Source: Geomonas sp. RF6 (GTDB lineage Bacteria; Desulfobacterota; Desulfuromonadia; Geobacterales; Geobacteraceae). Taken from it: 64,000 nt of DNA. This document shows positions 1 through 64,000 of the stretch, piece after piece. The first letter of the stretch is position 1, and each line of letters opens with the position of its first letter. Position numbers and translations under genes: made by a program. A model generated the notes under the pieces. It was not told the origin of the DNA. It did not search any database and worked only from the letters and a program-made list of their open reading frames with translations. The DNA lies in contig NZ_CP087999.1 in assembly GCF_021044625.1 (NCBI RefSeq), forward strand, positions 1,505,001 through 1,569,000, given 5' to 3'.

Positions 1-1
1 T

Positions 2-337
2 GTCGGAAAGGACGGCCAGAGCTACAACGTGAACGCCGACCTCGTGGCAGGGCGCGTCGCCGCGGCCTTGAAGGCTGAGAAACTGATCCTTCTGACCGAC
101 GTCGCCGGTGTAAAGTCGAAGAACGGAGAGCTCCTCTCCAGCATCGCGCTCCAGGACGTCCCCCCCCTCATCGCGGACGGCACCGTCACCGGCGGGATGA
201 TCCCGAAGGTCACCTGCTGCACCGACGCGCTCGCCGCCGGGGTGAAGAAGGCGCACATCGTGGACGGCCGGATGGAGCACGCCATCCTCTTGGAGATCTT
301 CACCAACGTGGGGATCGGCACTGAAATCCTGGGATAG
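2..337 (+). CDS. argB: Acetylglutamate kinase, C-terminal part
   Basis: This is the 3' end of argB, cut by the window edge. The frame is open from base 2, so the gene starts upstream. The product phosphorylates N-acetylglutamate, the second step of arginine synthesis, in the cytoplasm. The visible part reads [17 protein letters not shown], then [13 protein letters not shown], the substrate- and nucleotide-binding core of amino-acid kinases, then GGMIPKV, and ends with an [12 protein letters not shown] tail typical of the family. It sits directly before argD, argF, argG and argH, which confirms the pathway. A GTG at 29 is internal and is not the start. Confidence 0.95.
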
Positions 338-418
338 GACCGGACGAATCCTCCGTTCGCCGAGCCGTTGCTCCGAACGTGTTTCAAGATCCCCCAGTAT
401 GTTATAGGAGGGAACGGA

Positions 419-1609
419 ATGAATTCAGCAGAATGGATTGAAAAGGCGGATCGGTACATCATGCGGACCTACGGCCGCTACCCGCTCGTCCCGGTAAAAG
501 GGGAAGGGTGCAACGTGTGGGACGCGGACGGGAAAAAGTACCTCGACTTCCTCGCCGGCGTCGCCGTCAACAACCTCGGACACTGCCACCCCGCGGTCAC
601 CGCGGCCCTCGCCCGCCAGGCGGGTGAGCTGATCCACTGCTCCAACTACTATCACATCCCCCAGCAGATCGAGCTCGCGGAGCTTCTGTGCCAGAACAGC
701 TTCGCGGAGAAGGCCTTCTTCTGCAACTCCGGCGCCGAGGCTAACGAGGCAGCGATCAAGCTCGCCCGCAAGTACAGCCGCGAGAAGTTCGGCCCCGAGC
801 GCTTCGAGATCATCACCGCCCTCGCCTCCTTCCACGGCCGCACCATGGCCACCGTCTCCGCGACGGGACAGGAGAAGGTCCAGAAGTTCTTCGACCCCCT
901 CCTGCACGGCTTCCGCTACGTCCCCTTCAACGACGCACAGGCGCTCAAAGACGCCATCACCCCCTGCACCTGCGCGGTCATGCTGGAGCCGATCCAGGGC
1001 GAAGGTGGGGTCGTGGTTCCCGACGCCGGGTATTTCGCCGAGGTACGCAGGATCTGCGACGAGAACAACCTGATCCTCATCTTCGACGAGGTCCAGGTGG
1101 GGATGGGGCGCACCGGGAAGCTCTTCGCACACGAGCACTTCGGGATCACCCCCGACATCATGACGCTCGCGAAGGCGCTGGCAGGGGGCGCGCCGATCGG
1201 CACCATGCTCGCCACGGAAGAGCTTGCCGCGGCTTTCACCCCCGGGACCCACGGCTCTACCTTCGGCGGGAACCCGCTCGTCACAGCGGCAGGGATTGCC
1301 ACCGTGCGCACCATCCTCGAGGAGGGGATCCTGGAGCACACGCAGGAAGTGGGCGGCTACCTCATGGCGAAGCTCGAGTCGCTGAAGGAGCGCTTCCCCT
1401 TCGTGGCGCAGGTGCGCGGCATCGGCCTCATGATCGGGGTCGAGCTCACCGTTCCCGGCGGAGACATCGTGAAGAAGGCGCTGCAGCGCGGGCTCCTGCT
1501 GAACTGCGCGCAGGACAGGGTGCTGCGCTTCGTGCCGCCCCTCATCGTGAAGAAGGGAGAGATCGACGAGATGATCGCCACCCTCACGGAGATCATGGCG
1601 GAGATCTAG
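419..1609 (+). CDS. argD: Acetylornithine aminotransferase
   Basis: A class III PLP-dependent aminotransferase of 396 residues that converts N-acetylglutamate semialdehyde to N-acetylornithine and may also serve lysine synthesis. The sequence shows NYYHIPQQIELA, FFCNSGAEANEAAIKLARK (phosphate-binding region), LIFDEVQVGMGRTG with the PLP-pyridine Asp, and the Schiff-base lysine in LAKALAGGAPIG. The start is placed at ATG 419 because a GGAGGGA ribosome-binding site lies about 6 bases upstream. A longer frame beginning at 368 adds 17 unconserved residues. It lies 81 bases after argB and 71 before argF and is probably cotranscribed with them. Confidence 0.97.
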   Translation: MNSAEWIEKADRYIMRTYGRYPLVPVKGEGCNVWDADGKKYLDFLAGVAVNNLGHCHPAVTAALARQAGELIHCSNYYHIPQQIELAELLCQNSFAEKAFFCNSGAEANEAAIKLARKYSREKFGPERFEIITALASFHGRTMATVSATGQEKVQKFFDPLLHGFRYVPFNDAQALKDAITPCTCAVMLEPIQGEGGVVVPDAGYFAEVRRICDENNLILIFDEVQVGMGRTGKLFAHEHFGITPDIMTLAKALAGGAPIGTMLATEELAAAFTPGTHGSTFGGNPLVTAAGIATVRTILEEGILEHTQEVGGYLMAKLESLKERFPFVAQVRGIGLMIGVELTVPGGDIVKKALQRGLLLNCAQDRVLRFVPPLIVKKGEIDEMIATLTEIMAEI

Positions 1610-1680
1610 GACCGGAATACCCCCTTTCGCGAGGGAGGGGAGACGCAGTACCATCAACCTTAACGGGGAGTGACCCTGCC

Positions 1681-2592
1681 ATGAAAAAAGACTTTCTCGC
1701 CCTGAGCCACTTCACAAAGGCGGAGCTCGACGACATCTTCGCCCTGACGAAGGACCTGAAGCAGAAGCAGAAAAACGGCATGAAGCACCACCTGCTGAAG
1801 GGGAAGACCCTCGCCATGATCTTCGAGAAGAACTCGACGAGGACGAGGATCTCCTTCGAGGTGGGGATGTACCAGCTCGGCGGCCACCCCCTCTTCATTT
1901 CCGGGAAGGACTCGCAGATCGGGCGCGGCGAGCCGATCAAGGACACTGCACGCGTCATCTCCCGCTACTGCGACGGCGTCATGATCCGCACCTTCGGGCA
2001 GGAGATCGTCGAGGAGCTGGCGCACTACTCCACCGTACCGATCATCAACGGGCTCACCGACCTGCACCACCCCTGCCAGGTGATGGCGGACGTCTTCACC
2101 ATCATCGAGCACAAGGGGAGCTACGACGGGCTGAAGGTGGCGTGGATCGGGGACGGCAACAACATGGCGAACAGCTGGATAGAGGCTGCCGCCATCTTCG
2201 GCTTCGACCTGACCGTCGCCTGTCCGGAAGGGTACGACCCTGATCCGAAGGTGCTCGACTGGGCGCGGAAGAACTCCAGCTCGAAGATCACCCTCACCCG
2301 CGACCCGCGCGAGGCGGCGCTCGGCGCCGACGTTCTCAACACCGACGTGTGGGCGAGCATGGGTCAGGAGGAGGAGCAGAAGATCCGCGAGAAGGCCTTC
2401 GCCGGCTTCTGCCTCAACGAAGAGCTGATGCACTCCGCGCATTCTGACGCCATCGTGCTGCACTGCCTCCCCGCGCACCGCGGCGAGGAGATCACCGACG
2501 AAGTCATGGAAGGAAAGAACTCCGTGGTATTCGACGAAGCGGAGAACCGTCTCCACGTGCAGAAGGCGATCATGGCCACGCTGATGGCCTAA
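1681..2592 (+). CDS. argF: Ornithine carbamoyltransferase
   Basis: Transfers carbamoyl from carbamoyl phosphate to ornithine, giving citrulline. The protein has 303 residues, a normal length. Diagnostic motifs are KNSTRTRISFE (carbamoyl-phosphate binding) at about residue 44, HHPCQ at about 130, and HCLPAHRGEEI near the C terminus that carries the catalytic Cys and the ornithine-binding segment. A GGGGAG ribosome-binding site precedes the ATG. It is followed by a 237-base gap filled with repeats before argG, so argG may also have its own transcript. Confidence 0.98.
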   Translation: MKKDFLALSHFTKAELDDIFALTKDLKQKQKNGMKHHLLKGKTLAMIFEKNSTRTRISFEVGMYQLGGHPLFISGKDSQIGRGEPIKDTARVISRYCDGVMIRTFGQEIVEELAHYSTVPIINGLTDLHHPCQVMADVFTIIEHKGSYDGLKVAWIGDGNNMANSWIEAAAIFGFDLTVACPEGYDPDPKVLDWARKNSSSKITLTRDPREAALGADVLNTDVWASMGQEEEQKIREKAFAGFCLNEELMHSAHSDAIVLHCLPAHRGEEITDEVMEGKNSVVFDEAENRLHVQKAIMATLMA

Positions 2593-2602
2593 AACCGTTT
2601 CT

Positions 2603-2740
2603 GTCCGCAGATTACGCAGATTTTCGCAGATTACAGCGCACTGTTGCCACTATCCTCCTTGGGTCGAGCGGCTGATAGCTAAGGATGCTCTGGGAAAACA
2701 AGAATTTTATAATCTGCGTGAATCTGCGTAATCTGCGGAC
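2603..2740. repeat. Inverted repeat of the TCCGCAGATTACGCAGATT family
   Basis: The left arm at 2603-2634 (GTCCGCAGATTACGCAG...) is repeated almost perfectly in inverse at 2710-2740 (...TGCGTAATCTGCGGAC), about 31 bases per arm with one two-base mismatch. The arms enclose 75 bases with no gene. The same element with a perfect 20-base arm occurs at 61580-61728, so this is a dispersed intergenic repeat and not an argG-specific regulator. Its function is not known to me. Confidence 0.85.
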
Positions 2741-2796
2741 AACAAGTTTTTGTGCGTAATCTGCGGACAACAAGTTTTTATGCGTAATCTGCGGAC
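2726..2796. repeat. 28-bp tandem repeat, about 2.5 copies
   Basis: The unit begins GCGTAATCTGCGGACAACAA and continues GTTTTTNT. Copies start at 2726, 2754 and 2782 (the last partial). It overlaps the right arm of the inverted repeat and appears to have grown by duplication of that arm. It ends about 30 bases before the argG start codon, so copy number could alter the argG leader. Confidence 0.85.
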
Positions 2797-2829
2797 GAAA
2801 AGCAGTTATACGACTTAAAGGAGAACCTG

Positions 2830-4047
2830 ATGGCCAAGAAAGAAGTCAAAAAGATCGTTCTCGCCTACTCCGGCGGGCTGGATACCTCCATAATCCTCAA
2901 GTGGCTGAAGAATGAGTACGGCTGCGAGGTCGTCACCTTCTCCGCTGACGTGGGTCTCGCGGATGAGCTCACCCCGGTGCGCGAGAAGGCCTTCGCTACC
3001 GGCGCCAGCAAGGTGTACATCGACGACCTGCGCGAGGAGTTCGTGCGCGACTTCGTCTTCCCGATGTTCCGTGCCAACGCCATCTACGAGGGACAGTACC
3101 TCCTCGGCACCTCCATCGCCCGCCCGCTCATCGCGAAGCGTCAGATGGAGATCGCTGCCATCGAAGGGTGCGACGCGGTGGCCCACGGCGCCACCGGCAA
3201 GGGGAACGACCAGGTCCGCTTCGAGCTCGCCTACTACCACTTCAACCCGAACATCACGGTCATCGCCCCCTGGAGGGAGTGGAAGCTGAACAGCCGCCAG
3301 GCGCTCATCAACTACGCAAAAAGGAACGATATCCCCATCCCGGTGACGAAGAAGCGCCCCTGGTCCAGCGACCGCAACCTGCTGCACATCTCCTTTGAAG
3401 GGGGGATCCTCGAGGACACCTGGGCAGAGCCCCCCGAGCAGATGTACGTCCTCACCAAGAGCCCGGAGAAGGCACCGAACAAGCCGCAGTACATCGAGAT
3501 CGAGTTCGAAAAGGGTAACGCGGTGGCGGTCGACGGCGTGCGCATGACCCCGGCGGAGCTCCTGACCCACCTGAACACCCTCGGCGGCGAGCACGGCATC
3601 GGCCGCGTGGACATCCTGGAGAACCGCTCCGTAGGCATGAAGTCCCGCGGCGTGTACGAGACCCCGGGCGGCACCATCCTGCGCGAGGCGCACATGGCAG
3701 TGGAGCAGATCACCATGGACCGCGAGGTCATGCACCTCAGGGACTCCCTTATCCCCCGCTACGCGGAGATGGTCTACAACGGCTACTGGTTCTCTCCGGA
3801 GCGCGAGATGCTGCAGACGGCGATCGACGACTCCCAGAAGACGGTGAACGGCGTGGCACGCCTGAAGCTGTACAAGGGGCACTGCCGCACCGTCGGGCGT
3901 AAGTCGGAGAGCAACTCCCTCTTCAACCTCGACTTCGCCACCTTCGAGAAGGACCAGGTGTACAACCAGCAGGATGCGGAGGGCTTCATCAAGCTGAACT
4001 CCCTCAGGCTGCGCATCAGGTCCCTCATGCAGCAGAAAAACGGGTAA
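2830..4047 (+). CDS. argG: Argininosuccinate synthase
   Basis: Joins citrulline and aspartate using ATP. At 405 residues it is full length. The N-terminal [14 protein letters not shown] is the P-loop of the N-type ATP pyrophosphatase family. [15 protein letters not shown] and [14 protein letters not shown] are further synthase signatures, and [11 protein letters not shown] lies near the C terminus. The ATG follows an AAAGGAG ribosome-binding site by 7 bases. It is preceded by the intergenic repeat block and followed by a long hairpin before argH. Confidence 0.98.
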
Positions 4048-4048
4048 C

Positions 4049-4108
4049 AAAAGCGATAGCAGAAGGCGATTTTTCAGGGGCACGATGTCGGTGCCCCTAT
4101 TCGCTTTT
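4049..4108 (+). terminator. Hairpin between argG and argH
   Basis: AAAAGCGA at 4049-4056 pairs with TCGCTTTT at 4101-4108. Inside lies an 8-bp stem AGGGGCAC/GTGCCCCT (4076-4083 with 4091-4098). There is no long T run after the inner stem, so it may be a partial terminator or an mRNA-stabilising hairpin rather than a full stop. Confidence 0.4.
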
Positions 4109-4173
4109 ATAGCCGGAGAGGTCCCGGCAGCCGGATCAGAAACCGGCCAGGCAAGATCAGACAGGAGAAAAAA

Positions 4174-5556
4174 ATGTCCAAGGACAAACTGTGGGGCGGC
4201 CGCTTCACCCAGCCTACTGACAAGTTCGTGGAGGAATTCACCGCCTCCATCGATTTCGACAAGCGCCTGTACCGGCAGGACATCCGCGGCTCCATCGCCC
4301 ACGCAAAGATGCTCGGCAGGCAGGGAATCATTCCGGCCGAAGACGTGGTCGCCATCGAGAACGGGCTCACCGATATTCTCGCCCAGATCGAGGCGGGGAA
4401 TTTCGACTTCTCCGTCTCTCTGGAAGACATCCACATGAACATCGAGGCGCGTCTCTCCGCGAAGATCGGCGACGCCGGCAAAAGGCTCCACACCGGGCGC
4501 TCCCGCAACGACCAGGTGGCACTCGACATCCGCCTTTACCTGCGCGACGAGCTCGTGGAGATCTGCGGGTACCTCGACCGCCTGATCGACTCGCTCCTCT
4601 TCCAGGCGGAGGAAAACCTCTCCGTCATCATGCCCGGCTTCACCCACCTGCAGACCGCGCAGCCGATACTCTTCTCGCACCACATGATGGCGTACGTCGA
4701 GATGCTGAAGCGCGACAAGGGGAGAATGGAAGACTGCCTGAAGCGCACCAATGTCCTGCCGCTGGGAGCCGGGGCGCTCGCGGGGACTACCTTCCCCATC
4801 GATCGCGAGTACGTGGCCGAGCTCCTCGACTTCCCGCAGGTCACCCGCAACTCGCTCGATTCGGTGAGCGACCGCGACTTCGGGCTGGAGTTCTGCTCCG
4901 CCTCCTCCATCCTCATGATGCACCTCTCCCGCTTCTCCGAGGAGCTCATCCTCTGGTCCACCAGCGAGTTCCGCTTCGTGGAGCTCACCGACTCCTTCTG
5001 CACCGGCTCCTCCATCATGCCGCAGAAGAAGAACCCGGACGTCCCCGAGCTGGTGCGCGGCAAGACCGGCCGGGTATATGGAAACCTGATCTCGCTCCTC
5101 ACCGTCATGAAGTCGCTGCCGCTGGCCTACAACAAGGACATGCAGGAGGACAAGGAGCCCCTTTTCGACACCATCGATACGGTGAAGGGGTCGCTGAAGA
5201 TCTTCGCCGACATGGTGCGCGAGATGAAGGTGCGCCCGGACAGGATGCGACAGGCGGCCGCCGCCGGCTTCTCCACCGCGACCGACGTGGCGGACTACCT
5301 GGTGCGCAAGGGGATCGCCTTCCGCGACGCGCACGAGATCGTGGGGAAAGCGGTGCGCTACGGGATCGAGACCGGGAAGGATCTGGACCAGTTCTCCACC
5401 GCCGAGTGGAAAGCCTTCTCCGAAGCGATCGACGCCGACATCGCCGACGCCATTACCCTGGAGGCGTCCGTCAACGCCCGCAAAGCGACCGGCGGCACCG
5501 CGCTCGAAAGGGTGAAAGCGGAGATCGACCGCGCCCGCGCAGAGCAGAAGCAGTAA
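4174..5556 (+). CDS. argH: Argininosuccinate lyase
   Basis: Cleaves argininosuccinate to arginine and fumarate, the last step of the pathway. The 460-residue protein begins [26 protein letters not shown] and carries [19 protein letters not shown]-like [12 protein letters not shown], and the fumarase/aspartase signature [12 protein letters not shown] with the catalytic serine loop. An AGGAG ribosome-binding site lies 7 bases before ATG. Only 126 bases separate it from argG. The next gene is a lipoprotein, as in other Geobacter-group genomes, but the lysA/dap genes I would expect after it are not there. Confidence 0.98.
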
Positions 5557-5594
5557 CGACCGACCAGCCACGCCATACCCGCACACCCCCGCCC

Positions 5595-5645
5595 TCACGT
5601 CCCCTCCCTTTCAAGGGGAGGGACAGGGTGGGGATGGGGTTCGGC
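5595..5645. repeat. G/C-rich hairpin repeat, family A copy 1
   Basis: The core CCCCTCCCTTTCAAGGGGAG forms a palindrome and is followed by GGACAGGGTGGGGATGGGG. The same sequence, in one or the other orientation, occurs at 10142-10190, 14511-14556 and 14576-14620. All copies are in intergenic gaps, which suggests a small dispersed element. Confidence 0.8.
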
Positions 5646-5726
5646 ACCCCAGACAATGTAGGCCGGGATAAGCCGCCGAGGCGTTCCCGGCAGTCCAACA
5701 GACGCAGCCGCGCACCAGCGGGCTGC

Positions 5727-5835
5727 GGCTCTGGAGGAGATCCAAAGATCAAATCCCCCCTGCCCCCCCTTCGCAAAGGGGGGAACGTGAGGTCTCCTGC
5801 AGTGCTTCGTGGCAATGTACTCACGCTCCCGGAAT
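5727..5835. repeat. Dispersed repeat, family B copy 1
   Basis: The unit runs from about GGCTCTGGAGGAGATCC through AAATCCCCCCTGCC, the hairpin CCCCCCTTCGCAAAGGGGGG, and then GCAGTGCTTCGTGG to a CCGGAATTCCGG-like end. Related copies lie at 15236-15325, 61760-61860 (inverted) and 62005-62100. The homology extends well beyond the hairpin, so this is an element of at least 90 bases rather than a chance G-run. Together with the family A copy it fills the 326-base gap between argH and the lipoprotein gene. Confidence 0.75.
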
Positions 5836-5882
5836 TCCGGAATGAACTACATGGGATGGGGTTCGCCCCACAGAGGAAAGAG

Positions 5883-6644
5883 ATGCTACGCACCAGGCTC
5901 AAGATCGCCGTCTGTCTCACCACCTTCGTCGCCCTCTGCGGCTGCGGGAAAAAAGGGGCTCTGCTCCCCCCCGAGGCGCTCGTCCCCGCAGCGATAAACG
6001 ACCTGCAGGTGCGCCAGAAGGGGGACCAGTTCCAGGTGAGCTGGTCCGGGCCAGCGCGCGAGGAAAGCGGGGCACGGCTCCAGGACCTTGCCGGGTTCGT
6101 CCTGTTGCGCCACCAGGTCATCGATCCCGCCAGCGACTGCGACCTCTGCCCCGATGCCTACCGCGTCATCGCCACCATCGACCTCGACTACCTGAAGGAC
6201 GTCCGCCGCAGCGGCAGCCGCTATGTGGTTGCCGACCGCGACCTCACTATCGGCACCACGTACCGATACAAGGTCCGCTCCTTCAAGCAGAACGGCACCA
6301 GCAGCAAGGATTCCAACAAGGTACAGCGCCCGGCACACACGCCTCCGCCACCCCCGTCAGCCTCGACCGCGTCGTCGTCGGCAGGGGTTACCGTCACCTT
6401 CTCTTCCCCGCCCCTTCTGGAGGGGAAGCTCGTCGGCTATGACGTGTACCGCCGCACCGGCACCGAGGAGTTCCCGGTGGCGCCGCTAAATCCGGCACCG
6501 GTTCCCGGACCGTATCTCGACCAGACGGTCCGGCACGGTGCCTCCTACATCTACAGCGCACGCACTGTGGTAAAAATCGGAGAAGATATGGTTGAGAGCG
6601 CGCCTTCAGCCGAGGTGAAGGGGGAGATCGCGGAGCCGGAGTAG
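5883..6644 (+). CDS. Lipoprotein with LptM-like N terminus and fibronectin-type III-like repeats
   Basis: A 253-residue exported lipoprotein of unknown role. The N terminus MLRTRLKIAVCLTTFVALCG is a signal peptide ending in a lipobox, and CGKKGALLPPE resembles the short 'GCGxKGPL' head of LptM/YifL lipoproteins that sit near argH-lysA in proteobacteria. The rest has two beta-rich segments (about residues 38-140 and 150-250) with the spacing of fibronectin type III domains, joined by a Pro-rich link (PAHTPPPPPS). The start is ATG 5883, preceded by GAGGAAAGAG. A much longer open frame beginning inside argH is not credible. Confidence 0.75.
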   Translation: MLRTRLKIAVCLTTFVALCGCGKKGALLPPEALVPAAINDLQVRQKGDQFQVSWSGPAREESGARLQDLAGFVLLRHQVIDPASDCDLCPDAYRVIATIDLDYLKDVRRSGSRYVVADRDLTIGTTYRYKVRSFKQNGTSSKDSNKVQRPAHTPPPPPSASTASSSAGVTVTFSSPPLLEGKLVGYDVYRRTGTEEFPVAPLNPAPVPGPYLDQTVRHGASYIYSARTVVKIGEDMVESAPSAEVKGEIAEPE

Positions 6645-6803
6645 CAGGTGCTCCTTCCCGCCCCTCCCTCCAGGCATTCCATGCCCTTATCTTGCCTTTT
6701 CCACCCTTTTCATGATAAACAATCGTATTCTCAGCAATGGCGGCCCTTCGCGGGGCTGCCGTTCTTATCCAGCAGCCGCGCCTACCGGCGCGTGGAGCGT
6801 GAC

Positions 6804-7091
6804 ATGAAAATTACGAGAGCGGAGGTGGAGCATGTGGCACGCCTCGCCCGCCTGGCACTTTCCGACGCGGAACTTGATACCTTCACCGGCCAGATGGACG
6901 CCATCCTCGCCTACGTCGAGAAGCTGAACGGCCTCGACACCACCGACATCGTCCCCACCTCCCATGCCGTCCCGATGGAGAACGCTTTCCGGGTCGACGA
7001 GGTAAAAAGCCCGATCGGGGTCGAAAACGCCATTGCCAACGCGCCGGAGCACGCCGAGAGCTTCTTCAGGGTTCCCAAGGTCATAGAATAA
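6804..7091 (+). CDS. gatC: Asp-tRNA(Asn)/Glu-tRNA(Gln) amidotransferase subunit C
   Basis: Small subunit (95 residues) that holds GatA and GatB together in the GatCAB amidotransferase, which converts Glu-tRNA(Gln) to Gln-tRNA(Gln). The start MKITRAEVEHVARLARLALSDAE and the C-terminal VDEVKSPIGVENAIANAPEH region are typical. The start is ATG 6804. The longer open frame upstream has no conserved content. Operon order gatC-gatA-gatB follows. Confidence 0.95.
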   Translation: MKITRAEVEHVARLARLALSDAELDTFTGQMDAILAYVEKLNGLDTTDIVPTSHAVPMENAFRVDEVKSPIGVENAIANAPEHAESFFRVPKVIE

Positions 7092-7113
7092 GCCAACAGG
7101 GAATAAGACCGAA

Positions 7114-7147
7114 GGGGTCAGGCCCTCTGTTAAAAGGGCCTGACCCC
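7114..7147. repeat. Perfect 12-bp hairpin GGGGTCAGGCCC
   Basis: GGGGTCAGGCCC (7114-7125) and GGGCCTGACCCC (7136-7147) flank a 10-base loop, between gatC and gatA. A diverged copy in inverse orientation lies at 29614-29646 and has a matching T-A to A-T change in the stem. That points to a dispersed element whose pairing is maintained. It lacks a T run, so it is not a standard terminator. Confidence 0.8.
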
Positions 7148-7179
7148 CTCCCGCACCTTTTCCGGAGAGACCAGAGATA

Positions 7180-8637
<1,458 letters not shown>

Positions 8638-8695
8638 TCGATACCAGACCCTTCCCCCGGGAAGGGGTGAATGAATTGACCGCGGAGCAATGAGC

Positions 8696-10135
8696 ATGAA
8701 ATATCAGGTCGTAATCGGGCTCGAGGTGCACACCCAGCTCACCACCAACACCAAGATCTTCTGCGGCTGCTCGACCCGTTTCGGCGCGCCCCCCAACACC
8801 CAGACCTGCCCGGTGTGCCTCGGCTTCCCCGGCGCGCTGCCGGTCCTCAACAAGCGGGTGGTGGAGTTCGCCGTCAAGGCGGGGCTTGCCACCAACTGCA
8901 CCATCACGCCGCGCTCAATTTTCGCCCGCAAGAACTACTTTTACCCCGACCTGCCGAAGGGTTACCAGATCAGCCAGTTTGACCTCCCGATCTGCCAGAA
9001 CGGCCATCTCGACATCGAGGTGGACGGGGTCCAGAAACGGATCGGGATCACCCGCATCCATATGGAAGAGGACGCCGGCAAGCTCGTGCACGCCGACATC
9101 CCCGGAGTCGGCGACGACTCCTGCGTCGACCTGAACCGCGCCTGCACCCCTCTTCTGGAGGTCGTCTCCGAGCCGGACATGCGCTCCGCGGACGAAGCAA
9201 TCGCATACCTCAAGAAGCTGCACCAGATCGTCATGTATCTCGGGATCTGCGACGGAAACCTCGAGGAGGGGAGCTTCCGCTGCGACGCCAACGTCTCCCT
9301 CATGCCGGTCGGCGCCAAAGAGTTCGGCACCCGTGCCGAGCTGAAGAACATCAACTCTTTCCGCTTCATCAAGCAGGCGATAGAATACGAGATCGAGCGG
9401 CAGGCCGAGATCCTCGACGACGGCGGGCGCGTGATCCAGGAGACCCGCCTCTTCGATCCCAACACCGGGACGACCCGCTCCATGCGCGGCAAGGAAGAGG
9501 CGCACGACTACCGCTACTTCCCCGATCCGGATCTCGTACCGGTGCTGGTGGACGAGGCGTGGGTGCAGGAAGTGGCTGCAACCCTTCCGGAGCTTCCGGA
9601 CGCAAAACGCGCACGTTTCCAGAGTGAGCTCGGCCTTCCCGCCTACGACGCCGAGGTCCTCGCCGCAAGCCGCGAGCTCGCGCACTACTTCGAGGCTACC
9701 TTCGCCCTCTTCCCGCAGGCGAAGACGGTGTCCAACTGGGTCATGGGGGAGGTCACCCGCGCCCTCAACGAGGACAGCCGCGACATTTCCGAGTGCCCCG
9801 TGACGCCGGAGCGCCTCGCCGAACTGCTGAAGCTCATGGAAGGGGGCACCATCTCCGGAAAGATCGCAAAAACGGTCTTCGACGAGATGTACAAGACCGG
9901 CAAGGCTCCTGCGGCCATCGTCGAGGAGAAGGGGCTGGTCCAGGTCTCTGACACCGGCGCGATAGAGGCGATGGTGGACGAAGTACTCGCGAAGAACGAA
10001 AGCCAGGTCGCAGAGTACCGCGGCGGCAAGGAGACGCTCTTTGGCTTCTTCGTCGGGCAGGTCATGCGCGCCTCCAAGGGGAAAGCGAACCCGGCCGTAG
10101 TGAACGAGTTGCTGCAGAAGAAGCTGAAGGGGTAG
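8696..10135 (+). CDS. gatB: Asp-tRNA(Asn)/Glu-tRNA(Gln) amidotransferase subunit B
   Basis: The tRNA-binding and kinase subunit of GatCAB. It contains [13 protein letters not shown], a four-cysteine zinc site (FCGCSTRF...CPVCLGFPG), PKGYQISQ, the ATP-site region, and a C-terminal YqeY-like domain (about residues 330-479, ending [12 protein letters not shown]). Two ATGs lie close together at 8690 and 8696. GGAG at 8684-8687 is too near the first and correctly spaced for the second, so 8696 (479 residues, starting MKYQ) is preferred. Confidence 0.97.
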
Positions 10136-10141
10136 TGAATC

Positions 10142-10190
10142 CACCCCATCCCCACCCTGTCCCTCCCCTTGAAAGGGAGGGGACGTGGGG
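10142..10190. repeat. G/C-rich hairpin repeat, family A copy 2
   Basis: CACCCCATCCCCACCCTGTC followed by CCTCCCCTTGAAAGGGAGGG and GACG. This is the inverse orientation of the copy at 5595-5645. It lies directly after the gatB stop codon and could act as a weak 3' hairpin. Confidence 0.8.
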
Positions 10191-10243
10191 GCACCGGCCT
10201 CGCCGGGCACGACTTACGGTTACTGTTTTACCAGGAGAGAAAG

Positions 10244-11284
10244 ATGTCCTTCAGAACGATAGAGTGGCGAGACAACAAGGTCGTTATGATCGACCAGACG
10301 AAGCTTCCCGCTGAGGAGCGCTACAACACCTACACCGACTACACCGGTGTGGCCGAAGCGATCCGCGGCATGGTCGTGCGCGGCGCCCCTGCCATCGGGG
10401 TGGCAGCGGCCATGGGTGTGGCGCTGGGCGCCCGGGACATCATCGCCGACACCTTCGACTCCTTTTACCGGCAGCTGGAGAACGTCTGCGACGTCATCGG
10501 CCGCACCAGGCCGACGGCGGTGAACCTCTTCTGGGCCATCGAGCGGATGAAGCGCGTGGCGCAACAGCACAAGGCGCTCGATCTCAACTCCATCCGCGAG
10601 ATGCTGAAGGCGGAAGCGATCAGCATCGAGACGGAAGACCTCGCCATCTGCAAGGAGATCGGCCGCCACGGCGGTCCCCTCATCAAGGAGGGGGGCCGCG
10701 TCCTCACTCACTGCAACGCAGGGGGGCTCGCCACCGCGGGGTACGGCACCGCGCTCGGCGTGATCCGCGCGGCGCATGAGTCCGGCAAAAAGATCCAGGT
10801 CTTTGCCGACGAGACGCGCCCCTGGCTGCAGGGGGCACGCCTTACCGCCTGGGAGCTCATGAAGGATTCGATCCCGGTGACGCTGATCTCCGACAACATG
10901 GCCGGGTGGCTCATGCGCCGCGGCGAGATCGACTGCTGCGTTGTCGGCGCCGACCGGATCGCCGCCAACGGCGACACCGCCAACAAGATCGGCACCTACT
11001 CCGTTGCGGTGCTGGCGAAGGAGAACAAGATCCCCTTCTACGTCGCCGCACCGATCTCCACCCTCGACCTCACCCTGCCCACCGGCGACTCCATCCCGAT
11101 CGAGGAGCGCACCTCCAGCGAGGTGACGCAGATCCAGGGGGTGGGGATCGCCCCGGAAGGGGTAAAGGTCAGAAATCCCGCCTTCGACGTCACCCCCGCC
11201 CGCTACATCTCCGGGATCATCACGGAGAAGGGGGTTGTGCGCGGCGACTTTGAGCGGGAACTCAGAGCCCTGGTAGGGCAGTGA
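10244..11284 (+). CDS. mtnA: S-methyl-5-thioribose-1-phosphate isomerase
   Basis: Isomerises methylthioribose-1-phosphate to the ribulose form in methionine salvage. It belongs to the eIF2B-alpha/beta/delta fold and has 346 residues. Signatures are [30 protein letters not shown] with the catalytic Cys, and [20 protein letters not shown] with the catalytic Asp. The ATG follows CCAGGAGAG by 6 bases. The stop codon overlaps the glnE start (GTGA), which indicates translational coupling. No other methionine-salvage gene is adjacent. Confidence 0.95.
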
Positions 11285-14200
11285 ACATCCCGACCCGGTT
11301 CTATATGGGGATCCTCGCGGCCCTGACCGGGGACCCCAAAGAACAATGGCTGGCCAGCCGGCTGGAAGACGCCGGCTTCAGCTACGGCACCCGCTCCGCG
11401 GCAAACCTGCGCCTCCTGGCGGAGCGCCTTCCCGTGGAGCTCGTCCCGGATATCGCCTACTCCGCCCTGGCGGCGCCCCTTCCGGACATGGCGCTGAACG
11501 GACTGGAGCGGGTCTCCAATGCGGTCGACCCCGCGGAATTCCTCGAAGTCTGCTCGCGCCGCGTCCCCCTCACCCAGCTCCTCAACATCTGCGGTTCCTC
11601 TTCATTCCTCACCAACATCATCTGCCGCGACCGCGCCTACTTCAGCGCGCTCTTCATCAGGCGCGAGATCATGCACAGCCGCACCGAAGCCGAGATGCTC
11701 GATGCGCTCCGGGCGCTCGTCCCGGACGATCTTTCGTACAGCGACCTCCTCCCCCTCCTGCGCCGGTTCAAGTATTCCGAGATGCTGCGCATCGCGGCAC
11801 GCGACCTGAACGGCCTCGCTCCCCTGGAAGAGGTTACCGCCGAGCTCGCGGCGCTCGCCTCCGCGACGCTGCAGATTGCGTACGAAACGTCGCGCAAGGA
11901 ACTCGTGAAGGAGCACGGCGCTCCGCTCATGGTGACCGAAGAGGGGACCTCGGAGGCGGACCTTGTCGTCATCGGCATGGGAAAGCTCGGGGGGCGCGAG
12001 CTCAATTTCTCCTCCGACATCGACATCATCTACCTCTACTCTTCCGACAACGGAGAGACGGCAGGGGTGCCTGGAGCCCAGGGGACCCTCGCCGGGAAGA
12101 TCTCGTTGCACGCCTTCTTCGTGAAGCTCGGCGAGATGATCAGCCGGGCCATCTCCCAGGTCACCGGCGACGGCTTTGTCTTCAGGGTCGACCTCGGCCT
12201 GCGCCCGGAGGGGAAGAGCGGCGACCTCGCTTCGTCTCTGCGCTCCATGGAGATCTACTACGAGTCGTGGGGGCAGTCGTGGGAGCGCGCCGCCATGATA
12301 AAGGCGCGGCCGGTGGCGGGGTCCATGGCGCTTGGCGAGCAGTTCCTGCGCATGATCGAGCCGTTCATCTACCGGCGCTTCCTCGACTACAACCTCATCG
12401 AGGACATGATGGGGATGAAGCTGCGCATAAATGCCTCCCTCGCGCGACTGCAGGAAGGGGAGCTGAACGTAAAGCTCGGCCGCGGCGGGATCAGGGAGAT
12501 CGAATTTTTCGTACAGGCGCTGCAGCTCGTCTATGCGGGGCGCAACAAGAGCCTGAGGGTGAAGAACTCGCTGCAGGCGCTCCAGAAGCTCAAGGAGAGC
12601 GGCGTGGTGCGCGAGGCGGACTGCACCACCCTCACCGACGCCTACCGCTTCCTGCGCATGGTGGAGCATCGCATCCAGGTGGTCCAGGAGCGTCAGACGC
12701 ACCTCCTCCCGAAGAAGATGGACGAGCTACTCGCCCTCTCCCGGCGCTGCGGCTTTCTGCGGGGTGACGGCCTGCAGCGCTTCTCCATAACACTGGAGGA
12801 GCACAGGAGCGCCGTCTCAGCCATCTACGGCGACCTCTTCCACTCCCGGGACGAGAAGATCAAGGAAGAGGTGCTCCCGGAGGTCTTCTTCTTTTTCGAC
12901 CGGAACGCGGACCCCGAGCTCATCAAGGCGATGCTCGCGCAGCGCCGGTTCGAGCACCCGGAACCGGCATACCAGAACCTGCTTGTCCTGCGGGACGGTC
13001 CGCCCCACCAGAACCTCACCGCACAGGGGCATCGGACACGGGAGAAGATCGCTCCCCTCTTCCTGCAGGAGATCTTCGCATCCCCCGACCCGGACCTCGC
13101 CCTCTCCAACCTGGAACGCTTCCTTGTCGCCGTGCGCAGCCGGTCCTCGATCTACGCGCTCCTGGCCGAGAACCGGGACATCCTGAAGCTCCTCGTCCAG
13201 CTCTTCGGGATGTCGGAATTCCTTACCAAGATCTTCATCAGCCACCCCGAGCTCCTGGACAGCATGATCACCCGCAGCTACGCCTACTGCACGAAGGAGC
13301 GGGATGCGATGGCGGAGGAGCTTATCGCGGTGATTCGCCGTGCCGAGGATTTCGAGACGAAGCTCGACGCGCTGCGCCGCTACCGGCACGAGGAGTTTCT
13401 GCGCATCGGGATGAATGACATCAACGGGAAGATGGGGGAGGGAGAGGCCGGACATCAGCTGACCCATCTTGCGGAAGTATGCCTGTCGTGCGCGGTGGAC
13501 ATGGCACGGGTGGAGCTCTCCGCCTATGGGCGCCCCACCTTCTCTGACGAAAGCGGCATCACGCGGGAGGCGTCATTCGCGATCCTCGCCATGGGGAAGC
13601 TCGGGGGGCGCGAGCTCAACTACCACTCCGACCTCGACATCATCTACATCTACGACCACCAGGGGTTCACCGACGGGACGAGGCGGATAACGAACCACGA
13701 GTACTTCGCAAAGCTCGGCCAGAGGATCATCCTGATCCTCACCACCCAGACGCGCGAGGGGTATGTCTACAAGATCGACACCCGGCTGCGTCCCTCCGGA
13801 AATGCCGGCCCGCTCGTCACATCGCTGGAGTCGTTTCGCGACTACCACCGCACCGAGAGCCAGATATGGGAGCGCCAGGCGCTGACAAAGGCGCGGGTGG
13901 TGCTCGGCGGGGGCGTGCTGAAGGAGGAGATCGAGCAGGTCATCAGCCAGACCGTGTATGGCAGCGGCGCCGACGACTTCGTGCGCAGCGAGATTCACCG
14001 GCTGCGCATGCGGATGGAGGTGGAGCTCGCGAAGGAAAAGGCGGGGAGCTACAACATAAAGACCGGCCGCGGCGGCATGGTCGATGTGGAGTTCCTGGTG
14101 CAGTACCTGCAGCTGAAGCACGGCGTGGATGAGCCGACACTCAGAAGCTGCCACACCCTCACCGCCCTCTCCCACCTGAACCAGGCCGGCCTTCTTTCCT

Positions 14201-14466
14201 CTGCAGACTACCAGGCGCTCTCGGAGGGTTACCAGTTCCTGCGCCGGCTCGAGAACCGGATCCGGATCATCCACGACTACTCCATGAACGATCTGGGCGG
14301 CCCTCCCCGCTACCTGAACAAGCTCGCACTGCGCCTCGGCTACAGCGCGACGCTGCAGAACCCGGGTGAGGCTCTGATCTCGGATTACACCCGCACGACT
14401 GCGGGGATACGGGACGTGTACGAGAGGATCCTCGGTGGCGCCGCGACGGAAGCGCCCCTCTCCTGA
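11281..14466 (+). CDS. glnE: Glutamine synthetase adenylyltransferase/deadenylase
   Basis: A bifunctional nitrogen-control enzyme of 1061 residues that adds and removes AMP on glutamine synthetase. It carries two nucleotidyltransferase domains, each with the [20 protein letters not shown]-type motif: one at about residue 225 (deadenylase half) and one at about 766 ([19 protein letters not shown], adenylylation half). Each is followed by a helical regulatory domain. The start is a GTG that overlaps the mtnA stop by four bases. Family length is about 950-1070, so it is complete. Confidence 0.97.
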
Positions 14467-14510
14467 GCTCTGCGGGAGGGTTCCGGAATAACCTGCAACA
14501 GGTGGCAGCA

Positions 14511-14620
14511 CGTCCCTCCCCTTTCAAGGGGGAGGACAGGAGGGGGATGGGGTTCATCCCGCGCTCGCCAACTTCTACCCCATCCCCACCCTGTCCCTCC
14601 CCTTGAAAGGGAGGGGACGC
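14511..14620. repeat. Two family A repeats facing each other
   Basis: Copies at 14511-14556 (CGTCCCTCCCCTTTCAAGGG...) and 14576-14620 (...CTGTCCCTCCCCTTGAAAGG) are in opposite orientation and 19 bases apart, so the whole stretch could fold as one long hairpin. They make up much of the 340-base gap after glnE and may serve as its transcription end. Confidence 0.75.
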
Positions 14621-14657
14621 CTGAGCGCCTGCTCTTGTAAAAATCACGGGTTTGCCC

Positions 14658-14775
14658 GCGGGGTCACGCTGTCGAGAGTTCGACTCGCACCGGGTCACCC
14701 CTTGGGACAAACCTGATCTGTACCTCACAGCATCACATGCGCGGGGTCACGCTGTCGATACCGACAGTTCACCCC
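14658..14775. repeat. 18-bp direct repeat with tRNA-end-like sequence
   Basis: GCGGGGTCACGCTGTCGA occurs at 14658-14675 and again, identical, at 14741-14758. Each copy opens a small hairpin: GTCGA/TCGAC at 14671-14684, and CTGTCG/CGACAG at 14752-14767. The first copy continues GAGAGTTCGACTCGCACC, which resembles the T-arm and 3' end of a tRNA. No matching 5' half exists nearby, so at most this is a tRNA remnant or an attachment-site scar. Confidence 0.5.
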
Positions 14776-14806
14776 GCTTTTCATTGGCTTACCAGGAGGA
14801 AAATGA

Positions 14807-15235
14807 ATGGAAGTTCGCGTCTACTACGAGGACACCGACGCCGGGGGGGTTGTCTACCACGCCAACTATCTGCGCTTTTTCGAGCGCGGCAGGACCGAGT
14901 TTTTGAGGGAGAGGGGGTTCGACGTCGCCGCGATGCACAATGCCGGCACCATCTTCGCGATCGTCTCCATGAAGATCGACTACCGCTCCCCGGCCCGCCT
15001 CGGGGACCTTCTCGAGATCGAGACGGAGATCGGAGAAGTGAAGAACAGCTCCTTTATTGCAAAGCAAAGGGTGCTGCGCAGGGATGGGGGGACGGTTCTT
15101 TGCGAGGCGGAGGTGACGCTGGCGTGCATAGGAGAGACTCTGCGGGCGAAGAGGCTCCCGGCAGACGTGAGGGACATGCTGAAAAAAGGTTGTCCCGGAG
15201 ATGAACCCAGCATTTCTGTGCCCTCGGAGAAGTAG
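14807..15235 (+). CDS. Acyl-CoA thioesterase, YbgC/4-hydroxybenzoyl-CoA thioesterase family
   Basis: A 142-residue hot-dog fold thioesterase. The family motif YYEDTDAGGVVYHANYLRFF with the catalytic Asp (about residue 13) is at the N terminus, followed by FERGRTEFLRE. Members are found with the Tol-Pal system or act on short acyl-CoAs. No tol genes are adjacent here, so the substrate is open. AGGAGG lies 7 bases before the ATG. The gene ends in an intergenic repeat and then a strong bidirectional terminator shared with lspA. Confidence 0.88.
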   Translation: MEVRVYYEDTDAGGVVYHANYLRFFERGRTEFLRERGFDVAAMHNAGTIFAIVSMKIDYRSPARLGDLLEIETEIGEVKNSSFIAKQRVLRRDGGTVLCEAEVTLACIGETLRAKRLPADVRDMLKKGCPGDEPSISVPSEK

Positions 15236-15325
15236 GGGCCGCATACGTTCCCCCCTTTGTGAAGGGGGGAACGCGAGTTCAAGTGCAGCGGTTCGTGGAA
15301 ACGGACTCCACGTTCCACGCAAATT
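15236..15325. repeat. Dispersed repeat, family B copy 2
   Basis: TACGTTCCCCCCTTTGTGAA then GGGGGGAACGCGAG, followed by GTGCAGCGGTTCGTGGAAACG, matches the family B unit at 5727-5835 but is shorter and more diverged. Confidence 0.65.
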
Positions 15326-15338
15326 CAGCGATAAGCGC

Positions 15339-15372
15339 ACAAAAGGCTGAAGGTTACCCTTCAGCCTTTTGT
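15339..15372. terminator. Bidirectional terminator shared by the thioesterase gene and lspA
   Basis: A 15-bp perfect stem, ACAAAAGGCTGAAGG/CCTTCAGCCTTTTGT, with loop TTAC. On the plus strand it is followed by TTTTCTCTTTT. It is unusual in that the lspA stop codon (complement of 15361-15363) and last codons form part of the stem. Confidence 0.88.
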
Positions 15373-15846
15373 TTTTCTCTTTTCCTCGAAGTACATGTCG
15401 AGCGCCAGGAGGAAGACCCCGACGCAGATCGCGGAGTCGGCGATATTGAAGGCGGGCCAGTGGTGCTCGTACCAGTGGGCGTCGAGGAAGTCGATCACCT
15501 CGCCGAGGCGGATCCTGTCGATGAGGTTGCCGAGCGCGCCCGAGAAGATCAGCGAGAGCGACACGGCGGCGAGCGTCTGGTCGGGACGCAACTTCCTGAT
15601 GGCGATGCAGATCACCACCACCGCTATCAGGGAGATCAGTATGAAGAAGGGGAGCCGGTACGCGGAATTGGCGAGAATCCCGAACGCCGCCCCCTTGTTC
15701 CGCACGTAGCTGATGTTGAAGAAGTTGCGGATGACGGTGATGGTGCTGTGCAGCGGCATCGCCTGGTCGATGAAGACCTTCGTGAGCTGGTCCAGGAAGA
15801 GCACCAGTGCGCTTACCCCTGCCAGTATCTGATATCGTTTGTCCAT
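15361..15846 (-). CDS. lspA: Lipoprotein signal peptidase
   Basis: Inner-membrane aspartyl peptidase (signal peptidase II) that cleaves prolipoproteins before the lipidated Cys. It has 161 residues and four hydrophobic segments. Conserved FLDQLTK (about residue 18), NKGAAFGI, GALGNLIDRIRLGEVIDFLD (first catalytic Asp) and AFNIADSAICVG (second catalytic Asp) are all present. The start is ATG at 15846, giving MDKRYQILAGV. It lies downstream of ileS on the same strand, the common ileS-lspA pair, with a G/C-rich hairpin between them. Many lipoproteins in this window are its likely clients. Confidence 0.96.
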   Translation of the reverse strand: MDKRYQILAGVSALVLFLDQLTKVFIDQAMPLHSTITVIRNFFNISYVRNKGAAFGILANSAYRLPFFILISLIAVVVICIAIRKLRPDQTLAAVSLSLIFSGALGNLIDRIRLGEVIDFLDAHWYEHHWPAFNIADSAICVGVFLLALDMYFEEKRKTKG

Positions 15847-15910
15847 TCGTAAGTATCCCCGGCGTATGTTGTGGAGGAAGCTGTCGAAGCCAAGCCTTAC
15901 GGACCCCGTC

Positions 15911-15934
15911 CCCCCTCCCCTCGCGGGGAGGGGG
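15911..15934. repeat. Hairpin between ileS and lspA
   Basis: CCCCTCCCC and GGGGAGGGG pair across loop TCGC. It sits in the 122-base gap between ileS and lspA, with no T run. It could modulate ileS/lspA mRNA ratios. It resembles the family A stem but lacks the rest of that repeat. Confidence 0.5.
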
Positions 15935-15968
15935 CATGAGGTTGCCCCGGCGAGCGGGTGGTGCGTTC

Positions 15969-18743
15969 TTATTCGACGGCGGAGATGCACTTCGGGCAGA
16001 TCGTCGGATGCTCCGCATCGCTGCCGATCTTCTCGTCGTAGCACCAGCAGCGCTCGCATTTTGCTCCCGGAGCCGCGCTGACCGCGATCTCCAGCGGATC
16101 CCCCGCGTCCCCGGTGTACACCTCTCCCACCAGCGTGTCGGCCAGTTCCACCTTGGAAACGATGAAGATCTCCTTCAGCTCCGCCTGAACCTGGCGCAGC
16201 AGCTCGCCGGTAGCGCCAGCCGCCTTGATGGCGACCGCGGCGTCGAGGGAGTGGCCGATCGTCTTCTGCACTCGGGCCAGTTCCAGCGCCTTGGAAACTT
16301 CTGCGCGCACCTTCATGACCTTCTCGTAGCGCTCTGCCAGCGTCGCGTCCTTGTGCCCCTCGATGAGCGGCGGGAAGGCCGCGAGGTGCACGCTCGTCTC
16401 GCGCGGGCCCGGCATCACCTTCCACACCTCTTCGGCGGTGAAGGAGAGGACCGGCGCGGTCATGCGCACCAGCGCGTCCAGGATGCTGTACATGACGGTC
16501 TGGGCGCTCCTGCGCTGCACGGAGTCCGCCTTGCTCGTGTAGACGCGGTCCTTCAGGATGTCGAGGTAGAAGGCACTCATCTCCACGGTGCAGAAGCCGT
16601 TCACCGCGTGGTAGAGGATGTGGAACTCGCAGTCGTTGTAGCAGCCGAGCACCTTCTCCTTCAGGAGCTCCAGCTGGTGCAGCGCCCAGCGGTCGAGGTC
16701 CGGCATCTCCGCGTACGGGACGGTGTGCACGGCGGGGTCGAAGTCGTGGATGTTGCCGAGGATGTAGCGGCAGGTGTTGCGGATCCTGCGGTACGCCTCG
16801 GAGAGCCTGGTCAGGATCTCCTGGGAGATCCTCAGGTCGTCGCGGTAGTCCTGGGCGGCCACCCAGAGGCGCAGCACGTCGGCGCCGAACTTCTTCACCA
16901 CGTCCTCGGGGGCGACCACGTTGCCGAGCGACTTGCTCATCTTGCGCCCCGAGCCGTCCATGACGAAGCCGTGGGTGAGGACGTTCTTGTACGGCGCGCG
17001 CCCGCGGGTGCCGACGGAGGCAAGAAGGGACGAGTGGAACCAGCCGCGGTGCTGGTCGCTCCCCTCGAGGTACATGTCGGCGGGGGAGGAAAGGTACGGA
17101 CGGTGCTCGAGAACAGCGGCGTGAGACACGCCGGAGTCGAACCAGACGTCGAGGATGTCCGTTTCCTTGTCGAACTCGGTCTTGCCGCAGGCGGCGCAGG
17201 AGGTCCCTTCCGGGAGGAAACGGGAGGCTTCCCAGTCGTACCAGATATCCGAGCCGTGCTCCTCGAAGAGGTCGGCGACACGGTGCATGACCTCGCCGGT
17301 GGCGAGCACCTCCCCGCAGCTCTTGCAGTAGAAGGCGGTGATCGGCACCCCCCACGAGCGCTGGCGCGACACGCACCAGTCGGGGCGGTTTTCGATCATA
17401 CCGTAGATGCGCTCCTTCCCCCACTTGGGGATCCAGTTGACGCTGTTTATGGCGTCGAGCGCCTTGCCGCGCAGGTCGTTCTTCTCCATGGAGATGAACC
17501 ACTGCTCCGTGGCGCGGAAGATGATCGGCTTTTTGCAGCGCCAGCAGTGCGGGTAGGAGTGGCTGATCTCGGCGCTGGCGAGGAGCGCGCCTACCTCCGT
17601 AAGTTTCTCGATGACGTTCTTGTTCGCCTCGAAGACGAACTGGCCGCCGAAGAACTCGATGTTTTCGAAGAACTTGCCGCGGTTGTCGACCGGGTTGTAG
17701 ATGTCGAGCCCTTCCTTGAGGCCGAGCTCGTAGTCCTCCTGGCCGTGGCCGGGGGCGGTGTGCACGCAGCCAGTACCGGCGTCGAGGGTGACGTGCTCAC
17801 CGAGCAGGATGACGGAGTCGCGGTCGTAGAAGGGGTGCTTCGCGAACTTACGCTCCAGCGCGGTCGCCTTGAAGGTCGCCTTCACCTCCCCTTCCGCGCC
17901 GATCTGCTTTAAAAAGCTCTCCTTCAGCCCGTCGGCAACGATGAGAAGCTCGCCGTTCACCTCCAGCGCCACGTAGTCGAGTTCCGGGTGCAGCGCCACC
18001 GCGAGGTTCGCGGGGAGGGTCCAGGGGGTCGTGGTCCAGATCACCACGGAGCCGTGGCGGCCGGCGAGGGAGGGATCGAGGAAGCCGAGATCCTCCTTCA
18101 CCTGGAACTTCACGAAAACGGACGGGGATTTGTGGTCTGCGTACTCGACTTCCGCCTCCGCAAGGGCGGTGCCGCAGGAGGAGCACCAGTGCACCGGCTT
18201 CTTCCCCTTGTACAGCCCGCCGTTGGCGGCGAAGCGGGCGAGCTCGCGGGCGGTGATCCCCTCGTAGCTCTCGCGCATGGTGAGGTACGGGTCGTCCCAC
18301 TCCCCGAAGATCCCCAGGCGCTCGAACTCGGCGCGCTGGATCGCCACGAACTTCGCGGCATACTCGCGGCAGAGCTTGCGCATCTCCAGCTTGGAGATCT
18401 CGTGCTTCTTGGAGCCGAGGTTTTTCTCCACCTGGAGCTCGATCGGCAGGCCGTGGCAGTCCCACCCCGGAACGTAGGGGGCGTCAAAGCCGCTCATTCT
18501 CTTGCTCTTGAGGATGATGTCCTTCAGGATCTTGTTGAGGGCGTGGCCGATGTGGATGTGGCCGTTGGCGTACGGGGGACCGTCGTGCAGGACGTAGCGC
18601 GGCTTCTCCGCACCCGCCTCCACCATCTTCCGGTAGAGGGCCATCTCTTCCCACCCCTTGATGATCTCGGGCTCGCGCTGGGGCAGGTTACCCTTCATGG
18701 GAAAGGAAGTGACGGGGAGATTGAGTGTGTCCTTGTAGTCCAT
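15969..18743 (-). CDS. ileS: Isoleucyl-tRNA synthetase
   Basis: Class I synthetase of 924 residues that charges tRNA(Ile) and edits valine. It shows [16 protein letters not shown] (HIGH motif, about residue 58), [11 protein letters not shown] (KMSKS, about 600), the CP1 editing domain between them, and a C-terminal zinc site [12 protein letters not shown]...CPKC. The start is the ATG at 18743 ([10 protein letters not shown]). The open frame extends further upstream, but that part covers the terminator-containing leader. The gene has its own sigma70-like promoter about 200 bases upstream. Confidence 0.97.
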
Positions 18744-18936
18744 GTAGCGGCCTCCGCTGTATCTGTTGGGCTCACCTCGGAGGAGGTAAAGCCGTAAAAA
18801 CGCCCCGAGGGGCGTCTTTTCCGCGTGTCTTTTCTTGCTGCCACCCCTGATAGGTTCGGTGTAGGATGGGCTCAGACGCACCCTTTCCGGCGATACCGGG
18901 GGATGGTTCTGGCGTCAGCAAAGCTTCGAAAAAAGC
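18744..18936 (-). promoter_or_regulatory. ileS leader with intrinsic terminator, T-box-like
   Basis: On the minus strand a stem ACGCCC/GGGCGT with loop CTCG (18800-18815) is followed by TTTTT, about 50 bases before the ileS start codon, so ileS appears to be attenuated. Just upstream is AGGGGTGGCA, then ACGCGGAAAAGACGCCCCT, which recalls the T-box element (AGGGTGGNACCGCG) with an insertion. Its AGGGG can pair with CCCCT of the terminator stem, as an antiterminator would. Further upstream a hairpin CCGG-TATCG-CCGG exposes an ATC (Ile) triplet. The attenuator is well supported. The T-box identity is a hypothesis. Confidence 0.45.
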
Positions 18937-18941
18937 GCTTA

Positions 18942-18970
18942 AAACTACTAGAAAGACCGCTAAATGTCAA
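18942..18970 (-). promoter_or_regulatory. Candidate sigma70 promoter of ileS
   Basis: On the minus strand TTGACA (18970-18965), a 17-base spacer, then TAGTTT (18947-18942). The -35 is perfect and the -10 is weak. It lies upstream of the terminator-bearing leader. Confidence 0.5.
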
Positions 18971-18987
18971 GAATAAAGGGATTTCTG

Positions 18988-19017
18988 TTGTCCAGCAGGT
19001 CAGGCTCATGTTATACA
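18988..19017 (+). promoter_or_regulatory. Candidate promoter of kup
   Basis: TTGTCC at 18988-18993, an 18-base spacer and TATACA at 19012-19017. Transcription would begin near 19024, giving a short leader to the ATG at 19051. It is divergent from the ileS promoter. Confidence 0.4.
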
Positions 19018-19050
19018 GGGCGCTATTGATTTGCAAGGGGCAGAGGGTTT

Positions 19051-20868
19051 ATGACCAAACACACTGAATCGTACTGGGGCGGTGTCATCAAATCGATGGG
19101 CCTCGTCTTTGGTGACATCGGCACAAGCCCGATTTACACACTCTCGGTAATCTTCGCCATCACCAAGCCGACGCATGACAACGTCTTCGGCATCTTGTCC
19201 CTCATCGTCTGGACCCTCATTATCCTCGTCACGGTAGAGTACGCCTGGCTGGCCATGAGCCTCGGGCGCAAAGGCGAAGGGGGGACGATCGTCCTGAAGG
19301 AGATACTGACCCACATTCTGAAGGGTGGACGGTATCTCGCCTTCGTCGGCGTCCTCTCTTTTATAGGGGTATCTCTTCTGCTGGGGGACGGCGTCATTAC
19401 CCCCGCCATCAGTATCCTCTCCGCCGTCGAGGGCCTCGTGCTGATACCGGCCTGTTCCGGTGTGCCGCAGGGGGTGCTCATCTTCATCGCGGCGATTATC
19501 GCCATCACCCTCTTCATCTTCCAGTCGAAGGGGACCGACAAGGTCGCCCGCGCCTTCGGGCCGCTCATGGTGATCTGGTTCGTGGCGCTGACCGTAAGTG
19601 GCCTCATCTCCATTGCCGGTGTTCCCAACATCCTGGAGGCGGTGAGCCCCTGGTACGCCGTAAAATTCTTCCTCGACAACGGCGTCGCCGGCTTCTTCGT
19701 GCTCTCGGAGGTAATCCTTTGCGCAACGGGGGGGGAGGCGCTCTACGCCGACATGGGGCACCTCGGGCGAAAGCCGATCATCCGCGCGTGGTACTACGTC
19801 TTCTTCGCCCTGGTCATCAACTACCTGGGACAGGGGGCATTCCTTCTGCGGCACCCCGAGGCGAAAAACATCCTCTTTTCCATGGTGCAGTGGGAGTCGC
19901 CGTTTTTGTACGTCCCCTTCCTGATACTGACGATCCTCGCCACCATCATCGCCTCGCAGGCGCTGATCAGCGGGGTCTTCTCCATCGTATACCAGGGGAT
20001 TACCACCCGCATCATGCCCCTTATGAAGGTGGACTACACCTCCAGCCACCTCAAGAGCCAGATCTACATCGGCTCCGTCAACTGGTTACTGATGGTCCTC
20101 GTCATCTTCATCATGCTCCTGTTCAAGAAGTCCGAGAACCTCGCCGCGGCGTACGGTCTCGCGGTCACCGGCACGATGGTGATAACCGGTATTATGATGA
20201 CCTGGATCTTTTCCCGCACCACGAAGAGGTGGAAGGTACCCATCGCGGTGCTGGTCACCATTGTGGACATCATCTTTCTAACCGCAAACCTGAACAAGCT
20301 CCCCCACGGCGGCTACTGGTCCCTCATCCTCGCCGGCGTCCCCTTTGGCACCATCCTCGTCTGGACTCGCGGGCAGCGCGCACTCTACCGGGCCCTGGCC
20401 CCGCTCGATCTGGACACTTTCCTCGTCTCCTACGAGCAGATCTACGCCAAGGGGCGGAACATTCCGGGGACCGGTCTCTTCTTTACCAGGGAGTACCACA
20501 TCATCCCGCCGTACGTCATCCACTGCACCGTGCGCAGCAACATCGTGTACGAGAGAAACGTGTTCATTTCCATCGACCGCACCGACGAGCCGTTCGGCGT
20601 GACTTCGAAGGTAATTCCGAACATTGGAACCGGTCTCGATGCCTTCCAGATCAGTGCGGGGTACATGGAGGTGCTGGACATCGAGAAGCTCTTGAAGAAG
20701 CATGGGATAGCGGAGAAGGTTATCTTCTACGGAGTCGAGGACATCACCACCAGCAACCCGGTGTGGAAAATATTCTCGGTCATCAAGAAGCTCTCTCCGA
20801 ACTTCGTGCAGTTCAACAAGTTGCCCGCCAGCAAGCTGCAGGGGGTTGTAACGAGGGTGGAGATGTAG
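19051..20868 (+). CDS. kup: KUP-family potassium uptake protein
   Basis: Inner-membrane K+/H+ symporter with 605 residues, close to the usual 620. The N terminus SMGLVFGDIGTSPIYTLSVIF is the KUP signature. About twelve hydrophobic segments run to residue 430 (for example LGDGVITPAISILSAVEGL), followed by a soluble C-terminal domain with VPNIGTGLDAFQISAGYMEV-like sequence. It stands alone, with ileS divergent and a terminator immediately after. It is probably a low-affinity constitutive K+ importer. Confidence 0.95.
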   Translation: MTKHTESYWGGVIKSMGLVFGDIGTSPIYTLSVIFAITKPTHDNVFGILSLIVWTLIILVTVEYAWLAMSLGRKGEGGTIVLKEILTHILKGGRYLAFVGVLSFIGVSLLLGDGVITPAISILSAVEGLVLIPACSGVPQGVLIFIAAIIAITLFIFQSKGTDKVARAFGPLMVIWFVALTVSGLISIAGVPNILEAVSPWYAVKFFLDNGVAGFFVLSEVILCATGGEALYADMGHLGRKPIIRAWYYVFFALVINYLGQGAFLLRHPEAKNILFSMVQWESPFLYVPFLILTILATIIASQALISGVFSIVYQGITTRIMPLMKVDYTSSHLKSQIYIGSVNWLLMVLVIFIMLLFKKSENLAAAYGLAVTGTMVITGIMMTWIFSRTTKRWKVPIAVLVTIVDIIFLTANLNKLPHGGYWSLILAGVPFGTILVWTRGQRALYRALAPLDLDTFLVSYEQIYAKGRNIPGTGLFFTREYHIIPPYVIHCTVRSNIVYERNVFISIDRTDEPFGVTSKVIPNIGTGLDAFQISAGYMEVLDIEKLLKKHGIAEKVIFYGVEDITTSNPVWKIFSVIKKLSPNFVQFNKLPASKLQGVVTRVEM

Positions 20869-20915
20869 GGATGAAGCAATGGGCTCTATCAGGGGGCCGT
20901 CAACCGCAAAGACGC

Positions 20916-20950
20916 AAAGAAGGCCGGGCACCGAATGCCCGGCCTTCTTT
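20916..20950. terminator. Bidirectional terminator between kup and the cytochrome operon
   Basis: A perfect 15-bp stem AAAGAAGGCCGGGCA/TGCCCGGCCTTCTTT with loop CCGAA. T-rich on both strands. It separates convergent kup (+) and the multihaem cytochrome gene (-). Confidence 0.9.
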
Positions 20951-20977
20951 CGTTCCGGCTTGATACCTTTCATTTCG

Positions 20978-23968
20978 CTACCACGACTGTACTCCGGGGC
21001 CGTCATGGCACCCGCTGACGATGAGGCTGCCGTGGGAGCAGGAGGCGCTCGACCCGCGCGGCGTATTGACGGTGATGCCGGTGGTGGTCTGCACCGTGTT
21101 CGTCTGCGTCGTCCCGCTCAGCCTGTTCTTGTTCGGCCCGTGGTTCACCCCCGCCCCCGAGCCGGCCTGGGTGCCGAAGCCGGTGTTGCTGACGCCGGGG
21201 TGGCACGTGCCGCACACCGATCCGTGGTGCGTCGGATGCCTGCGCTTTATGTTCGGGAAAAGAGTTCCGGTCGGTGCGGCGAGGTTTCCCGTCCCCCCGG
21301 TGCCGTGGCACGACCTGCAGTTCCCTTTCCCGTTCCCAGCCAGGAGCGGGTTTGCCACGGTATGGCAGGACATGCAGTCGGGAGCTCCGGTTGTGGCGTC
21401 CTTCGCCAGCGGGTACTGGTTCGCGGCAGCGCTTCCCCCCACACCGGTGTTGTGGCAGCCGCCGTTTGACTTCAGACAGGTGGGGGCGGCGACCGCGTTG
21501 TGGGTGAAGTAGGGCACCACATGCGCGCCTGTTGCTTCTATGGCGCCGTTGACGTGTTTCGTCCGGTCGGTGAAGCCGGTTCCGGCAGCATTGACATGCG
21601 GGTGGCAGGTTATGCAGTTTACCGGGGTCATCCCGGCGTGGGTGGCGTTGGCTGGCGGATATCCGTGGCACTTCGTGCAGTCGCTCGCGGCGACACCGGT
21701 CAGGAAGGGGCTCCCCCACGACGGCGCGAGGACCGCCGACGCCGGTTTGTCCATCTCGGGGCCATTGCCATGGCAGTACGTGTTGCTGCAGCTCCGCCCC
21801 GCCGCGGTGTATGCCGGCGTGAGCCCGCCGCTGGAAGCGAGCGCGCCGAAGACGACCGGGTTGGCCAGGACGGTGGCGGCACGAGCCCGGGAGCGGTTCA
21901 GGTGGTCGACCGTGCCGACTCCGAGGCCGCTGTGGCACTCGGCGCAGACGGTCGACTCTCCGGCCGGGAGATTGATGGCGCTGTGCGAGCCGTGAACCGC
22001 CGCGACGTCAGGATAGCTTGTCCCGCCCGGGGGGGTGGCATGGCAGGAGGTGCAGCCGGTCGCTACCGCGGTCGGATCGGCGATATGGCAGGTGAGACAG
22101 CGCGGGATCGTCTTCCCTCCGGTGAGGGGGACGTCCGCCCCGACCTGGTGACATCCCAGGCAATACCCGAAGTTGCCGCGCGCCGTGGCGTTGTGGTTGT
22201 TGTACGGCACCGCGTGCGGCGCATTTCCCGGCCCGTTGGAGTGACAGGTCCTTGCCTGCCCGAGGGCGTTCGTGAAGGTGGTGGAGAAGCAGCTTGGCGC
22301 TGCGGGGAGAGGCGCGGTGCGCCCCTGGCTCACATCGTGGCAAACCGCGCAGGCCTTGGCGATAGAGCCGGCCGTGCGGTGCGAGAAGGCGCCGCTCCCC
22401 TGCCAGTCGGTGGGGTGTGCCTTCGCAAAGGTGTGGCAGCTGGAGCAGGCGGCGGTCCTCGTGCCGTCCGCGAGGGTGGTCCCGTCGAAGGCGGTGGTTC
22501 CTTTGGTGCCGTGGCAGGCCTGGCAAACGGTGAGATCCTTCTTCGCCTCCCCGCCATGCAGGGACGGCGGTATCGTTGCGGAGGGTGCGAACGGTAGCTG
22601 ATGGAAGTGGCACAGGGTGTTGTTGAAGCATCCCGGCGCCGCAGCGACCGTAGTTGGCGGCTTTATGGTGGAGTTGGCCCCTGCGGTGTGACACTGGGCG
22701 CAGACTGTCACGTTTCGCTGGTCCGCTGTCGCGTGGGAAGCCCCGCCGGTGGAGGAGAACCACGGCTTGCGCGGGTGCGGAGCCAGAACGGCGCTGCCGT
22801 GGCAGGCGGAGTTATTGAGGCAGCTCGTCGCCGAGCCGTTCGCGAAGGAGGTCCCGTGGCATTGCTGGCAGTAGGCGAAACCGCTGGCCGAGCCGGGCGC
22901 CTTCTTCGCCTGTGCTCCATGCTGGGCCGCTGCGCCCCAGCCGGCGGGGTGGCCGATCTGGGCATGACAGAGGGAGTTGTCGAAGCACCCGCTGGCGCCG
23001 ACCGGATCCCCCGCCTGAGGCGTGCGGGAGGAGTTGGCACCCGCCGCGTGGCACAGGGCGCACTGTCCCGCGTTGCTCGTATCGGTGGTGCTATGGGAAG
23101 GCCCGCCGCTGGTGGAGAGCCACGGCGTGGCTGGATGCGGCGCGCTTATTCCGGAGCCGTGGCACGAGGCATCGTTGAAGCACCCCTGCTGTGCAGAGCC
23201 GCCGCTGTAATCGGAGCCATGACACGGCGTGCAGGAGGAAAGCCCGGTGCTCCCGCCGGCGACGGCGTTGGCGGCTGCGCCATGCCGGGCGGCGGCGGAC
23301 CATCCTGTCGGGTGTCCTTCCACTCCATGACAGAGGGTGTTGTTGAAGCACCCCGGCTCTGTCCCTGCCGGCGCCGGGTCGGAAGGCTTGCGGGACGAGT
23401 TCGCCCCGCCGGTATGGCAGACGGCGCAGGCTCTCGCGTTGCTCGCGTCCGCCGAGCTGTGGGTGCGCCCCCCGATGGAGGAGCGCCACGGCTTCTGGGA
23501 ATGGGGCGCCGCGACTTGCGCTCCGTGGCACCCGGCGGTGTTGAGACAGGACCTCCTGGAGATCCCCCCGCCAAGATCGGCCCCATGGCAGGCCTGGCAA
23601 TGGGGAAGGCCGGTTATCCCCGCGGCACGTGCATTGGCGGCAGCGCCGTGGGCGTCAGGATCGGCCCATCCGGCGGGATGTCCCGAGGGTCCCCCGGCAT
23701 GACAGCCTACTCCGTTCCGGTCGGCGCTGAAGCAGCTCACCTTGCTGATCCCCCCGGCGTAGTCGCTGCCGTGGCACTCCTTGCACGCATTGGGGTCGTC
23801 GAGATATGCCGCGGGGTGGGCACCCCCGGAAACCGGGACAACCCACCCTGCCTGGTGCCGGCCCGAAACGTCGATCGAGCTGCTGCTTCCTCCCCTGCTG
23901 CATCCGGAAAGCCCCGCCACGAGAAGAACGGCGGCACCATACAGAAGTTTTTTCATGTCACGCCTCAT
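20978..23968 (-). CDS. Large multihaem c-type cytochrome lipoprotein (about 19 CxxCH motifs)
   Basis: A 996-residue exported lipoprotein. The signal peptide MRRDMKKLLYGAAVLLVAGL ends in SGC, the lipidation site. I count 19 CxxCH haem sites, one CxxxxCH (CSNTYCH) and six CX5CH sites (for example CFNNTLCH, CLNNSACH). In the first 450 residues CxxCH and CX5CH alternate in repeats of about 70 residues. The C-terminal part CSNTYCHGNGP...CTKCHG matches the Geobacter CxxxxCH...CxxCH domain. AAGGAG stands 6 bases before ATG 23968. It is the last gene of an operon with a 5-haem lipoprotein and an outer-membrane barrel. Probable role: surface electron transfer to extracellular acceptors. Confidence 0.88.
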   Translation of the reverse strand: MRRDMKKLLYGAAVLLVAGLSGCSRGGSSSSIDVSGRHQAGWVVPVSGGAHPAAYLDDPNACKECHGSDYAGGISKVSCFSADRNGVGCHAGGPSGHPAGWADPDAHGAAANARAAGITGLPHCQACHGADLGGGISRRSCLNTAGCHGAQVAAPHSQKPWRSSIGGRTHSSADASNARACAVCHTGGANSSRKPSDPAPAGTEPGCFNNTLCHGVEGHPTGWSAAARHGAAANAVAGGSTGLSSCTPCHGSDYSGGSAQQGCFNDASCHGSGISAPHPATPWLSTSGGPSHSTTDTSNAGQCALCHAAGANSSRTPQAGDPVGASGCFDNSLCHAQIGHPAGWGAAAQHGAQAKKAPGSASGFAYCQQCHGTSFANGSATSCLNNSACHGSAVLAPHPRKPWFSSTGGASHATADQRNVTVCAQCHTAGANSTIKPPTTVAAAPGCFNNTLCHFHQLPFAPSATIPPSLHGGEAKKDLTVCQACHGTKGTTAFDGTTLADGTRTAACSSCHTFAKAHPTDWQGSGAFSHRTAGSIAKACAVCHDVSQGRTAPLPAAPSCFSTTFTNALGQARTCHSNGPGNAPHAVPYNNHNATARGNFGYCLGCHQVGADVPLTGGKTIPRCLTCHIADPTAVATGCTSCHATPPGGTSYPDVAAVHGSHSAINLPAGESTVCAECHSGLGVGTVDHLNRSRARAATVLANPVVFGALASSGGLTPAYTAAGRSCSNTYCHGNGPEMDKPASAVLAPSWGSPFLTGVAASDCTKCHGYPPANATHAGMTPVNCITCHPHVNAAGTGFTDRTKHVNGAIEATGAHVVPYFTHNAVAAPTCLKSNGGCHNTGVGGSAAANQYPLAKDATTGAPDCMSCHTVANPLLAGNGKGNCRSCHGTGGTGNLAAPTGTLFPNIKRRHPTHHGSVCGTCHPGVSNTGFGTQAGSGAGVNHGPNKNRLSGTTQTNTVQTTTGITVNTPRGSSASCSHGSLIVSGCHDGPGVQSW

Positions 23969-23993
23969 GTCACACTCCTTCGCCTGCGGGAAT

Positions 23994-24470
23994 TCAGCGG
24001 TGGCAGCTGATGCATCTCTCGTTGTTCCCCCTGCCGTGGCAGCGGTAGCAGCTCGCGGGATCTATCTTCCCCTCGATTTTGTGAATGGTGAGGTAATCGC
24101 CGCGGTGCGGCATCTCGCGGTCCGGGCGGTTGCCATACTTCAGCGAGGGCTTCATCTCCACCTGGTTTGTGTGGCAGTCTGCGCAAAATGACCTCTTGTG
24201 GCAGCTGGCGCAGAGTCGGTCGTCACTCTGGGCGTAGAAGCGGTGATTCCTGACAAAGACCGCAGTATGGCTGAATGCGGAGAAGGATTTCAGGCTCCCC
24301 TTCTGCTGATCCTCGTGGCATTCCAGGCAATTCACCTGCTGCCCCACCGCGAGCGACTCGGGATGGGACTCCGGGAGGGACGGGAGCGCCGCCATCCGGG
24401 CACACCCGGCAAGAAGAAAGAGCGCTCCGGCGAGGATCAGGGGAAAGAGGCGTCTGGATATCGTTGTCAT
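23994..24470 (-). CDS. Five-haem c-type cytochrome lipoprotein
   Basis: A 158-residue lipoprotein: signal MTTISRRLFPLILAGALFLL then LAGC. It has five CxxCH motifs (CLECH, CASCH, CADCH, CYRCH, CISCH) and several extra His that can serve as distal ligands, such as FSHTAVFVRNHRF. The start codon overlaps the stop of the barrel gene upstream (ATGA), and the large cytochrome follows after 25 bases. In porin-cytochrome conduits of Geobacter a small cytochrome sits on the periplasmic side of, or within, the barrel. I infer that role here. Confidence 0.87.
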   Translation of the reverse strand: MTTISRRLFPLILAGALFLLAGCARMAALPSLPESHPESLAVGQQVNCLECHEDQQKGSLKSFSAFSHTAVFVRNHRFYAQSDDRLCASCHKRSFCADCHTNQVEMKPSLKYGNRPDREMPHRGDYLTIHKIEGKIDPASCYRCHGRGNNERCISCHR

Positions 24471-25774
24471 TTGGTCCCTCCTTTGCCGTCGTAGGCCATG
24501 TTGTAGGTCAGGCGCACGACCGCGCGCACCTCGTCGCTGAACTGCGGGTTGCTGCCGTAGGCGACGTCACCTGAGAGTGCCAGTGCCCGCGTCAGGTGAT
24601 ATCCCCCCGAAGCCGTCCCTTCCCAGGCGCTTTTTCTGCCGAAGATCTTCTCCTTGAAAAGGTAGGCGGTGAGGTCGAGGGCGCCGAAATAGGAGGGTGT
24701 ATCGGTCATCAGGTAGCCGCGCACGGCGTGGTAGGAGGGGGACTGCGTCCCGCTGATGGCAAAGGACTGGTCGGCGCGCAGGTAGTGGTAGCCCCCCCCT
24801 GCGCGCACTCTGTTGTCGGCAAAGGAGAATTTCGCCTCCCCGCCGAAGCGGTCTGCTGTGCCGAGCTCACGCTTGTAGCGCCGGTACTCCGCGAAGAGCT
24901 CCCCCTTCCTGATCCGATAGGAGGCGCTTGCGCCGATGGAGCGCGACCGGTCGGCGGGGTCGAGGGCGGCGCCGGAGAAGAGCGCCCAGGTATAGAAATA
25001 GCTGCGATCCCGCTCTTCCTCGTAGCGCGCCGACACGGTTAGTTCCTGCACCGGCCGCACGTTGAGGAGATAGCTGTGCTCGGCGACCTGGCTCGTCTCG
25101 GTGTTGTAGCTGCTATGGCCGGTCAGCTCGACGGCACTGTGCGGGGCGAGCCACAGGTCACCTCCCACCAGGCGGTGGTTCCCGCCGGCATGTGTGGCGA
25201 GGCTCGGGGCCGCGCTCTCATAGACGCCGGAGAGTCCCACCTCCACTACCCCGCGGTACCGGTAGCTGACGCGGCCGCCGAAGAGGCCATCCCCCTTGCC
25301 GTCGCTCTCCTCCCCCGGCAGGTTGACGGTATGGACCGTCGCCCCGCCAAAGGCCGAGATTGCCAGACCGAAGGGAAGGTCGCTGCGGGCGCCGACCCCG
25401 TCAACCTGCTCGTTCACGATCCCCTCGTGCACGAAGAAGCGCCCCAGCCTGAGCTCGGCATTCGCATCTCGGGGCCGGTACTGCAGGTACCCGTAGGTGA
25501 CGCTCCCCCCCCCTTGGTCGGTGTTGTAGCTCTTTTCCGCCAGATCGAGCCGCCCCCAGCCGTAGAAGTGGAGGGAGAGGCTGGAGCCGGAGAGCCGGTC
25601 CAGGTCGAGCCCCAGGAACTGGGTGAGGGGCGCCACGTCCTTCTTCGAACCCGCAGCGTCACGCTGCTCCAGCCGCAGGATTGTCGTTGACTCGACGGAG
25701 GTGAGCGCCCAGGAGGATGCGGGGATGGTCAATAGAGTGGAGAGAGGAAGCAGGCGACAAAGAAAGACTTTCAT
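24467..25774 (-). CDS. Outer-membrane beta-barrel protein of a porin-cytochrome conduit
   Basis: A 435-residue exported protein with no haem motif. Signal peptide MKVFLCRLLPLSTLLTIPAS then SWA. The mature part is made of alternating polar/hydrophobic strands with many Tyr, Gly and Arg (SLHFYGWGRLDLAEKSY, VSYRYRGVVEVGLSGVYES, TVSARYEEERDRSYFYTWAL) and ends AVVRLTYNM. That is the pattern of a large barrel. The start is ATG 25774 with AGGAG 5 bases upstream. It is first in a three-gene operon, translationally coupled to the 5-haem cytochrome. The arrangement resembles the OmbB/Ext-type conduits of Geobacter, though I cannot assign it to one. Confidence 0.8.
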   Translation of the reverse strand: MKVFLCRLLPLSTLLTIPASSWALTSVESTTILRLEQRDAAGSKKDVAPLTQFLGLDLDRLSGSSLSLHFYGWGRLDLAEKSYNTDQGGGSVTYGYLQYRPRDANAELRLGRFFVHEGIVNEQVDGVGARSDLPFGLAISAFGGATVHTVNLPGEESDGKGDGLFGGRVSYRYRGVVEVGLSGVYESAAPSLATHAGGNHRLVGGDLWLAPHSAVELTGHSSYNTETSQVAEHSYLLNVRPVQELTVSARYEEERDRSYFYTWALFSGAALDPADRSRSIGASASYRIRKGELFAEYRRYKRELGTADRFGGEAKFSFADNRVRAGGGYHYLRADQSFAISGTQSPSYHAVRGYLMTDTPSYFGALDLTAYLFKEKIFGRKSAWEGTASGGYHLTRALALSGDVAYGSNPQFSDEVRAVVRLTYNMAYDGKGGTK

Positions 25775-26111
25775 GGGAGCTCCTGTTCTGGACCAAGGCC
25801 ATGAGATGTGAGGCAAAAAAGGTTGTCTGCGCACAGCAACATGCGAACCGGCTCATTGCCCGTCGCGGCAGGAAGCAGACTATTTGCCCGAGGCACCGGG
25901 AGGCTGTCGATCTCGCTGCAGGAGTAAAGTCTTTTCAGACCAGTGGAAATTAAGTGCTGGGGAGGAGGGCTTCAGGCCCGAAAGGAGGGTGTTCTTAAAG
26001 GAAAATAATATTGCAAAGAGATGCCGTCTCCGGCACCAGCGGATGTACCCCTGTACGATTTGTCGCTTCCCGTTGCAATCATCGACAGGGGGCGAGCTTA
26101 TGTCGAGCGAC
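25775..26111. other. Intergenic region upstream of the porin-cytochrome operon
   Basis: It should hold the promoter for the minus-strand operon. I see no convincing -35/-10 pair, no GEMM riboswitch core and no properly spaced sigma54 site (a GG...GC pair near 26020-26035 is one base short). No gene is apparent. Confidence 0.5.
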
Positions 26112-26858
26112 TCACCCGGGGCGGCCGCGTCTCAACTGCACCTGCCGCCACAACAAGAGCGCACCCCACGCCAGAGAGAGGAGGATGAGGATGGTGCCGC
26201 ACCCGTAGAAGATGCGGCCGATCAGGTGGTCGTACTGGAGCCAGCCGAGCTTTCCCAGCATGACTTCCCAGTCGTGGTAATCCTCTACCTCGCTCCCGGT
26301 GACGCCTCCAAGGAGTGGCAGCTCCCCCGCGCGGGCGTCGTCGGCATAGATCGCCACATCCATGAAGCTCTCCCCCAGCCACCACACCCCTACCGAAGCA
26401 GCGAAAGGGTTGCGCCGGGCGAGGAAGGCGCAGATCACCACGAGCGGCACCAGCAGCTGCCCGAGTGTCCCCCCGAGTACCGTCAGGAATCTGTTGCCGA
26501 GCACCCCGAAGATGACATGCCCCGCTTCGTGGAAGGGGAGGAGGGTGAGATGCAGCATGCTCTCTGCCGCATAGCCGCTGGCAATCGTCGCGCTCATGAA
26601 GCGCCACCCCCAGAAGACGAGAGCGGCAAAGAGGAGAGAACGGCCGACGACAAAGAAGTCAGGCTCTCCAGGCTCCACAGCGACGAGCGCCCCGCGCAGC
26701 CGTCCGAAAAGGTCCCCCGCCACTGCAGCAGTCGAAGCCACCGGGGGCGCAGCGGAGGCCGCCGAGGAAGACCGCCTCACCTTCGCAAATATGACCCCGC
26801 AGCGCTCGCAGGTGGTCATCCCCTCCCCTTGCTCGAAACCGCATTTAGGACAAATCAT
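26112..26858 (-). CDS. Zinc-ribbon membrane protein with HEAGH metalloprotease-like motif
   Basis: A 248-residue protein of unknown function. An N-terminal zinc ribbon (CPKCGFEQGEG...CERCG, residues 3-21) is followed by an Ala/Ser-rich linker and three to five membrane segments. FHEAGHVIFGVLGN (about residue 109) contains HExxH, as in site-2-protease-like (M50) membrane proteases, but I do not see a clear third ligand motif (LDG/NPDG). A segment WWLGESFMDVAIYADDARA may supply the Asp. It stands alone on the minus strand. It could be a membrane peptidase or an inactive relative. Confidence 0.65.
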   Translation of the reverse strand: MICPKCGFEQGEGMTTCERCGVIFAKVRRSSSAASAAPPVASTAAVAGDLFGRLRGALVAVEPGEPDFFVVGRSLLFAALVFWGWRFMSATIASGYAAESMLHLTLLPFHEAGHVIFGVLGNRFLTVLGGTLGQLLVPLVVICAFLARRNPFAASVGVWWLGESFMDVAIYADDARAGELPLLGGVTGSEVEDYHDWEVMLGKLGWLQYDHLIGRIFYGCGTILILLSLAWGALLLWRQVQLRRGRPG

Positions 26859-27067
26859 CGCTGTACCCCCCGCTCCTTCTCATCAACATGCTGTAGCACG
26901 TTGATGGCGCGGTAGTCCACCGCGAACTTTCACACCTGCCCCCCGCTGCCGCGACCACTTCATTACTTTTTTTTAAAGTTTTTCACGAGCCCGCCGAAGA
27001 TCATTAGCACCTGCCAATATTTTGCACACTATTCCTTTCACCTTTGCCGATCTAAAGGAGGGACGCC

Positions 27068-27271
27068 ATGCCTATCTATCTCGGACCGACAGAGCACCTC
27101 GACCAACCGGAGAACCTCATGGGGAACGGCCCGGCGCTGCGCGCGAAACTGAAGTCGTACATGGAGCGGCAAAGCAACCAACAGCACCTGACCCACGATC
27201 TCGATTCCCACAGAACGAGACTCGACGCCACCCCCCGCCGCAATACGGCAATGAGCAAGAGGAGATTCTGA
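27068..27271 (+). CDS. Small hypothetical protein (67 aa)
   Basis: MPIYLGPTEHLDQPENLMGN... to ...NTAMSKRRF. A basic, hydrophilic 67-residue protein with no signal or membrane segment and no family I recognise. The case for a real gene is the strong ribosome-binding site AAAGGAGGG 6 bases before ATG and the intrinsic terminator 25 bases after the stop, shared with groEL. No clear promoter was found. Confidence 0.5.
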   Translation: MPIYLGPTEHLDQPENLMGNGPALRAKLKSYMERQSNQQHLTHDLDSHRTRLDATPRRNTAMSKRRF

Positions 27272-27295
27272 AATATCCTCTATCTGCCGCCAATG

Positions 27296-27335
27296 AAAAA
27301 AGGGGAGCCAGCGTGAAGCCGGCTCCCCTTTTTTT
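27296..27335. terminator. Bidirectional terminator after groEL
   Basis: AAAAAAGGGGAGCC and GGCTCCCCTTTTTTT pair across an 11-base loop. A/T runs on both sides serve groEL (-) and the small gene (+). Confidence 0.92.
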
Positions 27336-27354
27336 GTCCGCTGGTACGGATCGG

Positions 27355-29022
<1,668 letters not shown>

Positions 29023-29130
29023 TTAGGATGGTTATGGCGCCGGCGCTTTGCGAAACGCGAAAGGGGACTTCCGGCATGTCCCGCGCGCCCGGCGACTGGT
29101 GTTTTGCCCTGCCTGGTTCCGGTCGTCGGT

Positions 29131-29421
29131 TTAGTTCTCCACCACGCCGAGGATGTCGTCTTCGCGCATGATCAGGTAGTCCTCACCATCGAGCTTCACT
29201 TCGCTCCCTGCGTACTTCCCGAAGAGCACCTTGTCGCCGACCTTCAGATCGACCGGGAACACCTTGCCATCCTCACCCCTTTTACCCTTGCCGACAGCAA
29301 CGACTTCGCCCTGCTGCGGCTTTTCTTTCGCGGTCTCGGGAATGTAAAGCCCACCGGCTGTCATTGTCTCTTCCTGAACCCTCTTCACGATGATGCGGTC
29401 CTGCAACGGTCTGAGATTCAT
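29131..29421 (-). CDS. groES: Co-chaperonin GroES
   Basis: The 96-residue lid of the GroEL chamber. [18 protein letters not shown] is the family start. The mobile loop is [20 protein letters not shown], and the protein ends with the usual [16 protein letters not shown]. The start is ATG 29421 after GGAGAGGAAGGT. The frame is open through the CIRCE element, but that extension is untranslated leader. Expression is heat-inducible through HrcA. Confidence 0.98.
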
Positions 29422-29474
29422 ACCTTCCTCTCCTTTCTTCGAGATGCCAGATCTCTTTATAGTTTCAAAAAATA

Positions 29475-29501
29475 TTAGCACTCAAAATGGTTGAGTGCTA
29501 A
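29475..29501 (-). promoter_or_regulatory. CIRCE operator (HrcA binding site)
   Basis: A perfect TTAGCACTC-N9-GAGTGCTAA inverted repeat between the groE promoter and groES. HrcA bound here represses groESL until heat or unfolded protein titrates GroEL. hrcA itself is not in the window. Confidence 0.97.
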
Positions 29502-29511
29502 ACACTCGACA

Positions 29512-29540
29512 AATATAATCAGGCTCCGGGCAAAAATCAA
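29512..29540 (-). promoter_or_regulatory. sigma70 promoter of groESL
   Basis: On the minus strand TTGATT (29540-29535), a 17-base spacer and TATATT (29517-29512). Transcription would start just upstream of CIRCE, the classical layout for HrcA repression. Confidence 0.85.
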
Positions 29541-29613
29541 GGGGCCCACCCAAATTATTTTGTGAGCCCCTTAACGGTGCAGCCGCGCGAATGGCGCCTC
29601 CCGCCGCGGGAAG

Positions 29614-29646
29614 GGGGACAGGCCCTTTTGGTAGAGGGGCTGTCCC
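29614..29646. repeat. Hairpin related to the gatC-gatA element
   Basis: GGGGACAGGCCCTTTTGGTA then GAGGGGCTGTCCC folds into an 11-bp stem. It matches the reverse complement of 7114-7147, with a T-A pair replaced by A-T. It lies upstream of the groE promoter, after the end of the DUF507 genes. Confidence 0.65.
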
Positions 29647-29695
29647 TTTCCCTTCTCGAGATGGAGGCGAGGTCGCGCTTATAGATCTTTCCCTG

Positions 29696-29968
29696 TCACC
29701 ACTTCCGCTTCGCGAGTTCCTCCGCGTAGAACTTCTGGTAAAGAATCTCCCATTCCCTGCTTCCCGGGACCTTCGCGTGACTGTAGGAGGAAAGCTTCGT
29801 CCGCACCGCCGAGTCTACCTGTTCGAGAACGGAAAAGAAGCCGCCGATCGCGCCCTTGATGCAGTCAAGTGCCAGCCTCTCATCGGAGAAGTCGGCGAGA
29901 TCGTCGCGCCACAGCTTGTCATACACCTTGTGCGCCAGATGGGAAATGCGGTCTTCCGAGATATGCAT
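29696..29968 (-). CDS. DUF507 family protein
   Basis: A 90-residue helical protein of unknown function, MHISEDRISHLAHKVYDKLW... to ...LYQKFYAEELAKRKW. The pattern 'I..LA.KVYD.L' at the start and the neighbouring paralogue place it in DUF507, found mainly in deltaproteobacteria and Aquificales. No signal peptide. GGAG lies about 8 bases before ATG. It follows its paralogue on the minus strand with a 41-base gap, so the two are likely an operon. Confidence 0.8.
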   Translation of the reverse strand: MHISEDRISHLAHKVYDKLWRDDLADFSDERLALDCIKGAIGGFFSVLEQVDSAVRTKLSSYSHAKVPGSREWEILYQKFYAEELAKRKW

Positions 29969-30009
29969 GCCTGCTCTCCATTGTGCAGATAAGTTAAATG
30001 AAGGTCCGC

Positions 30010-30294
30010 CTACAGAACTATCTTCCGGTCCTTGGCGAGCTTTTCCTTTATCATCCTGAGCATCTTGTGCCGGTCGATCTCCTGGGCGCCCCCCATCCCC
30101 CTGAGGGTCTTCTCCAGGAGGTCCTCGGCGTCGCGCTCGAGCGCCTCTTCCGCCTTCAGATCGGCACTGATCGCACCGCGCACGGCGGCAAGGAGAACAC
30201 CCCTCTCCTTTTTCGCCGTCATTACCCCTTCACGCTCCAGATCGCCCAGCACTTTCTCCGCCAGGCGCGCCACCTGTTCATCCTTGAGACGCAT
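30010..30294 (-). CDS. DUF507 family protein
   Basis: A 94-residue helical, charged protein (MRLKDEQVARLAEKVLGDLE... to ...MIKEKLAKDRKIVL) and the first of a DUF507 pair. Both share 'R..LA.KV.D.L' near the N terminus and a basic C-terminal helix. The start is ATG 30294 with GGGAGGG 5 bases upstream. The function is unknown. Tandem DUF507 genes suggest a heterodimer, which is inference. Confidence 0.8.
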   Translation of the reverse strand: MRLKDEQVARLAEKVLGDLEREGVMTAKKERGVLLAAVRGAISADLKAEEALERDAEDLLEKTLRGMGGAQEIDRHKMLRMIKEKLAKDRKIVL

Positions 30295-30469
30295 CTTTAC
30301 CCTCCCGGAAGCTCGATTTGGCGCATTGTACGTTAATGGCGGCAAAAAGCAATACGAAGGAAGCGTTGACCGGCGTGAGCGCTCCTGCTATCCTTGGCGC
30401 CGCCTGTGATGCCCGGGTGCAGCGCCGGAATCGCGTAGGGGTGGACAATCGCCGGAAGGAGATCGCGCA

Positions 30470-31480
30470 ATGCTGATCGTAATGGGATACCAAGCCAGGA
30501 AGGAAGAGATTGCCGCCGTCATAAAGGCGATCGAGTGCATGGGACTGCGGGCGGAGCCGATTCCGGGCGGGGAGCGCACCGCCATCGGGGTCCTCGGCAA
30601 CACGGGGTATGTGGACGACAGCACGGTGCGCGATCTGCCGGGGGTACAGGAGGTCATTCACGTCTCCAAGCCGTACAAGCTCGTGTCGCGCGCCTTCCAT
30701 CCGGAGTGCAGCGTCGTGACGGTGGGAAATGTGCGGATCGGCTCCGGCGAGCGCCCGGTGGTGACGGCGGGGCCGTGCGCCGTGGAGAGCGAGGAGCAGA
30801 TCATGCGCACCGCCCGCGCGGTGAAAAAGGCCGGAGCAGATCTTCTGCGGGGAGGCGCCTTCAAGCCGCGCACCGGCCCCCATACCTTCCAGGGGCTGAA
30901 GGAGGAAGGGCTGAAGCTGTTGGCCGCGGCGGGACGGGAGACGGGGCTTGCCGTGGTGACCGAGGTGATGTCTCCGGAGACGGTGGGGATTGTCGCCGAG
31001 CACGCCGACCTCCTCCAGGTCGGCGCCCGCAACATGCAGAACTTCGACCTCCTGAAGGAGCTCGGCAGAAGCGGGAAACCGGTTCTCCTGAAGCGCGGCA
31101 TGTGCGCCACCATAGAGGAGTTCCTTGCCGCGGCGGAGTACATCCTCGCCGAGGGGAACCCCAACGTGATCCTGTGCGAGCGCGGCATCCGCACCTTCGA
31201 CACGGCGACGCGCAACACCCTCGACCTCTCCGCCATCCCGCTCATAAAGGAGCTCTCCCACCTGCCGATCATGGCCGACCCTTCGCACGCCACCGGGAAG
31301 AGGAGCCTCGTGCGCCCGATGGCAAAAGCGGCGCTCGTTGCCGGTGCGGACGGGATCCTCGTGGAGGTGCATCCGGAGCCGGAAAAGGCCCTCTCCGACG
31401 GCCCGCAGTCCCTTACCTGCGAGGACTTCGAGGCCCTTATGAACGAGCTTAAGCCGCTCTACAACTATCTGGGATTTTAA
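30470..31480 (+). CDS. aroF: 3-deoxy-7-phosphoheptulonate synthase (type I-beta)
   Basis: Condenses PEP and erythrose-4-phosphate in the first step of aromatic amino-acid synthesis. The 336-residue protein has an N-terminal ACT/ferredoxin-like regulatory domain (residues 1-70, [18 protein letters not shown]) and then the TIM-barrel catalytic domain: [44 protein letters not shown], and MADPSHATG with metal ligands. This arrangement matches the Thermotoga-type enzyme, where the N domain gives feedback inhibition. AAGGAG stands 8 bases before ATG. The 6S RNA gene follows. Confidence 0.95.
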
Positions 31481-31492
31481 GAAAAAAGCCCC

Positions 31493-31521
31493 TTGATTCG
31501 CCGGGGCGGCTGGGCTATTAT
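31493..31521 (+). promoter_or_regulatory. sigma70 promoter of the 6S-like RNA
   Basis: TTGATT at 31493-31498, a 17-base spacer and TATTAT at 31516-31521. It gives a start near 31528, exactly at the beginning of the structured RNA, and only 13 bases after the aroF stop codon. Confidence 0.75.
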
Positions 31522-31527
31522 GCGGGC

Positions 31528-31715
31528 AGTTCTTCTCTCTACCCTGCATCGTCAGGTTGTAACGCCCCTGCGGAATAATTGTAAAAACGGGCGACGTTTC
31601 AAACCGTGGTGAGCTGCCCCATTGCGCGGGAATTGCCTAAAGCGGTCCATCGAAGCCCACCTACTGGGAACTCGCTGTGAGGCCCCCAAACCGACGGCAG
31701 AGTGGAGAGATTTGA
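31528..31715 (+). ncRNA. ssrS: Probable 6S RNA
   Basis: A 190-base non-coding stretch with its own promoter and terminator. The ends pair: CTCTCTACCCTGC (31535-31547) with GCAGAGTGGAGAG (31697-31709), then CGTCAGGTTG with CAAACCGACG. A large open region follows and a long imperfect terminal hairpin, the layout of 6S RNA with its central bubble that imitates an open promoter. GGTGAGCTG and AAGCCCACC segments recall the conserved apical parts. 6S RNA binds sigma70 RNA polymerase in stationary phase. Not RNase P, SRP or tmRNA, whose signatures are absent. Confidence 0.7.
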
Positions 31716-31720
31716 TATTG

Positions 31721-31748
31721 AGGGGACCGGAAACGGTCCCCTTTTTTT
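31721..31748 (+). terminator. Terminator of the 6S-like RNA
   Basis: AGGGGACCG/CGGTCCCCT with a GAAA loop followed by seven Ts. Confidence 0.93.
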
Positions 31749-31901
31749 GTGTTGCAGGGCGCGGGTGAAGGGCGTATCAATTAAGTGGAACCCGGCACAG
31801 GACCGGCTTTTTCTGATCCTTTCCGGGCTCCTGGTGCCCGCAGTGAGGACGCGCCTCCAGCATGAGGGGCGCCCCGTTTAAGGACACCGGGGGGATGGCT
31901 C

Positions 31902-32912
31902 ATGACCCCGCACTTTATCCCCGCCCTGGTGAACGGCGATTTTCAGGACCCCGGGCTCTATCTCGACTTTCTCTTCGCGCGCCGCGCCATACTCTTCGAC
32001 CTCGGCGATCTCGCCCCCCTCTCGGCAAAAAAACTCCTGCGCATAAGCGACGTCTGCGTCTCCCACACCCACATCGACCACTTCAACGGCTTTGACCGTC
32101 TCCTGCGCATCTGCCTCGGGCGCGACAAGGGGATGCGGCTCTTCGGCCCCCCGCACTTTCTGCGCCAGCTCGAAAGCAGGCTCGCATCGTACAGCTGGAA
32201 CCTGATCGCCAGCTACCCCACCGAATTCATCATAACCGCGGCAGAAGCCGCCCCCGACGGAACGATCCGGAGCGCCGTCTTCTCGTCGCGCAAAGCCTTC
32301 GCCCGCGAGTCGGAGGAGGAGCGGAGCGCCCTGGACGGGATTCTCCTGGACGAGGAGAACCTGAGGATCCGGTACGCCTTCCTGGAGCACAACACCACCA
32401 CGCTCGGCTTCGCACTGGAGGAGAAGGTCCATGTGAACATCATGAAGAACAAGCTGGAGGAGTTGGGGGTGCCGGTCGGCCCCTGGCTTGCGGAGCTGAA
32501 GCGTGCGGTACTTGCCGGAGCGGGTGACGATACGGTCGTGAGGGCGGTCTGGAAGGAGCGGGGCGAGGTGCGCGAGCGCCACTTTTTACTGGGGGAACTG
32601 AAGGAGAAGACCCTCTCGGTGGTGCGAGGGGAAAAGGTGGCGTACGTGACGGACGTATCGTTCTCGGAGACGAACCGGGAGAGGATTGTGGAGCTGGCAC
32701 GGGGGGCGGACTACTTCTTTATCGAGGCCACTTTTCTCGACAGCGAGCGGGAGAGGGCGCACAAGCGCTGTCACCTGACAGCCCGCCAAGCAGGGGAGCT
32801 TGCCCGGGCGGCGCAGGTGGCGCGCGTCATCCCGTTTCACTTCTCTCCGAGGCACCTCGGGGAGGAAAATCTTTTGCGGCAGGAGGTGGAGGCTGCCTTT
32901 CGGGGAGAGTAA
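31902..32912 (+). CDS. MBL-fold hydrolase, RNase Z-like
   Basis: A 336-residue metallo-beta-lactamase-fold protein. VSHTHIDHFNGFDRLL (about residue 48) is the zinc site HxHxDH, and ISDVCVSH precedes it as in RNase Z. The C-terminal half has YVTDVSFSE (metal-ligand Asp), FIEATF, KRCHLTARQAGELARAAQV and IPFHFSPRH, the pattern that ends RNase Z/ElaC proteins. It may process tRNA 3' ends, but the N-terminal half (SYPTEFIITAAEAAPDG) differs from standard RNase Z, so the substrate is open. GGGGGA lies about 8 bases before ATG. Confidence 0.8.
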   Translation: MTPHFIPALVNGDFQDPGLYLDFLFARRAILFDLGDLAPLSAKKLLRISDVCVSHTHIDHFNGFDRLLRICLGRDKGMRLFGPPHFLRQLESRLASYSWNLIASYPTEFIITAAEAAPDGTIRSAVFSSRKAFARESEEERSALDGILLDEENLRIRYAFLEHNTTTLGFALEEKVHVNIMKNKLEELGVPVGPWLAELKRAVLAGAGDDTVVRAVWKERGEVRERHFLLGELKEKTLSVVRGEKVAYVTDVSFSETNRERIVELARGADYFFIEATFLDSERERAHKRCHLTARQAGELARAAQVARVIPFHFSPRHLGEENLLRQEVEAAFRGE

Positions 32913-32970
32913 CACCAGGATGAGGATGCGGAAGGTGGGACTGGAAAGGGAGCAAAAGGAAGAGTAAAGC

Positions 32971-33012
32971 CACCCGCCCCGCCTCCCCCGACTTGAAGGG
33001 ACGGGACGGGTG
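32971..33012. repeat. Imperfect G/C-rich hairpin between convergent genes
   Basis: CACCCGCCCCGCC and GGGACGGGACGGGTG pair with two mismatches around CCCCGACTTGAA. It may terminate the MBL-fold gene and htrA. It looks like a degenerate family A copy. Confidence 0.45.
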
Positions 33013-33023
33013 ACAAAGGAAGG

Positions 33024-34403
33024 CTAGTCGACCCTCATCGCCACGAAGAGAGAGGAGCGGCCCCGGCGCAGCAGCGCCCTCAGGTACCCCCCCTTCTTCA
33101 CGGTGGAAAGAGCCTTGTTGTAGTCGGCAAGCGACCCGATCTTTATGGTGTTTATCTCCTTTATGACGTCGCCGGCTGCGATTCCGGCGCGGTCCGCCAC
33201 GCCGTCCGGCTGAACCTCGGAGACCACGATTCCCCCCTCCACCAGCCGCATCCGCTCAGCCTGCTCTTTCGTCAGCTCCGATACCTTCAGCCCGAGCTTG
33301 TCCTGCGAGACCGCCACATCCTCCGTTCCCTCTCCGTCCTTCAGCTGCTCGATCGGCACCGTGAACTTCTGCTTCTTACCGTCGCGCAGGACGAGGACCG
33401 GCACCTTCTTCCCGACCGGCGTACCCGCCACGAGGCGCGGCAGCTCGTTCATCTCGTGCACCGTTTTCCCGTCAAACTCCAGGATGACGTCACCTTCCTT
33501 GATCCCCACCTTCTGTGCGGGGCTGCCGTCCACGACCTCCGCGACCAGGGCGCCCTGCTCCTCCGGCAGGTTGAAGGAGGCAGCGAGATCCGCCGTCACC
33601 GGCTGCACCGAAACACCGAGCCAGCCACGCGTCACCCTGCCGTTCTCCTTCAGCTGCGAGATGATCTCCTTCGCGAGGTTTACCGGTATGGCGAAGCCGA
33701 TCCCCTGCCCTCCGGCGAGGATGGCCGTATTTATACCTACGACATCCCCTTTCGTGTCGAAAAGGGGCCCTCCGGAGTTTCCGGGGTTGATGGAGGCGTC
33801 GGTCTGGATGAAGTTGTCATACGGACCCGAGCCGATGACTCGCCCCTCCGCGCTGACGATCCCTGCGGTGACGGTCTGGGCAAGTCCGAAGGGGTTGCCT
33901 ATCGCCATCACCCACTGCCCGACCTCAAGCTTGTCGCTGTCGCCGAGAGTCGCCACCGGCAGGTGCGCCTTTGCCTCTATCTTTATCAGCGCGAGATCGA
34001 GCTTCTCGTCCCTCCCCTTCAGCACCCCCTTGAACTCCCGGCGATCGGAAAGCTTCACCGTTATCTCGTCCGCACCGGAGACCACATGGTTGTTGGTGAG
34101 GATGTAGCCGTCGTCGCTGATGATGAAGCCGGAGCCGAGGCTCTTTTGCTTGAACGCCTGGCGCGGCTGATCGAAGAAACGCTCGAAGTATTCCTGGAAA
34201 GGATCCCCCCCCGGATGCTGCATCTTCTTCGGGCCCACAGTCTTCGAGGTACTGATGTTCACGACGGTCGGCTTCAGCTTCTTTGCCAGCGCGACGAAAT
34301 CGGGGAGGGGGGCACTCGAGGCGTAGGCGCCCCCGGTGCAGGCAAAGAGCAGGATCTGGGTGAAGACGAGGTGGATAAGGGTGCTAAGTGGCCGTTTCCG
34401 CAT
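33024..34403 (-). CDS. Periplasmic serine protease HtrA/DegP
   Basis: A 459-residue Deg-family quality-control protease. Signal peptide MRKRPLSTLIHLVFTQILLF to about AYA. Protease domain with the catalytic His in ILTNNHVV, Asp in DLALIKI and Ser in NPGNSGGPL. Two PDZ domains follow (about residues 265-355 and 375-459: RGWLGVSVQPV, ADRAGIAAGDVI). It degrades or refolds misfolded envelope proteins. The start is ATG 34403 with AGGAGGTACC. A promoter lies about 150 bases upstream. The upstream OmpR-type regulator could be a controller, but a terminator separates them. Confidence 0.93.
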   Translation of the reverse strand: MRKRPLSTLIHLVFTQILLFACTGGAYASSAPLPDFVALAKKLKPTVVNISTSKTVGPKKMQHPGGDPFQEYFERFFDQPRQAFKQKSLGSGFIISDDGYILTNNHVVSGADEITVKLSDRREFKGVLKGRDEKLDLALIKIEAKAHLPVATLGDSDKLEVGQWVMAIGNPFGLAQTVTAGIVSAEGRVIGSGPYDNFIQTDASINPGNSGGPLFDTKGDVVGINTAILAGGQGIGFAIPVNLAKEIISQLKENGRVTRGWLGVSVQPVTADLAASFNLPEEQGALVAEVVDGSPAQKVGIKEGDVILEFDGKTVHEMNELPRLVAGTPVGKKVPVLVLRDGKKQKFTVPIEQLKDGEGTEDVAVSQDKLGLKVSELTKEQAERMRLVEGGIVVSEVQPDGVADRAGIAAGDVIKEINTIKIGSLADYNKALSTVKKGGYLRALLRRGRSSLFVAMRVD

Positions 34404-34531
34404 GGTACCTCCTGGAAAGCTCTCTTTGATAAAAAACGGGCGCCACGGGCGCTCTCGCAAAGCGGCTCTTGGACAATACGATCGTAGCCGTAAAGGCAGG
34501 AAGGGGCGGGTGTGCCCCAGCAAACGAGACA

Positions 34532-34560
34532 GAAAGTAATCATGCGGCCACTCTTTGTCA
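34532..34560 (-). promoter_or_regulatory. Candidate promoter of htrA
   Basis: On the minus strand TTGACA (34560-34555), a 17-base spacer and TACTTT (34537-34532). The resulting leader is about 120 bases. It occupies the 313-base gap between the regulator gene and htrA, together with the terminator at 34609-34656. Confidence 0.6.
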
Positions 34561-34600
34561 ACACCCTTCTAAAGGGGAGCGCAAGGGGGCGGGGCGCCCC

Positions 34601-34656
34601 AAAAACAGCAGCGGACGATATCCCTGGCTGTAGTCGCGCCAAAGAATCGTCCGCTG
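34601..34656 (-). terminator. Terminator of the OmpR-type regulator gene
   Basis: CAGCGGACGAT at 34609-34619 pairs with ATCGTCCGCTG at 34646-34656 around a 26-base loop. On the minus strand it is followed by CTGTTTTTG. Confidence 0.75.
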
Positions 34657-34716
34657 TCTGTTTCATCGCCAGCGCCCGGGGTGCGGGAGCCGGCTATATG
34701 TGAGGGAGGGGAGGAA

Positions 34717-35391
34717 CTATTCCTCTTCCTTGAGGATGTACCCTACGCCGCGCACGGTGTGGATGAGCTTCTTGTCTGCGTCGCGGTCGATCTTCTTCCT
34801 GAGGTAGTTCACGTACACGTCGATGATGTTCGTAAAGCTGTCGAAGGTGTAGTCCCAGACATGCTCCGCGATCATCGTCCTCGTGAGCACCTGGTGCGGG
34901 TTGCGCATGAAGTACTCGAGGAGCCCGTACTCCTTCGCGGTAAGATCGATCTCCTTCTCCTTGCGCCACACCTTGTGGGTGACCGGGTCGAGCCTGAGGT
35001 CGGCGAAGCGGATCTCCGCGCCCCTGTCGAGCTCGCTTCTGCGCATCAGCGCTCTCACCCTGGCCAGAAGCTCGGCGAAGGCAAACGGCTTGGTGAGATA
35101 GTCGTCAGAACCGGAATCGAGTCCTGCTACGATATCTTCAACAGAGTCCTTGGCAGTAAGCATGAGGATCGGGGTGGTATTCTTCTTCTCCCTCAGCTCC
35201 TTCAAAACGCTCAATCCATCCTTCTTAGGCAGCATCCAGTCGAGCACGATCAGCTCGAACGGCTTTTCCAGCGCGAGCTTGAGCCCCTCTTCGCCGTCGG
35301 CAGCAGTATGAACCTCGTACTGCTCCTCTTCGAGGCCGCGCTTGATAAAGCTCGCCACCTTTTTTTCATCTTCAACTACCAGGATTCTCAT
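34717..35391 (-). CDS. OmpR-family response regulator
   Basis: A 224-residue two-component DNA-binding regulator. The receiver domain (about residues 1-120) has acidic pocket EDE, phospho-acceptor Asp in IVLDWMLPKKDG (about residue 51), the Thr of LMLTAKD and the Lys of TKPF. The C-terminal winged-helix domain (about 130-224) ends TIHTVRGVGYILKEEE. Closest in type to CopR/CusR regulators. I use the ATG at 35391, because GAGAGG is 8 bases upstream, and the ATG at 35397 is too close. No histidine kinase gene is adjacent, so the partner is elsewhere. Confidence 0.9.
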   Translation of the reverse strand: MRILVVEDEKKVASFIKRGLEEEQYEVHTAADGEEGLKLALEKPFELIVLDWMLPKKDGLSVLKELREKKNTTPILMLTAKDSVEDIVAGLDSGSDDYLTKPFAFAELLARVRALMRRSELDRGAEIRFADLRLDPVTHKVWRKEKEIDLTAKEYGLLEYFMRNPHQVLTRTMIAEHVWDYTFDSFTNIIDVYVNYLRKKIDRDADKKLIHTVRGVGYILKEEE

Positions 35392-35428
35392 GTCCATTTC
35401 CTCTCTCTGTACTTGTGTAATAGGTAAG

Positions 35429-36241
35429 CTAGTCGTGCCGTATTTCGCCGTGGAGCCTGCTCAGTATCTCGGCTGCAGACTCCTCCACAGACTTGTTCGT
35501 CACATCGATTACCAGCCACTCGGGATGCGACCGGAAAAATCTGCGGCAGAAGGAAAGCTCGTCCTCCACCTGTTTGTAATCTGCATAGCTCCCCCGCGGG
35601 CTCTGCCGGAGGTTTCTGAGGCGTGCACTGCGTATGTCCACCAGCCGCTGGGGCTCGATGATGAGTCCGACGACCCGGTTCTGTTCGACCTGGGTGAGTT
35701 CCTTCGGTGGCTCGATTCCCTGGACCAGCGGTACATTGGCGACCTTGTACCCCTTGTGGGCGAGGTACATCGATAGCGGCGTCTTCGAGGTCCGGGACAC
35801 CCCTACCAGCACGATGTCGGCCTTGTGCAGGTTGCGCGGCTCCTGGCCGTCGTCCTGCTTCACGGTGAAGTCCACCGCCTCCATCCTGCGGTAGTACTCC
35901 GAGTTCATCTGGTACTGCAGCCCCGGCAACTTCTGCGGCGGCATGTGGAGAAACTCCGCCAGCTTGAAAAGGAGGGGGGTGATGAGATCGACAGCCTCGA
36001 GCTCGCGCGCCTCCGTCTCGTTCCTGACCAGCTGCGCGAGTTCGGTATTTACAAGGGTGTAAAAGATGATCCCCGGCTCGCGGCTTACCTCGTCGAGCGC
36101 CCGGACGATGTCGTCCCGGGTGCGGATCTGTCCCACCCTGTGCAGCTTGACGTCCACATCCTTGAACTGGGTCAGCGCCGCCCGCGCCACCCGCTCAACA
36201 GTTTCACCCGTTGCGTCAGAAAGCAGATAGACGTGCTTCAT
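35429..36241 (-). CDS. ppsR: Pyruvate, phosphate dikinase regulatory protein (DUF299 kinase/phosphorylase)
   Basis: A 270-residue bifunctional ADP-dependent Ser/Thr kinase and Pi-dependent phosphorylase that switches PPDK or PEP synthetase off and on. Signatures are [30 protein letters not shown], the P-loop [15 protein letters not shown] (about residue 149) and [11 protein letters not shown]. The start MKHV at 36241 is preferred over a GTG five codons upstream. It controls carbon flow between PEP and pyruvate, which matters for an acetate-using anaerobe (inference). Confidence 0.92.
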
Positions 36242-36402
36242 GGCATCTATCACCAAAAAATCCTCTTATATGGGGGAGTTACACCCCCGACCGCGCAACT
36301 CATTAGATATATACCATTTTTTTTAGTATTACGCAAAAACTAAATTAATGGGAAAAGCCTCCGGAAACGGACCTTGTCATTAAAATCCTCGTTTTAATTA
36401 TA

Positions 36403-36431
36403 ATTAGGCCCCTTCTTTTTTCACTTGTCAA
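36403..36431 (-). promoter_or_regulatory. Candidate promoter of ppsR
   Basis: On the minus strand TTGACA (36431-36426), a 17-base spacer and CCTAAT (36408-36403). The A/T-rich leader of about 160 bases that follows holds no other feature I recognise. Confidence 0.5.
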
Positions 36432-36503
36432 GGTTTTGATTGCCTTGGAGCCCGCTATTCTGCTAGGTTACCTGAAAAAAGTTGGCAAGGAGCACCCCAA
36501 AAG

Positions 36504-37430
36504 ATGACTACGGACTGGGCGGAGATCGCCTGTGAAGTACCGGCCGCCATGGTGGACAGTTTGGCGGCCTTTCTCGTGGAGCTGACCGGAAACGGCGTGA
36601 GCATAGAGAATCTCCATTTGGACACCTTTTCCCTCGACTCCCTCGAGGACTCCCCGGTGAAGCAGGTGAAGGGATACCTGCCGCTGGACCCCGCACTCGA
36701 GGAGACGCGCAGCAAGGTGGAGCGGTTCCTCGTTGAGCACGGCCCCTCTTTCGACGGCTTCGTGTACGTCCCCCCCGTGGTATCCACGATCCGCAACGAG
36801 GACTGGGCCAACAACTGGAAGGCCTACTTCAAACCGGTGCGCATCGGGGAGAGAATGGTCATCAAGCCGACGTGGGAGGAATACCAGGAGGCCGAGGGGG
36901 ACCTGATGATCCAGATCGACCCGGGGATGGCCTTCGGCACGGGGGCCCACCCCACCACCCGGATGTGCCTCGAGTCGCTGGAGCGGATCTGGCTTCAGCA
37001 CGGGAACGGCACCCTCCCGGAGCCGGCCCTCGACGTCGGCACCGGCTCGGGGGTTCTGAGCATCGCCGCGGCGCTCATGGGCGCGCAGAGGATCGTGGCG
37101 GTGGACATCGACCCGGAGGCGGTGCGGGTGACGGAGGAGAATCTCGCCATCAACGGCGTCGCGGACAGGGTCGCAGCGTCCACCACCGACCTCGCGGAGT
37201 TGAAGGAGGAGTTTGGCGTCGTCCTCGCGAACATCCTCGCAGAAGAGCTGGTGCGCCTCTCCGCCCAGCTCATCGCAGTCGTGCGGCCGGGGGGGTGGCT
37301 GATACTCTCGGGGATCCTGACGGAGAAGGCAGCGATGGTAAGCGCCGCGTTCTCCACCCTTACCGCCGTGGAGGCACCGACAGAGGCGGAATGGAGCTGC
37401 CTCACCTTCCGCAAGGAAGAAAGAGGGTAG
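36504..37430 (+). CDS. prmA: Ribosomal protein L11 methyltransferase
   Basis: A SAM-dependent methyltransferase of 308 residues that trimethylates L11. The N-terminal L11-recognition domain is residues 1-60. The catalytic domain contains FGTGAHPTTRMCLE and the SAM-binding DVGTGSGVLSIAAALMG (about residue 176), then ANILAEELVRLS. AAGGAG is 11 bases before ATG. rsmE begins 3 bases after the stop codon, a widespread prmA-rsmE pair. Confidence 0.95.
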   Translation: MTTDWAEIACEVPAAMVDSLAAFLVELTGNGVSIENLHLDTFSLDSLEDSPVKQVKGYLPLDPALEETRSKVERFLVEHGPSFDGFVYVPPVVSTIRNEDWANNWKAYFKPVRIGERMVIKPTWEEYQEAEGDLMIQIDPGMAFGTGAHPTTRMCLESLERIWLQHGNGTLPEPALDVGTGSGVLSIAAALMGAQRIVAVDIDPEAVRVTEENLAINGVADRVAASTTDLAELKEEFGVVLANILAEELVRLSAQLIAVVRPGGWLILSGILTEKAAMVSAAFSTLTAVEAPTEAEWSCLTFRKEERG

Positions 37431-37432
37431 CG

Positions 37433-38170
37433 ATGCGTTCCTTCTTTCTCGGCCCCAACACCATCGAAGGGGAAAGGGCGCATGTCAGCGGAGAGCTCTT
37501 CAAGCACATGGTGCGCGTGCTGCGCCTGAAGGAGGGGGCGGAAGTCGCCCTTACCGACGACGCCGGCAGGCGCCATCTCGGCACCATCGAGGCGGTGGAG
37601 GCCAAAAGCCTCACCGTGCGCATAACGGAGAGCGATGCCGGGGAGGAGGAATTGGCTCCCCGCATCACCCTCTACCAGGGGCTTCCGAAGGGGGAGAAGC
37701 TCGACATGGTGCTGCAGAAGGCGACGGAGCTCGGAGTCGCCGAGGTAGTGGCGTTTGCCGCTGCCCGCTCTGTCGTCAAGCTGAAGGAAGGGCGCGAGGC
37801 GGGGCGCCTGGACCGCTGCGAGAAGATCGTGCAGGAGGCGGCCCGGCAGTGCGGAAGGAGATCTGTCCCTGCCGTCCTTCTCGGCGGGAAGTTGGAGGCC
37901 GTGTTGCGGGGGTCGGAGCACTCTGTTAAGCTGTTGCTCTGGGAAGGGGAGGAGGTCACCGGGCTTAGGCAGGCACTTTCAGCGACTGCCGCTCCGGAGA
38001 GCGTGGCGGTCGTGGTTGGCCCCGAAGGGGGGCTCACCCCCGAGGAAGTAGAGGCAGCGCGCCGCTGCGGCTTCATCCCCGTCTCCCTCGGCAGACGCAT
38101 CCTGCGCACGGAGACTGCCGGTCTCGCCGTCATCGCCATACTGCAGTTCCAGTGGGGGGATTTAGGGTAA
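37433..38170 (+). CDS. rsmE: 16S rRNA m3U1498 methyltransferase
   Basis: A 245-residue SPOUT-class methyltransferase that methylates U1498 of 16S rRNA. The N-terminal PUA-like domain (MRSFFLGPNTIEGERAHVSG...HMVRVLRLKEG) is followed by the knotted SAM-binding domain: QGLPKGEKLDMVLQKATELGV, VGPEGGLTPEE and LGRRILRTETAGLAVI. Its ribosome-binding site overlaps the end of prmA. A longer open frame reaches back into prmA but is not conserved. Confidence 0.95.
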   Translation: MRSFFLGPNTIEGERAHVSGELFKHMVRVLRLKEGAEVALTDDAGRRHLGTIEAVEAKSLTVRITESDAGEEELAPRITLYQGLPKGEKLDMVLQKATELGVAEVVAFAAARSVVKLKEGREAGRLDRCEKIVQEAARQCGRRSVPAVLLGGKLEAVLRGSEHSVKLLLWEGEEVTGLRQALSATAAPESVAVVVGPEGGLTPEEVEAARRCGFIPVSLGRRILRTETAGLAVIAILQFQWGDLG

Positions 38171-38192
38171 CAGTACAACAGGAGCCAGAGCT

Positions 38193-38969
38193 ATGAAATG
38201 CCCCAAGTGCGGTTTCAACAGCTTCGAGTTCCACGACACCTGCAGGAAATGCGGCAAGGACCTGGCCGCCTTCAAGGCGAGCTTCAACATCCGCGCCCTG
38301 GTCCACCCACCCGCGAAAGAGGAGCAGCAAACGGGAGCAGCACCGGATGATGCGGAAGTCCCCGGCAACCTTCCCTTTGCGGCTCCCCCGCCGACATCGG
38401 CTGCAGATCCCCTCCCCGCCATGGCAGCCGGCGCCGCCGACTTTTCCCCCGACGACTTCGCCTTTGACAGCACGCCGCTCGAGCCCCCTCCGGCGGCAAC
38501 GATGCCCCCCGAGCCTCCTTTGCGGGTAGCGCCTCCGGCAGAGCCTCCCCCGGCGAACGTCGTCATCGCCACCGCCGAACCGGCCCCCTTCGACCTTCCG
38601 GCAACAGAAGCAATTTCCCCCGATGCCGTGACGGCGGCAAAGCCGTCTCGGCAAAAAGTAGCGTCTGCCGTTGAGCATCCCGCTCCGAAGCAGGCACCAC
38701 CGGCAGCACCCCCGCCAGGTGCAACCGCACTGCAAGAAGGGATGAAGGGGGAATTCACCCTCGACGACTTCATCCACTTCTCCGAATTGAACAGCACGGG
38801 GAAAAGCGGGGGGAGTACATCTTCCTTCGGGAAGGGTGGCTTCGAGCTTGAGGACCTCTTCCCACCGGACGAGCCGAAGCCGGCGGAGGAAAATCCGTCG
38901 CCGCAAGCGCTCCCTCAGCACGAAGAGGAAAAGGGTGAGAAGGTAAAGGGACTCGACTGGCTGGAATAG
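38193..38969 (+). CDS. Zinc-ribbon, Pro/Ala-rich hypothetical protein
   Basis: A 258-residue cytoplasmic protein. The N terminus MKCPKCGFNSFEFHDTCRKCG is a zinc ribbon (two CxxC pairs). The remainder is low-complexity Pro/Ala/Glu sequence, probably disordered, ending in LEDLFPPDEPKPAEENPSP. AGGAG lies upstream of ATG. It follows rsmE closely and is closed by a strong terminator, so it is likely in the prmA-rsmE transcript. No function recognised. The head resembles that of the protein at 26112-26858. Confidence 0.65.
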   Translation: MKCPKCGFNSFEFHDTCRKCGKDLAAFKASFNIRALVHPPAKEEQQTGAAPDDAEVPGNLPFAAPPPTSAADPLPAMAAGAADFSPDDFAFDSTPLEPPPAATMPPEPPLRVAPPAEPPPANVVIATAEPAPFDLPATEAISPDAVTAAKPSRQKVASAVEHPAPKQAPPAAPPPGATALQEGMKGEFTLDDFIHFSELNSTGKSGGSTSSFGKGGFELEDLFPPDEPKPAEENPSPQALPQHEEEKGEKVKGLDWLE

Positions 38970-38986
38970 GTTTGGAGCAACCGGCG

Positions 38987-39029
38987 AAAAAAAAGGCGGA
39001 GCCCCCTTTCGGGAGCCCCGCCTTTTTTT
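38987..39029. terminator. Bidirectional terminator between the zinc-ribbon gene and rnd
   Basis: AAAAAAAAGGCGG and CCGCCTTTTTTT flank a G/C-rich inner stem. Serves convergent genes on both strands. Confidence 0.9.
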
Positions 39030-39045
39030 CATCTTGATGAAGATT

Positions 39046-40179
39046 CTATAGGCTCAGCGTCGAGAGCTCTTCGCCGAATGCCTCCGTCTGCCAGCGCTTC
39101 AGCAAAGAGCCAGGCTCGGATCCTTCCTCCGCGAGCGCCTCCAGGAGGGTGTTGTTCGCCACCAGCCCGACCCCGAGCCCAAGCTCGGCCGCCTTTGCCT
39201 CGCGCCACGCCTTCAGCTTCTTCACCCGGTCCTCCTGAAGCCTGTCGAGCACCGGCCGCTTCGCCGCAGGGATCTGCGGGAGCTTCTGCTGCGGCACCGC
39301 GAGCCCCGCCGCGACCGACTGCAGAATCCCGCGCCCGAGCCTCTCGATGAGCTTGGAGGAGAGGCCGTTCACCGCCACCAGCTCGAAGTTGCTGCGCGGC
39401 TGCTTCTCCGCCAGCTCGCGCAGGGCGTCGTTCCCGAGGATCCTGAAAGGAGGGACATCCGCAGCCTTCGCCCGCTCGTCTCTGAAGCGCAAAAGCTCCT
39501 CCAGTACCGCGAGCTCGCGCGGCTTCATGCGCGAGGCACCCTTGAAGCGGGTGAAGAGGGGCTCCCCTTCCCGCGAGGCGGAGCGCACCTTCGCCACCAG
39601 CTCGGACTCCTCCTCCACCCAGGCGAGACGCCCTTTCACCCTCAGCTCCGACTCCAGCTGCTCGTACAGCTTGATGAGGAGCGAGGTGTCCTTCATGGCG
39701 TACTCGATCATCTCCGGCGAGAAGGGGCGCTTGCTCCAGTCCGCCTTCTGGTAGCGCTTGTCCAGCTCGACCCCGAAACGCTTCTTCAGCTGCGCGGCTA
39801 GGCCGAACTCGCTCTCCCCCAGGAACTGGCTGGCGATCATGGTGTCGAAAAGGTTCACCACCGTGATGCCGAAATCCCGGTACAGGGAGCGCATGTCGTA
39901 GTCAGCACCGTGGAAGATCTTCCTGACGTTCGGGTCGGCGAAGATCGGAGCGAGCACCTTCACGTCGATTGGCGCCAGGGGATCGATGAGCTGGGTTTCC
40001 TGCCGGGTGGACACCTGGATCAGGCAGACTTTCTCCGTGTAGTGATGCAAAGAGTCCGCTTCCAGATCAAAGGCGAGGAGCGTTTCCTTGGAAAGCCGCT
40101 CGACGAGGAGGTCGAGCGTATGTTGGTCGGTGACCAGGTTTGTCGTCGCGGGGTTGCCCGCATCCTTTTTCTTCAGCAA
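39046..40179 (-). CDS. rnd: Ribonuclease D
   Basis: A 377-residue 3'-5' exoribonuclease of the DEDD family for tRNA and small-RNA processing. Exo I is LLAFDLEADSLHHY, Exo II is KIFHGADYDMRSLYRDFG, and Exo III is MIEYAMKDTSLLIKLYEQL (Tyr type). An HRDC domain is at about residues 210-290 (RELAVLEELLRFRDERAKAADVPPF). There is no ATG or GTG at the N-terminal end. The best start is TTG 40179 (giving MLKKKDAG), so low initiation efficiency is likely. A promoter with a palindrome overlapping its -35 lies about 95 bases upstream. Confidence 0.9.
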   Translation of the reverse strand: MLKKKDAGNPATTNLVTDQHTLDLLVERLSKETLLAFDLEADSLHHYTEKVCLIQVSTRQETQLIDPLAPIDVKVLAPIFADPNVRKIFHGADYDMRSLYRDFGITVVNLFDTMIASQFLGESEFGLAAQLKKRFGVELDKRYQKADWSKRPFSPEMIEYAMKDTSLLIKLYEQLESELRVKGRLAWVEEESELVAKVRSASREGEPLFTRFKGASRMKPRELAVLEELLRFRDERAKAADVPPFRILGNDALRELAEKQPRSNFELVAVNGLSSKLIERLGRGILQSVAAGLAVPQQKLPQIPAAKRPVLDRLQEDRVKKLKAWREAKAAELGLGVGLVANNTLLEALAEEGSEPGSLLKRWQTEAFGEELSTLSL

Positions 40180-40273
40180 AAGTTCCCACCGTTCCGCATT
40201 TACATGCTGTCGATTGTTTAGAGAGAGAAGAGTTTCTCTTCGTTCCCTGCATTAGTCAGATTAACAGCTTAGA

Positions 40274-40302
40274 ATAATACAGCCTTGCACCGCGCAGTGC
40301 AA
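40274..40302 (-). promoter_or_regulatory. Candidate promoter and operator of rnd
   Basis: On the minus strand TTGCAC (40302-40297), a 17-base spacer and TATTAT (40279-40274). The -35 lies inside a palindrome CTTGCAC-N6-GTGCAAG (40284-40303), which could be a repressor site. The remaining sequence before hisC shows nothing further. Confidence 0.55.
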
Positions 40303-40391
40303 GAAGGAGTATAGCCCGAACGACCAGAAAACATTGTACATTTTCGCGCGAAGGGGCGCAACACGGGGGAGCGCCCCCCTTCAGACGTGGG

Positions 40392-41438
40392 TCAGGCGAC
40401 GATCTGCGCTATCGTCTCGACCGTTTTTGCCATCTCCTCGGCGGTCCCGATGGAGATGCGCACCCCGTGGCGCAGCAGGGGGTCGGTGAAGTGGCGCACC
40501 AGGATGCGGCGCTGGTAGAGCGCCTCGTAGAGAGCGGCGCCGTCCCCCCCCGGAGGTGTGGCGAAGACATAGTTGCCGCTGGAAGGGATGACCTGGAAGC
40601 CGAGCCGCAGGAGCTCCGCGGTAAACCGTTCGCGGGTTTCCCGGATCCTCGCCACGCAGGAGCGGAAGTATTCCTGGTCCTTCAGCGCCGCTGCTGCCGC
40701 CGCCTGAGCGAGGCGGTCCAGGTTGTAGTGGTCCCTGATCTTGTTCAGCGCATCTATGACCTGCGGCCTCGCGATGGCAAGCCCGAGGCGCATCCCCGCG
40801 AGGGAGTAGCTCTTGGAGAAGGTGCGGGTCACCACCACGTTCTCGTGGCTCTTCACGAGCTCGAGAGAGTTCTCATCCGCGAAGTCCGCATACGCCTCGT
40901 CCACCACCAGCATCCCGTCGATCCGCTCGGCAAGGGAGGCGATGAAGCTCTGGGAATAGGTGAATCCCAGCGGGGCATTTGGATTGGTGAGAAAGAAGAG
41001 CTTCCCCTGGTACCGCTCCGGCAGCCCGGCGATCTGGAAGTCGTCGGTGAGCCCGAAGGTGCGGACCCTTGCCCCCTGGATGTTGGTAAGGGTGCCGTAG
41101 TAGGAGTAGGACGGGTGGACGTAGGCCACCTCCTCACCCTCACCGGCAAAGGCCCTGATCAGGTTGTTCAGCACCTCGTCGGAGCCGTTCGCCATGATAA
41201 CCCACGACGGGTCGAAACCGTAGAGGCGCCCTGCCTCCTCCCGCGCGAGCCGGCTTGCGGCGTCCGGGTAGCGGCGCAGCCCCTCCCCCGCCTCGGCAGC
41301 GATGGCGGCGAGAACCGAAGGTGCCGGCGGGTACGGGTTCTCGTTCGTGTTGAGCTTGATGTACGATGCGGCATCCGCCGGCTGGAAGCCGGGGACATAC
41401 CCCGCCATCTCTGCGATATTTTGCCTCAAGGGGATCAT
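40392..41438 (-). CDS. hisC: Histidinol-phosphate aminotransferase
   Basis: A PLP-dependent class II aminotransferase (348 residues) making histidinol phosphate, and possibly acting on aromatic amino acids. It shows [59 protein letters not shown] and the PLP lysine in [19 protein letters not shown] 41438 follows AAAGGAG. It is the last gene of the menaquinone operon and 28 bases after mqnC, away from other his genes. It may serve aromatic or histidine metabolism. Confidence 0.93.
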
Positions 41439-41466
41439 GGGTGCTCCTTTCCTCTTCTGCCTTCTA

Positions 41467-42531
41467 TCAGTACTCTTCCAGAATCTCGTACACGGTCGTG
41501 CGCCGGGCGGGGGTGAAGCCGGCGCCGCGGATCAGCTCGATCATCTCCTGCTGCGACATGCGGAACTGGCATCCCGCAGCCGCCACCACGTTTTCTTCCA
41601 GCATGGTACCGCCGAGGTCGTCCGCGCCGAAGGAGAGCGCCACCTGCGCAAGCTTCGCCCCTTGCGTCACCCAGCTCGCCTGCAGGTGCGGGACGTTTCG
41701 CAGCACGAGGCGGGAGAGCGCGAGCACCTTCAGGTACTCCACCCCCGTCGCCCCCTCGCCCCCGAGCTCGGTGTTCCCCGGCTGGTACGTCCAGGGGATG
41801 AAGGCGGTGAAGCTCCCCCCGGCGTCCTGCAGGTCGCGGATCCTGAAGAGGTGCTCCACGATGTCCTCAGGCCGCTCGCGGCTGCCAAACATCATCGTCG
41901 CCGTGGTGGGTAGCCCGAGCGCCGCCGCCTCGCGCATCACCGCGGCCCACCCCTGCCACCCTATCTTCTTCGGGGATATCTCCTGCCGCACGCTGTCGAC
42001 GAGGATCTCCGCCCCGCCCCCCGGAACAGAGTCGAGCCCCGCCCCCTTCAGCCGGAGGAGCGCCTCGCGCACGGTGAGCCCGGAGAGCTCGGCCACGTGG
42101 GTGATCTCCGCGGGGGAGAGTGAGTGGTTCTGCAGCTTCGGAAAGCGCCCCTTGATGGTGCGGAAGAGCTCCTCGAAGTAGTCGATGGTGAGGGAGGGGT
42201 GCAATCCCCCCTGCATCAGGAGCTGGGTTCCCCCCTGCGCCACCAGTTCCTCGATCTTTTGCAGGATGACCGCGGTCTCCAGCAGGTAGGCGTCCGGGTC
42301 CTCGACATTGCGGTAGAACGCGCAGAACTTGCACTGCGACTGGCAGACGTTTGTGTAGTTCACGTTGCGGTCGACGACGAAGCTGACCCGCCCCACCGGA
42401 TGCATGGCGCGGCGCACCCCGTCGGCGAGGATGCCGACCGCCAGGAGATCCCCCTCGGTCAGGCACCAGAGCGCCTCCGCCGCGTCGAGCGGCTCCGCAG
42501 CGGCTATTTTTTTGGAAATCGTCTCCAGCAT
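41467..42531 (-). CDS. mqnC: Cyclic dehypoxanthine futalosine synthase
   Basis: A radical SAM enzyme (354 residues) that cyclises dehypoxanthine futalosine in the futalosine pathway to menaquinone. The [4Fe-4S] motif is [10 protein letters not shown] (about residue 63), then [29 protein letters not shown] and TMMFGSRE. The AGGTGA ribosome-binding site precedes the ATG. It lies 32 bases after mqnE. The paralogue mqnE shares the same fold, but MQGG and the C-terminal [12 protein letters not shown] fit MqnC better. Confidence 0.92.
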
Positions 42532-42563
42532 ATCGTCACCTGATTCTGTCGGACCGGTCCGAC

Positions 42564-43646
42564 CTAGTACACTCGCAACTCGCGGTACAGCGTGTCCCGC
42601 TCCACCGGAACCCTCCCCGCCTTCCTGATGAGGGAGATGATGCCGTCGCGGCTCATGGTCTGCGGGGTGGCGGCGCCCGCCTCGTGGCCTATGCGCTCCT
42701 CCACCACTGTCCCGTCAAGGTCGTTCACGCCGAAGGCGAGGGACACCTGGGCGATCTTCTCCCCCAGCATGACCCAGTACGCCTTCACATTCGCGAAGTT
42801 GTCCAGGTAGATCCGAGCCACCGCGAGGGTGCGCAGGTCGTCGACGCCGGTCGTGCCCCCACCCGCAATCTTCAGCTCGGAGTGCTCCGGCTGGAAGGCG
42901 AGCGGGATGAAAACCTGGAACCCTCCGGTTCGGTCCTGCACCTCCCTCAGGCGGCGCATGTGGTCCACCCGGTCCGCCACGCTCTCCAGGTGGCCGTAGA
43001 GCATGGTGGCGTTCGACTTGAGCCCGCTGCGATGCACCTCTTCCATGATGGCGAGCCACTGCTCGCCCGAAATCTTCTCGGGGCAGAGCTGGTTTCGCAC
43101 CTCCGGTGCAAAGATCTCGGCCCCCCCGCCCGGAAGCGATCCGAGTCCCGCCTCTTTCAGGCGCTCCAGCGTCTGCGGGATGGAGAGCTCCGCCAGCCCC
43201 GCGAGGTAGGCGATCTCCACCGCGGTGAAGGCCTTTATGTGCAGGGAGGGTGACACTGCGCGGATGGTGGAGAGAAGCTCCAGGTACCAGGAAAAGGGGA
43301 GCTCCGGGTGGAGGCCTCCGACTACGTGGATCTCCGTCGCACCCTGCGCCAGCGCCTCCTCGGCGCGCTCCCGGACCTCGTCAAGGGACAGGAGATACCC
43401 CCCCGGCTCGTCGGCGCTGCGGAAAAAGGCGCAAAAGCGGCAGCGGTTCACGCAGATGTTCGTATGGTTTATGTGGCGGTTCACGTTGAAGAAGACCTTT
43501 TCTCCGTTCTTCTTCCTGTTCACCGCCGCGGCAAGCTCGCCGACCTCCAGGAGGTTCGGGTGCCGGTACAGGGCGAGCGCCTCCTCCTCGGAGATCCTTA
43601 CTCCCGCCTCGACCTTATCCGCTATCTCCTTGAACAGAGTCGTCAT
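42564..43646 (-). CDS. mqnE: Aminodeoxyfutalosine synthase
   Basis: A radical SAM enzyme (360 residues) that joins 3-[(1-carboxyvinyl)oxy]benzoate to the adenosyl group, giving aminodeoxyfutalosine. The cluster motif CVNRCRFCAFFR is at about residue 65, followed by VVGGLHPELPFSWYLELL, SLPGGGAEIFAPEVR and ATMLYGHLES. The start codon overlaps the stop of the UbiX-like gene (ATGA), so the two are translationally coupled. Confidence 0.92.
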   Translation of the reverse strand: MTTLFKEIADKVEAGVRISEEEALALYRHPNLLEVGELAAAVNRKKNGEKVFFNVNRHINHTNICVNRCRFCAFFRSADEPGGYLLSLDEVRERAEEALAQGATEIHVVGGLHPELPFSWYLELLSTIRAVSPSLHIKAFTAVEIAYLAGLAELSIPQTLERLKEAGLGSLPGGGAEIFAPEVRNQLCPEKISGEQWLAIMEEVHRSGLKSNATMLYGHLESVADRVDHMRRLREVQDRTGGFQVFIPLAFQPEHSELKIAGGGTTGVDDLRTLAVARIYLDNFANVKAYWVMLGEKIAQVSLAFGVNDLDGTVVEERIGHEAGAATPQTMSRDGIISLIRKAGRVPVERDTLYRELRVY

Positions 43647-44245
43647 TTATCCCCCCAGCGCTTGAAAAGAGCGTGCTCCGCCCCGAGGAGATCGAGGAGT
43701 TTCCCCACCAGGAAATCGACCAGATCTTCCAGCGTCTGCGGCTTGTGGTAAAAACCGGGCATCGCCGGGACGATCTTCACGCCGAGGCGGGAGAGGGTCA
43801 GCATGTGCTCCAGGTGGATGGCGTTTAGCGGGGTCTCCCGCGGCACCAGGATGAGCGGACGCCCTTCCTTCAGCATGACATCGGCGGCGCGCTCCAGAAG
43901 TGACCCGGAGTTTCCGGTCGCGATCCGGGAAAGGGTTCCCATGGAGCAGGGGCAGACGATCATGGCGTCCGGCGCCGAGGAGCCGCTGGCGATCGGCGCA
44001 AGCCAGTTGTCCGCCGCAAAGAAGGAGAGCGCCTCGGGGGAGGCCGAGAAATGCTCCCGCACCGTCTTCGCAACCTCGTCTTCGCTGCCGCTCCAGTCGA
44101 GACCGCACTCCTCTTTCAGCACCGCAAACCCTGCGGCCGACACGAGGAGAGAGAGCCGGTTCCCCCCCCGCAGGAGCTCCTCGGCGAGCCGCAGCCCGTA
44201 CACCGCACCGGAGGCGCCGGTAATGGCGAGGACGAAGTGCTTCAC
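43643..44245 (-). CDS. UbiX-family flavin prenyltransferase
   Basis: A 200-residue flavoprotein that prenylates FMN to the cofactor needed by UbiD decarboxylases. LAITGASGAVYGLRLAEELLR at the N terminus and VCPCSMGTLSRIATG and VPRETPLNAIHLEHMLTLS are the family landmarks. The GTG start overlaps the stop of the UbiA-like gene. Next to the UbiD-like protein at 45203-46540 it most likely supplies that enzyme in the late futalosine pathway (the role called MqnM). Confidence 0.9.
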   Translation of the reverse strand: MKHFVLAITGASGAVYGLRLAEELLRGGNRLSLLVSAAGFAVLKEECGLDWSGSEDEVAKTVREHFSASPEALSFFAADNWLAPIASGSSAPDAMIVCPCSMGTLSRIATGNSGSLLERAADVMLKEGRPLILVPRETPLNAIHLEHMLTLSRLGVKIVPAMPGFYHKPQTLEDLVDFLVGKLLDLLGAEHALFKRWGDK

Positions 44246-45108
44246 AGGGAACCCCGGACGATGTCGGCGAGGGTCGCGAGGAAAAGGGTCACGCTTATGT
44301 AGCCGTTCATGTTGAAAAAGGCCGCGTCGAGCTTTCCGAGGTCCCCGCCGCGCAGGAGGTGGTGCTCGTACAGAAGCATCCCGCAGACGGCGATTAAGCC
44401 GGCCAGGTAGCAGGGGCCAAGGTGCATGGTCAGGTAGAGCCCCAGCAGGAAGACGCAGGCGACAACATGAAAGACGCGGGCGATCCAGAGGGAACCATTG
44501 ACCCCGAAGCGGGCCGGGATGGAGTGGAGGCCGCTCTTCTTGTCGAAGTCGAGGTCCTGCAGCGCGTAGAGAATGTCAAACCCGGCCACCCAGAAAAGGA
44601 CGGCGAAGCCAAGGAGAAACGCCGGCAGCTCCAGCTCGCCGCGGATGGCGGCCCAGGCGCCGAGCGGCGCGCCGGCGAGGCAGATGCCGAGGACGACATG
44701 GGCAAAGGAGGTGAAGCGCTTGCAGTAGGAGTAAAGGACGAGGAAAAAGAGCGCGATCGGCGAAAGGTAAAGGCAGAGCGGATTGAGCATCCCCGCTGCA
44801 AAAACCATCAGGAGGACCGACAGTGCGACAAAGAAGAGGACCGCACCGCGCCCCAGCAACCCCGCCGGAATGGCGCGCCCGCTGGTGCGCGGGTTTCGTG
44901 CGTCGATCTCGGCGTCGATGACGCGGTTTAGCCCCATCGCTGCGGTGCGTGCACCGACCATCGCGAGGACGATCCACCCGGCCTGAGCCGGTGTCGGAAA
45001 GCCGCCCGCCGCGAGGAGCGCGCCGGTAAAGGCGAACGGGAGGGCGAAGATGGTGTGGGAGAACTTTATCATCTCCAGGAAAACCCCTACCCTGGCAAAA
45101 AGTGTCAT
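44242..45108 (-). CDS. UbiA-family prenyltransferase of menaquinone synthesis
   Basis: An inner-membrane protein of 288 residues with eight or nine hydrophobic segments. The two Asp-rich motifs are NRVIDAEIDARNPRTSGR (about residue 72) and DILYALQDLDFDKKSGLHS (about 192). It attaches a polyprenyl chain to the aromatic precursor; its partners point to the futalosine-pathway enzyme called MqnP. I place the start at ATG 45108 (MTLFARVGVF). A TTG at 45198 would add 30 unconserved residues. Confidence 0.87.
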   Translation of the reverse strand: MTLFARVGVFLEMIKFSHTIFALPFAFTGALLAAGGFPTPAQAGWIVLAMVGARTAAMGLNRVIDAEIDARNPRTSGRAIPAGLLGRGAVLFFVALSVLLMVFAAGMLNPLCLYLSPIALFFLVLYSYCKRFTSFAHVVLGICLAGAPLGAWAAIRGELELPAFLLGFAVLFWVAGFDILYALQDLDFDKKSGLHSIPARFGVNGSLWIARVFHVVACVFLLGLYLTMHLGPCYLAGLIAVCGMLLYEHHLLRGGDLGKLDAAFFNMNGYISVTLFLATLADIVRGSL

Positions 45109-45202
45109 TTCCTCCCCTATCTCAAGGTGCCGGACGGGTCCGGTCGATCGATACCTTGCTGTAAGTAGCTGCCGGAAAGATTCCCCCTCCAGCTCCAAAT
45201 AG

Positions 45203-46540
45203 TCAAAACCCGTAATCTTTCCAGCGCTTCGTCACGAGGGCCGTCACCGCCGGATCCTTCTCCAGCGGGCGGAGCACCTCGTCCGCCTCCCCCGGGAGCT
45301 TTCGCGTCGCGTCGAGCCCGATGCGGCCGTCCTCGACCACGATGTCGCGCGGGAAGCGCGCGTGGTTGAGGGTGCGCCAGAGCGCGTCCGCGAAGGGATC
45401 GCCGGGGAGCGCGTCGAGAACTACCAGTATCTTCCCCCTCTTCAGCCACCCCCCCTCGCGCAGCGACTCGAGGACTGCCCTCCCCTCGCCGGGGGCGCGC
45501 TTCTCGATCGCCACCAGGGCGCAGCCGTGGAAGATTCCCTCCAGCGGCAGGGAGATGTCCACGATAGCCGGGCACTGCCTGCGGCTGAGCGCCAGCATGG
45601 CGCGCTCCGCCCCCTTGGCGAGGTGACAGTCCTCCATCGGGGGGGGTCCCACTATCGTCGCAGGATAGATGAGATCGGCGCGGTGGGTCACGCAGGTGAC
45701 CTGCAGCACCGGCACCTCTTCCCCCGGGTCGTAGCAACCGGTGTGATTGCCGAACGCCCCTTCACCTCTGGTCCCCCCGGGGTCCAGGTACCCCTCTATC
45801 ACGAGCTCGGCATCCGCCGGGACCTCCAGGTCGCAGGTAAGGCAGCGTGCCATCTCCAGCGGGGCGCGATTCAGAAATCCCGCAAAGGAGATTTCGTCAA
45901 AAGGGTCGGGAAGCGGCAGCGCGGCGGCAAAGGTCAGCGCAGGGGGTCCCCCGAGTGCTATCGCCACCGGCATCCGCGTCCCCGCCGTACGGTGTTTCTC
46001 GTGGTGTCGCCACCCCCCGCTCCCCTTTTTCCAGCGAATCCCGGCGCTCGCGCCGTCGAAGATGCGCACCCGGTACATGCCGCAGTTCCCGGCACCGGTT
46101 TCGGGGTCGCGGGTAAAGACGAGCGGGAGGGTAATGAAGGCTCCGCTCTCCCCTGGCCAGCTCTTTACAAAAGGGAAGAGGGAAAGATCGGGGGTTTCCT
46201 GCACCGCCTCCTGGCAGCGCGGAGCGGTGATCCGCACCGGAAGGGGCGCCAGCGCCGGGTCGGCCAGAAGCTCTTCCATCCGGCCGGTAAGTGAGGAAAG
46301 CGCTGCCACATCGAGGGCCGCTGCCATGCGCGCCGGGGAGCCGAAAAGGTTCGTCGCCACAGGGAAAGGGCTCCCCTTGACGCGGAGGAAGAGAAGCCCC
46401 TTCCCCCCGCCGGGGGCCTTGCTCTGCCGGTCGGTGATCTCCGCGACCTCCAGGTCCGGATCGACCTCGACCTGCACCGTATGGAGTTCCCCGAGCGACT
46501 TCAGCCTTTCCAGAAACGCCCGCAAGTCCCTGTGCGCCAT
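45203..46540 (-). CDS. UbiD-family decarboxylase of menaquinone synthesis
   Basis: A 445-residue prenyl-FMN-dependent decarboxylase. MAHRDLRAFLERLKSLGEL, NLFGSPARMAAAL, GNCGMYRVRIFDGASAG, EIVIEGYLDPG-type sequence (ELVIEGYLDPGGTRGEGAFGN) and MLALSRRQCPAI are family features. The Glu-Arg-Glu active-site residues are in the RGEGAFGNHTG and nearby segments. With the UbiX- and UbiA-like genes and mqnE-mqnC it forms a six-gene operon for late menaquinone synthesis (the role called MqnL). The start is ATG 46540. GTG 46546 is an alternative. Confidence 0.87.
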   Translation of the reverse strand: MAHRDLRAFLERLKSLGELHTVQVEVDPDLEVAEITDRQSKAPGGGKGLLFLRVKGSPFPVATNLFGSPARMAAALDVAALSSLTGRMEELLADPALAPLPVRITAPRCQEAVQETPDLSLFPFVKSWPGESGAFITLPLVFTRDPETGAGNCGMYRVRIFDGASAGIRWKKGSGGWRHHEKHRTAGTRMPVAIALGGPPALTFAAALPLPDPFDEISFAGFLNRAPLEMARCLTCDLEVPADAELVIEGYLDPGGTRGEGAFGNHTGCYDPGEEVPVLQVTCVTHRADLIYPATIVGPPPMEDCHLAKGAERAMLALSRRQCPAIVDISLPLEGIFHGCALVAIEKRAPGEGRAVLESLREGGWLKRGKILVVLDALPGDPFADALWRTLNHARFPRDIVVEDGRIGLDATRKLPGEADEVLRPLEKDPAVTALVTKRWKDYGF

Positions 46541-46892
46541 GACCACCCCGGAAAGTACATTGAAGTGCTAGTATTTATCACTTCCCCCCACGCCTTGACA
46601 ACCTTTTTTCCGCGCGCCGCGGCTCCCCCCTTCTTTGCGCGGCGGGTATTGCGCTGAGGCGCAGGGAACCTACAATTGGGATGGGACGCAGAAGCGGACC
46701 GTCCTTTACCCCACCTCCTGATGTGCAAGAAGTGCACACCGCCATTTTGACCAGCTATTTCATTAGGACATAAGAGAATCCGTAGAAAAAAGCGCTAATT
46801 TCGCTACTTCTCCAGTTACGACACACCGGCAACGTTCTGGCACCCCCCGTGAAACAGCAGTCGGCACAAACCGCTCTACAGGGAGGCACGTC
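46541..46892. other. Intergenic region between the menaquinone operon and the mono-haem lipoprotein gene
   Basis: Divergent promoters must lie here. For the operon, TTGTCA (46601-46596, minus) and TAAATA (46577-46572) are 18 bases apart, a possible promoter. For the lipoprotein gene I find only a good ribosome-binding site. No other gene or riboswitch is visible. Confidence 0.45.
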
Positions 46893-47711
46893 ATGGTGGT
46901 GGTACTGAAGCAGATCTTGCGCAGCAAAGGGAACGGATGGATCGCGGGGCTCTGCGCCCTCGGCATGGCAGTGGCTCTCGCAGGGTGCGGAGGGGGTGGA
47001 GGATCGAGCTCGGTGAACGCGGTCGCCCCGACGGCGGCAGAGCGCGCTGCCGACGCCTTCTCCTTTACCACCGACGAGTACGGGATGCAGGGAGCGACCT
47101 ACCTCGCCGCCACCACCTCGTCGGGGGGAGTCGCCTTACGCGCGGCGATCGCCTCCAGCATAAGCGACCCCGCCTTCCGCACCGTCACGCGCATCGACGT
47201 GGCCGCCCCCGGCGCGATAGCTCCCGGTACGGTGTACGCCCTCGGCAGCGCGTCGGCGGGGGTCCCCTCCTTCCCCGGGAACATCTTCTTCTTCGATGGC
47301 CATCAGTCCACCCTGCTGCAGACCGCCGAGGGATCGATCAGGTTCACCTCTTTCGGGAGCAGCGCGGGGGATACGATCGCGGGTACCTTCAGCGCCACAA
47401 TCGTCGACGGGTACGACAGCACGAGGCCAAGCTACCGTCTCGCCGGTGACTTCTCCTTCACGGTCGGCGCCAGCGGTCCGGTCCTTCCCGCGGCACCCCC
47501 GATCCCCGCACTCGCCACACAGAGCTACGAGGCCGGGTGCGCCTCCTGCCACACCCTCGGCAGCTACGACATGACAGGTGGGGAAGCCCCTGACCTTGCC
47601 CTGAAGGGTGGGAAGCTGCCGTCCCTCTTCGGGGCCGACGCCACCCACCACGGCATGCGTCTCGCCTCCGCGCAGATCGGTGCGCTGAAGATCCTCCTGA
47701 ACGCCAATTAA
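46893..47711 (+). CDS. Mono-haem c-type cytochrome lipoprotein
   Basis: A 272-residue exported lipoprotein of unknown role. The signal peptide ends LAGC followed by a Gly/Ser tether. Residues 40-200 are beta-rich with no haem motif (GTFSATIVDGYDSTRPSYRL), and the C-terminal 60 residues hold a single haem site CASCHTLGSYDM, then a possible Met ligand in THHGMRLASAQIG. GGGAGG is 6 bases before ATG. It stands just before the riboswitch-controlled surface operon but is separated by 750 bases, so a link is only possible. Confidence 0.75.
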   Translation: MVVVLKQILRSKGNGWIAGLCALGMAVALAGCGGGGGSSSVNAVAPTAAERAADAFSFTTDEYGMQGATYLAATTSSGGVALRAAIASSISDPAFRTVTRIDVAAPGAIAPGTVYALGSASAGVPSFPGNIFFFDGHQSTLLQTAEGSIRFTSFGSSAGDTIAGTFSATIVDGYDSTRPSYRLAGDFSFTVGASGPVLPAAPPIPALATQSYEAGCASCHTLGSYDMTGGEAPDLALKGGKLPSLFGADATHHGMRLASAQIGALKILLNAN

Positions 47712-48239
47712 CCAGGTCCCGACCCGCTCCGGCGGCACCCTCCACAGCGGTGCCGCCGTGAGCCCCAATCGCAGATTTCCCCCCTCTTTTCCCGCATTTT
47801 CGAAGGACCCCACCCTCTTGGAATGATCCCTGCAGTACCGGCCGGAAAACCGCCAGCTCCCGCCGTCATATCACCACCGGCGGCAGGCGCCGGGGAGTCT
47901 CGCGGCGAGGCTTACCTTCCTCCCCGCTTTCGTATTCCCGGGATCTGCCGGGGAATGGACTAAACATTTAAAATAGCTTTCTATTGCGGCTTTAATTTGT
48001 TATAGTCACGGCGCTTTCTAATGTGCAGAAACTGTCCGGCAATTCACCGGACGTCTCTGCGCCAAATGGCGGTATCGCGGCGGAAAAAGAGGCCATTGAG
48101 GCCCACCCCGTCACCCCCCGCGAAACCTTTTTATTTTTTAATGCAATACGCCGTCGCCTGCCCCCGGCTCTCACGGGGGAGGGAAGTGCGTTTAGAGGGA
48201 CCGTGCGCTTGAACTGATGATGTCGTAACCGAAATATAC
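47712..48239. other. Long intergenic region with hairpins
   Basis: A perfect 10-bp hairpin CGGCGGCACC/GGTGCCGCCG (47730-47758) follows the lipoprotein gene and may end its transcript. A second small hairpin GTCCGG/CCGGAC lies at 48034-48052. An A/T-rich patch at 47965-48010 could hold a promoter, and TTGAAC at 48209 may be the -35 for the riboswitch transcript. No convincing coding frame is present. Confidence 0.4.
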
Positions 48240-48248
48240 GTGTCACTC

Positions 48249-48340
48249 CGATAAAGGCAAAACCGGAGCAATCCGGTGACGCAAAGCCACGGGTCCCCAG
48301 GCGTTCACACCACGCACGGACAGCCGGGTTACCGAAGAGC
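48249..48340 (+). promoter_or_regulatory. GEMM-I riboswitch (cyclic dinucleotide aptamer)
   Basis: The aptamer core is clear: AAAGGCAAAACCGG, loop AGCAAT, CCGGTGACGCAAAGCCACGG, then a G/C stem closing with GGACAGCCGGGTTACCGAAG. P1b (ACCGG/CCGGT), the invariant GACGCAAAGCC with the intercalating A, and P2 GGGTCC/GGACAGCC are all there. GEMM-I RNAs bind cyclic di-GMP, and a Geobacter subset binds 3',3'-cyclic GMP-AMP. I do not decide between ligands from one sequence. It is followed after 45 bases by a strong terminator, and then by the gene for a DUF11-repeat surface protein. Confidence 0.93.
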
Positions 48341-48384
48341 TTGCAGAGTCAGGCGCCTCGGAAATTAGGAAACAACGGGAGGAG

Positions 48385-48418
48385 AACGCCCGGCTCTGGG
48401 AGCCGGGCGTTTTTTTTT
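48385..48418 (+). terminator. Riboswitch expression-platform terminator
   Basis: An 11-bp perfect stem AACGCCCGGCT/AGCCGGGCGTT with loop CTGGG and nine Ts. It sits between the GEMM aptamer and the start of the surface-protein operon, so the ligand probably controls read-through. Confidence 0.95.
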
Positions 48419-48469
48419 GCCCCGGTGGCGCGACGGTCCACCGCTGTCAGCACCAGGCCACACGAATAT

Positions 48470-51400
48470 ATGCCGAGAAACCTGCAGCACAAAATGGTGA
48501 AGACGACGCTCGTCGTCTGCCTTTTCCTTCTCCTGTCAGCCTTTTGCTGCACCAGGGCGGAGGCCGCGATCAGCATCGTGCGCACCTCCGCGCCCTTTTT
48601 CCCCTTCGACAAGGACACCTCGCCGCGTCTGAATGCCCAGTACGTCTCTTTCTCCGTCACCACCACAAGCGACATAGCCGACGCGTGGGCAAAGATCGAC
48701 AACTTCACGGGGGGGTACCTGAGTGTCGCCAGCACCGCGCCCGGCGCCGACCTGTACCACATCGGCCCGATGACCGCAGGCTCCACCAAAACGGTCTTTT
48801 TCTACATCGAGACGAGCGCCAACAACGACGTCACCGCGACGCAGGGGCACGACATCTCCGTGTGGAGCGGCAATCCCTCCACCGGCGGCGGAGAGCTCTC
48901 CAGGAGCCGCTTCACCCTCACCGGCACGACCGTCGCCGGCACCTATTACGAGGCGATGTACGACACGATCCAGGCGCAGGCGAGCAAGGTGAGCTCCGTG
49001 GTATCGGGGCCGACCCCCGCACAGCTCGGCGGGATCGTCACCATCACCGTCATCGGGGACACCGGCACCAGCAACGGCCCGATGATCTTCTCTCCCGCGT
49101 CCGACCCGTACTGGCCGGACCAAACGTACCGCCTGGTCTCCGCCACCATCACCCTCCCCGACGGCACGGTCCTGAAGGACAAGCTGTACCAGGGGAGCTA
49201 CACCGGGGGCTCCGGGGCGTACGTCGGGGTGTACACCTTCGTGGCGGTGAGCAGCTACTCCGCCCCCACCAGCACGAGCCCTGTGGCGTACATCAACAGC
49301 GGCAACGTGCTGAAGCACGTCCCCACCGGCGCCGGCACGATCGACCCCCTCGCCCCCCCCGTGTCGGGGACGAGCGGCAACTCGGTCATCGTCACCGCGA
49401 GCTGCAACCCCTCCATGCTCCCGGCGGGATCGGCCGGCGACGTCGCCTGCACCATCAACCTGATAAACAGCGGCGACTACGATGTCACCCTCGACGACAT
49501 CGACATGATCCTCCCGGTCTCCCCCGGCACGGTGACCTACAACAGCGGGACCTCCGCCTATGGCGGAAGTGCTATCGCGAACCCGCTGCAGTCGGGGAGG
49601 CTTCTGACCTGGAGCGGGCAGTACCTCGTGCCGGCTGCCGGGACGAAGAGTCTCACGCTGTCGCTGCACGTGCCGGACATCTCCGGCGTGTACAACTTCG
49701 CCGCCTACGCGCACATCGGGGCGGAGCAGATCGACGCCTCGGCAGCGCTCGGAGACGACGCGAAGGCCTCCTGCAGCGTCATCGTCCCCACGAAGACCTT
49801 CCTGTCGAAGACATTCGACCCCGTCATCATCGGTCCCGGCGGGACGACCGCCGTGAAGTTCACCATGACGAACCTCTCCGGGAACGCCGCCCTCTCCGGC
49901 CTCGCCTTTACAGAGCAGCTCCCGGCGGGGCTTACCTGGAGCGGGACGCCGATCGTTTCGCAGTGCGGCGGGACGGTGGCCTACGCCCAGAGCGGCGGCC
50001 TCAACAACACCATCCGCTTTACCGGCGGCGGCCTCCCGGCCGGGCCTTCCAGCTGCACCGTCACCGCGCAGGTCACCAGCACGGTGCCGGGAAGCTACAG
50101 CAACACCGAAGCGAACATCGTGTCGCTCTCCGGCCTCGACGCCAGCGGTCTCAGCGCGACCTTGCAGGTTGTCCCCGCGGTGCTCAAGAAGTCCTTCATC
50201 CCGAGCGGGATCATCACCTCCGGAACGACGGAGCTCCACTTCACCATCACCAACGCTGCCGGGAACCCGCAGCAGTCCGGGCTCTCCTTTACCGACACTC
50301 TCCCTGCGGACCTGAAATGGAGCGGCACCCCCGTCGCCTCCCAGTGCGGCGGCACCCTGAGCTACGGCGGAGCGGCAAACAACGTCATCACCTTCAACGG
50401 CGGAACCCTCGCCGCAGGACAGTCCGGGTGCTCCGTGAGCGCCACCGTCACCAGCACGAAGATCGGCAGCTACCTGAACGACGCGCCGAACATAAGCGGG
50501 CTGAGCGCAAGCCTCACCAACGGGGTCACCCCCCAGACCCTCGTGGTGGACAGCGCACCTACCCTGTCGAAAGCGTTCTCTCCCTCGGCGATTCCGGTGG
50601 GGGGGACCGCCACGCTTACCTTCACCATCGCCTCCAGCAGCCAGAGCGCCACCAGCCCGGACTTCATCGACGTCTTCCCGCTGAACCTCTCTCTCGCGTC
50701 GCCGACGATCGTGAACACCAGCACGAATCCCGGGTGCGTCGCGGCCTCCATCTACAAGCCGGGAACCCTCGTGCCGAGCAGCACCGGAGATACCTCCATC
50801 GAGTTCTCCGCCGCCAAGATCCCCGCCAACGCCACCTGCACCTATGCCGTGCAGGTAACGAGCAGCATACCGGGGACCTACGTCAACAACGCGAAGAGCA
50901 TCATCTACATCGCGAGCCTGAACAACGCGGTCAGCGACGCGACGCTGCGCGTCCTCGCCGCGCCGACCGTGCAAAAGAGCTTCACCCCCGACACCATCTA
51001 CCTCGGCTCCAGCTCCACGGTCACGATTACCCTCACCAATCCGAACGTGAGCGACATCTCGGGATTGGCCCTCCTCGACAGCTACCCCTCCGGAATGTTC
51101 AACGTGGGGGGCTCCGGGGGCACGACGTGCGGCGGGACGATCGCCGCGCCCAACGGGGGGAGCACCCTCTCCCTTTCCGGCGGGACGATTCCCGCGCGCG
51201 GGAGCTGCACCGTGACCGCGACCGTCAGCACCACCGGCACCGGGAGCTTTTCCAACAGCTCCGGACCGGTCACTACCGCAAGCGCCGGGACGGGGAGCGC
51301 CGCGAGCGCGACCCTCACGGTGAAGCCCCTGCCGAACCTCACGATCCTGAAGAGCGCGCAGGTCTTCTCCGACCCGGTGAACGGTTCGGTCTCTCCCCGG

Positions 51401-51781
51401 GCGATCCCCGGGGCGCAGGTGCTCTACCAGGTCACCGTCACCAACTTCGGGAAAGGGATTGCCGACGCCGACAGCATCGTCATCACCGATGCCATCCCCC
51501 CGTCCACGTCCCTTCTGGTGAGCGGCACCCCGGTTCTTTTCAGCGAGGGGAGCGTCCCGAGCGGCCTCACCCTCAACTGGGGGGGGCTCGGGAGCCTTAC
51601 CGACGACGTGAAGTTCTCCCGGGACGGCGGATCGACCTTCAACTACATCCCGGTTCCGGCCGCCAACGGCGCCGATCCGGCAGTGACGCACCTGCGTCTC
51701 ACCCCGCGGGGGATCATCAATCCCTCGAACGGCAGCAGCAACCCCACTTTCAGCATCATGTTCAAGGTGATTATCAACTGA
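48470..51781 (+). CDS. Secreted DUF11-like repeat protein (1103 aa)
   Basis: The first gene of the riboswitch operon. Signal peptide TTLVVCLFLLLSAFCCTRAEA then AIS (about residues 10-33). A non-repeat head (34-390) is followed by at least five repeats of about 110 residues, each opening with a strand such as LSKTFDPVIIGPGGTTAVKF, LKKSFIPSGIITSGTTELHF, LSKAFSPSAIPVGGTATLTF or VQKSFTPDTIYLGSSSTVTI. The last is a DUF11 domain with NGSVSPRAIPGAQVLYQVTV. No anchor or sorting signal is seen. It ends in a beta strand. The start at ATG 48470 is the best guess, since the ribosome-binding site is weak. ATG 48494 is an alternative. Confidence 0.8.
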   Translation: MPRNLQHKMVKTTLVVCLFLLLSAFCCTRAEAAISIVRTSAPFFPFDKDTSPRLNAQYVSFSVTTTSDIADAWAKIDNFTGGYLSVASTAPGADLYHIGPMTAGSTKTVFFYIETSANNDVTATQGHDISVWSGNPSTGGGELSRSRFTLTGTTVAGTYYEAMYDTIQAQASKVSSVVSGPTPAQLGGIVTITVIGDTGTSNGPMIFSPASDPYWPDQTYRLVSATITLPDGTVLKDKLYQGSYTGGSGAYVGVYTFVAVSSYSAPTSTSPVAYINSGNVLKHVPTGAGTIDPLAPPVSGTSGNSVIVTASCNPSMLPAGSAGDVACTINLINSGDYDVTLDDIDMILPVSPGTVTYNSGTSAYGGSAIANPLQSGRLLTWSGQYLVPAAGTKSLTLSLHVPDISGVYNFAAYAHIGAEQIDASAALGDDAKASCSVIVPTKTFLSKTFDPVIIGPGGTTAVKFTMTNLSGNAALSGLAFTEQLPAGLTWSGTPIVSQCGGTVAYAQSGGLNNTIRFTGGGLPAGPSSCTVTAQVTSTVPGSYSNTEANIVSLSGLDASGLSATLQVVPAVLKKSFIPSGIITSGTTELHFTITNAAGNPQQSGLSFTDTLPADLKWSGTPVASQCGGTLSYGGAANNVITFNGGTLAAGQSGCSVSATVTSTKIGSYLNDAPNISGLSASLTNGVTPQTLVVDSAPTLSKAFSPSAIPVGGTATLTFTIASSSQSATSPDFIDVFPLNLSLASPTIVNTSTNPGCVAASIYKPGTLVPSSTGDTSIEFSAAKIPANATCTYAVQVTSSIPGTYVNNAKSIIYIASLNNAVSDATLRVLAAPTVQKSFTPDTIYLGSSSTVTITLTNPNVSDISGLALLDSYPSGMFNVGGSGGTTCGGTIAAPNGGSTLSLSGGTIPARGSCTVTATVSTTGTGSFSNSSGPVTTASAGTGSAASATLTVKPLPNLTILKSAQVFSDPVNGSVSPRAIPGAQVLYQVTVTNFGKGIADADSIVITDAIPPSTSLLVSGTPVLFSEGSVPSGLTLNWGGLGSLTDDVKFSRDGGSTFNYIPVPAANGADPAVTHLRLTPRGIINPSNGSSNPTFSIMFKVIIN

Positions 51782-51797
51782 CAGAAGGAGGAAACGA

Positions 51798-51845
51798 ATG
51801 CACGAGACAGAGAGAAGAGATGAAGGAGGTGAGGAGCGAAGTTGA
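51798..51845 (+). CDS. Possible 15-residue micro-ORF
   Basis: MHETERRDEGGEERS, opened by a near-perfect ribosome-binding site (AGGAGG, 6 bases before ATG) and ending in TGA. It lies in the 162-base gap between the 1103-aa and 324-aa surface-protein genes. It may be a leader peptide that couples or delays translation, or a chance site. The sequence is highly charged with no signal peptide. Confidence 0.2.
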   Translation: MHETERRDEGGEERS

Positions 51846-51943
51846 AAGAGACTCCTCACGCCGGCAGGACGCGGCACCAGGAGGAGAGAACCAGCAGTAG
51901 AGCAGGCCATTTAATGCAATTTATTTCAGAAAGGAGCAGGCAA

Positions 51944-52918
51944 ATGAAGAAAGTGAAAATCGTAGTTGCCGCAGCACTGGGGCTCGCCCTTACCGCTGCA
52001 AGCGCAATGGCAGCAACCGACGCCGGCGTCACCATCAGCAACACCGCTTCTGCGAACTACACCGTGGGGAGCACCCCGTACAGCGTGACCTCCTCGACCT
52101 CCTTCAAGGTCGCGCAGATCGTCAACCTCTCCGTCACCAACCAGAGCGGTCAGGTCCCGGTCGCGCCGAACGACACCTCGAAGGCGATCACCTTCAAGGT
52201 GAGCAACGACGGCAACGCCACCGACAATTTCATCCTCACCCTCAATCACAACATCGCGGGTGACAGCTTCGATCCCACCACCTCTTCCATCTTCCTCGAC
52301 ACCACCGGCGACGGCTTCTACAACACCGGCGACCTCCCGTACTCCCCCGGCGCCGCCCTTCCGATCGCGGCAGGGAAGTCGATCACCGTCTTCGTACTGA
52401 GCAATATCCCGGCAAGCCAGATCAACGGCAATACCGGCATTGTTCAGCTGCAGGCCCAGTCGGAGGCCTACAACAACGGCCCGATCGGCAAGGTTTTCCC
52501 GAACGGCAACACCACCCTCGGCACCGACGTCGTCCTGGGAGTCGCCAACGGCTACGCCTCCGGCCAGGGTACCTACATCATCTCCTCCGTGGTGGTGAGC
52601 ATCACCAAAACCTCCAGCATCACCGACCCGTACGGCGGCACCTCTCCGGTCCCGGGCGCCATCGTCACCTACAGCATCGTGACGAAGGTAACCGGCACCG
52701 GCACCGCCACCGGCCTCAAAATCGTCGACCCGGTTCCGACGAACACCACCTACAAGACCGGAAGCATCAAGCTCGGCAGCCTCAGCCTTTCCGACGCAGC
52801 AGGTGATGATGCGGGCGACATGGGTATAACGACCCCCAATACGGTGACTGTCAGCCTCGGCGACGTACCGGCGGGCGCCGCGGACAAAACGGTAACCTTC
52901 CAGGTCACCATCAATTAG
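51944..52918 (+). CDS. Secreted DUF11-like protein (324 aa)
   Basis: An exported protein with signal peptide KIVVAAALGLALTAASAMA cut before ATD. The mature N terminus, AGVTISNTASANYTVGSTPY, is a short module also found in the 395-aa and 2271-aa proteins of this operon. The C-terminal half is a DUF11-like domain: SITKTSSITDPYGGTSPVPG, then AIVTYSIVTKVTGTGTATGL and a final TVTFQVTIN strand. No Cys, no membrane anchor. AAAGGAG lies 7 bases before ATG 51944. It ends in the same '...FxVTIN' as its 395-aa neighbour. Confidence 0.82.
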   Translation: MKKVKIVVAAALGLALTAASAMAATDAGVTISNTASANYTVGSTPYSVTSSTSFKVAQIVNLSVTNQSGQVPVAPNDTSKAITFKVSNDGNATDNFILTLNHNIAGDSFDPTTSSIFLDTTGDGFYNTGDLPYSPGAALPIAAGKSITVFVLSNIPASQINGNTGIVQLQAQSEAYNNGPIGKVFPNGNTTLGTDVVLGVANGYASGQGTYIISSVVVSITKTSSITDPYGGTSPVPGAIVTYSIVTKVTGTGTATGLKIVDPVPTNTTYKTGSIKLGSLSLSDAAGDDAGDMGITTPNTVTVSLGDVPAGAADKTVTFQVTIN

Positions 52919-52944
52919 CAGAAAGCAAAAAGAAGGAGCCAGTT

Positions 52945-53430
52945 ATGAAACTCCGAGCTTTAGTAAGCACGGGAGTCGCTGTCCTGCTGCTGGCAATCGG
53001 CAGCGTCAGCTTCGCAGAAAACCAGATCAACCTCGTGTCGCGGACTCAGAAGGAAGTGACCGTGGTGAAGGACGGGAAGAAGGAAGTGAAGCTCGTTCCG
53101 GCGCAAAACGTCGTGCCGGGTGACGTGGTCCTCTTCACCAACCACTACCAGAACAGCGGAAAGATCCCCGCCGAGAACGCGGTCATCTCCAACCCGGTGC
53201 CGAAGCACATGGTCTACCTCGACGGCAGCGCCTTCGGGGAGGGAGCGGAGATCACCTTCTCCATCGACAAGGGAAAGACCTTCGACACCCCGGGAAAGCT
53301 GGTGAAGACCGAGAAGGGGAAGAAAAGGACCGCGCGGGCGGAAGAGTACACCCACATCAGGTGGACCTTCAAGAACCCCATCCCCCCCGGAAAGGAAGGG
53401 GATGTGGGGTTCAGGGCAAGGCTGAAGTAA
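52945..53430 (+). CDS. Secreted DUF11-like single-domain protein (161 aa)
   Basis: A small exported protein: signal peptide MKLRALVSTGVAVLLLAIGS to SFA, then NQINLVSRTQKEVTVVKDGKKE and one beta-sandwich-like domain: NVVPGDVVLFTNHYQNSGKI, ISNPVPKHMVYLDGSAFGEG, SIDKGKTFDTPGKL and THIRWTFKNPIPPGKEGDVGF. That is the core of a DUF11 domain. It is 26 bases after the previous stop and about 75 before the next gene, so it belongs to the operon. It may be a minor subunit or adaptor of the surface structure. Confidence 0.82.
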   Translation: MKLRALVSTGVAVLLLAIGSVSFAENQINLVSRTQKEVTVVKDGKKEVKLVPAQNVVPGDVVLFTNHYQNSGKIPAENAVISNPVPKHMVYLDGSAFGEGAEITFSIDKGKTFDTPGKLVKTEKGKKRTARAEEYTHIRWTFKNPIPPGKEGDVGFRARLK

Positions 53431-53505
53431 TGAGAAGGCGGGGCACCGTAGCGGGGCTCCGCCGCACTCGTCTGTAATGCACCATTTTCACAAGGAGAAA
53501 AGCTG

Positions 53506-54693
53506 ATGAAAAGAATGAAGAAAATTGCACTTCTGCTGGTTGCAGCGGCGCTGCCGCTGGCAGCGGCACAGCAGTCGCAGGCAGCGGGTACCGTTGCCGG
53601 TACCGTGGTAACCAACACCGCAACACTGGACTACAAGGTGGGCGGGCTCACCCAGCCGTCGACTGCCGCCGTGGCGAATTTCAACGTCGACCGTAAGGTC
53701 AACTTCGTGGTCAACTACGTCGCACCGACCGGCAACTTTGTGAACGTCTATCCCGGGGCACAGGCGCAGGCGCTGAAGTTCACTGTCAGCAATCAGGGGA
53801 ACGACACCCAGGACTTCGACCTCACCGTAGCGCAGCTCGGCGGCCAGCAGATTTTCGGCATCAACGACAGCATCGACGCCACCGACGTGAAGCTCTACCT
53901 CGACAACCCCACCACCGGCGCAGTCGGCGCGTTCGATGCCGGCGACACGGAAATCACCACCACCCACTTCCTCGACGAGGTCACGCCGGACAAGACCGTC
54001 ACCGTCTTCGTCGTCGGCACCTTCCCCACGCCGCAGACGAACGGGAATGTCGCCGGGCTCTCCATTACCGCCAACGCCCTCTACGGTCACGCTGCAGGGA
54101 AAGGGGGGACGATCGCCGGGGGTAGCACCACCGACACCAACGGCACCGTGGCCGGAAACGCCATTTACACCGTTTTCGCGGACGTAGCGGATACCTTTGC
54201 AAACAGCGAGGTAGGCACCGGCGCATTCCGCATCATCGCCCCGGTTCTGTCGATCTCCAAGTCCTCCAGCGTCATCTGGGACCCGATCAACTACAACAGC
54301 ACCCCGCGCAGCATCCCGGGCGCCTACGTGCAGTACGCCATCACCATCACCAACGACATCGCGGCACTCGCCTCGGCGAACCTCACCACCATTCAGGACA
54401 CCCTGAACGACAACACCTTACTCGACCCGAACTTCGTAGCTGCTTCGGCATCGTCGACTCTTGCCCCGACCTCCGCAGTCGGGAAGAGCTTCAAGGTGAC
54501 CCACACCGCGACCGGCAGGACCGCCACCCCGACCCCCAGCTACTACAGCGCGGGGACCGGCGTAGGCGTATCCGGCCAGAGCATCACGGCGAACTTCGCC
54601 ACGCTCCTCCCCGCTCAGGACACGACCTACAGCGCTGGAGAACTGAAGGCGGGTGAGAGCGTCACCCTCACCTTCAACGTAACGATCAACTAG
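53506..54693 (+). CDS. Secreted DUF11-like protein (395 aa)
   Basis: Signal peptide MKRMKKIALLLVAAALPLAA to SQA. The mature start GTVAGTVVTNTATLDYKVGG matches the module of the 324-aa protein. A central domain has DSIDATDVKLYLDNPTTGAVG, and the C-terminal DUF11-like domain has LSISKSSSVIWDPINYNS, then PRSIPGAYVQYAITI and ends TLTFNVTIN. AAGGAG is 8 bases before ATG. A perfect 10-bp hairpin follows, before the giant gene. No haem, lipid or membrane anchor. Confidence 0.83.
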   Translation: MKRMKKIALLLVAAALPLAAAQQSQAAGTVAGTVVTNTATLDYKVGGLTQPSTAAVANFNVDRKVNFVVNYVAPTGNFVNVYPGAQAQALKFTVSNQGNDTQDFDLTVAQLGGQQIFGINDSIDATDVKLYLDNPTTGAVGAFDAGDTEITTTHFLDEVTPDKTVTVFVVGTFPTPQTNGNVAGLSITANALYGHAAGKGGTIAGGSTTDTNGTVAGNAIYTVFADVADTFANSEVGTGAFRIIAPVLSISKSSSVIWDPINYNSTPRSIPGAYVQYAITITNDIAALASANLTTIQDTLNDNTLLDPNFVAASASSTLAPTSAVGKSFKVTHTATGRTATPTPSYYSAGTGVGVSGQSITANFATLLPAQDTTYSAGELKAGESVTLTFNVTIN

Positions 54694-54704
54694 GAATAAC
54701 AATC

Positions 54705-54729
54705 GCCGGGCCCGGAAAACGGGCCCGGC
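54705..54729 (+). repeat. Hairpin between the 395-aa gene and the giant gene
   Basis: GCCGGGCCCG and CGGGCCCGGC form a perfect 10-bp stem with loop GAAAA and no T run. In the middle of an operon it may protect the upstream mRNA or reduce expression of the last gene relative to the secreted proteins. Confidence 0.7.
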
Positions 54730-54745
54730 AGATACAGGAAGAGTT

Positions 54746-57700
54746 TTGACGCAAAAGGGCGCACTGAGATACAGGGTGACACATCCCTCCCACCGGAGGG
54801 ACGACAGGCACCGCTTTACCCGCAATGCGGGGAGCGACCTGTTCCTGCGCCTTTTCTGCGTCGTTGCCGCGGTATTGCTGGCTATTCTCCCGGTAGGCGC
54901 GAAGGGGGAGACCCCGCCAAACACCCCGATCGTGAACCAGGCCACCGCAAGCTACAGCTTCGGCGCCAACCATTACACCAGCGCCTCCAACGTGAACCAG
55001 TTCGTGGCGAACCTGCAGCAGACCACCCCCACGCTCCGCCTCTACCGGACTGCAGGGAGCGACGCCGCAGATATCACCACCGTAGTACCGGTTACCTATT
55101 TCAACAGCGGAAGCAGCAGCGGATCGAGCAGCGTCAGTTCTCCGCCGAACGACCCGTCTGTACCGCTGGCGCTGCGCCAGGACAGCTTTTTCCACGCCTC
55201 TCAGCCGATCTACGTGGTGGTGACCGATGTTGCCGAGAACCGGCACCCGGAAACGACGGAGACGGTCCAGATCGAAATCGTCTCCTCGACCGCAGACCGC
55301 GAGATCCTCACCCTCACCGAGACAGCACCTGACAGCGGCATCTTCGCCGGCTACCTGAAGACCGCCCAGAGCGTGGCGGGAGCCCAGAAGAGCTACGACG
55401 GCGTACTCACCGTCGCCGACTCCACGCAGGTCACCGCAGAGTACCAGGAGGAAGGAGGCACCGGAAACACCACCTCGGTAACCGCGTCCGCCCTCGTCGA
55501 TCCGACCGGAAGGGTCTTCGACAGTCTCACCGGAAAGCCCGTCGACGGCGCCACCATCACGCTCGTCACCGAAAGTGGAGAGGACGCAACGGTCATAGGG
55601 GACGATGGCGTGAGCGCCTTCCCGGCGAGCATCACCACCGGAAGCACCGCGACCGACGTGAGTGGCAGGGTGTACGACTTCGCCCCGGGCACCTACCGAT
55701 TCCCCCTCGTTACCGCGGGTACCTACCGACTGAAGGTCACCCCGCCCCCCGGCTACATAGCGCCCTCCGTGGTCTCTGACAGCGCGCTGCAGAGACTCTC
55801 CGGCGCTCCCTATACCCTCTCCGGCGCTTCCCGCGGCGGGATCTTTGCGGTAAACCCGGGGCCGATCATCCTTATCGACATCCCCCTCGACCCGGTCGGG
55901 CAGGGACTGTGGCTGGAGAAGACCTCCACGAAGACGACTGCGGCGGTTGGCGATTTCGTGCCGTTTTCCATCAACATAACCAACGCCAGTGCCGGCGAGA
56001 CCGCAAAAGGGGTCATCGTCACCGATCAGCTCCCGTACGGAATGCGCTACCGGAAAGGATCGTTGCGCATGGACGGCGCGCCGGTGCCCGATCCGTCCCT
56101 CTCTGCAGACGGATCCTCCTTCACCTTCCCGGTCCGCGACCTCTCCGGCGCCGAAAGTCTCACCATCAGCTATGTCACCGAGGTCGTCCCCGGTGCACGC
56201 CTCGGCATGGTCACCAACACTGCCTCAGCAGCGGGGACCGGGGTGACTTCGAACATGGCCACGGCTTCGCTGAAGATCGTCGAGGATCTCTTCGGCTCCC
56301 GCTCCTTCCTCGCCGGGACCGTCACCGATGGCGCATGCGGCACCCCGGGTGCGGGAGTCCCCGGCGTGCGCGTGTACCTCGAGGACGGCACATTCGTGGT
56401 GACGGACAAAAGGGGGATGTATCACTTCGAAGGGGTGCGTCCCGGTACGCATGTGGCGCAGCTCGACCTCGACTCGCTCCCCGACGGGTACCGCGCCGTA
56501 CCGTGCGAGCAGAACAGCCGCTTCGCTGGAAGGGCATACTCGCAGTTTGTGGAAATCCAGGGAGGAACGCTGTGGCGGGTCGACTTCCACGTGGAGAACC
56601 CGAAGGCAAAAAGGGCGCAGAACTCCCCTGCTCCGGCCCAAGCCAAGACAGTGGCTCCGAACACGACGAACCCTGCTCCGGTGGCACCGACGGCTGCTGC
56701 ACCCGTTGCTAATCCCGCCACCGCTCCGGCCACCGCTCCGGCCACCGCTCCGGCCACCGCTCCGGCAACCGCTCCGGCAACCGCTCCGGCAACCGCTCCG
56801 GCAACCGCTCCGGCAACCGCTCCGGCAACCGCTCCGGCGACTGCTCCGGTGGCTGCTCCGGTGGCTTCTCCGGTGGCTGCTCCGGTGGCTTCTCCGGTGG
56901 CTTCTCCGGTGGCTGCTCCGGTGGCTGCTCCGGTGGCTGCTCCGGTGGCTGCTCCGGTGGCTGCTCCGGTGGCTGCTCCGGCGGCTGCTCCTGCGGCGAC
57001 ACCAATCGCTGCTCCCGCCGCGGCGATTGCACCTGCCGTCATTGCTACGGCAGTTCCTGCAGCACCTGCAGATGAAGTGGCGTCCACGGAAAACGGTGAC
57101 GAAGATAGTGCACCTGAGGCTGCTGCCCCCCCTGCTGCTGCGCCTTCCCAGCCTGCGGAGGCAGGACTGGAGTTGAAGAGTGTCGTTGACGGAGACACTG
57201 TCCGATACGTGGTGAAAATGTGGGGGGGCCCAGTATCCCTCGACAACCTTTCCCTAAAGGTCACCCTCCCCTCAGGGGTAACGTACCTGCCGGGAACCGC
57301 CCGCGTGTCGGGAAAAGGTGCCCGCGATCCGGAGATGAAAGGAGCCGAACTCACCTTCCCTCTTCCCGCTACGTCTGAAAGCTGGGAAAAGACGGTGCGC
57401 TTCGAGGGGGTACTGAAGCGCGATGTCCCTGAGGGGTCGCAGCTGACGACTGCGGTTCTCGGCTTCGATACGGTCGGTGCAAAGGGTCTCACCACACCTG
57501 TTGCCAGCAATGTGCTGCAGTGGGATCGCGCCGAGGAGCGGGTCGCGCTGCCCGCGATAGTCCTGCACCCGCACTTCCCTGTCTTTGGCGCCGAACTCGA
57601 AGCAGGGGACAAGGCGGCGCTGGACGAACTGGCGGGAATCCTTTCCACCGTCACCGTCGGGGAGATCAGTGTCACGGGGCATGCCGACAGCATGTGCATC

Positions 57701-60700
57701 GCGCAGCGCAGCAAGAGCGTGTACCGCAACAACAGGGAGCTCTCCCTGGCGCGCGCCAAGAGCGTCGGGCGCTACCTGATGGAGAAACTGAAACTCCCCC
57801 CCGCGCAGCTTAACCTCGCCGGAATGGGTGAAGCGGAGCCGGTTGCTACAAACCACAGCCCGGAGGGTCGCAGCGAAAACAGGAGAGTGGAAATAAGGGT
57901 CCTCGCCGAGCGCCGCACCGCGATCACGCGTGCTGTTTCCGTCAAAGGAGAGAGCGGCCCCCTGCGCACCTTAATCGCCGCCGCACCGAACGTCGTCGCA
58001 GCTGGAGCTACCGGGGTCTCCCCCAAAAAGGAGAGGAAACCGGTAGCCCAGGTCAGACCGCAACTAATGGCCATGGCACAGGCGGTACAGGAGCTTTCCG
58101 GCACTGCGTCCGACGCGCCTGCCGTCGCGCCGTCGGTAGAGGCAGTCCCCTCCGTGGCAGCACCGGCGGCACCGCCGATGGTAGCGCCGGTTGAAGCGCC
58201 CGTGGCCTCACCGGCACCGGCCGTGACCCAGGGTGCGGCTGCGCAGCAAGAAGCGATAGGCGCACCGACCTCTACCGCACTTCTCCCTGCCGCATCCACA
58301 GTGGAGGAATCTGCCACCTCTGCCGATGACACGGCCGAGGCAAAAGAGGATGGCGAGGCAGCTACGGAAGGGGAAAGCGCCCCTGCCGCCGCAGGAACTC
58401 CATCGAAGGAAGGTGTGGAGAAGGCGGCGCAGGATGACGAGGTACCTGTATTCGACCAGGCATGGCTGGAAAACAGCGAGCCGGGGAGAGAATGGGCCTG
58501 GCCGCCGGAGGTGTATTTCCCTCCCATCACCAGTACCCACCTCGCCATCAAGCACGCCCCTGCCGACAAGGTGAGCGTCACGGTTAACGGTGACCCGGTG
58601 CACCCCGTCCTCCTCGAAAAGGTCATCAAGGCGCCGAACGGCACGAAGGCCCTCTCCTATTGGCGCGGCGTGCCCCTTACCTACGGCGACAACAAGGTAG
58701 TCGCCACCATCGAGGGTGCAAACGGCGAGAAGACGCAGCTCGAGCGGGTACTGCACGTTTCCACCGCGCCGGTCAAGGCCGAAATCGTGCCGGAGCTCTC
58801 CCAGCTCGTGGCCGACGGCAAGACAGCGCCGGTGATCGCGCTGAGGCTCCTGGACAAGGACGACTCCCCCGCCCGCCAGGGTGTTACCGGCAAGTTCTCC
58901 GTCACCGCGCCGTACGAGGCGTTCAGGAAGCTCGCCGACAACATGGCGAACGACCCGCTCGAGAAGGACGGCGTGCAGTACCAGGTCGGCAAGGAAGGGG
59001 TCGCCCTGATTCGCCTGCAACCGACCACCCGCTCCGGCGAGGCGACCATTACCCTTCCGCTCAACGAGCGTGACGAGCAGTACCGGGTGTGGCTCACCCC
59101 GCAGCAGCGCGACTGGGTGCTGGTCGGTCTTGCCGAGGGGACCGCAGGGTACAACACCGTGACCGGGCACATGGAAGGGTTGCAGGCCTCCGAGACCGAC
59201 GAGCGCTTCTACCAGGACGGCAAGATCGCCTTCTTCGCCAAGGGGAGCATCAAGGGGAACTGGCTTCTCACCATGGCGTACGATACCTCCAAGGGTAAAC
59301 CTGCGGTTGGAAACGGTCTCTTCCAGAAGATCGACCCGAACAGCTACTACACCCTCTACGGCGACGCCTCGCAGCAGCAGAACGAGGCATCGAGCACGAA
59401 GAAGCTCTACCTGAAGATCGAGCGGGACAGGTTCTACGCCCTCTTTGGCGACTACGACACCAACCTGACCGTCACCGAGCTTTCCCGCTACAGCCGTACC
59501 CTCAACGGGATCAAGGCGGAGTACCAGGGGCGCAACTTCGAGCTGAACGTGTTCGGCAGCCAGACCGGGCAGATCTTCGTGAAGGACGAGCTCCAGGGTG
59601 ATGGGACCTCCGGGCTGTACCACCTCTCCCGAAAGAACATCGCCCTCAACTCGGAGAAGGTTTCCATAGAGGTACGAGACCGCTACCGCAGCGAGATCGT
59701 GGTGAGCACGACGAGCCTCGCCCGTTTCAGCGACTACACCATCGACTACGATGCCGGAACGATCTTCTTTAAAAGCCCGATTTCCAGCCGCGACCAGCAC
59801 TTCAACCCTGTCGTCATCGTCGTCGACTACGAAGTGGAAAATGACGGGAAGGATTCCCTCACCATCGGCGGGCGCGTCGGGGCGAAGCTGTACGACGATG
59901 CCGTGAAGGCCGGATTCTCCTATCTCCACGAGGGGCAGCTCTCCGCCAACAGCGACCTCTACGGCATCGATGCCCAGTGGCAGGTCACCAGGGAACTGAG
60001 GGCTCGCGGCGAGGTGGCCCACAGCTCCACCGACTTCTCGGGAATAAACAGGGACGGCAACGCCTTCCTCGCCGAGATAGAGCAGCGTTCCGCCGATCTC
60101 AGCGCCAGAGGGTACATCCGCCAGATGGGGAACGGCTTCGGCCTCGGGCAGCAAAGCGCGAGCGAGTCGGGGACGCGCAAGTTCGGCATGGACGCCACCT
60201 ACAAGCTGAAGGAGCGGCTGAACCTCTCCGGGGAGGCCTTCCGCCAGTACAACCTCGGCACGGGGAGCGTAAGCGACGTGGTGGAGACGAAAGGTCAGTA
60301 CAACGCCAAGACGTACGGCGCCTCCCTCGGCCTGCGCTATGCGAACGACCTCCTGAGCGACGGCACGAACAAGACCTCGCAGCAGCTGACCAGCGGCGTC
60401 AACTGGCTGGTACTGAACGACAAGCTAAGCCTGCACGTAGACCACGACCAGTCGATCGGCGGAAACGGCAACACGAGCTTCCCCACCCGCACCGCAGTCG
60501 GAGCCGACTACAAGCTCACGCAGAAGACGGTGCTCTCCGCACAGCAGGAATTCACCCACGGATCGGACACCGACACCAACAGCACCCGCATCGGCCTCAA
60601 GTCGACCCCGTGGGACGGCGGCACCGTCAATACCGGGATGCAGCGGGTGATGGACGAGAACGGGGAGCGGCTGGCGGCACTCTTCGGGCTGAAGCAGCAG

Positions 60701-61561
60701 TGGAAGGTTTCGGACAACTGGAGCGTTGACGCAGGGCTCGACCGCAGCCAGACCGTGAAGAGCAGGGAGTCCTACTCCGTCAACGTCAATACCCCTCCCG
60801 CCAACGGGACGACGGAAGATTTCACCGCGATCTCACTGGGGAGCAACTACCAGGAGAAGCTGTGGAATTCCACCACCCGGGTGGAGGCACGCTTCGGGGA
60901 CTCCGAGGACAAGTGGGGGATCCAGACCTCTCTCATAGGGGAGCTCGCCCCCGGGTTGGGGGGGTCGTCCCGCCTGCAGTATTACAACTCGCGCAACTCG
61001 GCCGGAGAGAAGAAGATCAATGCCGACCTCAGGCTCGGCGCTGCATACCGTCCCTTCGCCTCCGCCTGGATCCTCCTGGACCGGCTCGACCTTATCGTCG
61101 ACGAGCAGACCGGCGGCAGCAACGGGGTCGACATCCGCAGTCGCCGCATCGTGAACAACCTGAACGCCAACTACAAGGCGGCAGAGAAATTCCAGCTCTC
61201 CCTCCAGTACGGCGCGAAGTACGCGCTGGAGAAGATCGATGGCGACTCGTACTCCGGCTACACCGATCTCACCGGCGCCGAAGGGCGCTACGACCTGACC
61301 AGCAAATGGGATATCGGCGTCAAAGGGAGCATCCTGCATGCCTGGAGCAGCAACATCGCCCAGTACAGCACCGGCCTGTCGGTAGGGTACAGCATGGTGG
61401 AGAATGTCTGGGTGAGCGTCGGGTACAACTTTGCAGGGTTCACCGACAAGGATTTCTCCGCAGCCGATTACACCGCAGCAGGCCCGTACCTCAGGTTCCG
61501 CATGAAGTTCGATCAGCAGTCGGTGAGAGACGCGCTGAAGTGGATGAACCAGGCGCTGTAG
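54746..61561 (+). CDS. Giant surface protein: DUF11, SdrD-B-like, OmpA and barrel-like domains (2271 aa)
   Basis: The last and largest gene. A signal peptide (DLFLRLFCVVAAVLLAILPV, about residues 32-54) is followed by the NQATASYSFGANHY module, a domain with GRVFDSLTGKPVDGATITLV (about 253), DUF11 (about 385-490), an SdrD-B/carboxypeptidase-regulatory-like domain (VPGVRVYLEDGTFVVTDKRG, 520-590), an Ala/Pro repeat (650-755), a second DUF11 (810-920), an OmpA peptidoglycan-binding domain (HPHFPVFGAELEAGDKAALD, 935-1055), an Ala/Pro linker, Ig-like sequence and about 800 C-terminal residues of amphipathic strands ending LRFRMKFDQQSVRDALKWMN. That suggests an outer-membrane barrel or beta-rich surface domain. 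The start is a TTG after AGGAAG. GTG 54776 is possible. Confidence 0.8.
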   Translation: MTQKGALRYRVTHPSHRRDDRHRFTRNAGSDLFLRLFCVVAAVLLAILPVGAKGETPPNTPIVNQATASYSFGANHYTSASNVNQFVANLQQTTPTLRLYRTAGSDAADITTVVPVTYFNSGSSSGSSSVSSPPNDPSVPLALRQDSFFHASQPIYVVVTDVAENRHPETTETVQIEIVSSTADREILTLTETAPDSGIFAGYLKTAQSVAGAQKSYDGVLTVADSTQVTAEYQEEGGTGNTTSVTASALVDPTGRVFDSLTGKPVDGATITLVTESGEDATVIGDDGVSAFPASITTGSTATDVSGRVYDFAPGTYRFPLVTAGTYRLKVTPPPGYIAPSVVSDSALQRLSGAPYTLSGASRGGIFAVNPGPIILIDIPLDPVGQGLWLEKTSTKTTAAVGDFVPFSINITNASAGETAKGVIVTDQLPYGMRYRKGSLRMDGAPVPDPSLSADGSSFTFPVRDLSGAESLTISYVTEVVPGARLGMVTNTASAAGTGVTSNMATASLKIVEDLFGSRSFLAGTVTDGACGTPGAGVPGVRVYLEDGTFVVTDKRGMYHFEGVRPGTHVAQLDLDSLPDGYRAVPCEQNSRFAGRAYSQFVEIQGGTLWRVDFHVENPKAKRAQNSPAPAQAKTVAPNTTNPAPVAPTAAAPVANPATAPATAPATAPATAPATAPATAPATAPATAPATAPATAPATAPVAAPVASPVAAPVASPVASPVAAPVAAPVAAPVAAPVAAPVAAPAAAPAATPIAAPAAAIAPAVIATAVPAAPADEVASTENGDEDSAPEAAAPPAAAPSQPAEAGLELKSVVDGDTVRYVVKMWGGPVSLDNLSLKVTLPSGVTYLPGTARVSGKGARDPEMKGAELTFPLPATSESWEKTVRFEGVLKRDVPEGSQLTTAVLGFDTVGAKGLTTPVASNVLQWDRAEERVALPAIVLHPHFPVFGAELEAGDKAALDELAGILSTVTVGEISVTGHADSMCIAQRSKSVYRNNRELSLARAKSVGRYLMEKLKLPPAQLNLAGMGEAEPVATNHSPEGRSENRRVEIRVLAERRTAITRAVSVKGESGPLRTLIAAAPNVVAAGATGVSPKKERKPVAQVRPQLMAMAQAVQELSGTASDAPAVAPSVEAVPSVAAPAAPPMVAPVEAPVASPAPAVTQGAAAQQEAIGAPTSTALLPAASTVEESATSADDTAEAKEDGEAATEGESAPAAAGTPSKEGVEKAAQDDEVPVFDQAWLENSEPGREWAWPPEVYFPPITSTHLAIKHAPADKVSVTVNGDPVHPVLLEKVIKAPNGTKALSYWRGVPLTYGDNKVVATIEGANGEKTQLERVLHVSTAPVKAEIVPELSQLVADGKTAPVIALRLLDKDDSPARQGVTGKFSVTAPYEAFRKLADNMANDPLEKDGVQYQVGKEGVALIRLQPTTRSGEATITLPLNERDEQYRVWLTPQQRDWVLVGLAEGTAGYNTVTGHMEGLQASETDERFYQDGKIAFFAKGSIKGNWLLTMAYDTSKGKPAVGNGLFQKIDPNSYYTLYGDASQQQNEASSTKKLYLKIERDRFYALFGDYDTNLTVTELSRYSRTLNGIKAEYQGRNFELNVFGSQTGQIFVKDELQGDGTSGLYHLSRKNIALNSEKVSIEVRDRYRSEIVVSTTSLARFSDYTIDYDAGTIFFKSPISSRDQHFNPVVIVVDYEVENDGKDSLTIGGRVGAKLYDDAVKAGFSYLHEGQLSANSDLYGIDAQWQVTRELRARGEVAHSSTDFSGINRDGNAFLAEIEQRSADLSARGYIRQMGNGFGLGQQSASESGTRKFGMDATYKLKERLNLSGEAFRQYNLGTGSVSDVVETKGQYNAKTYGASLGLRYANDLLSDGTNKTSQQLTSGVNWLVLNDKLSLHVDHDQSIGGNGNTSFPTRTAVGADYKLTQKTVLSAQQEFTHGSDTDTNSTRIGLKSTPWDGGTVNTGMQRVMDENGERLAALFGLKQQWKVSDNWSVDAGLDRSQTVKSRESYSVNVNTPPANGTTEDFTAISLGSNYQEKLWNSTTRVEARFGDSEDKWGIQTSLIGELAPGLGGSSRLQYYNSRNSAGEKKINADLRLGAAYRPFASAWILLDRLDLIVDEQTGGSNGVDIRSRRIVNNLNANYKAAEKFQLSLQYGAKYALEKIDGDSYSGYTDLTGAEGRYDLTSKWDIGVKGSILHAWSSNIAQYSTGLSVGYSMVENVWVSVGYNFAGFTDKDFSAADYTAAGPYLRFRMKFDQQSVRDALKWMNQAL
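56716..56996 (+). repeat. 12-bp tandem repeats coding for Ala/Pro linker
   Basis: About 23 units of 12 bases, first variants of ACCGCTCCGGCN (Ala-Thr-Ala-Pro), then GCTGCTCCGGTG or GCTTCTCCGGTG (Val-Ala/Ser-Ala/Ser-Pro). Reading frame is kept throughout. It encodes a stiff, extended linker of about 95 residues, and copy number is likely to vary between strains. Confidence 0.9.
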
Positions 61562-61579
61562 ACAAAGGCTCAGAAGCTC

Positions 61580-61728
61580 ATCCGCAGATTACGCAGATTC
61601 CGCATATTAAAAAAGCAGGCAGGAGTCTTTGCCTGCCCGACCGCACATCACGCCGCATTGACACACATATCTCCGGCACCGCGACTTAGTCATCTTTCTG
61701 ATCTGCGAAATCTGCGTAATCTGCGGAT
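61580..61728. repeat. Inverted repeat of the TCCGCAGATTACGCAGATT family, second locus
   Basis: ATCCGCAGATTACGCAGATT (61580-61599) and its exact reverse complement (61709-61728) enclose 109 bases, within which lies a minus-strand terminator. It is the same element as at 2603-2740, nearly 59 kb away. Confidence 0.88.
61607..61636 (-). terminator. Minus-strand terminator inside the inverted repeat
   Basis: GCAGGCA (61615-61621) pairs with TGCCTGC (61630-61636). Read on the minus strand it is followed by TTTTTTAA. It may catch minus-strand transcripts from the hydrogenase/tat side. Confidence 0.6.
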
Positions 61729-61759
61729 AGAGAAAAAAGGTCATCTGTGAATTTCAGGG

Positions 61760-61860
61760 AGCATGGGTACATCTTTCCACGAAGCACTGCAGAAGACGTG
61801 GCGTTCCCCCCTTTGCGAAGGGGGGGCAGGGGGGATTTGATCTTGAGGTCTCCTGGAGCC
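61760..61860. repeat. Dispersed repeat, family B copy 3 (inverted)
   Basis: TTCCACGAAGCACTGCAGAA, then GTTCCCCCCTTTGCGAAGGG, GGGGATTTGATCTTGAGGTC and TCCTGGAGCC are the reverse complement of the unit at 5727-5835. Confidence 0.8.
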
Positions 61861-62004
61861 CGCTTAACAGCACATCTGAATCGTCCAACCGCAGTGCTGC
61901 GGCAGTCTAAAGATCAACGACATACGCCCCAACAGATTTTTGCAAAGTGGAAATCAAAAAAATCGCTTGGGATCACAGCAGTCGCGCACTTGCAGGAGGG
62001 TCCT

Positions 62005-62100
62005 GGCCAAGTCAAATCCCCCCTGTCCCCCCTTCGCAAAGGGGGGGACGCGAGGCCTCGTGCGGCCCTTCATTGGAACATACTACGGCTTCCCCGGAAT
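62005..62100. repeat. Dispersed repeat, family B copy 4
   Basis: AAATCCCCCCTGTCCCCCCT, TCGCAAAGGGGGGGACGCGA, then CATTGGAACATACTACGGC and CCGGAATTCTCGG. It is in the opposite orientation to copy 3, so the two face each other across about 145 bases (61861-62004) that hold no recognisable gene. Confidence 0.78.
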
Positions 62101-62113
62101 TCTCGGATGAGCC

Positions 62114-62154
62114 AACAAGAAAAGCCAGGAGGCACGCCCCTGGCTTTTCTTGTT
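62114..62154. terminator. Terminator of the hydrogenase-tat operon
   Basis: A 16-bp perfect stem AACAAGAAAAGCCAGG/CCTGGCTTTTCTTGTT with a 9-base loop. It lies 28 bases past the end of the minus-strand tat gene. Confidence 0.88.
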
Positions 62155-62181
62155 GCTGCACATTTTGCCTGCGCGGGGGCA

Positions 62182-62466
62182 TTAGGCCGAGGCGGCCCCT
62201 GCACCTGCGGCGCTGCCATCTGCCTGCGCCTTCCCCTGCTCCGCCGCCTGCTGCGCGGCGAGCTGTTCCTCTTTGGCAAGTCTCTCCTTTTCCTCTGCGA
62301 CCCTTGCCTCCTGCTCGATGCTGTTCCTGAAATCGTTGGAGGCGCGCTTGAACTGAGCTATCCCCTTGCCGAGCGAGCTCGCGATCTCCGGAAGCTTTTG
62401 CGGCCCCATCACCACGAGCGCGATGACGAGGATGATCATTAATTCGGGCGTTCCTATTCCAAACAT
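62182..62466 (-). CDS. Sec-independent translocase protein TatA/TatB family (94 aa)
   Basis: A 94-residue protein: MFGIGTPELMIILVIALVVM, one membrane helix, then a GPQKLPEIASSLGKGIAQFK amphipathic helix and a charged, Ala/Gln-rich tail. These are the marks of TatA/TatB, the pore and receptor subunits of the twin-arginine exporter. The longer tail and Glu in the helix could favour TatB. AAGGAA precedes ATG. It lies downstream of hypA and a second Tat gene on the same strand. A role in hydrogenase export is plausible. Confidence 0.85.
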   Translation of the reverse strand: MFGIGTPELMIILVIALVVMGPQKLPEIASSLGKGIAQFKRASNDFRNSIEQEARVAEEKERLAKEEQLAAQQAAEQGKAQADGSAAGAGAASA

Positions 62467-62509
62467 ATATATTCCTTTTTCACAGCCTTCAGTGCCGACA
62501 GTGCCGAAA

Positions 62510-62677
62510 CTACGACTTGGGGGTGATGTCTATGTCCTCACGCCCTTCCGAAGCCTTCTTGAAATTCCTGATGCTCTTGCCAAACGCCCCGCCGATCTCG
62601 GGCAGTTTCCCCGCCCCGAAGACGACGAGAATGATTGCCAGGATGATGACAAGCTCGGGCAAACCGAAACCAAACAT
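62510..62677 (-). CDS. tatA: TatA-family protein (55 aa)
   Basis: A short gene, MFGFGLPELVIILAIILVVF then GAGKLPEIGGAFGKSIRNFK and KASEGREDIDITPKS. It has the conserved F-G (PEL...) helix, hinge GAGKLPEIG and amphipathic helix of TatA. GGAGG is 6 bases before ATG 62677. It is a paralogue of the adjacent 94-residue protein. Together they supply the membrane part of a Tat exporter. No tatC is in the window. Confidence 0.88.
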   Translation of the reverse strand: MFGFGLPELVIILAIILVVFGAGKLPEIGGAFGKSIRNFKKASEGREDIDITPKS

Positions 62678-62704
62678 GTATAACCTCCGTAACGTCCTTT
62701 GTAG

Positions 62705-63037
62705 TTATTCTACTTCCAGCTCTTTTACCCGCAGTTCCTCGCCGGAGACGATGCTCACTCCGAAGCTGCCGCACGAGGGACAGGGGTCGTAATAGTTCCT
62801 GATCCCGAAGGTGGCGTTGCACGACCCGCAGTGCCCCCTCCCCGGAATCTCCTCGATTACCAGCCGCGCACCTTCGAGAAGGGTGCCGGAGGTGCACGCG
62901 GCAAAGCAGAATTCAACCGCGTCGGGGATGACTCCGGAAAGAGCTCCCACTTCGAGCGTCACCTCCGTGACCTTGCGCCCCCCCGCGTTCTGCTGACAAA
63001 TTTCCACGATTCCCTGGGTTATGGACATTTCGTGCAT
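62705..63037 (-). CDS. hypA: Hydrogenase nickel-incorporation protein HypA
   Basis: A 110-residue nickel metallochaperone that delivers Ni to the hydrogenase large subunit with HypB. It starts MHEMSITQGIVEI (His2 binds Ni) and has a zinc domain with two CxxC pairs (HCGSCNATF...CPSCGSFG, about residues 70-92). It lies 94 bases after the maturation-protease gene in a cluster with the hydrogenase large subunit. Confidence 0.95.
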   Translation of the reverse strand: MHEMSITQGIVEICQQNAGGRKVTEVTLEVGALSGVIPDAVEFCFAACTSGTLLEGARLVIEEIPGRGHCGSCNATFGIRNYYDPCPSCGSFGVSIVSGEELRVKELEVE

Positions 63038-63131
63038 GGGAAGATCCTTTTGGAGAAGAGGTGCTGAAGACGCCGCCGGGGCGGCACAGAGTGGAACCCG
63101 CTTCTCCTTGTAGCCTGTTGCGTCTTCCGCG

Positions 63132-63593
63132 TCAAGCGAAGCCCTGCACTGCCTCCCCCGCTATCTCGCTGCGTATCGCCTCCAGAAGCGGCCCGAAGGT
63201 CTCCTGCACCTGAGGAGAGAGATCGAGCCCCCACTCGATTGCGGCGGGCTCTACTCCGTACACCACGACTTCAGGCACCGAAGTGCGGCCGCAGAGGAAG
63301 AGGGCCCGGGCGAGATCGAAGTTGTGCAGCGATCCCCCCATCTGGCGCGACCTGCACTCCGCAAAGGGGATCCGGTACACTGTCCCCGGCGCCTCCCCCG
63401 CCTCCATCGCATCGACGATGATGATGCGGTCGGCATCCTCGAGCGCGGGTAGCGCATCGAGAAAGGCGCACCCGACGTCGAGGATCTCGGTTTCGCCACG
63501 AAGTTCCTCCTGCGCGAGGGCGCGGGCGGCATGCACCCCCACGCCCTCGTCTGCCAGGAGGAGGTTTCCTATGCCAAGGACAACCGTCTTCAT
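63132..63593 (-). CDS. Hydrogenase maturation protease (HyaD/HybD/HycI family)
   Basis: A 153-residue Ni-dependent endopeptidase that trims the C terminus of the hydrogenase large subunit after Ni insertion. VLGIGNLLLADEGVGVHAAR has the metal-binding Glu/Asp (D15-type), and IIIVDAMEAGEAPGTVYR has the second site. The His-containing SLHNFDL motif is also present. Its ATG is adjacent to the large-subunit stop, as expected for a specific partner. Confidence 0.92.
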   Translation of the reverse strand: MKTVVLGIGNLLLADEGVGVHAARALAQEELRGETEILDVGCAFLDALPALEDADRIIIVDAMEAGEAPGTVYRIPFAECRSRQMGGSLHNFDLARALFLCGRTSVPEVVVYGVEPAAIEWGLDLSPQVQETFGPLLEAIRSEIAGEAVQGFA

Positions 63594-64000
63594 CTACGCC
63601 CTCGACCGCGCCTGGGCGACGACCACGGGAGTCCCTTCCGGGCGGATGACATGCACCGCGCAGGAGAGGCAGGGGTCAAAGGAGTGAATGACACGCAGCA
63701 CCTCGACCGGCTGGGTGGCGTTGGTGACCGGCGTGCCGATAAGTGCCTGCTCCAGGGGGCCGCGCACGCCGTTCGTATCCTTCGGCGAGGCGTTCCAGCA
63801 GGTCGGGGTGATGATCTGGTAGTTCGCAATCTTGCCGGTGGAGGAGATGTTGAGCCAGTGGCCGAGTCCGCCGCGCGGCGCTTCGGTGAGCCCCACCCCG
63901 GTCTTGCTGACCGGGACGGTGAGGTTGTTGATGACAGCGCCGCCGACGGCAATCTGGGCCAGCCAGTCCTGCATCGCGGTCGCGACCTTCAGCGCTTCCC
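63594..64000 (-). CDS. [NiFe]-hydrogenase large subunit, C-terminal part
   Basis: Only the C-terminal 135 residues are in the window. The gene continues past base 64000. The end contains PTCWNASPKD and HSFDPCLSCAVHVIRPEGTP, in which DPCLSCAVH is the L2 motif holding the Ni-Fe ligands, and the protease cuts after His, removing a 15-residue tail. YQIITPTCWNASPKDTNGV recalls energy-conserving or uptake hydrogenases, but the group cannot be settled from this part. The downstream maturation protease, hypA and tat genes agree with an exported enzyme. Confidence 0.93.
   Translation of the reverse strand, partial: EALKVATAMQDWLAQIAVGGAVINNLTVPVSKTGVGLTEAPRGGLGHWLNISSTGKIANYQIITPTCWNASPKDTNGVRGPLEQALIGTPVTNATQPVEVLRVIHSFDPCLSCAVHVIRPEGTPVVVAQARSRA

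Follow-up and report, generated by a model that had tools for sequence, protein, structure and literature searches.

A three-gene operon ending in a multihaem lipoprotein

The window, i.e., the whole stretch of 64,000 nucleotides that was analyzed, carries a three-gene operon on its reverse strand, and all of the coordinates below refer to features on that strand. The first gene (24467..25774) encodes a protein predicted to be porin-like, a name that rests on gene order; its open reading frame opens at 25834, with the likely start, MKVFLC, at 25774. The protein gave no Pfam match above cut-off and no NCBIfam match, and against the PDB only two antibody chains were returned, at E 0.3. The second gene (23994..24470), located directly upstream of the cytochrome gene, which it also adjoins in relatives, encodes a 158-residue lipoprotein with five CX2CH motifs, for which the best PDB match was NapB at E 0.047. 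The third gene (20978..23968) has an ATG start with AAGGAG six bases ahead of it, and encodes a multihaem cytochrome of 996 residues. The LSGC at residues 20–23 of this protein is a lipobox, with Cys23 as its cysteine. Further upstream of the operon is a gene for a 248-residue protein, which has CxxC pairs at its start and is not a cytochrome. Promoter and terminator scans returned about as many sites as were found in shuffled sequences.

Short stretches around 38 loci were searched by tblastn. All three operon genes are present in 26 of the 38, neither partner gene is found in 11, and at one locus (L034) the porin is absent at a contig edge. A long relative with CX5CH repeats, encoded at L028, has neither partner in its stretch, so that the link between the CX5CH repeats and the operon is not a strict one. 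Of 48 places selected by similarity to the proteins of the window operon, 44 have a cytochrome gene immediately after that for the 5-haem protein; the lack of a third cytochrome was defined here as none starting within ~260 bases, and at two of the places so classed (L056 and L057) a large cytochrome does lie downstream.

The cytochrome has 61 cysteines, i.e., the lipobox Cys23 and 60 others, and all of these 60 pair into exactly 30 CXnCH motifs. The motifs comprise 19 CX2CH, six CX5CH, two CX9CH, and one each of CX4CH, CX6CH and CX14CH, making 11 of the 30 non-canonical in spacing; a further 34 His lie outside the motifs. As a control, the residues after Cys23 were permuted 20,000 times with the Cys and His of the CX2CH motifs held fixed. 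None of the 20,000 shuffles was free of unpaired Cys (minimum 14 unpaired) and none had 30 CH (maximum 27).

The six CX5CH sites are CLNTAGCH (site 1, residues 141–148, 23525..23548), CFNNTLCH (site 2, residues 207–214, 23327..23350), CFNDASCH (site 3, residues 263–270, 23159..23182), CFDNSLCH (site 4, residues 328–335, 22964..22987), CLNNSACH (site 5, residues 383–390, 22799..22822) and a second CFNNTLCH (site 6, residues 447–454, 22607..22630). The same six strings had been listed in the initial annotation, and all were recovered from the 996-residue reading frame at residues 141–454. The number of ~26 haems that this annotation gave for the case in which the six sites bind haem was too low because five further non-canonical motifs had been overlooked; the motif total is 30, made up of 19 CX2CH and 11 others. 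The five additional motifs are the first CX9CH (residues 79–90, 23699..23734), the CX14CH (residues 560–576, 22241..22291), the CX4CH (residues 727–733, 21770..21790), the CX6CH (residues 831–839, 21452..21478) and the second CX9CH (residues 977–988, 21005..21040).

Two-motif repeats and the interchange of spacings

Residues 61–602 (22163..23788) consist of nine di-motif repeats (U1–U9) of ~60 residues each. Each unit has a CxxCH followed by a second motif and then, usually, by two His. This second motif has the spacing X9 in U1, X5 in U2–U7, X2 in U8 and X14 in U9; canonical and non-canonical motifs therefore coexist at one repeat position within one protein. The pairing of a CxxCH with a CX5CH, which had been proposed for every early repeat, applies to U2–U7 and fails for the first unit, where a CX9CH is found instead. 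Even units have the context CX5CH..APH..PW..H, and odd units have CFNNTLCH..GHP.GW..HG. The spacer letters are free at sites 1, 3 and 5; sites 2 and 6 have an almost fixed spacer, and that of site 4 is fixed in part. Within the window protein, the odd-type context is also found with spacings beyond X5, i.e., with X9 in U1 and X14 in U9.

Comparison with relatives showed that several spacings occur at equivalent positions. The unit-2 site, which is CX5CH in the window protein, is CX2CH in three shorter relatives (L002, L005 and L006), CX6CH in another (L030) and CX17CH in a further one (L029), with the context still recognizable in these shorter proteins. The U8 motif is CX4CH in L033 and CX2CH in the other nine sequences of a ten-sequence alignment, and the site in U4 (site 3) is CX3CH in L003, a relative outside that alignment. 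A repeat profile search over 103 loci returned 146 domains in 52 proteins. At the even-unit position of this set CX5CH is found 56 times, CX2CH 30 times, CX9CH 22 times and CX6CH five times, with CX3CH and CX4CH twice each and CX11CH and CX12CH once each; the 22 CX9CH come from 22 proteins and are mostly first-unit-like, in a context nearer to the odd phase. Where an even-unit domain extends as far as the two downstream His columns, both are occupied by His in 53 of 54 domains with CX5CH and in 27 of 27 with CX2CH, and likewise in those with CX9CH (7/7), CX6CH (2/2), CX4CH (1/1), CX12CH (1/1) and CX3CH (1/2).

At the odd-unit position (CFNNTLCH type; sites 2, 4 and 6) all 98 repeats have CX5CH, which tells against any simple account of these three sites. 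A looser pattern for the odd context gave 67 matches, with X5 in 36, X9 in 28, and X10, X14 and X2 in one each; the single X2 (L009) was judged by eye to be a chance match. For sites 2, 4 and 6, a swap with CX2CH is thus seen only at the first-unit site of the six-motif relatives, the context of which resembles the odd phase. Across 17 six-motif third genes this site is CX2CH in 12, CX5CH in three and CX11CH in two. The 17 are those of the 20 third genes shorter than 310 residues that remain once L023 (four motifs) and L048 and L059 (other architecture) are set aside. In a spacer-free, midpoint-rooted tree of the 17, two changes of spacing are needed, the CX5CH branch (84/92, drawn open) and the CX11CH branch (88/85) being nested among CX2CH rows.

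With weak matches included, the repeat profile has matches in 63 of 141 genomes from the order at E 0.001. In a phylum-level sample of 395 genomes, 15 match at E 1e-8, and ten of these 15 belong to one other family. Nine phylum-level places were examined, and eight have an open reading frame bearing non-canonical motifs. At L103 there is just an 80-residue stretch, with CX2CH. The even units at L098 and L099 are mostly CX2CH and the odd units are CX5CH, and at L095 CX5CH is present in even and odd units.

Haem or structural cysteines at the CX5CH sites

Conservation was assessed in the alignment of ten sequences, i.e., the window protein and nine relatives (L031–L039). At each of the six CX5CH sites, the two Cys and the His do not vary across the 10 sequences. 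Residues 1–640 contain 20 motifs and, outside these, 20 His that are invariant; H123, the sole further non-motif His in this region, varies among the ten. Between residues 24 and 640, invariance holds for 20 of the 21 His outside the motifs, compared to 143 of 535 other non-motif residues. Only if the CX5CH motifs are counted as haem sites does each motif in residues 1–640 have one distal-type ligand, and this balance suggests that a distal axial ligand would be available per site.

The relationship between motifs and non-motif His was also analyzed by regression over 40 of the 44 third genes, which have from 4 to 37 CXnCH per protein (both of the 37-motif proteins include one CX1CH); L034 (masked letters), L036 (contig end), and L004 and the identical L039 (read to a frame break) were left out. 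Each CX2CH adds 1.11 (s.e. 0.10) non-motif His and each non-canonical motif 1.16 (s.e. 0.18), values that we take as support and not as proof because of the correlation between the two predictors (0.94) and the relatedness of the sequences. AlphaFold2 models of residues 1–662 (10 sequences; mean pLDDT 32) and of a 139-residue repeat (30 repeat rows; mean pLDDT 43) had unusable geometry, and neither supports or opposes haem at CX5CH.

Since relatives swap the odd spacing with the normal one, the odd sites are most likely haem-bearing too. On the sequence evidence, haem is most likely present at the CX5CH sites, which would bring the number per protein to about 30, not 19–20 or 26. The initial annotation had left the choice between haem and structural Cys pairs as an either/or; the interchange of spacings and the invariant distal-type His now favour its haem branch, with the expected number raised from 26 to about 30. 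The presence of CX2CH at the equivalents of CX5CH sites in relatives makes this a sharp prediction for particular peptides.

The view that the paired cysteines of CX5CH are structural and carry no haem, being held as disulphides or free thiols in a protein of about 19–24 haems, appears improbable to us. The uniformity of the odd phase, with CX5CH in every repeat, is what a distinct structural element might show, and haem at CX5CH is unproven in the sources considered here: in the relevant part of PMC4245776 (2014), CX3-15CH are treated as atypical motifs and haem binding at CX>4CH as still to be determined. However, empty pairs would leave unexplained why the His after the second Cys is invariant, why 20 motifs are matched by 20 invariant non-motif His, and why CX2CH interchanges with CX5CH while both of the downstream His are kept; empty sites at alternate positions would, in addition, be expected to break the haem chain.

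Partial filling, for example with haem at sites 1, 3 and 5 and none at the CFNNTLCH-phase sites 2, 4 and 6, seems to us at least as improbable. The two phases do differ in how far their spacers are fixed, and within the profile the interchange with CX2CH occurs in the first phase only. Against this, there is one invariant distal-type His per motif in both phases, the first-unit site with its second-phase-like context reads X2, X5 or X11 in the six-motif relatives, and the U9 site, which is in the same phase as sites 2, 4 and 6, has an OmcZ-like X14. Another metal centre at the non-canonical sites, e.g., mononuclear Zn, Cu or Fe held by Cys/Cys/His and a distal His, is scarcely credible: a site with two Cys and two His would offer enough ligands, but the equivalent positions interchange with standard haem motifs and no Pfam or NCBIfam match points to another metal.

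Taken as a whole, the explanation that we consider very probable, and for which we infer covalent haem at CX5CH, ligation, location and direction of electron flow, is a Pcc/Ext-type outermost cytochrome with ~30 c-haems, including haem at CX5CH. The 996-residue protein would occupy the outermost position in the electron conduit of a Geobacter-like bacterium. The porin-like protein and the 5-haem lipoprotein would pass electrons across the outer membrane to this lipid-anchored cytochrome, in which a chain of ~30 bis-histidine c-haems would lead toward extracellular acceptors. Its N-terminal part would be built of serial two-haem repeats, with the second haem of each repeat on a CXnCH whose inter-Cys loop is variable; CX5CH would be one tolerated length, holding haem as CX2CH does. 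As an electron wire, the cytochrome is thus probably longer than a standard motif count would imply.

A more tentative proposal, which we would rate as somewhat doubtful, is that in this class of cytochromes the Cys–Cys loop at the second haem of each two-haem repeat is evolvable, with lengths of 2 to 17 residues swapped at one position without loss of haem, the loops overlying a haem chain that is itself conserved, and with the general haem lyase of the cell accepting all of them. Separate lyases serve CXXCH, CX15CH and CXXCK in Wolinella, as described in PMC12285233. In the genome that contains the window, a single ResB match was found, next to a CcsA gene; a second CcsA-type gene adjoins a gene that resembles hemA by eye, and a third adjoins a gene for a 226-residue protein without a family match. 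This set is compatible both with a general lyase for all spacings and with one dedicated to the long motifs.

If haem is bound as proposed, any tally restricted to CX2CH through CX4CH underestimates the number of haems, as in the counting described in PMC10734462 and PMC9961858. In the cytochrome studied here, counting from CX2CH to CX4CH finds 20 of the 30 motifs, and if the loop is evolvable, a third of the haems of proteins like this one would escape a count that goes no further than CX4CH. The loops may themselves matter for function: removal of the CX14CH loop of OmcZ suppressed the reduction of soluble acceptors, according to work cited in PMC11208441. The question raised in 2014 in PMC4245776, of haem at CX>4CH, is addressed here by the CX2CH found at equivalent sites.

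Comparison with known cytochromes and conduits

The initial annotation had stated that CX4CH is known from a Geobacter domain and that CX5CH in such a pattern is not. The first statement is borne out: TIGR01904 scores 44.1 bits at residues 712–777 (curated cut-off 27) and PF09698 scores 27 bits at residues 726–768 (curated cut-off 21.7), so that both models of the GSu_C4xC__C2xCH domain are above cut-off and one copy of the domain, with the CX4CH inside it, is present at residues ~712–777. Neither model, however, reaches the CX5CH repeat region, and the other Pfam matches above cut-off for the cytochrome are to generic models of c7 and class III cytochromes. The second statement needs qualification. 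The CX3-15CH range of PMC4245776 covers CX5CH, as does the CX2-5CH that is counted as candidate haem motifs in PMC12545173, and the relevant parts of these two sources offer no proof for CX5CH. The notations 'CX5CH' and 'CXXXXXCH' were not found in the openly licensed literature, which was the scope of the search.

The closest precedent for a long loop is OmcZ of Geobacter sulfurreducens, in which haem 1 is bound at a CX14CH by thioether bonds and with bis-His ligation, as seen by cryo-EM, and two His ligate each of all eight haems (PMC9473688). The same spacing is found here at residues 560–576; OmcZ differs in having eight haems and in forming filaments. A search of the 996-residue protein against the PDB returned no chain at E ≤10, and hence no match to OmcZ, the chains of which are presumed to be in the set; for the repeat profile, the best PDB match was a cytochrome c6 at E 0.065. 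MmcA of Methanosarcina acetivorans, like the window protein, mixes canonical and stretched motifs, and all seven of its motifs, including those of the CX3CH and CX4CH types, were found to be haem-loaded by mass spectrometry (PMC11024163). It is, however, an archaeal Rnf cytochrome, and CX3CH and CX4CH are its only stretched motifs.

The Pcc cytochromes GSU_2724, Gura_1837, Geob_1686, GM18_3461 and IALB_1837, as described in PMC4245776, resemble the protein studied here in having CX3-15CH in an outer-membrane cytochrome, and their extreme variability matches that of the third genes analyzed here. They differ in having 1 to 15 typical motifs, compared to 19 here, and in the relevant part of that source neither CX5CH nor alternating repeats are singled out.

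The operon can also be set against the Pcc/Ext arrangement. A small multihaem c-cytochrome is present between the porin-like protein and the terminal cytochrome, i.e., the 158-residue protein with its five CX2CH, and the terminal position is taken by a multihaem lipoprotein, given the Cys23 lipobox and the 30 CXnCH, for which a surface location is predicted. In Geobacter sulfurreducens, extABCD and extEFG encode a porin-like protein, a 5-haem lipoprotein (ExtC/ExtF) and a further cytochrome (ExtD/ExtG), and extBCD is known without extA nearby (PMC6148476). The outermost cytochrome is described as often replaced in Ext clusters (PMC6148476) and as extremely variable in Pcc clusters (PMC4245776). 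What is new here is a Pcc/Ext-type terminal cytochrome with candidate long-loop haem sites in two-haem repeats; the kind of protein is known. The window operon, with its predicted porin-like protein, 5-haem lipoprotein and further cytochrome, would share the gene order of the Ext conduits. ExtD is a 12-haem lipoprotein and ExtG is predicted to be periplasmic (PMC6148476); because ExtD and the window protein are both lipoproteins, ExtD is the more apt counterpart. Set against these published descriptions, ExtB-ExtC-ExtD appears to fit best by gene order and anchoring, with the difference that the window protein has 30 motifs, in di-motif repeats, compared to 12 in ExtD.

Odd-unit and even-unit motifs

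The second motif of the odd-numbered repeat units is constant in length, being CX5CH in 98 of 98 repeats from the relatives and from the cytochrome itself (window 23327-23350, 22964-22987 and 22607-22630, minus strand), and its spacer letters stay near FNNTL. By comparison, the second motif of the even-numbered units varies in both length and letters. Across window 13573-23600, on both strands, clear genes are overlain by numerous long antisense ORFs, which, judged by eye, look like by-products of G+C-rich coding sequence and not genes.

Relatives of the cytochrome gene

The cytochrome gene is third in its operon, and its counterparts at two related loci, L038 and L032, each encode 37 CXnCH motifs (one of them CX1CH), an expansion due to an inserted block carrying extra CX2CH and CX4CH motifs. 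A further relative, of 1001 aa (L028:772-3777), has the same CX5CH repeats; neither a porin gene nor a 5-haem gene was found beside it in the L028 stretch examined.

Other loci in the genome and a possible ombB-omaB-omcB cluster

The Geomonas sp. RF6 genome holds a second operon of porin-like, 5-haem lipoprotein and cytochrome genes (L064:6247-9779; G000:C1, ~984-988 kb), whose third gene encodes 571 aa with 16 motifs. Also present are three CcsA-type haem-lyase genes (L061, L062 and L063), one with a full ResB; the 226-aa protein adjoining the third had no match in Pfam or NCBIfam.

The window's 5-haem protein weakly matches an 8-motif protein at another locus (L056:6705-10922), where a 403-aa protein lies on one side of the match and a 752-aa cytochrome on the other. 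Going by published gene order, this arrangement looks like an ombB-omaB-omcB cluster.
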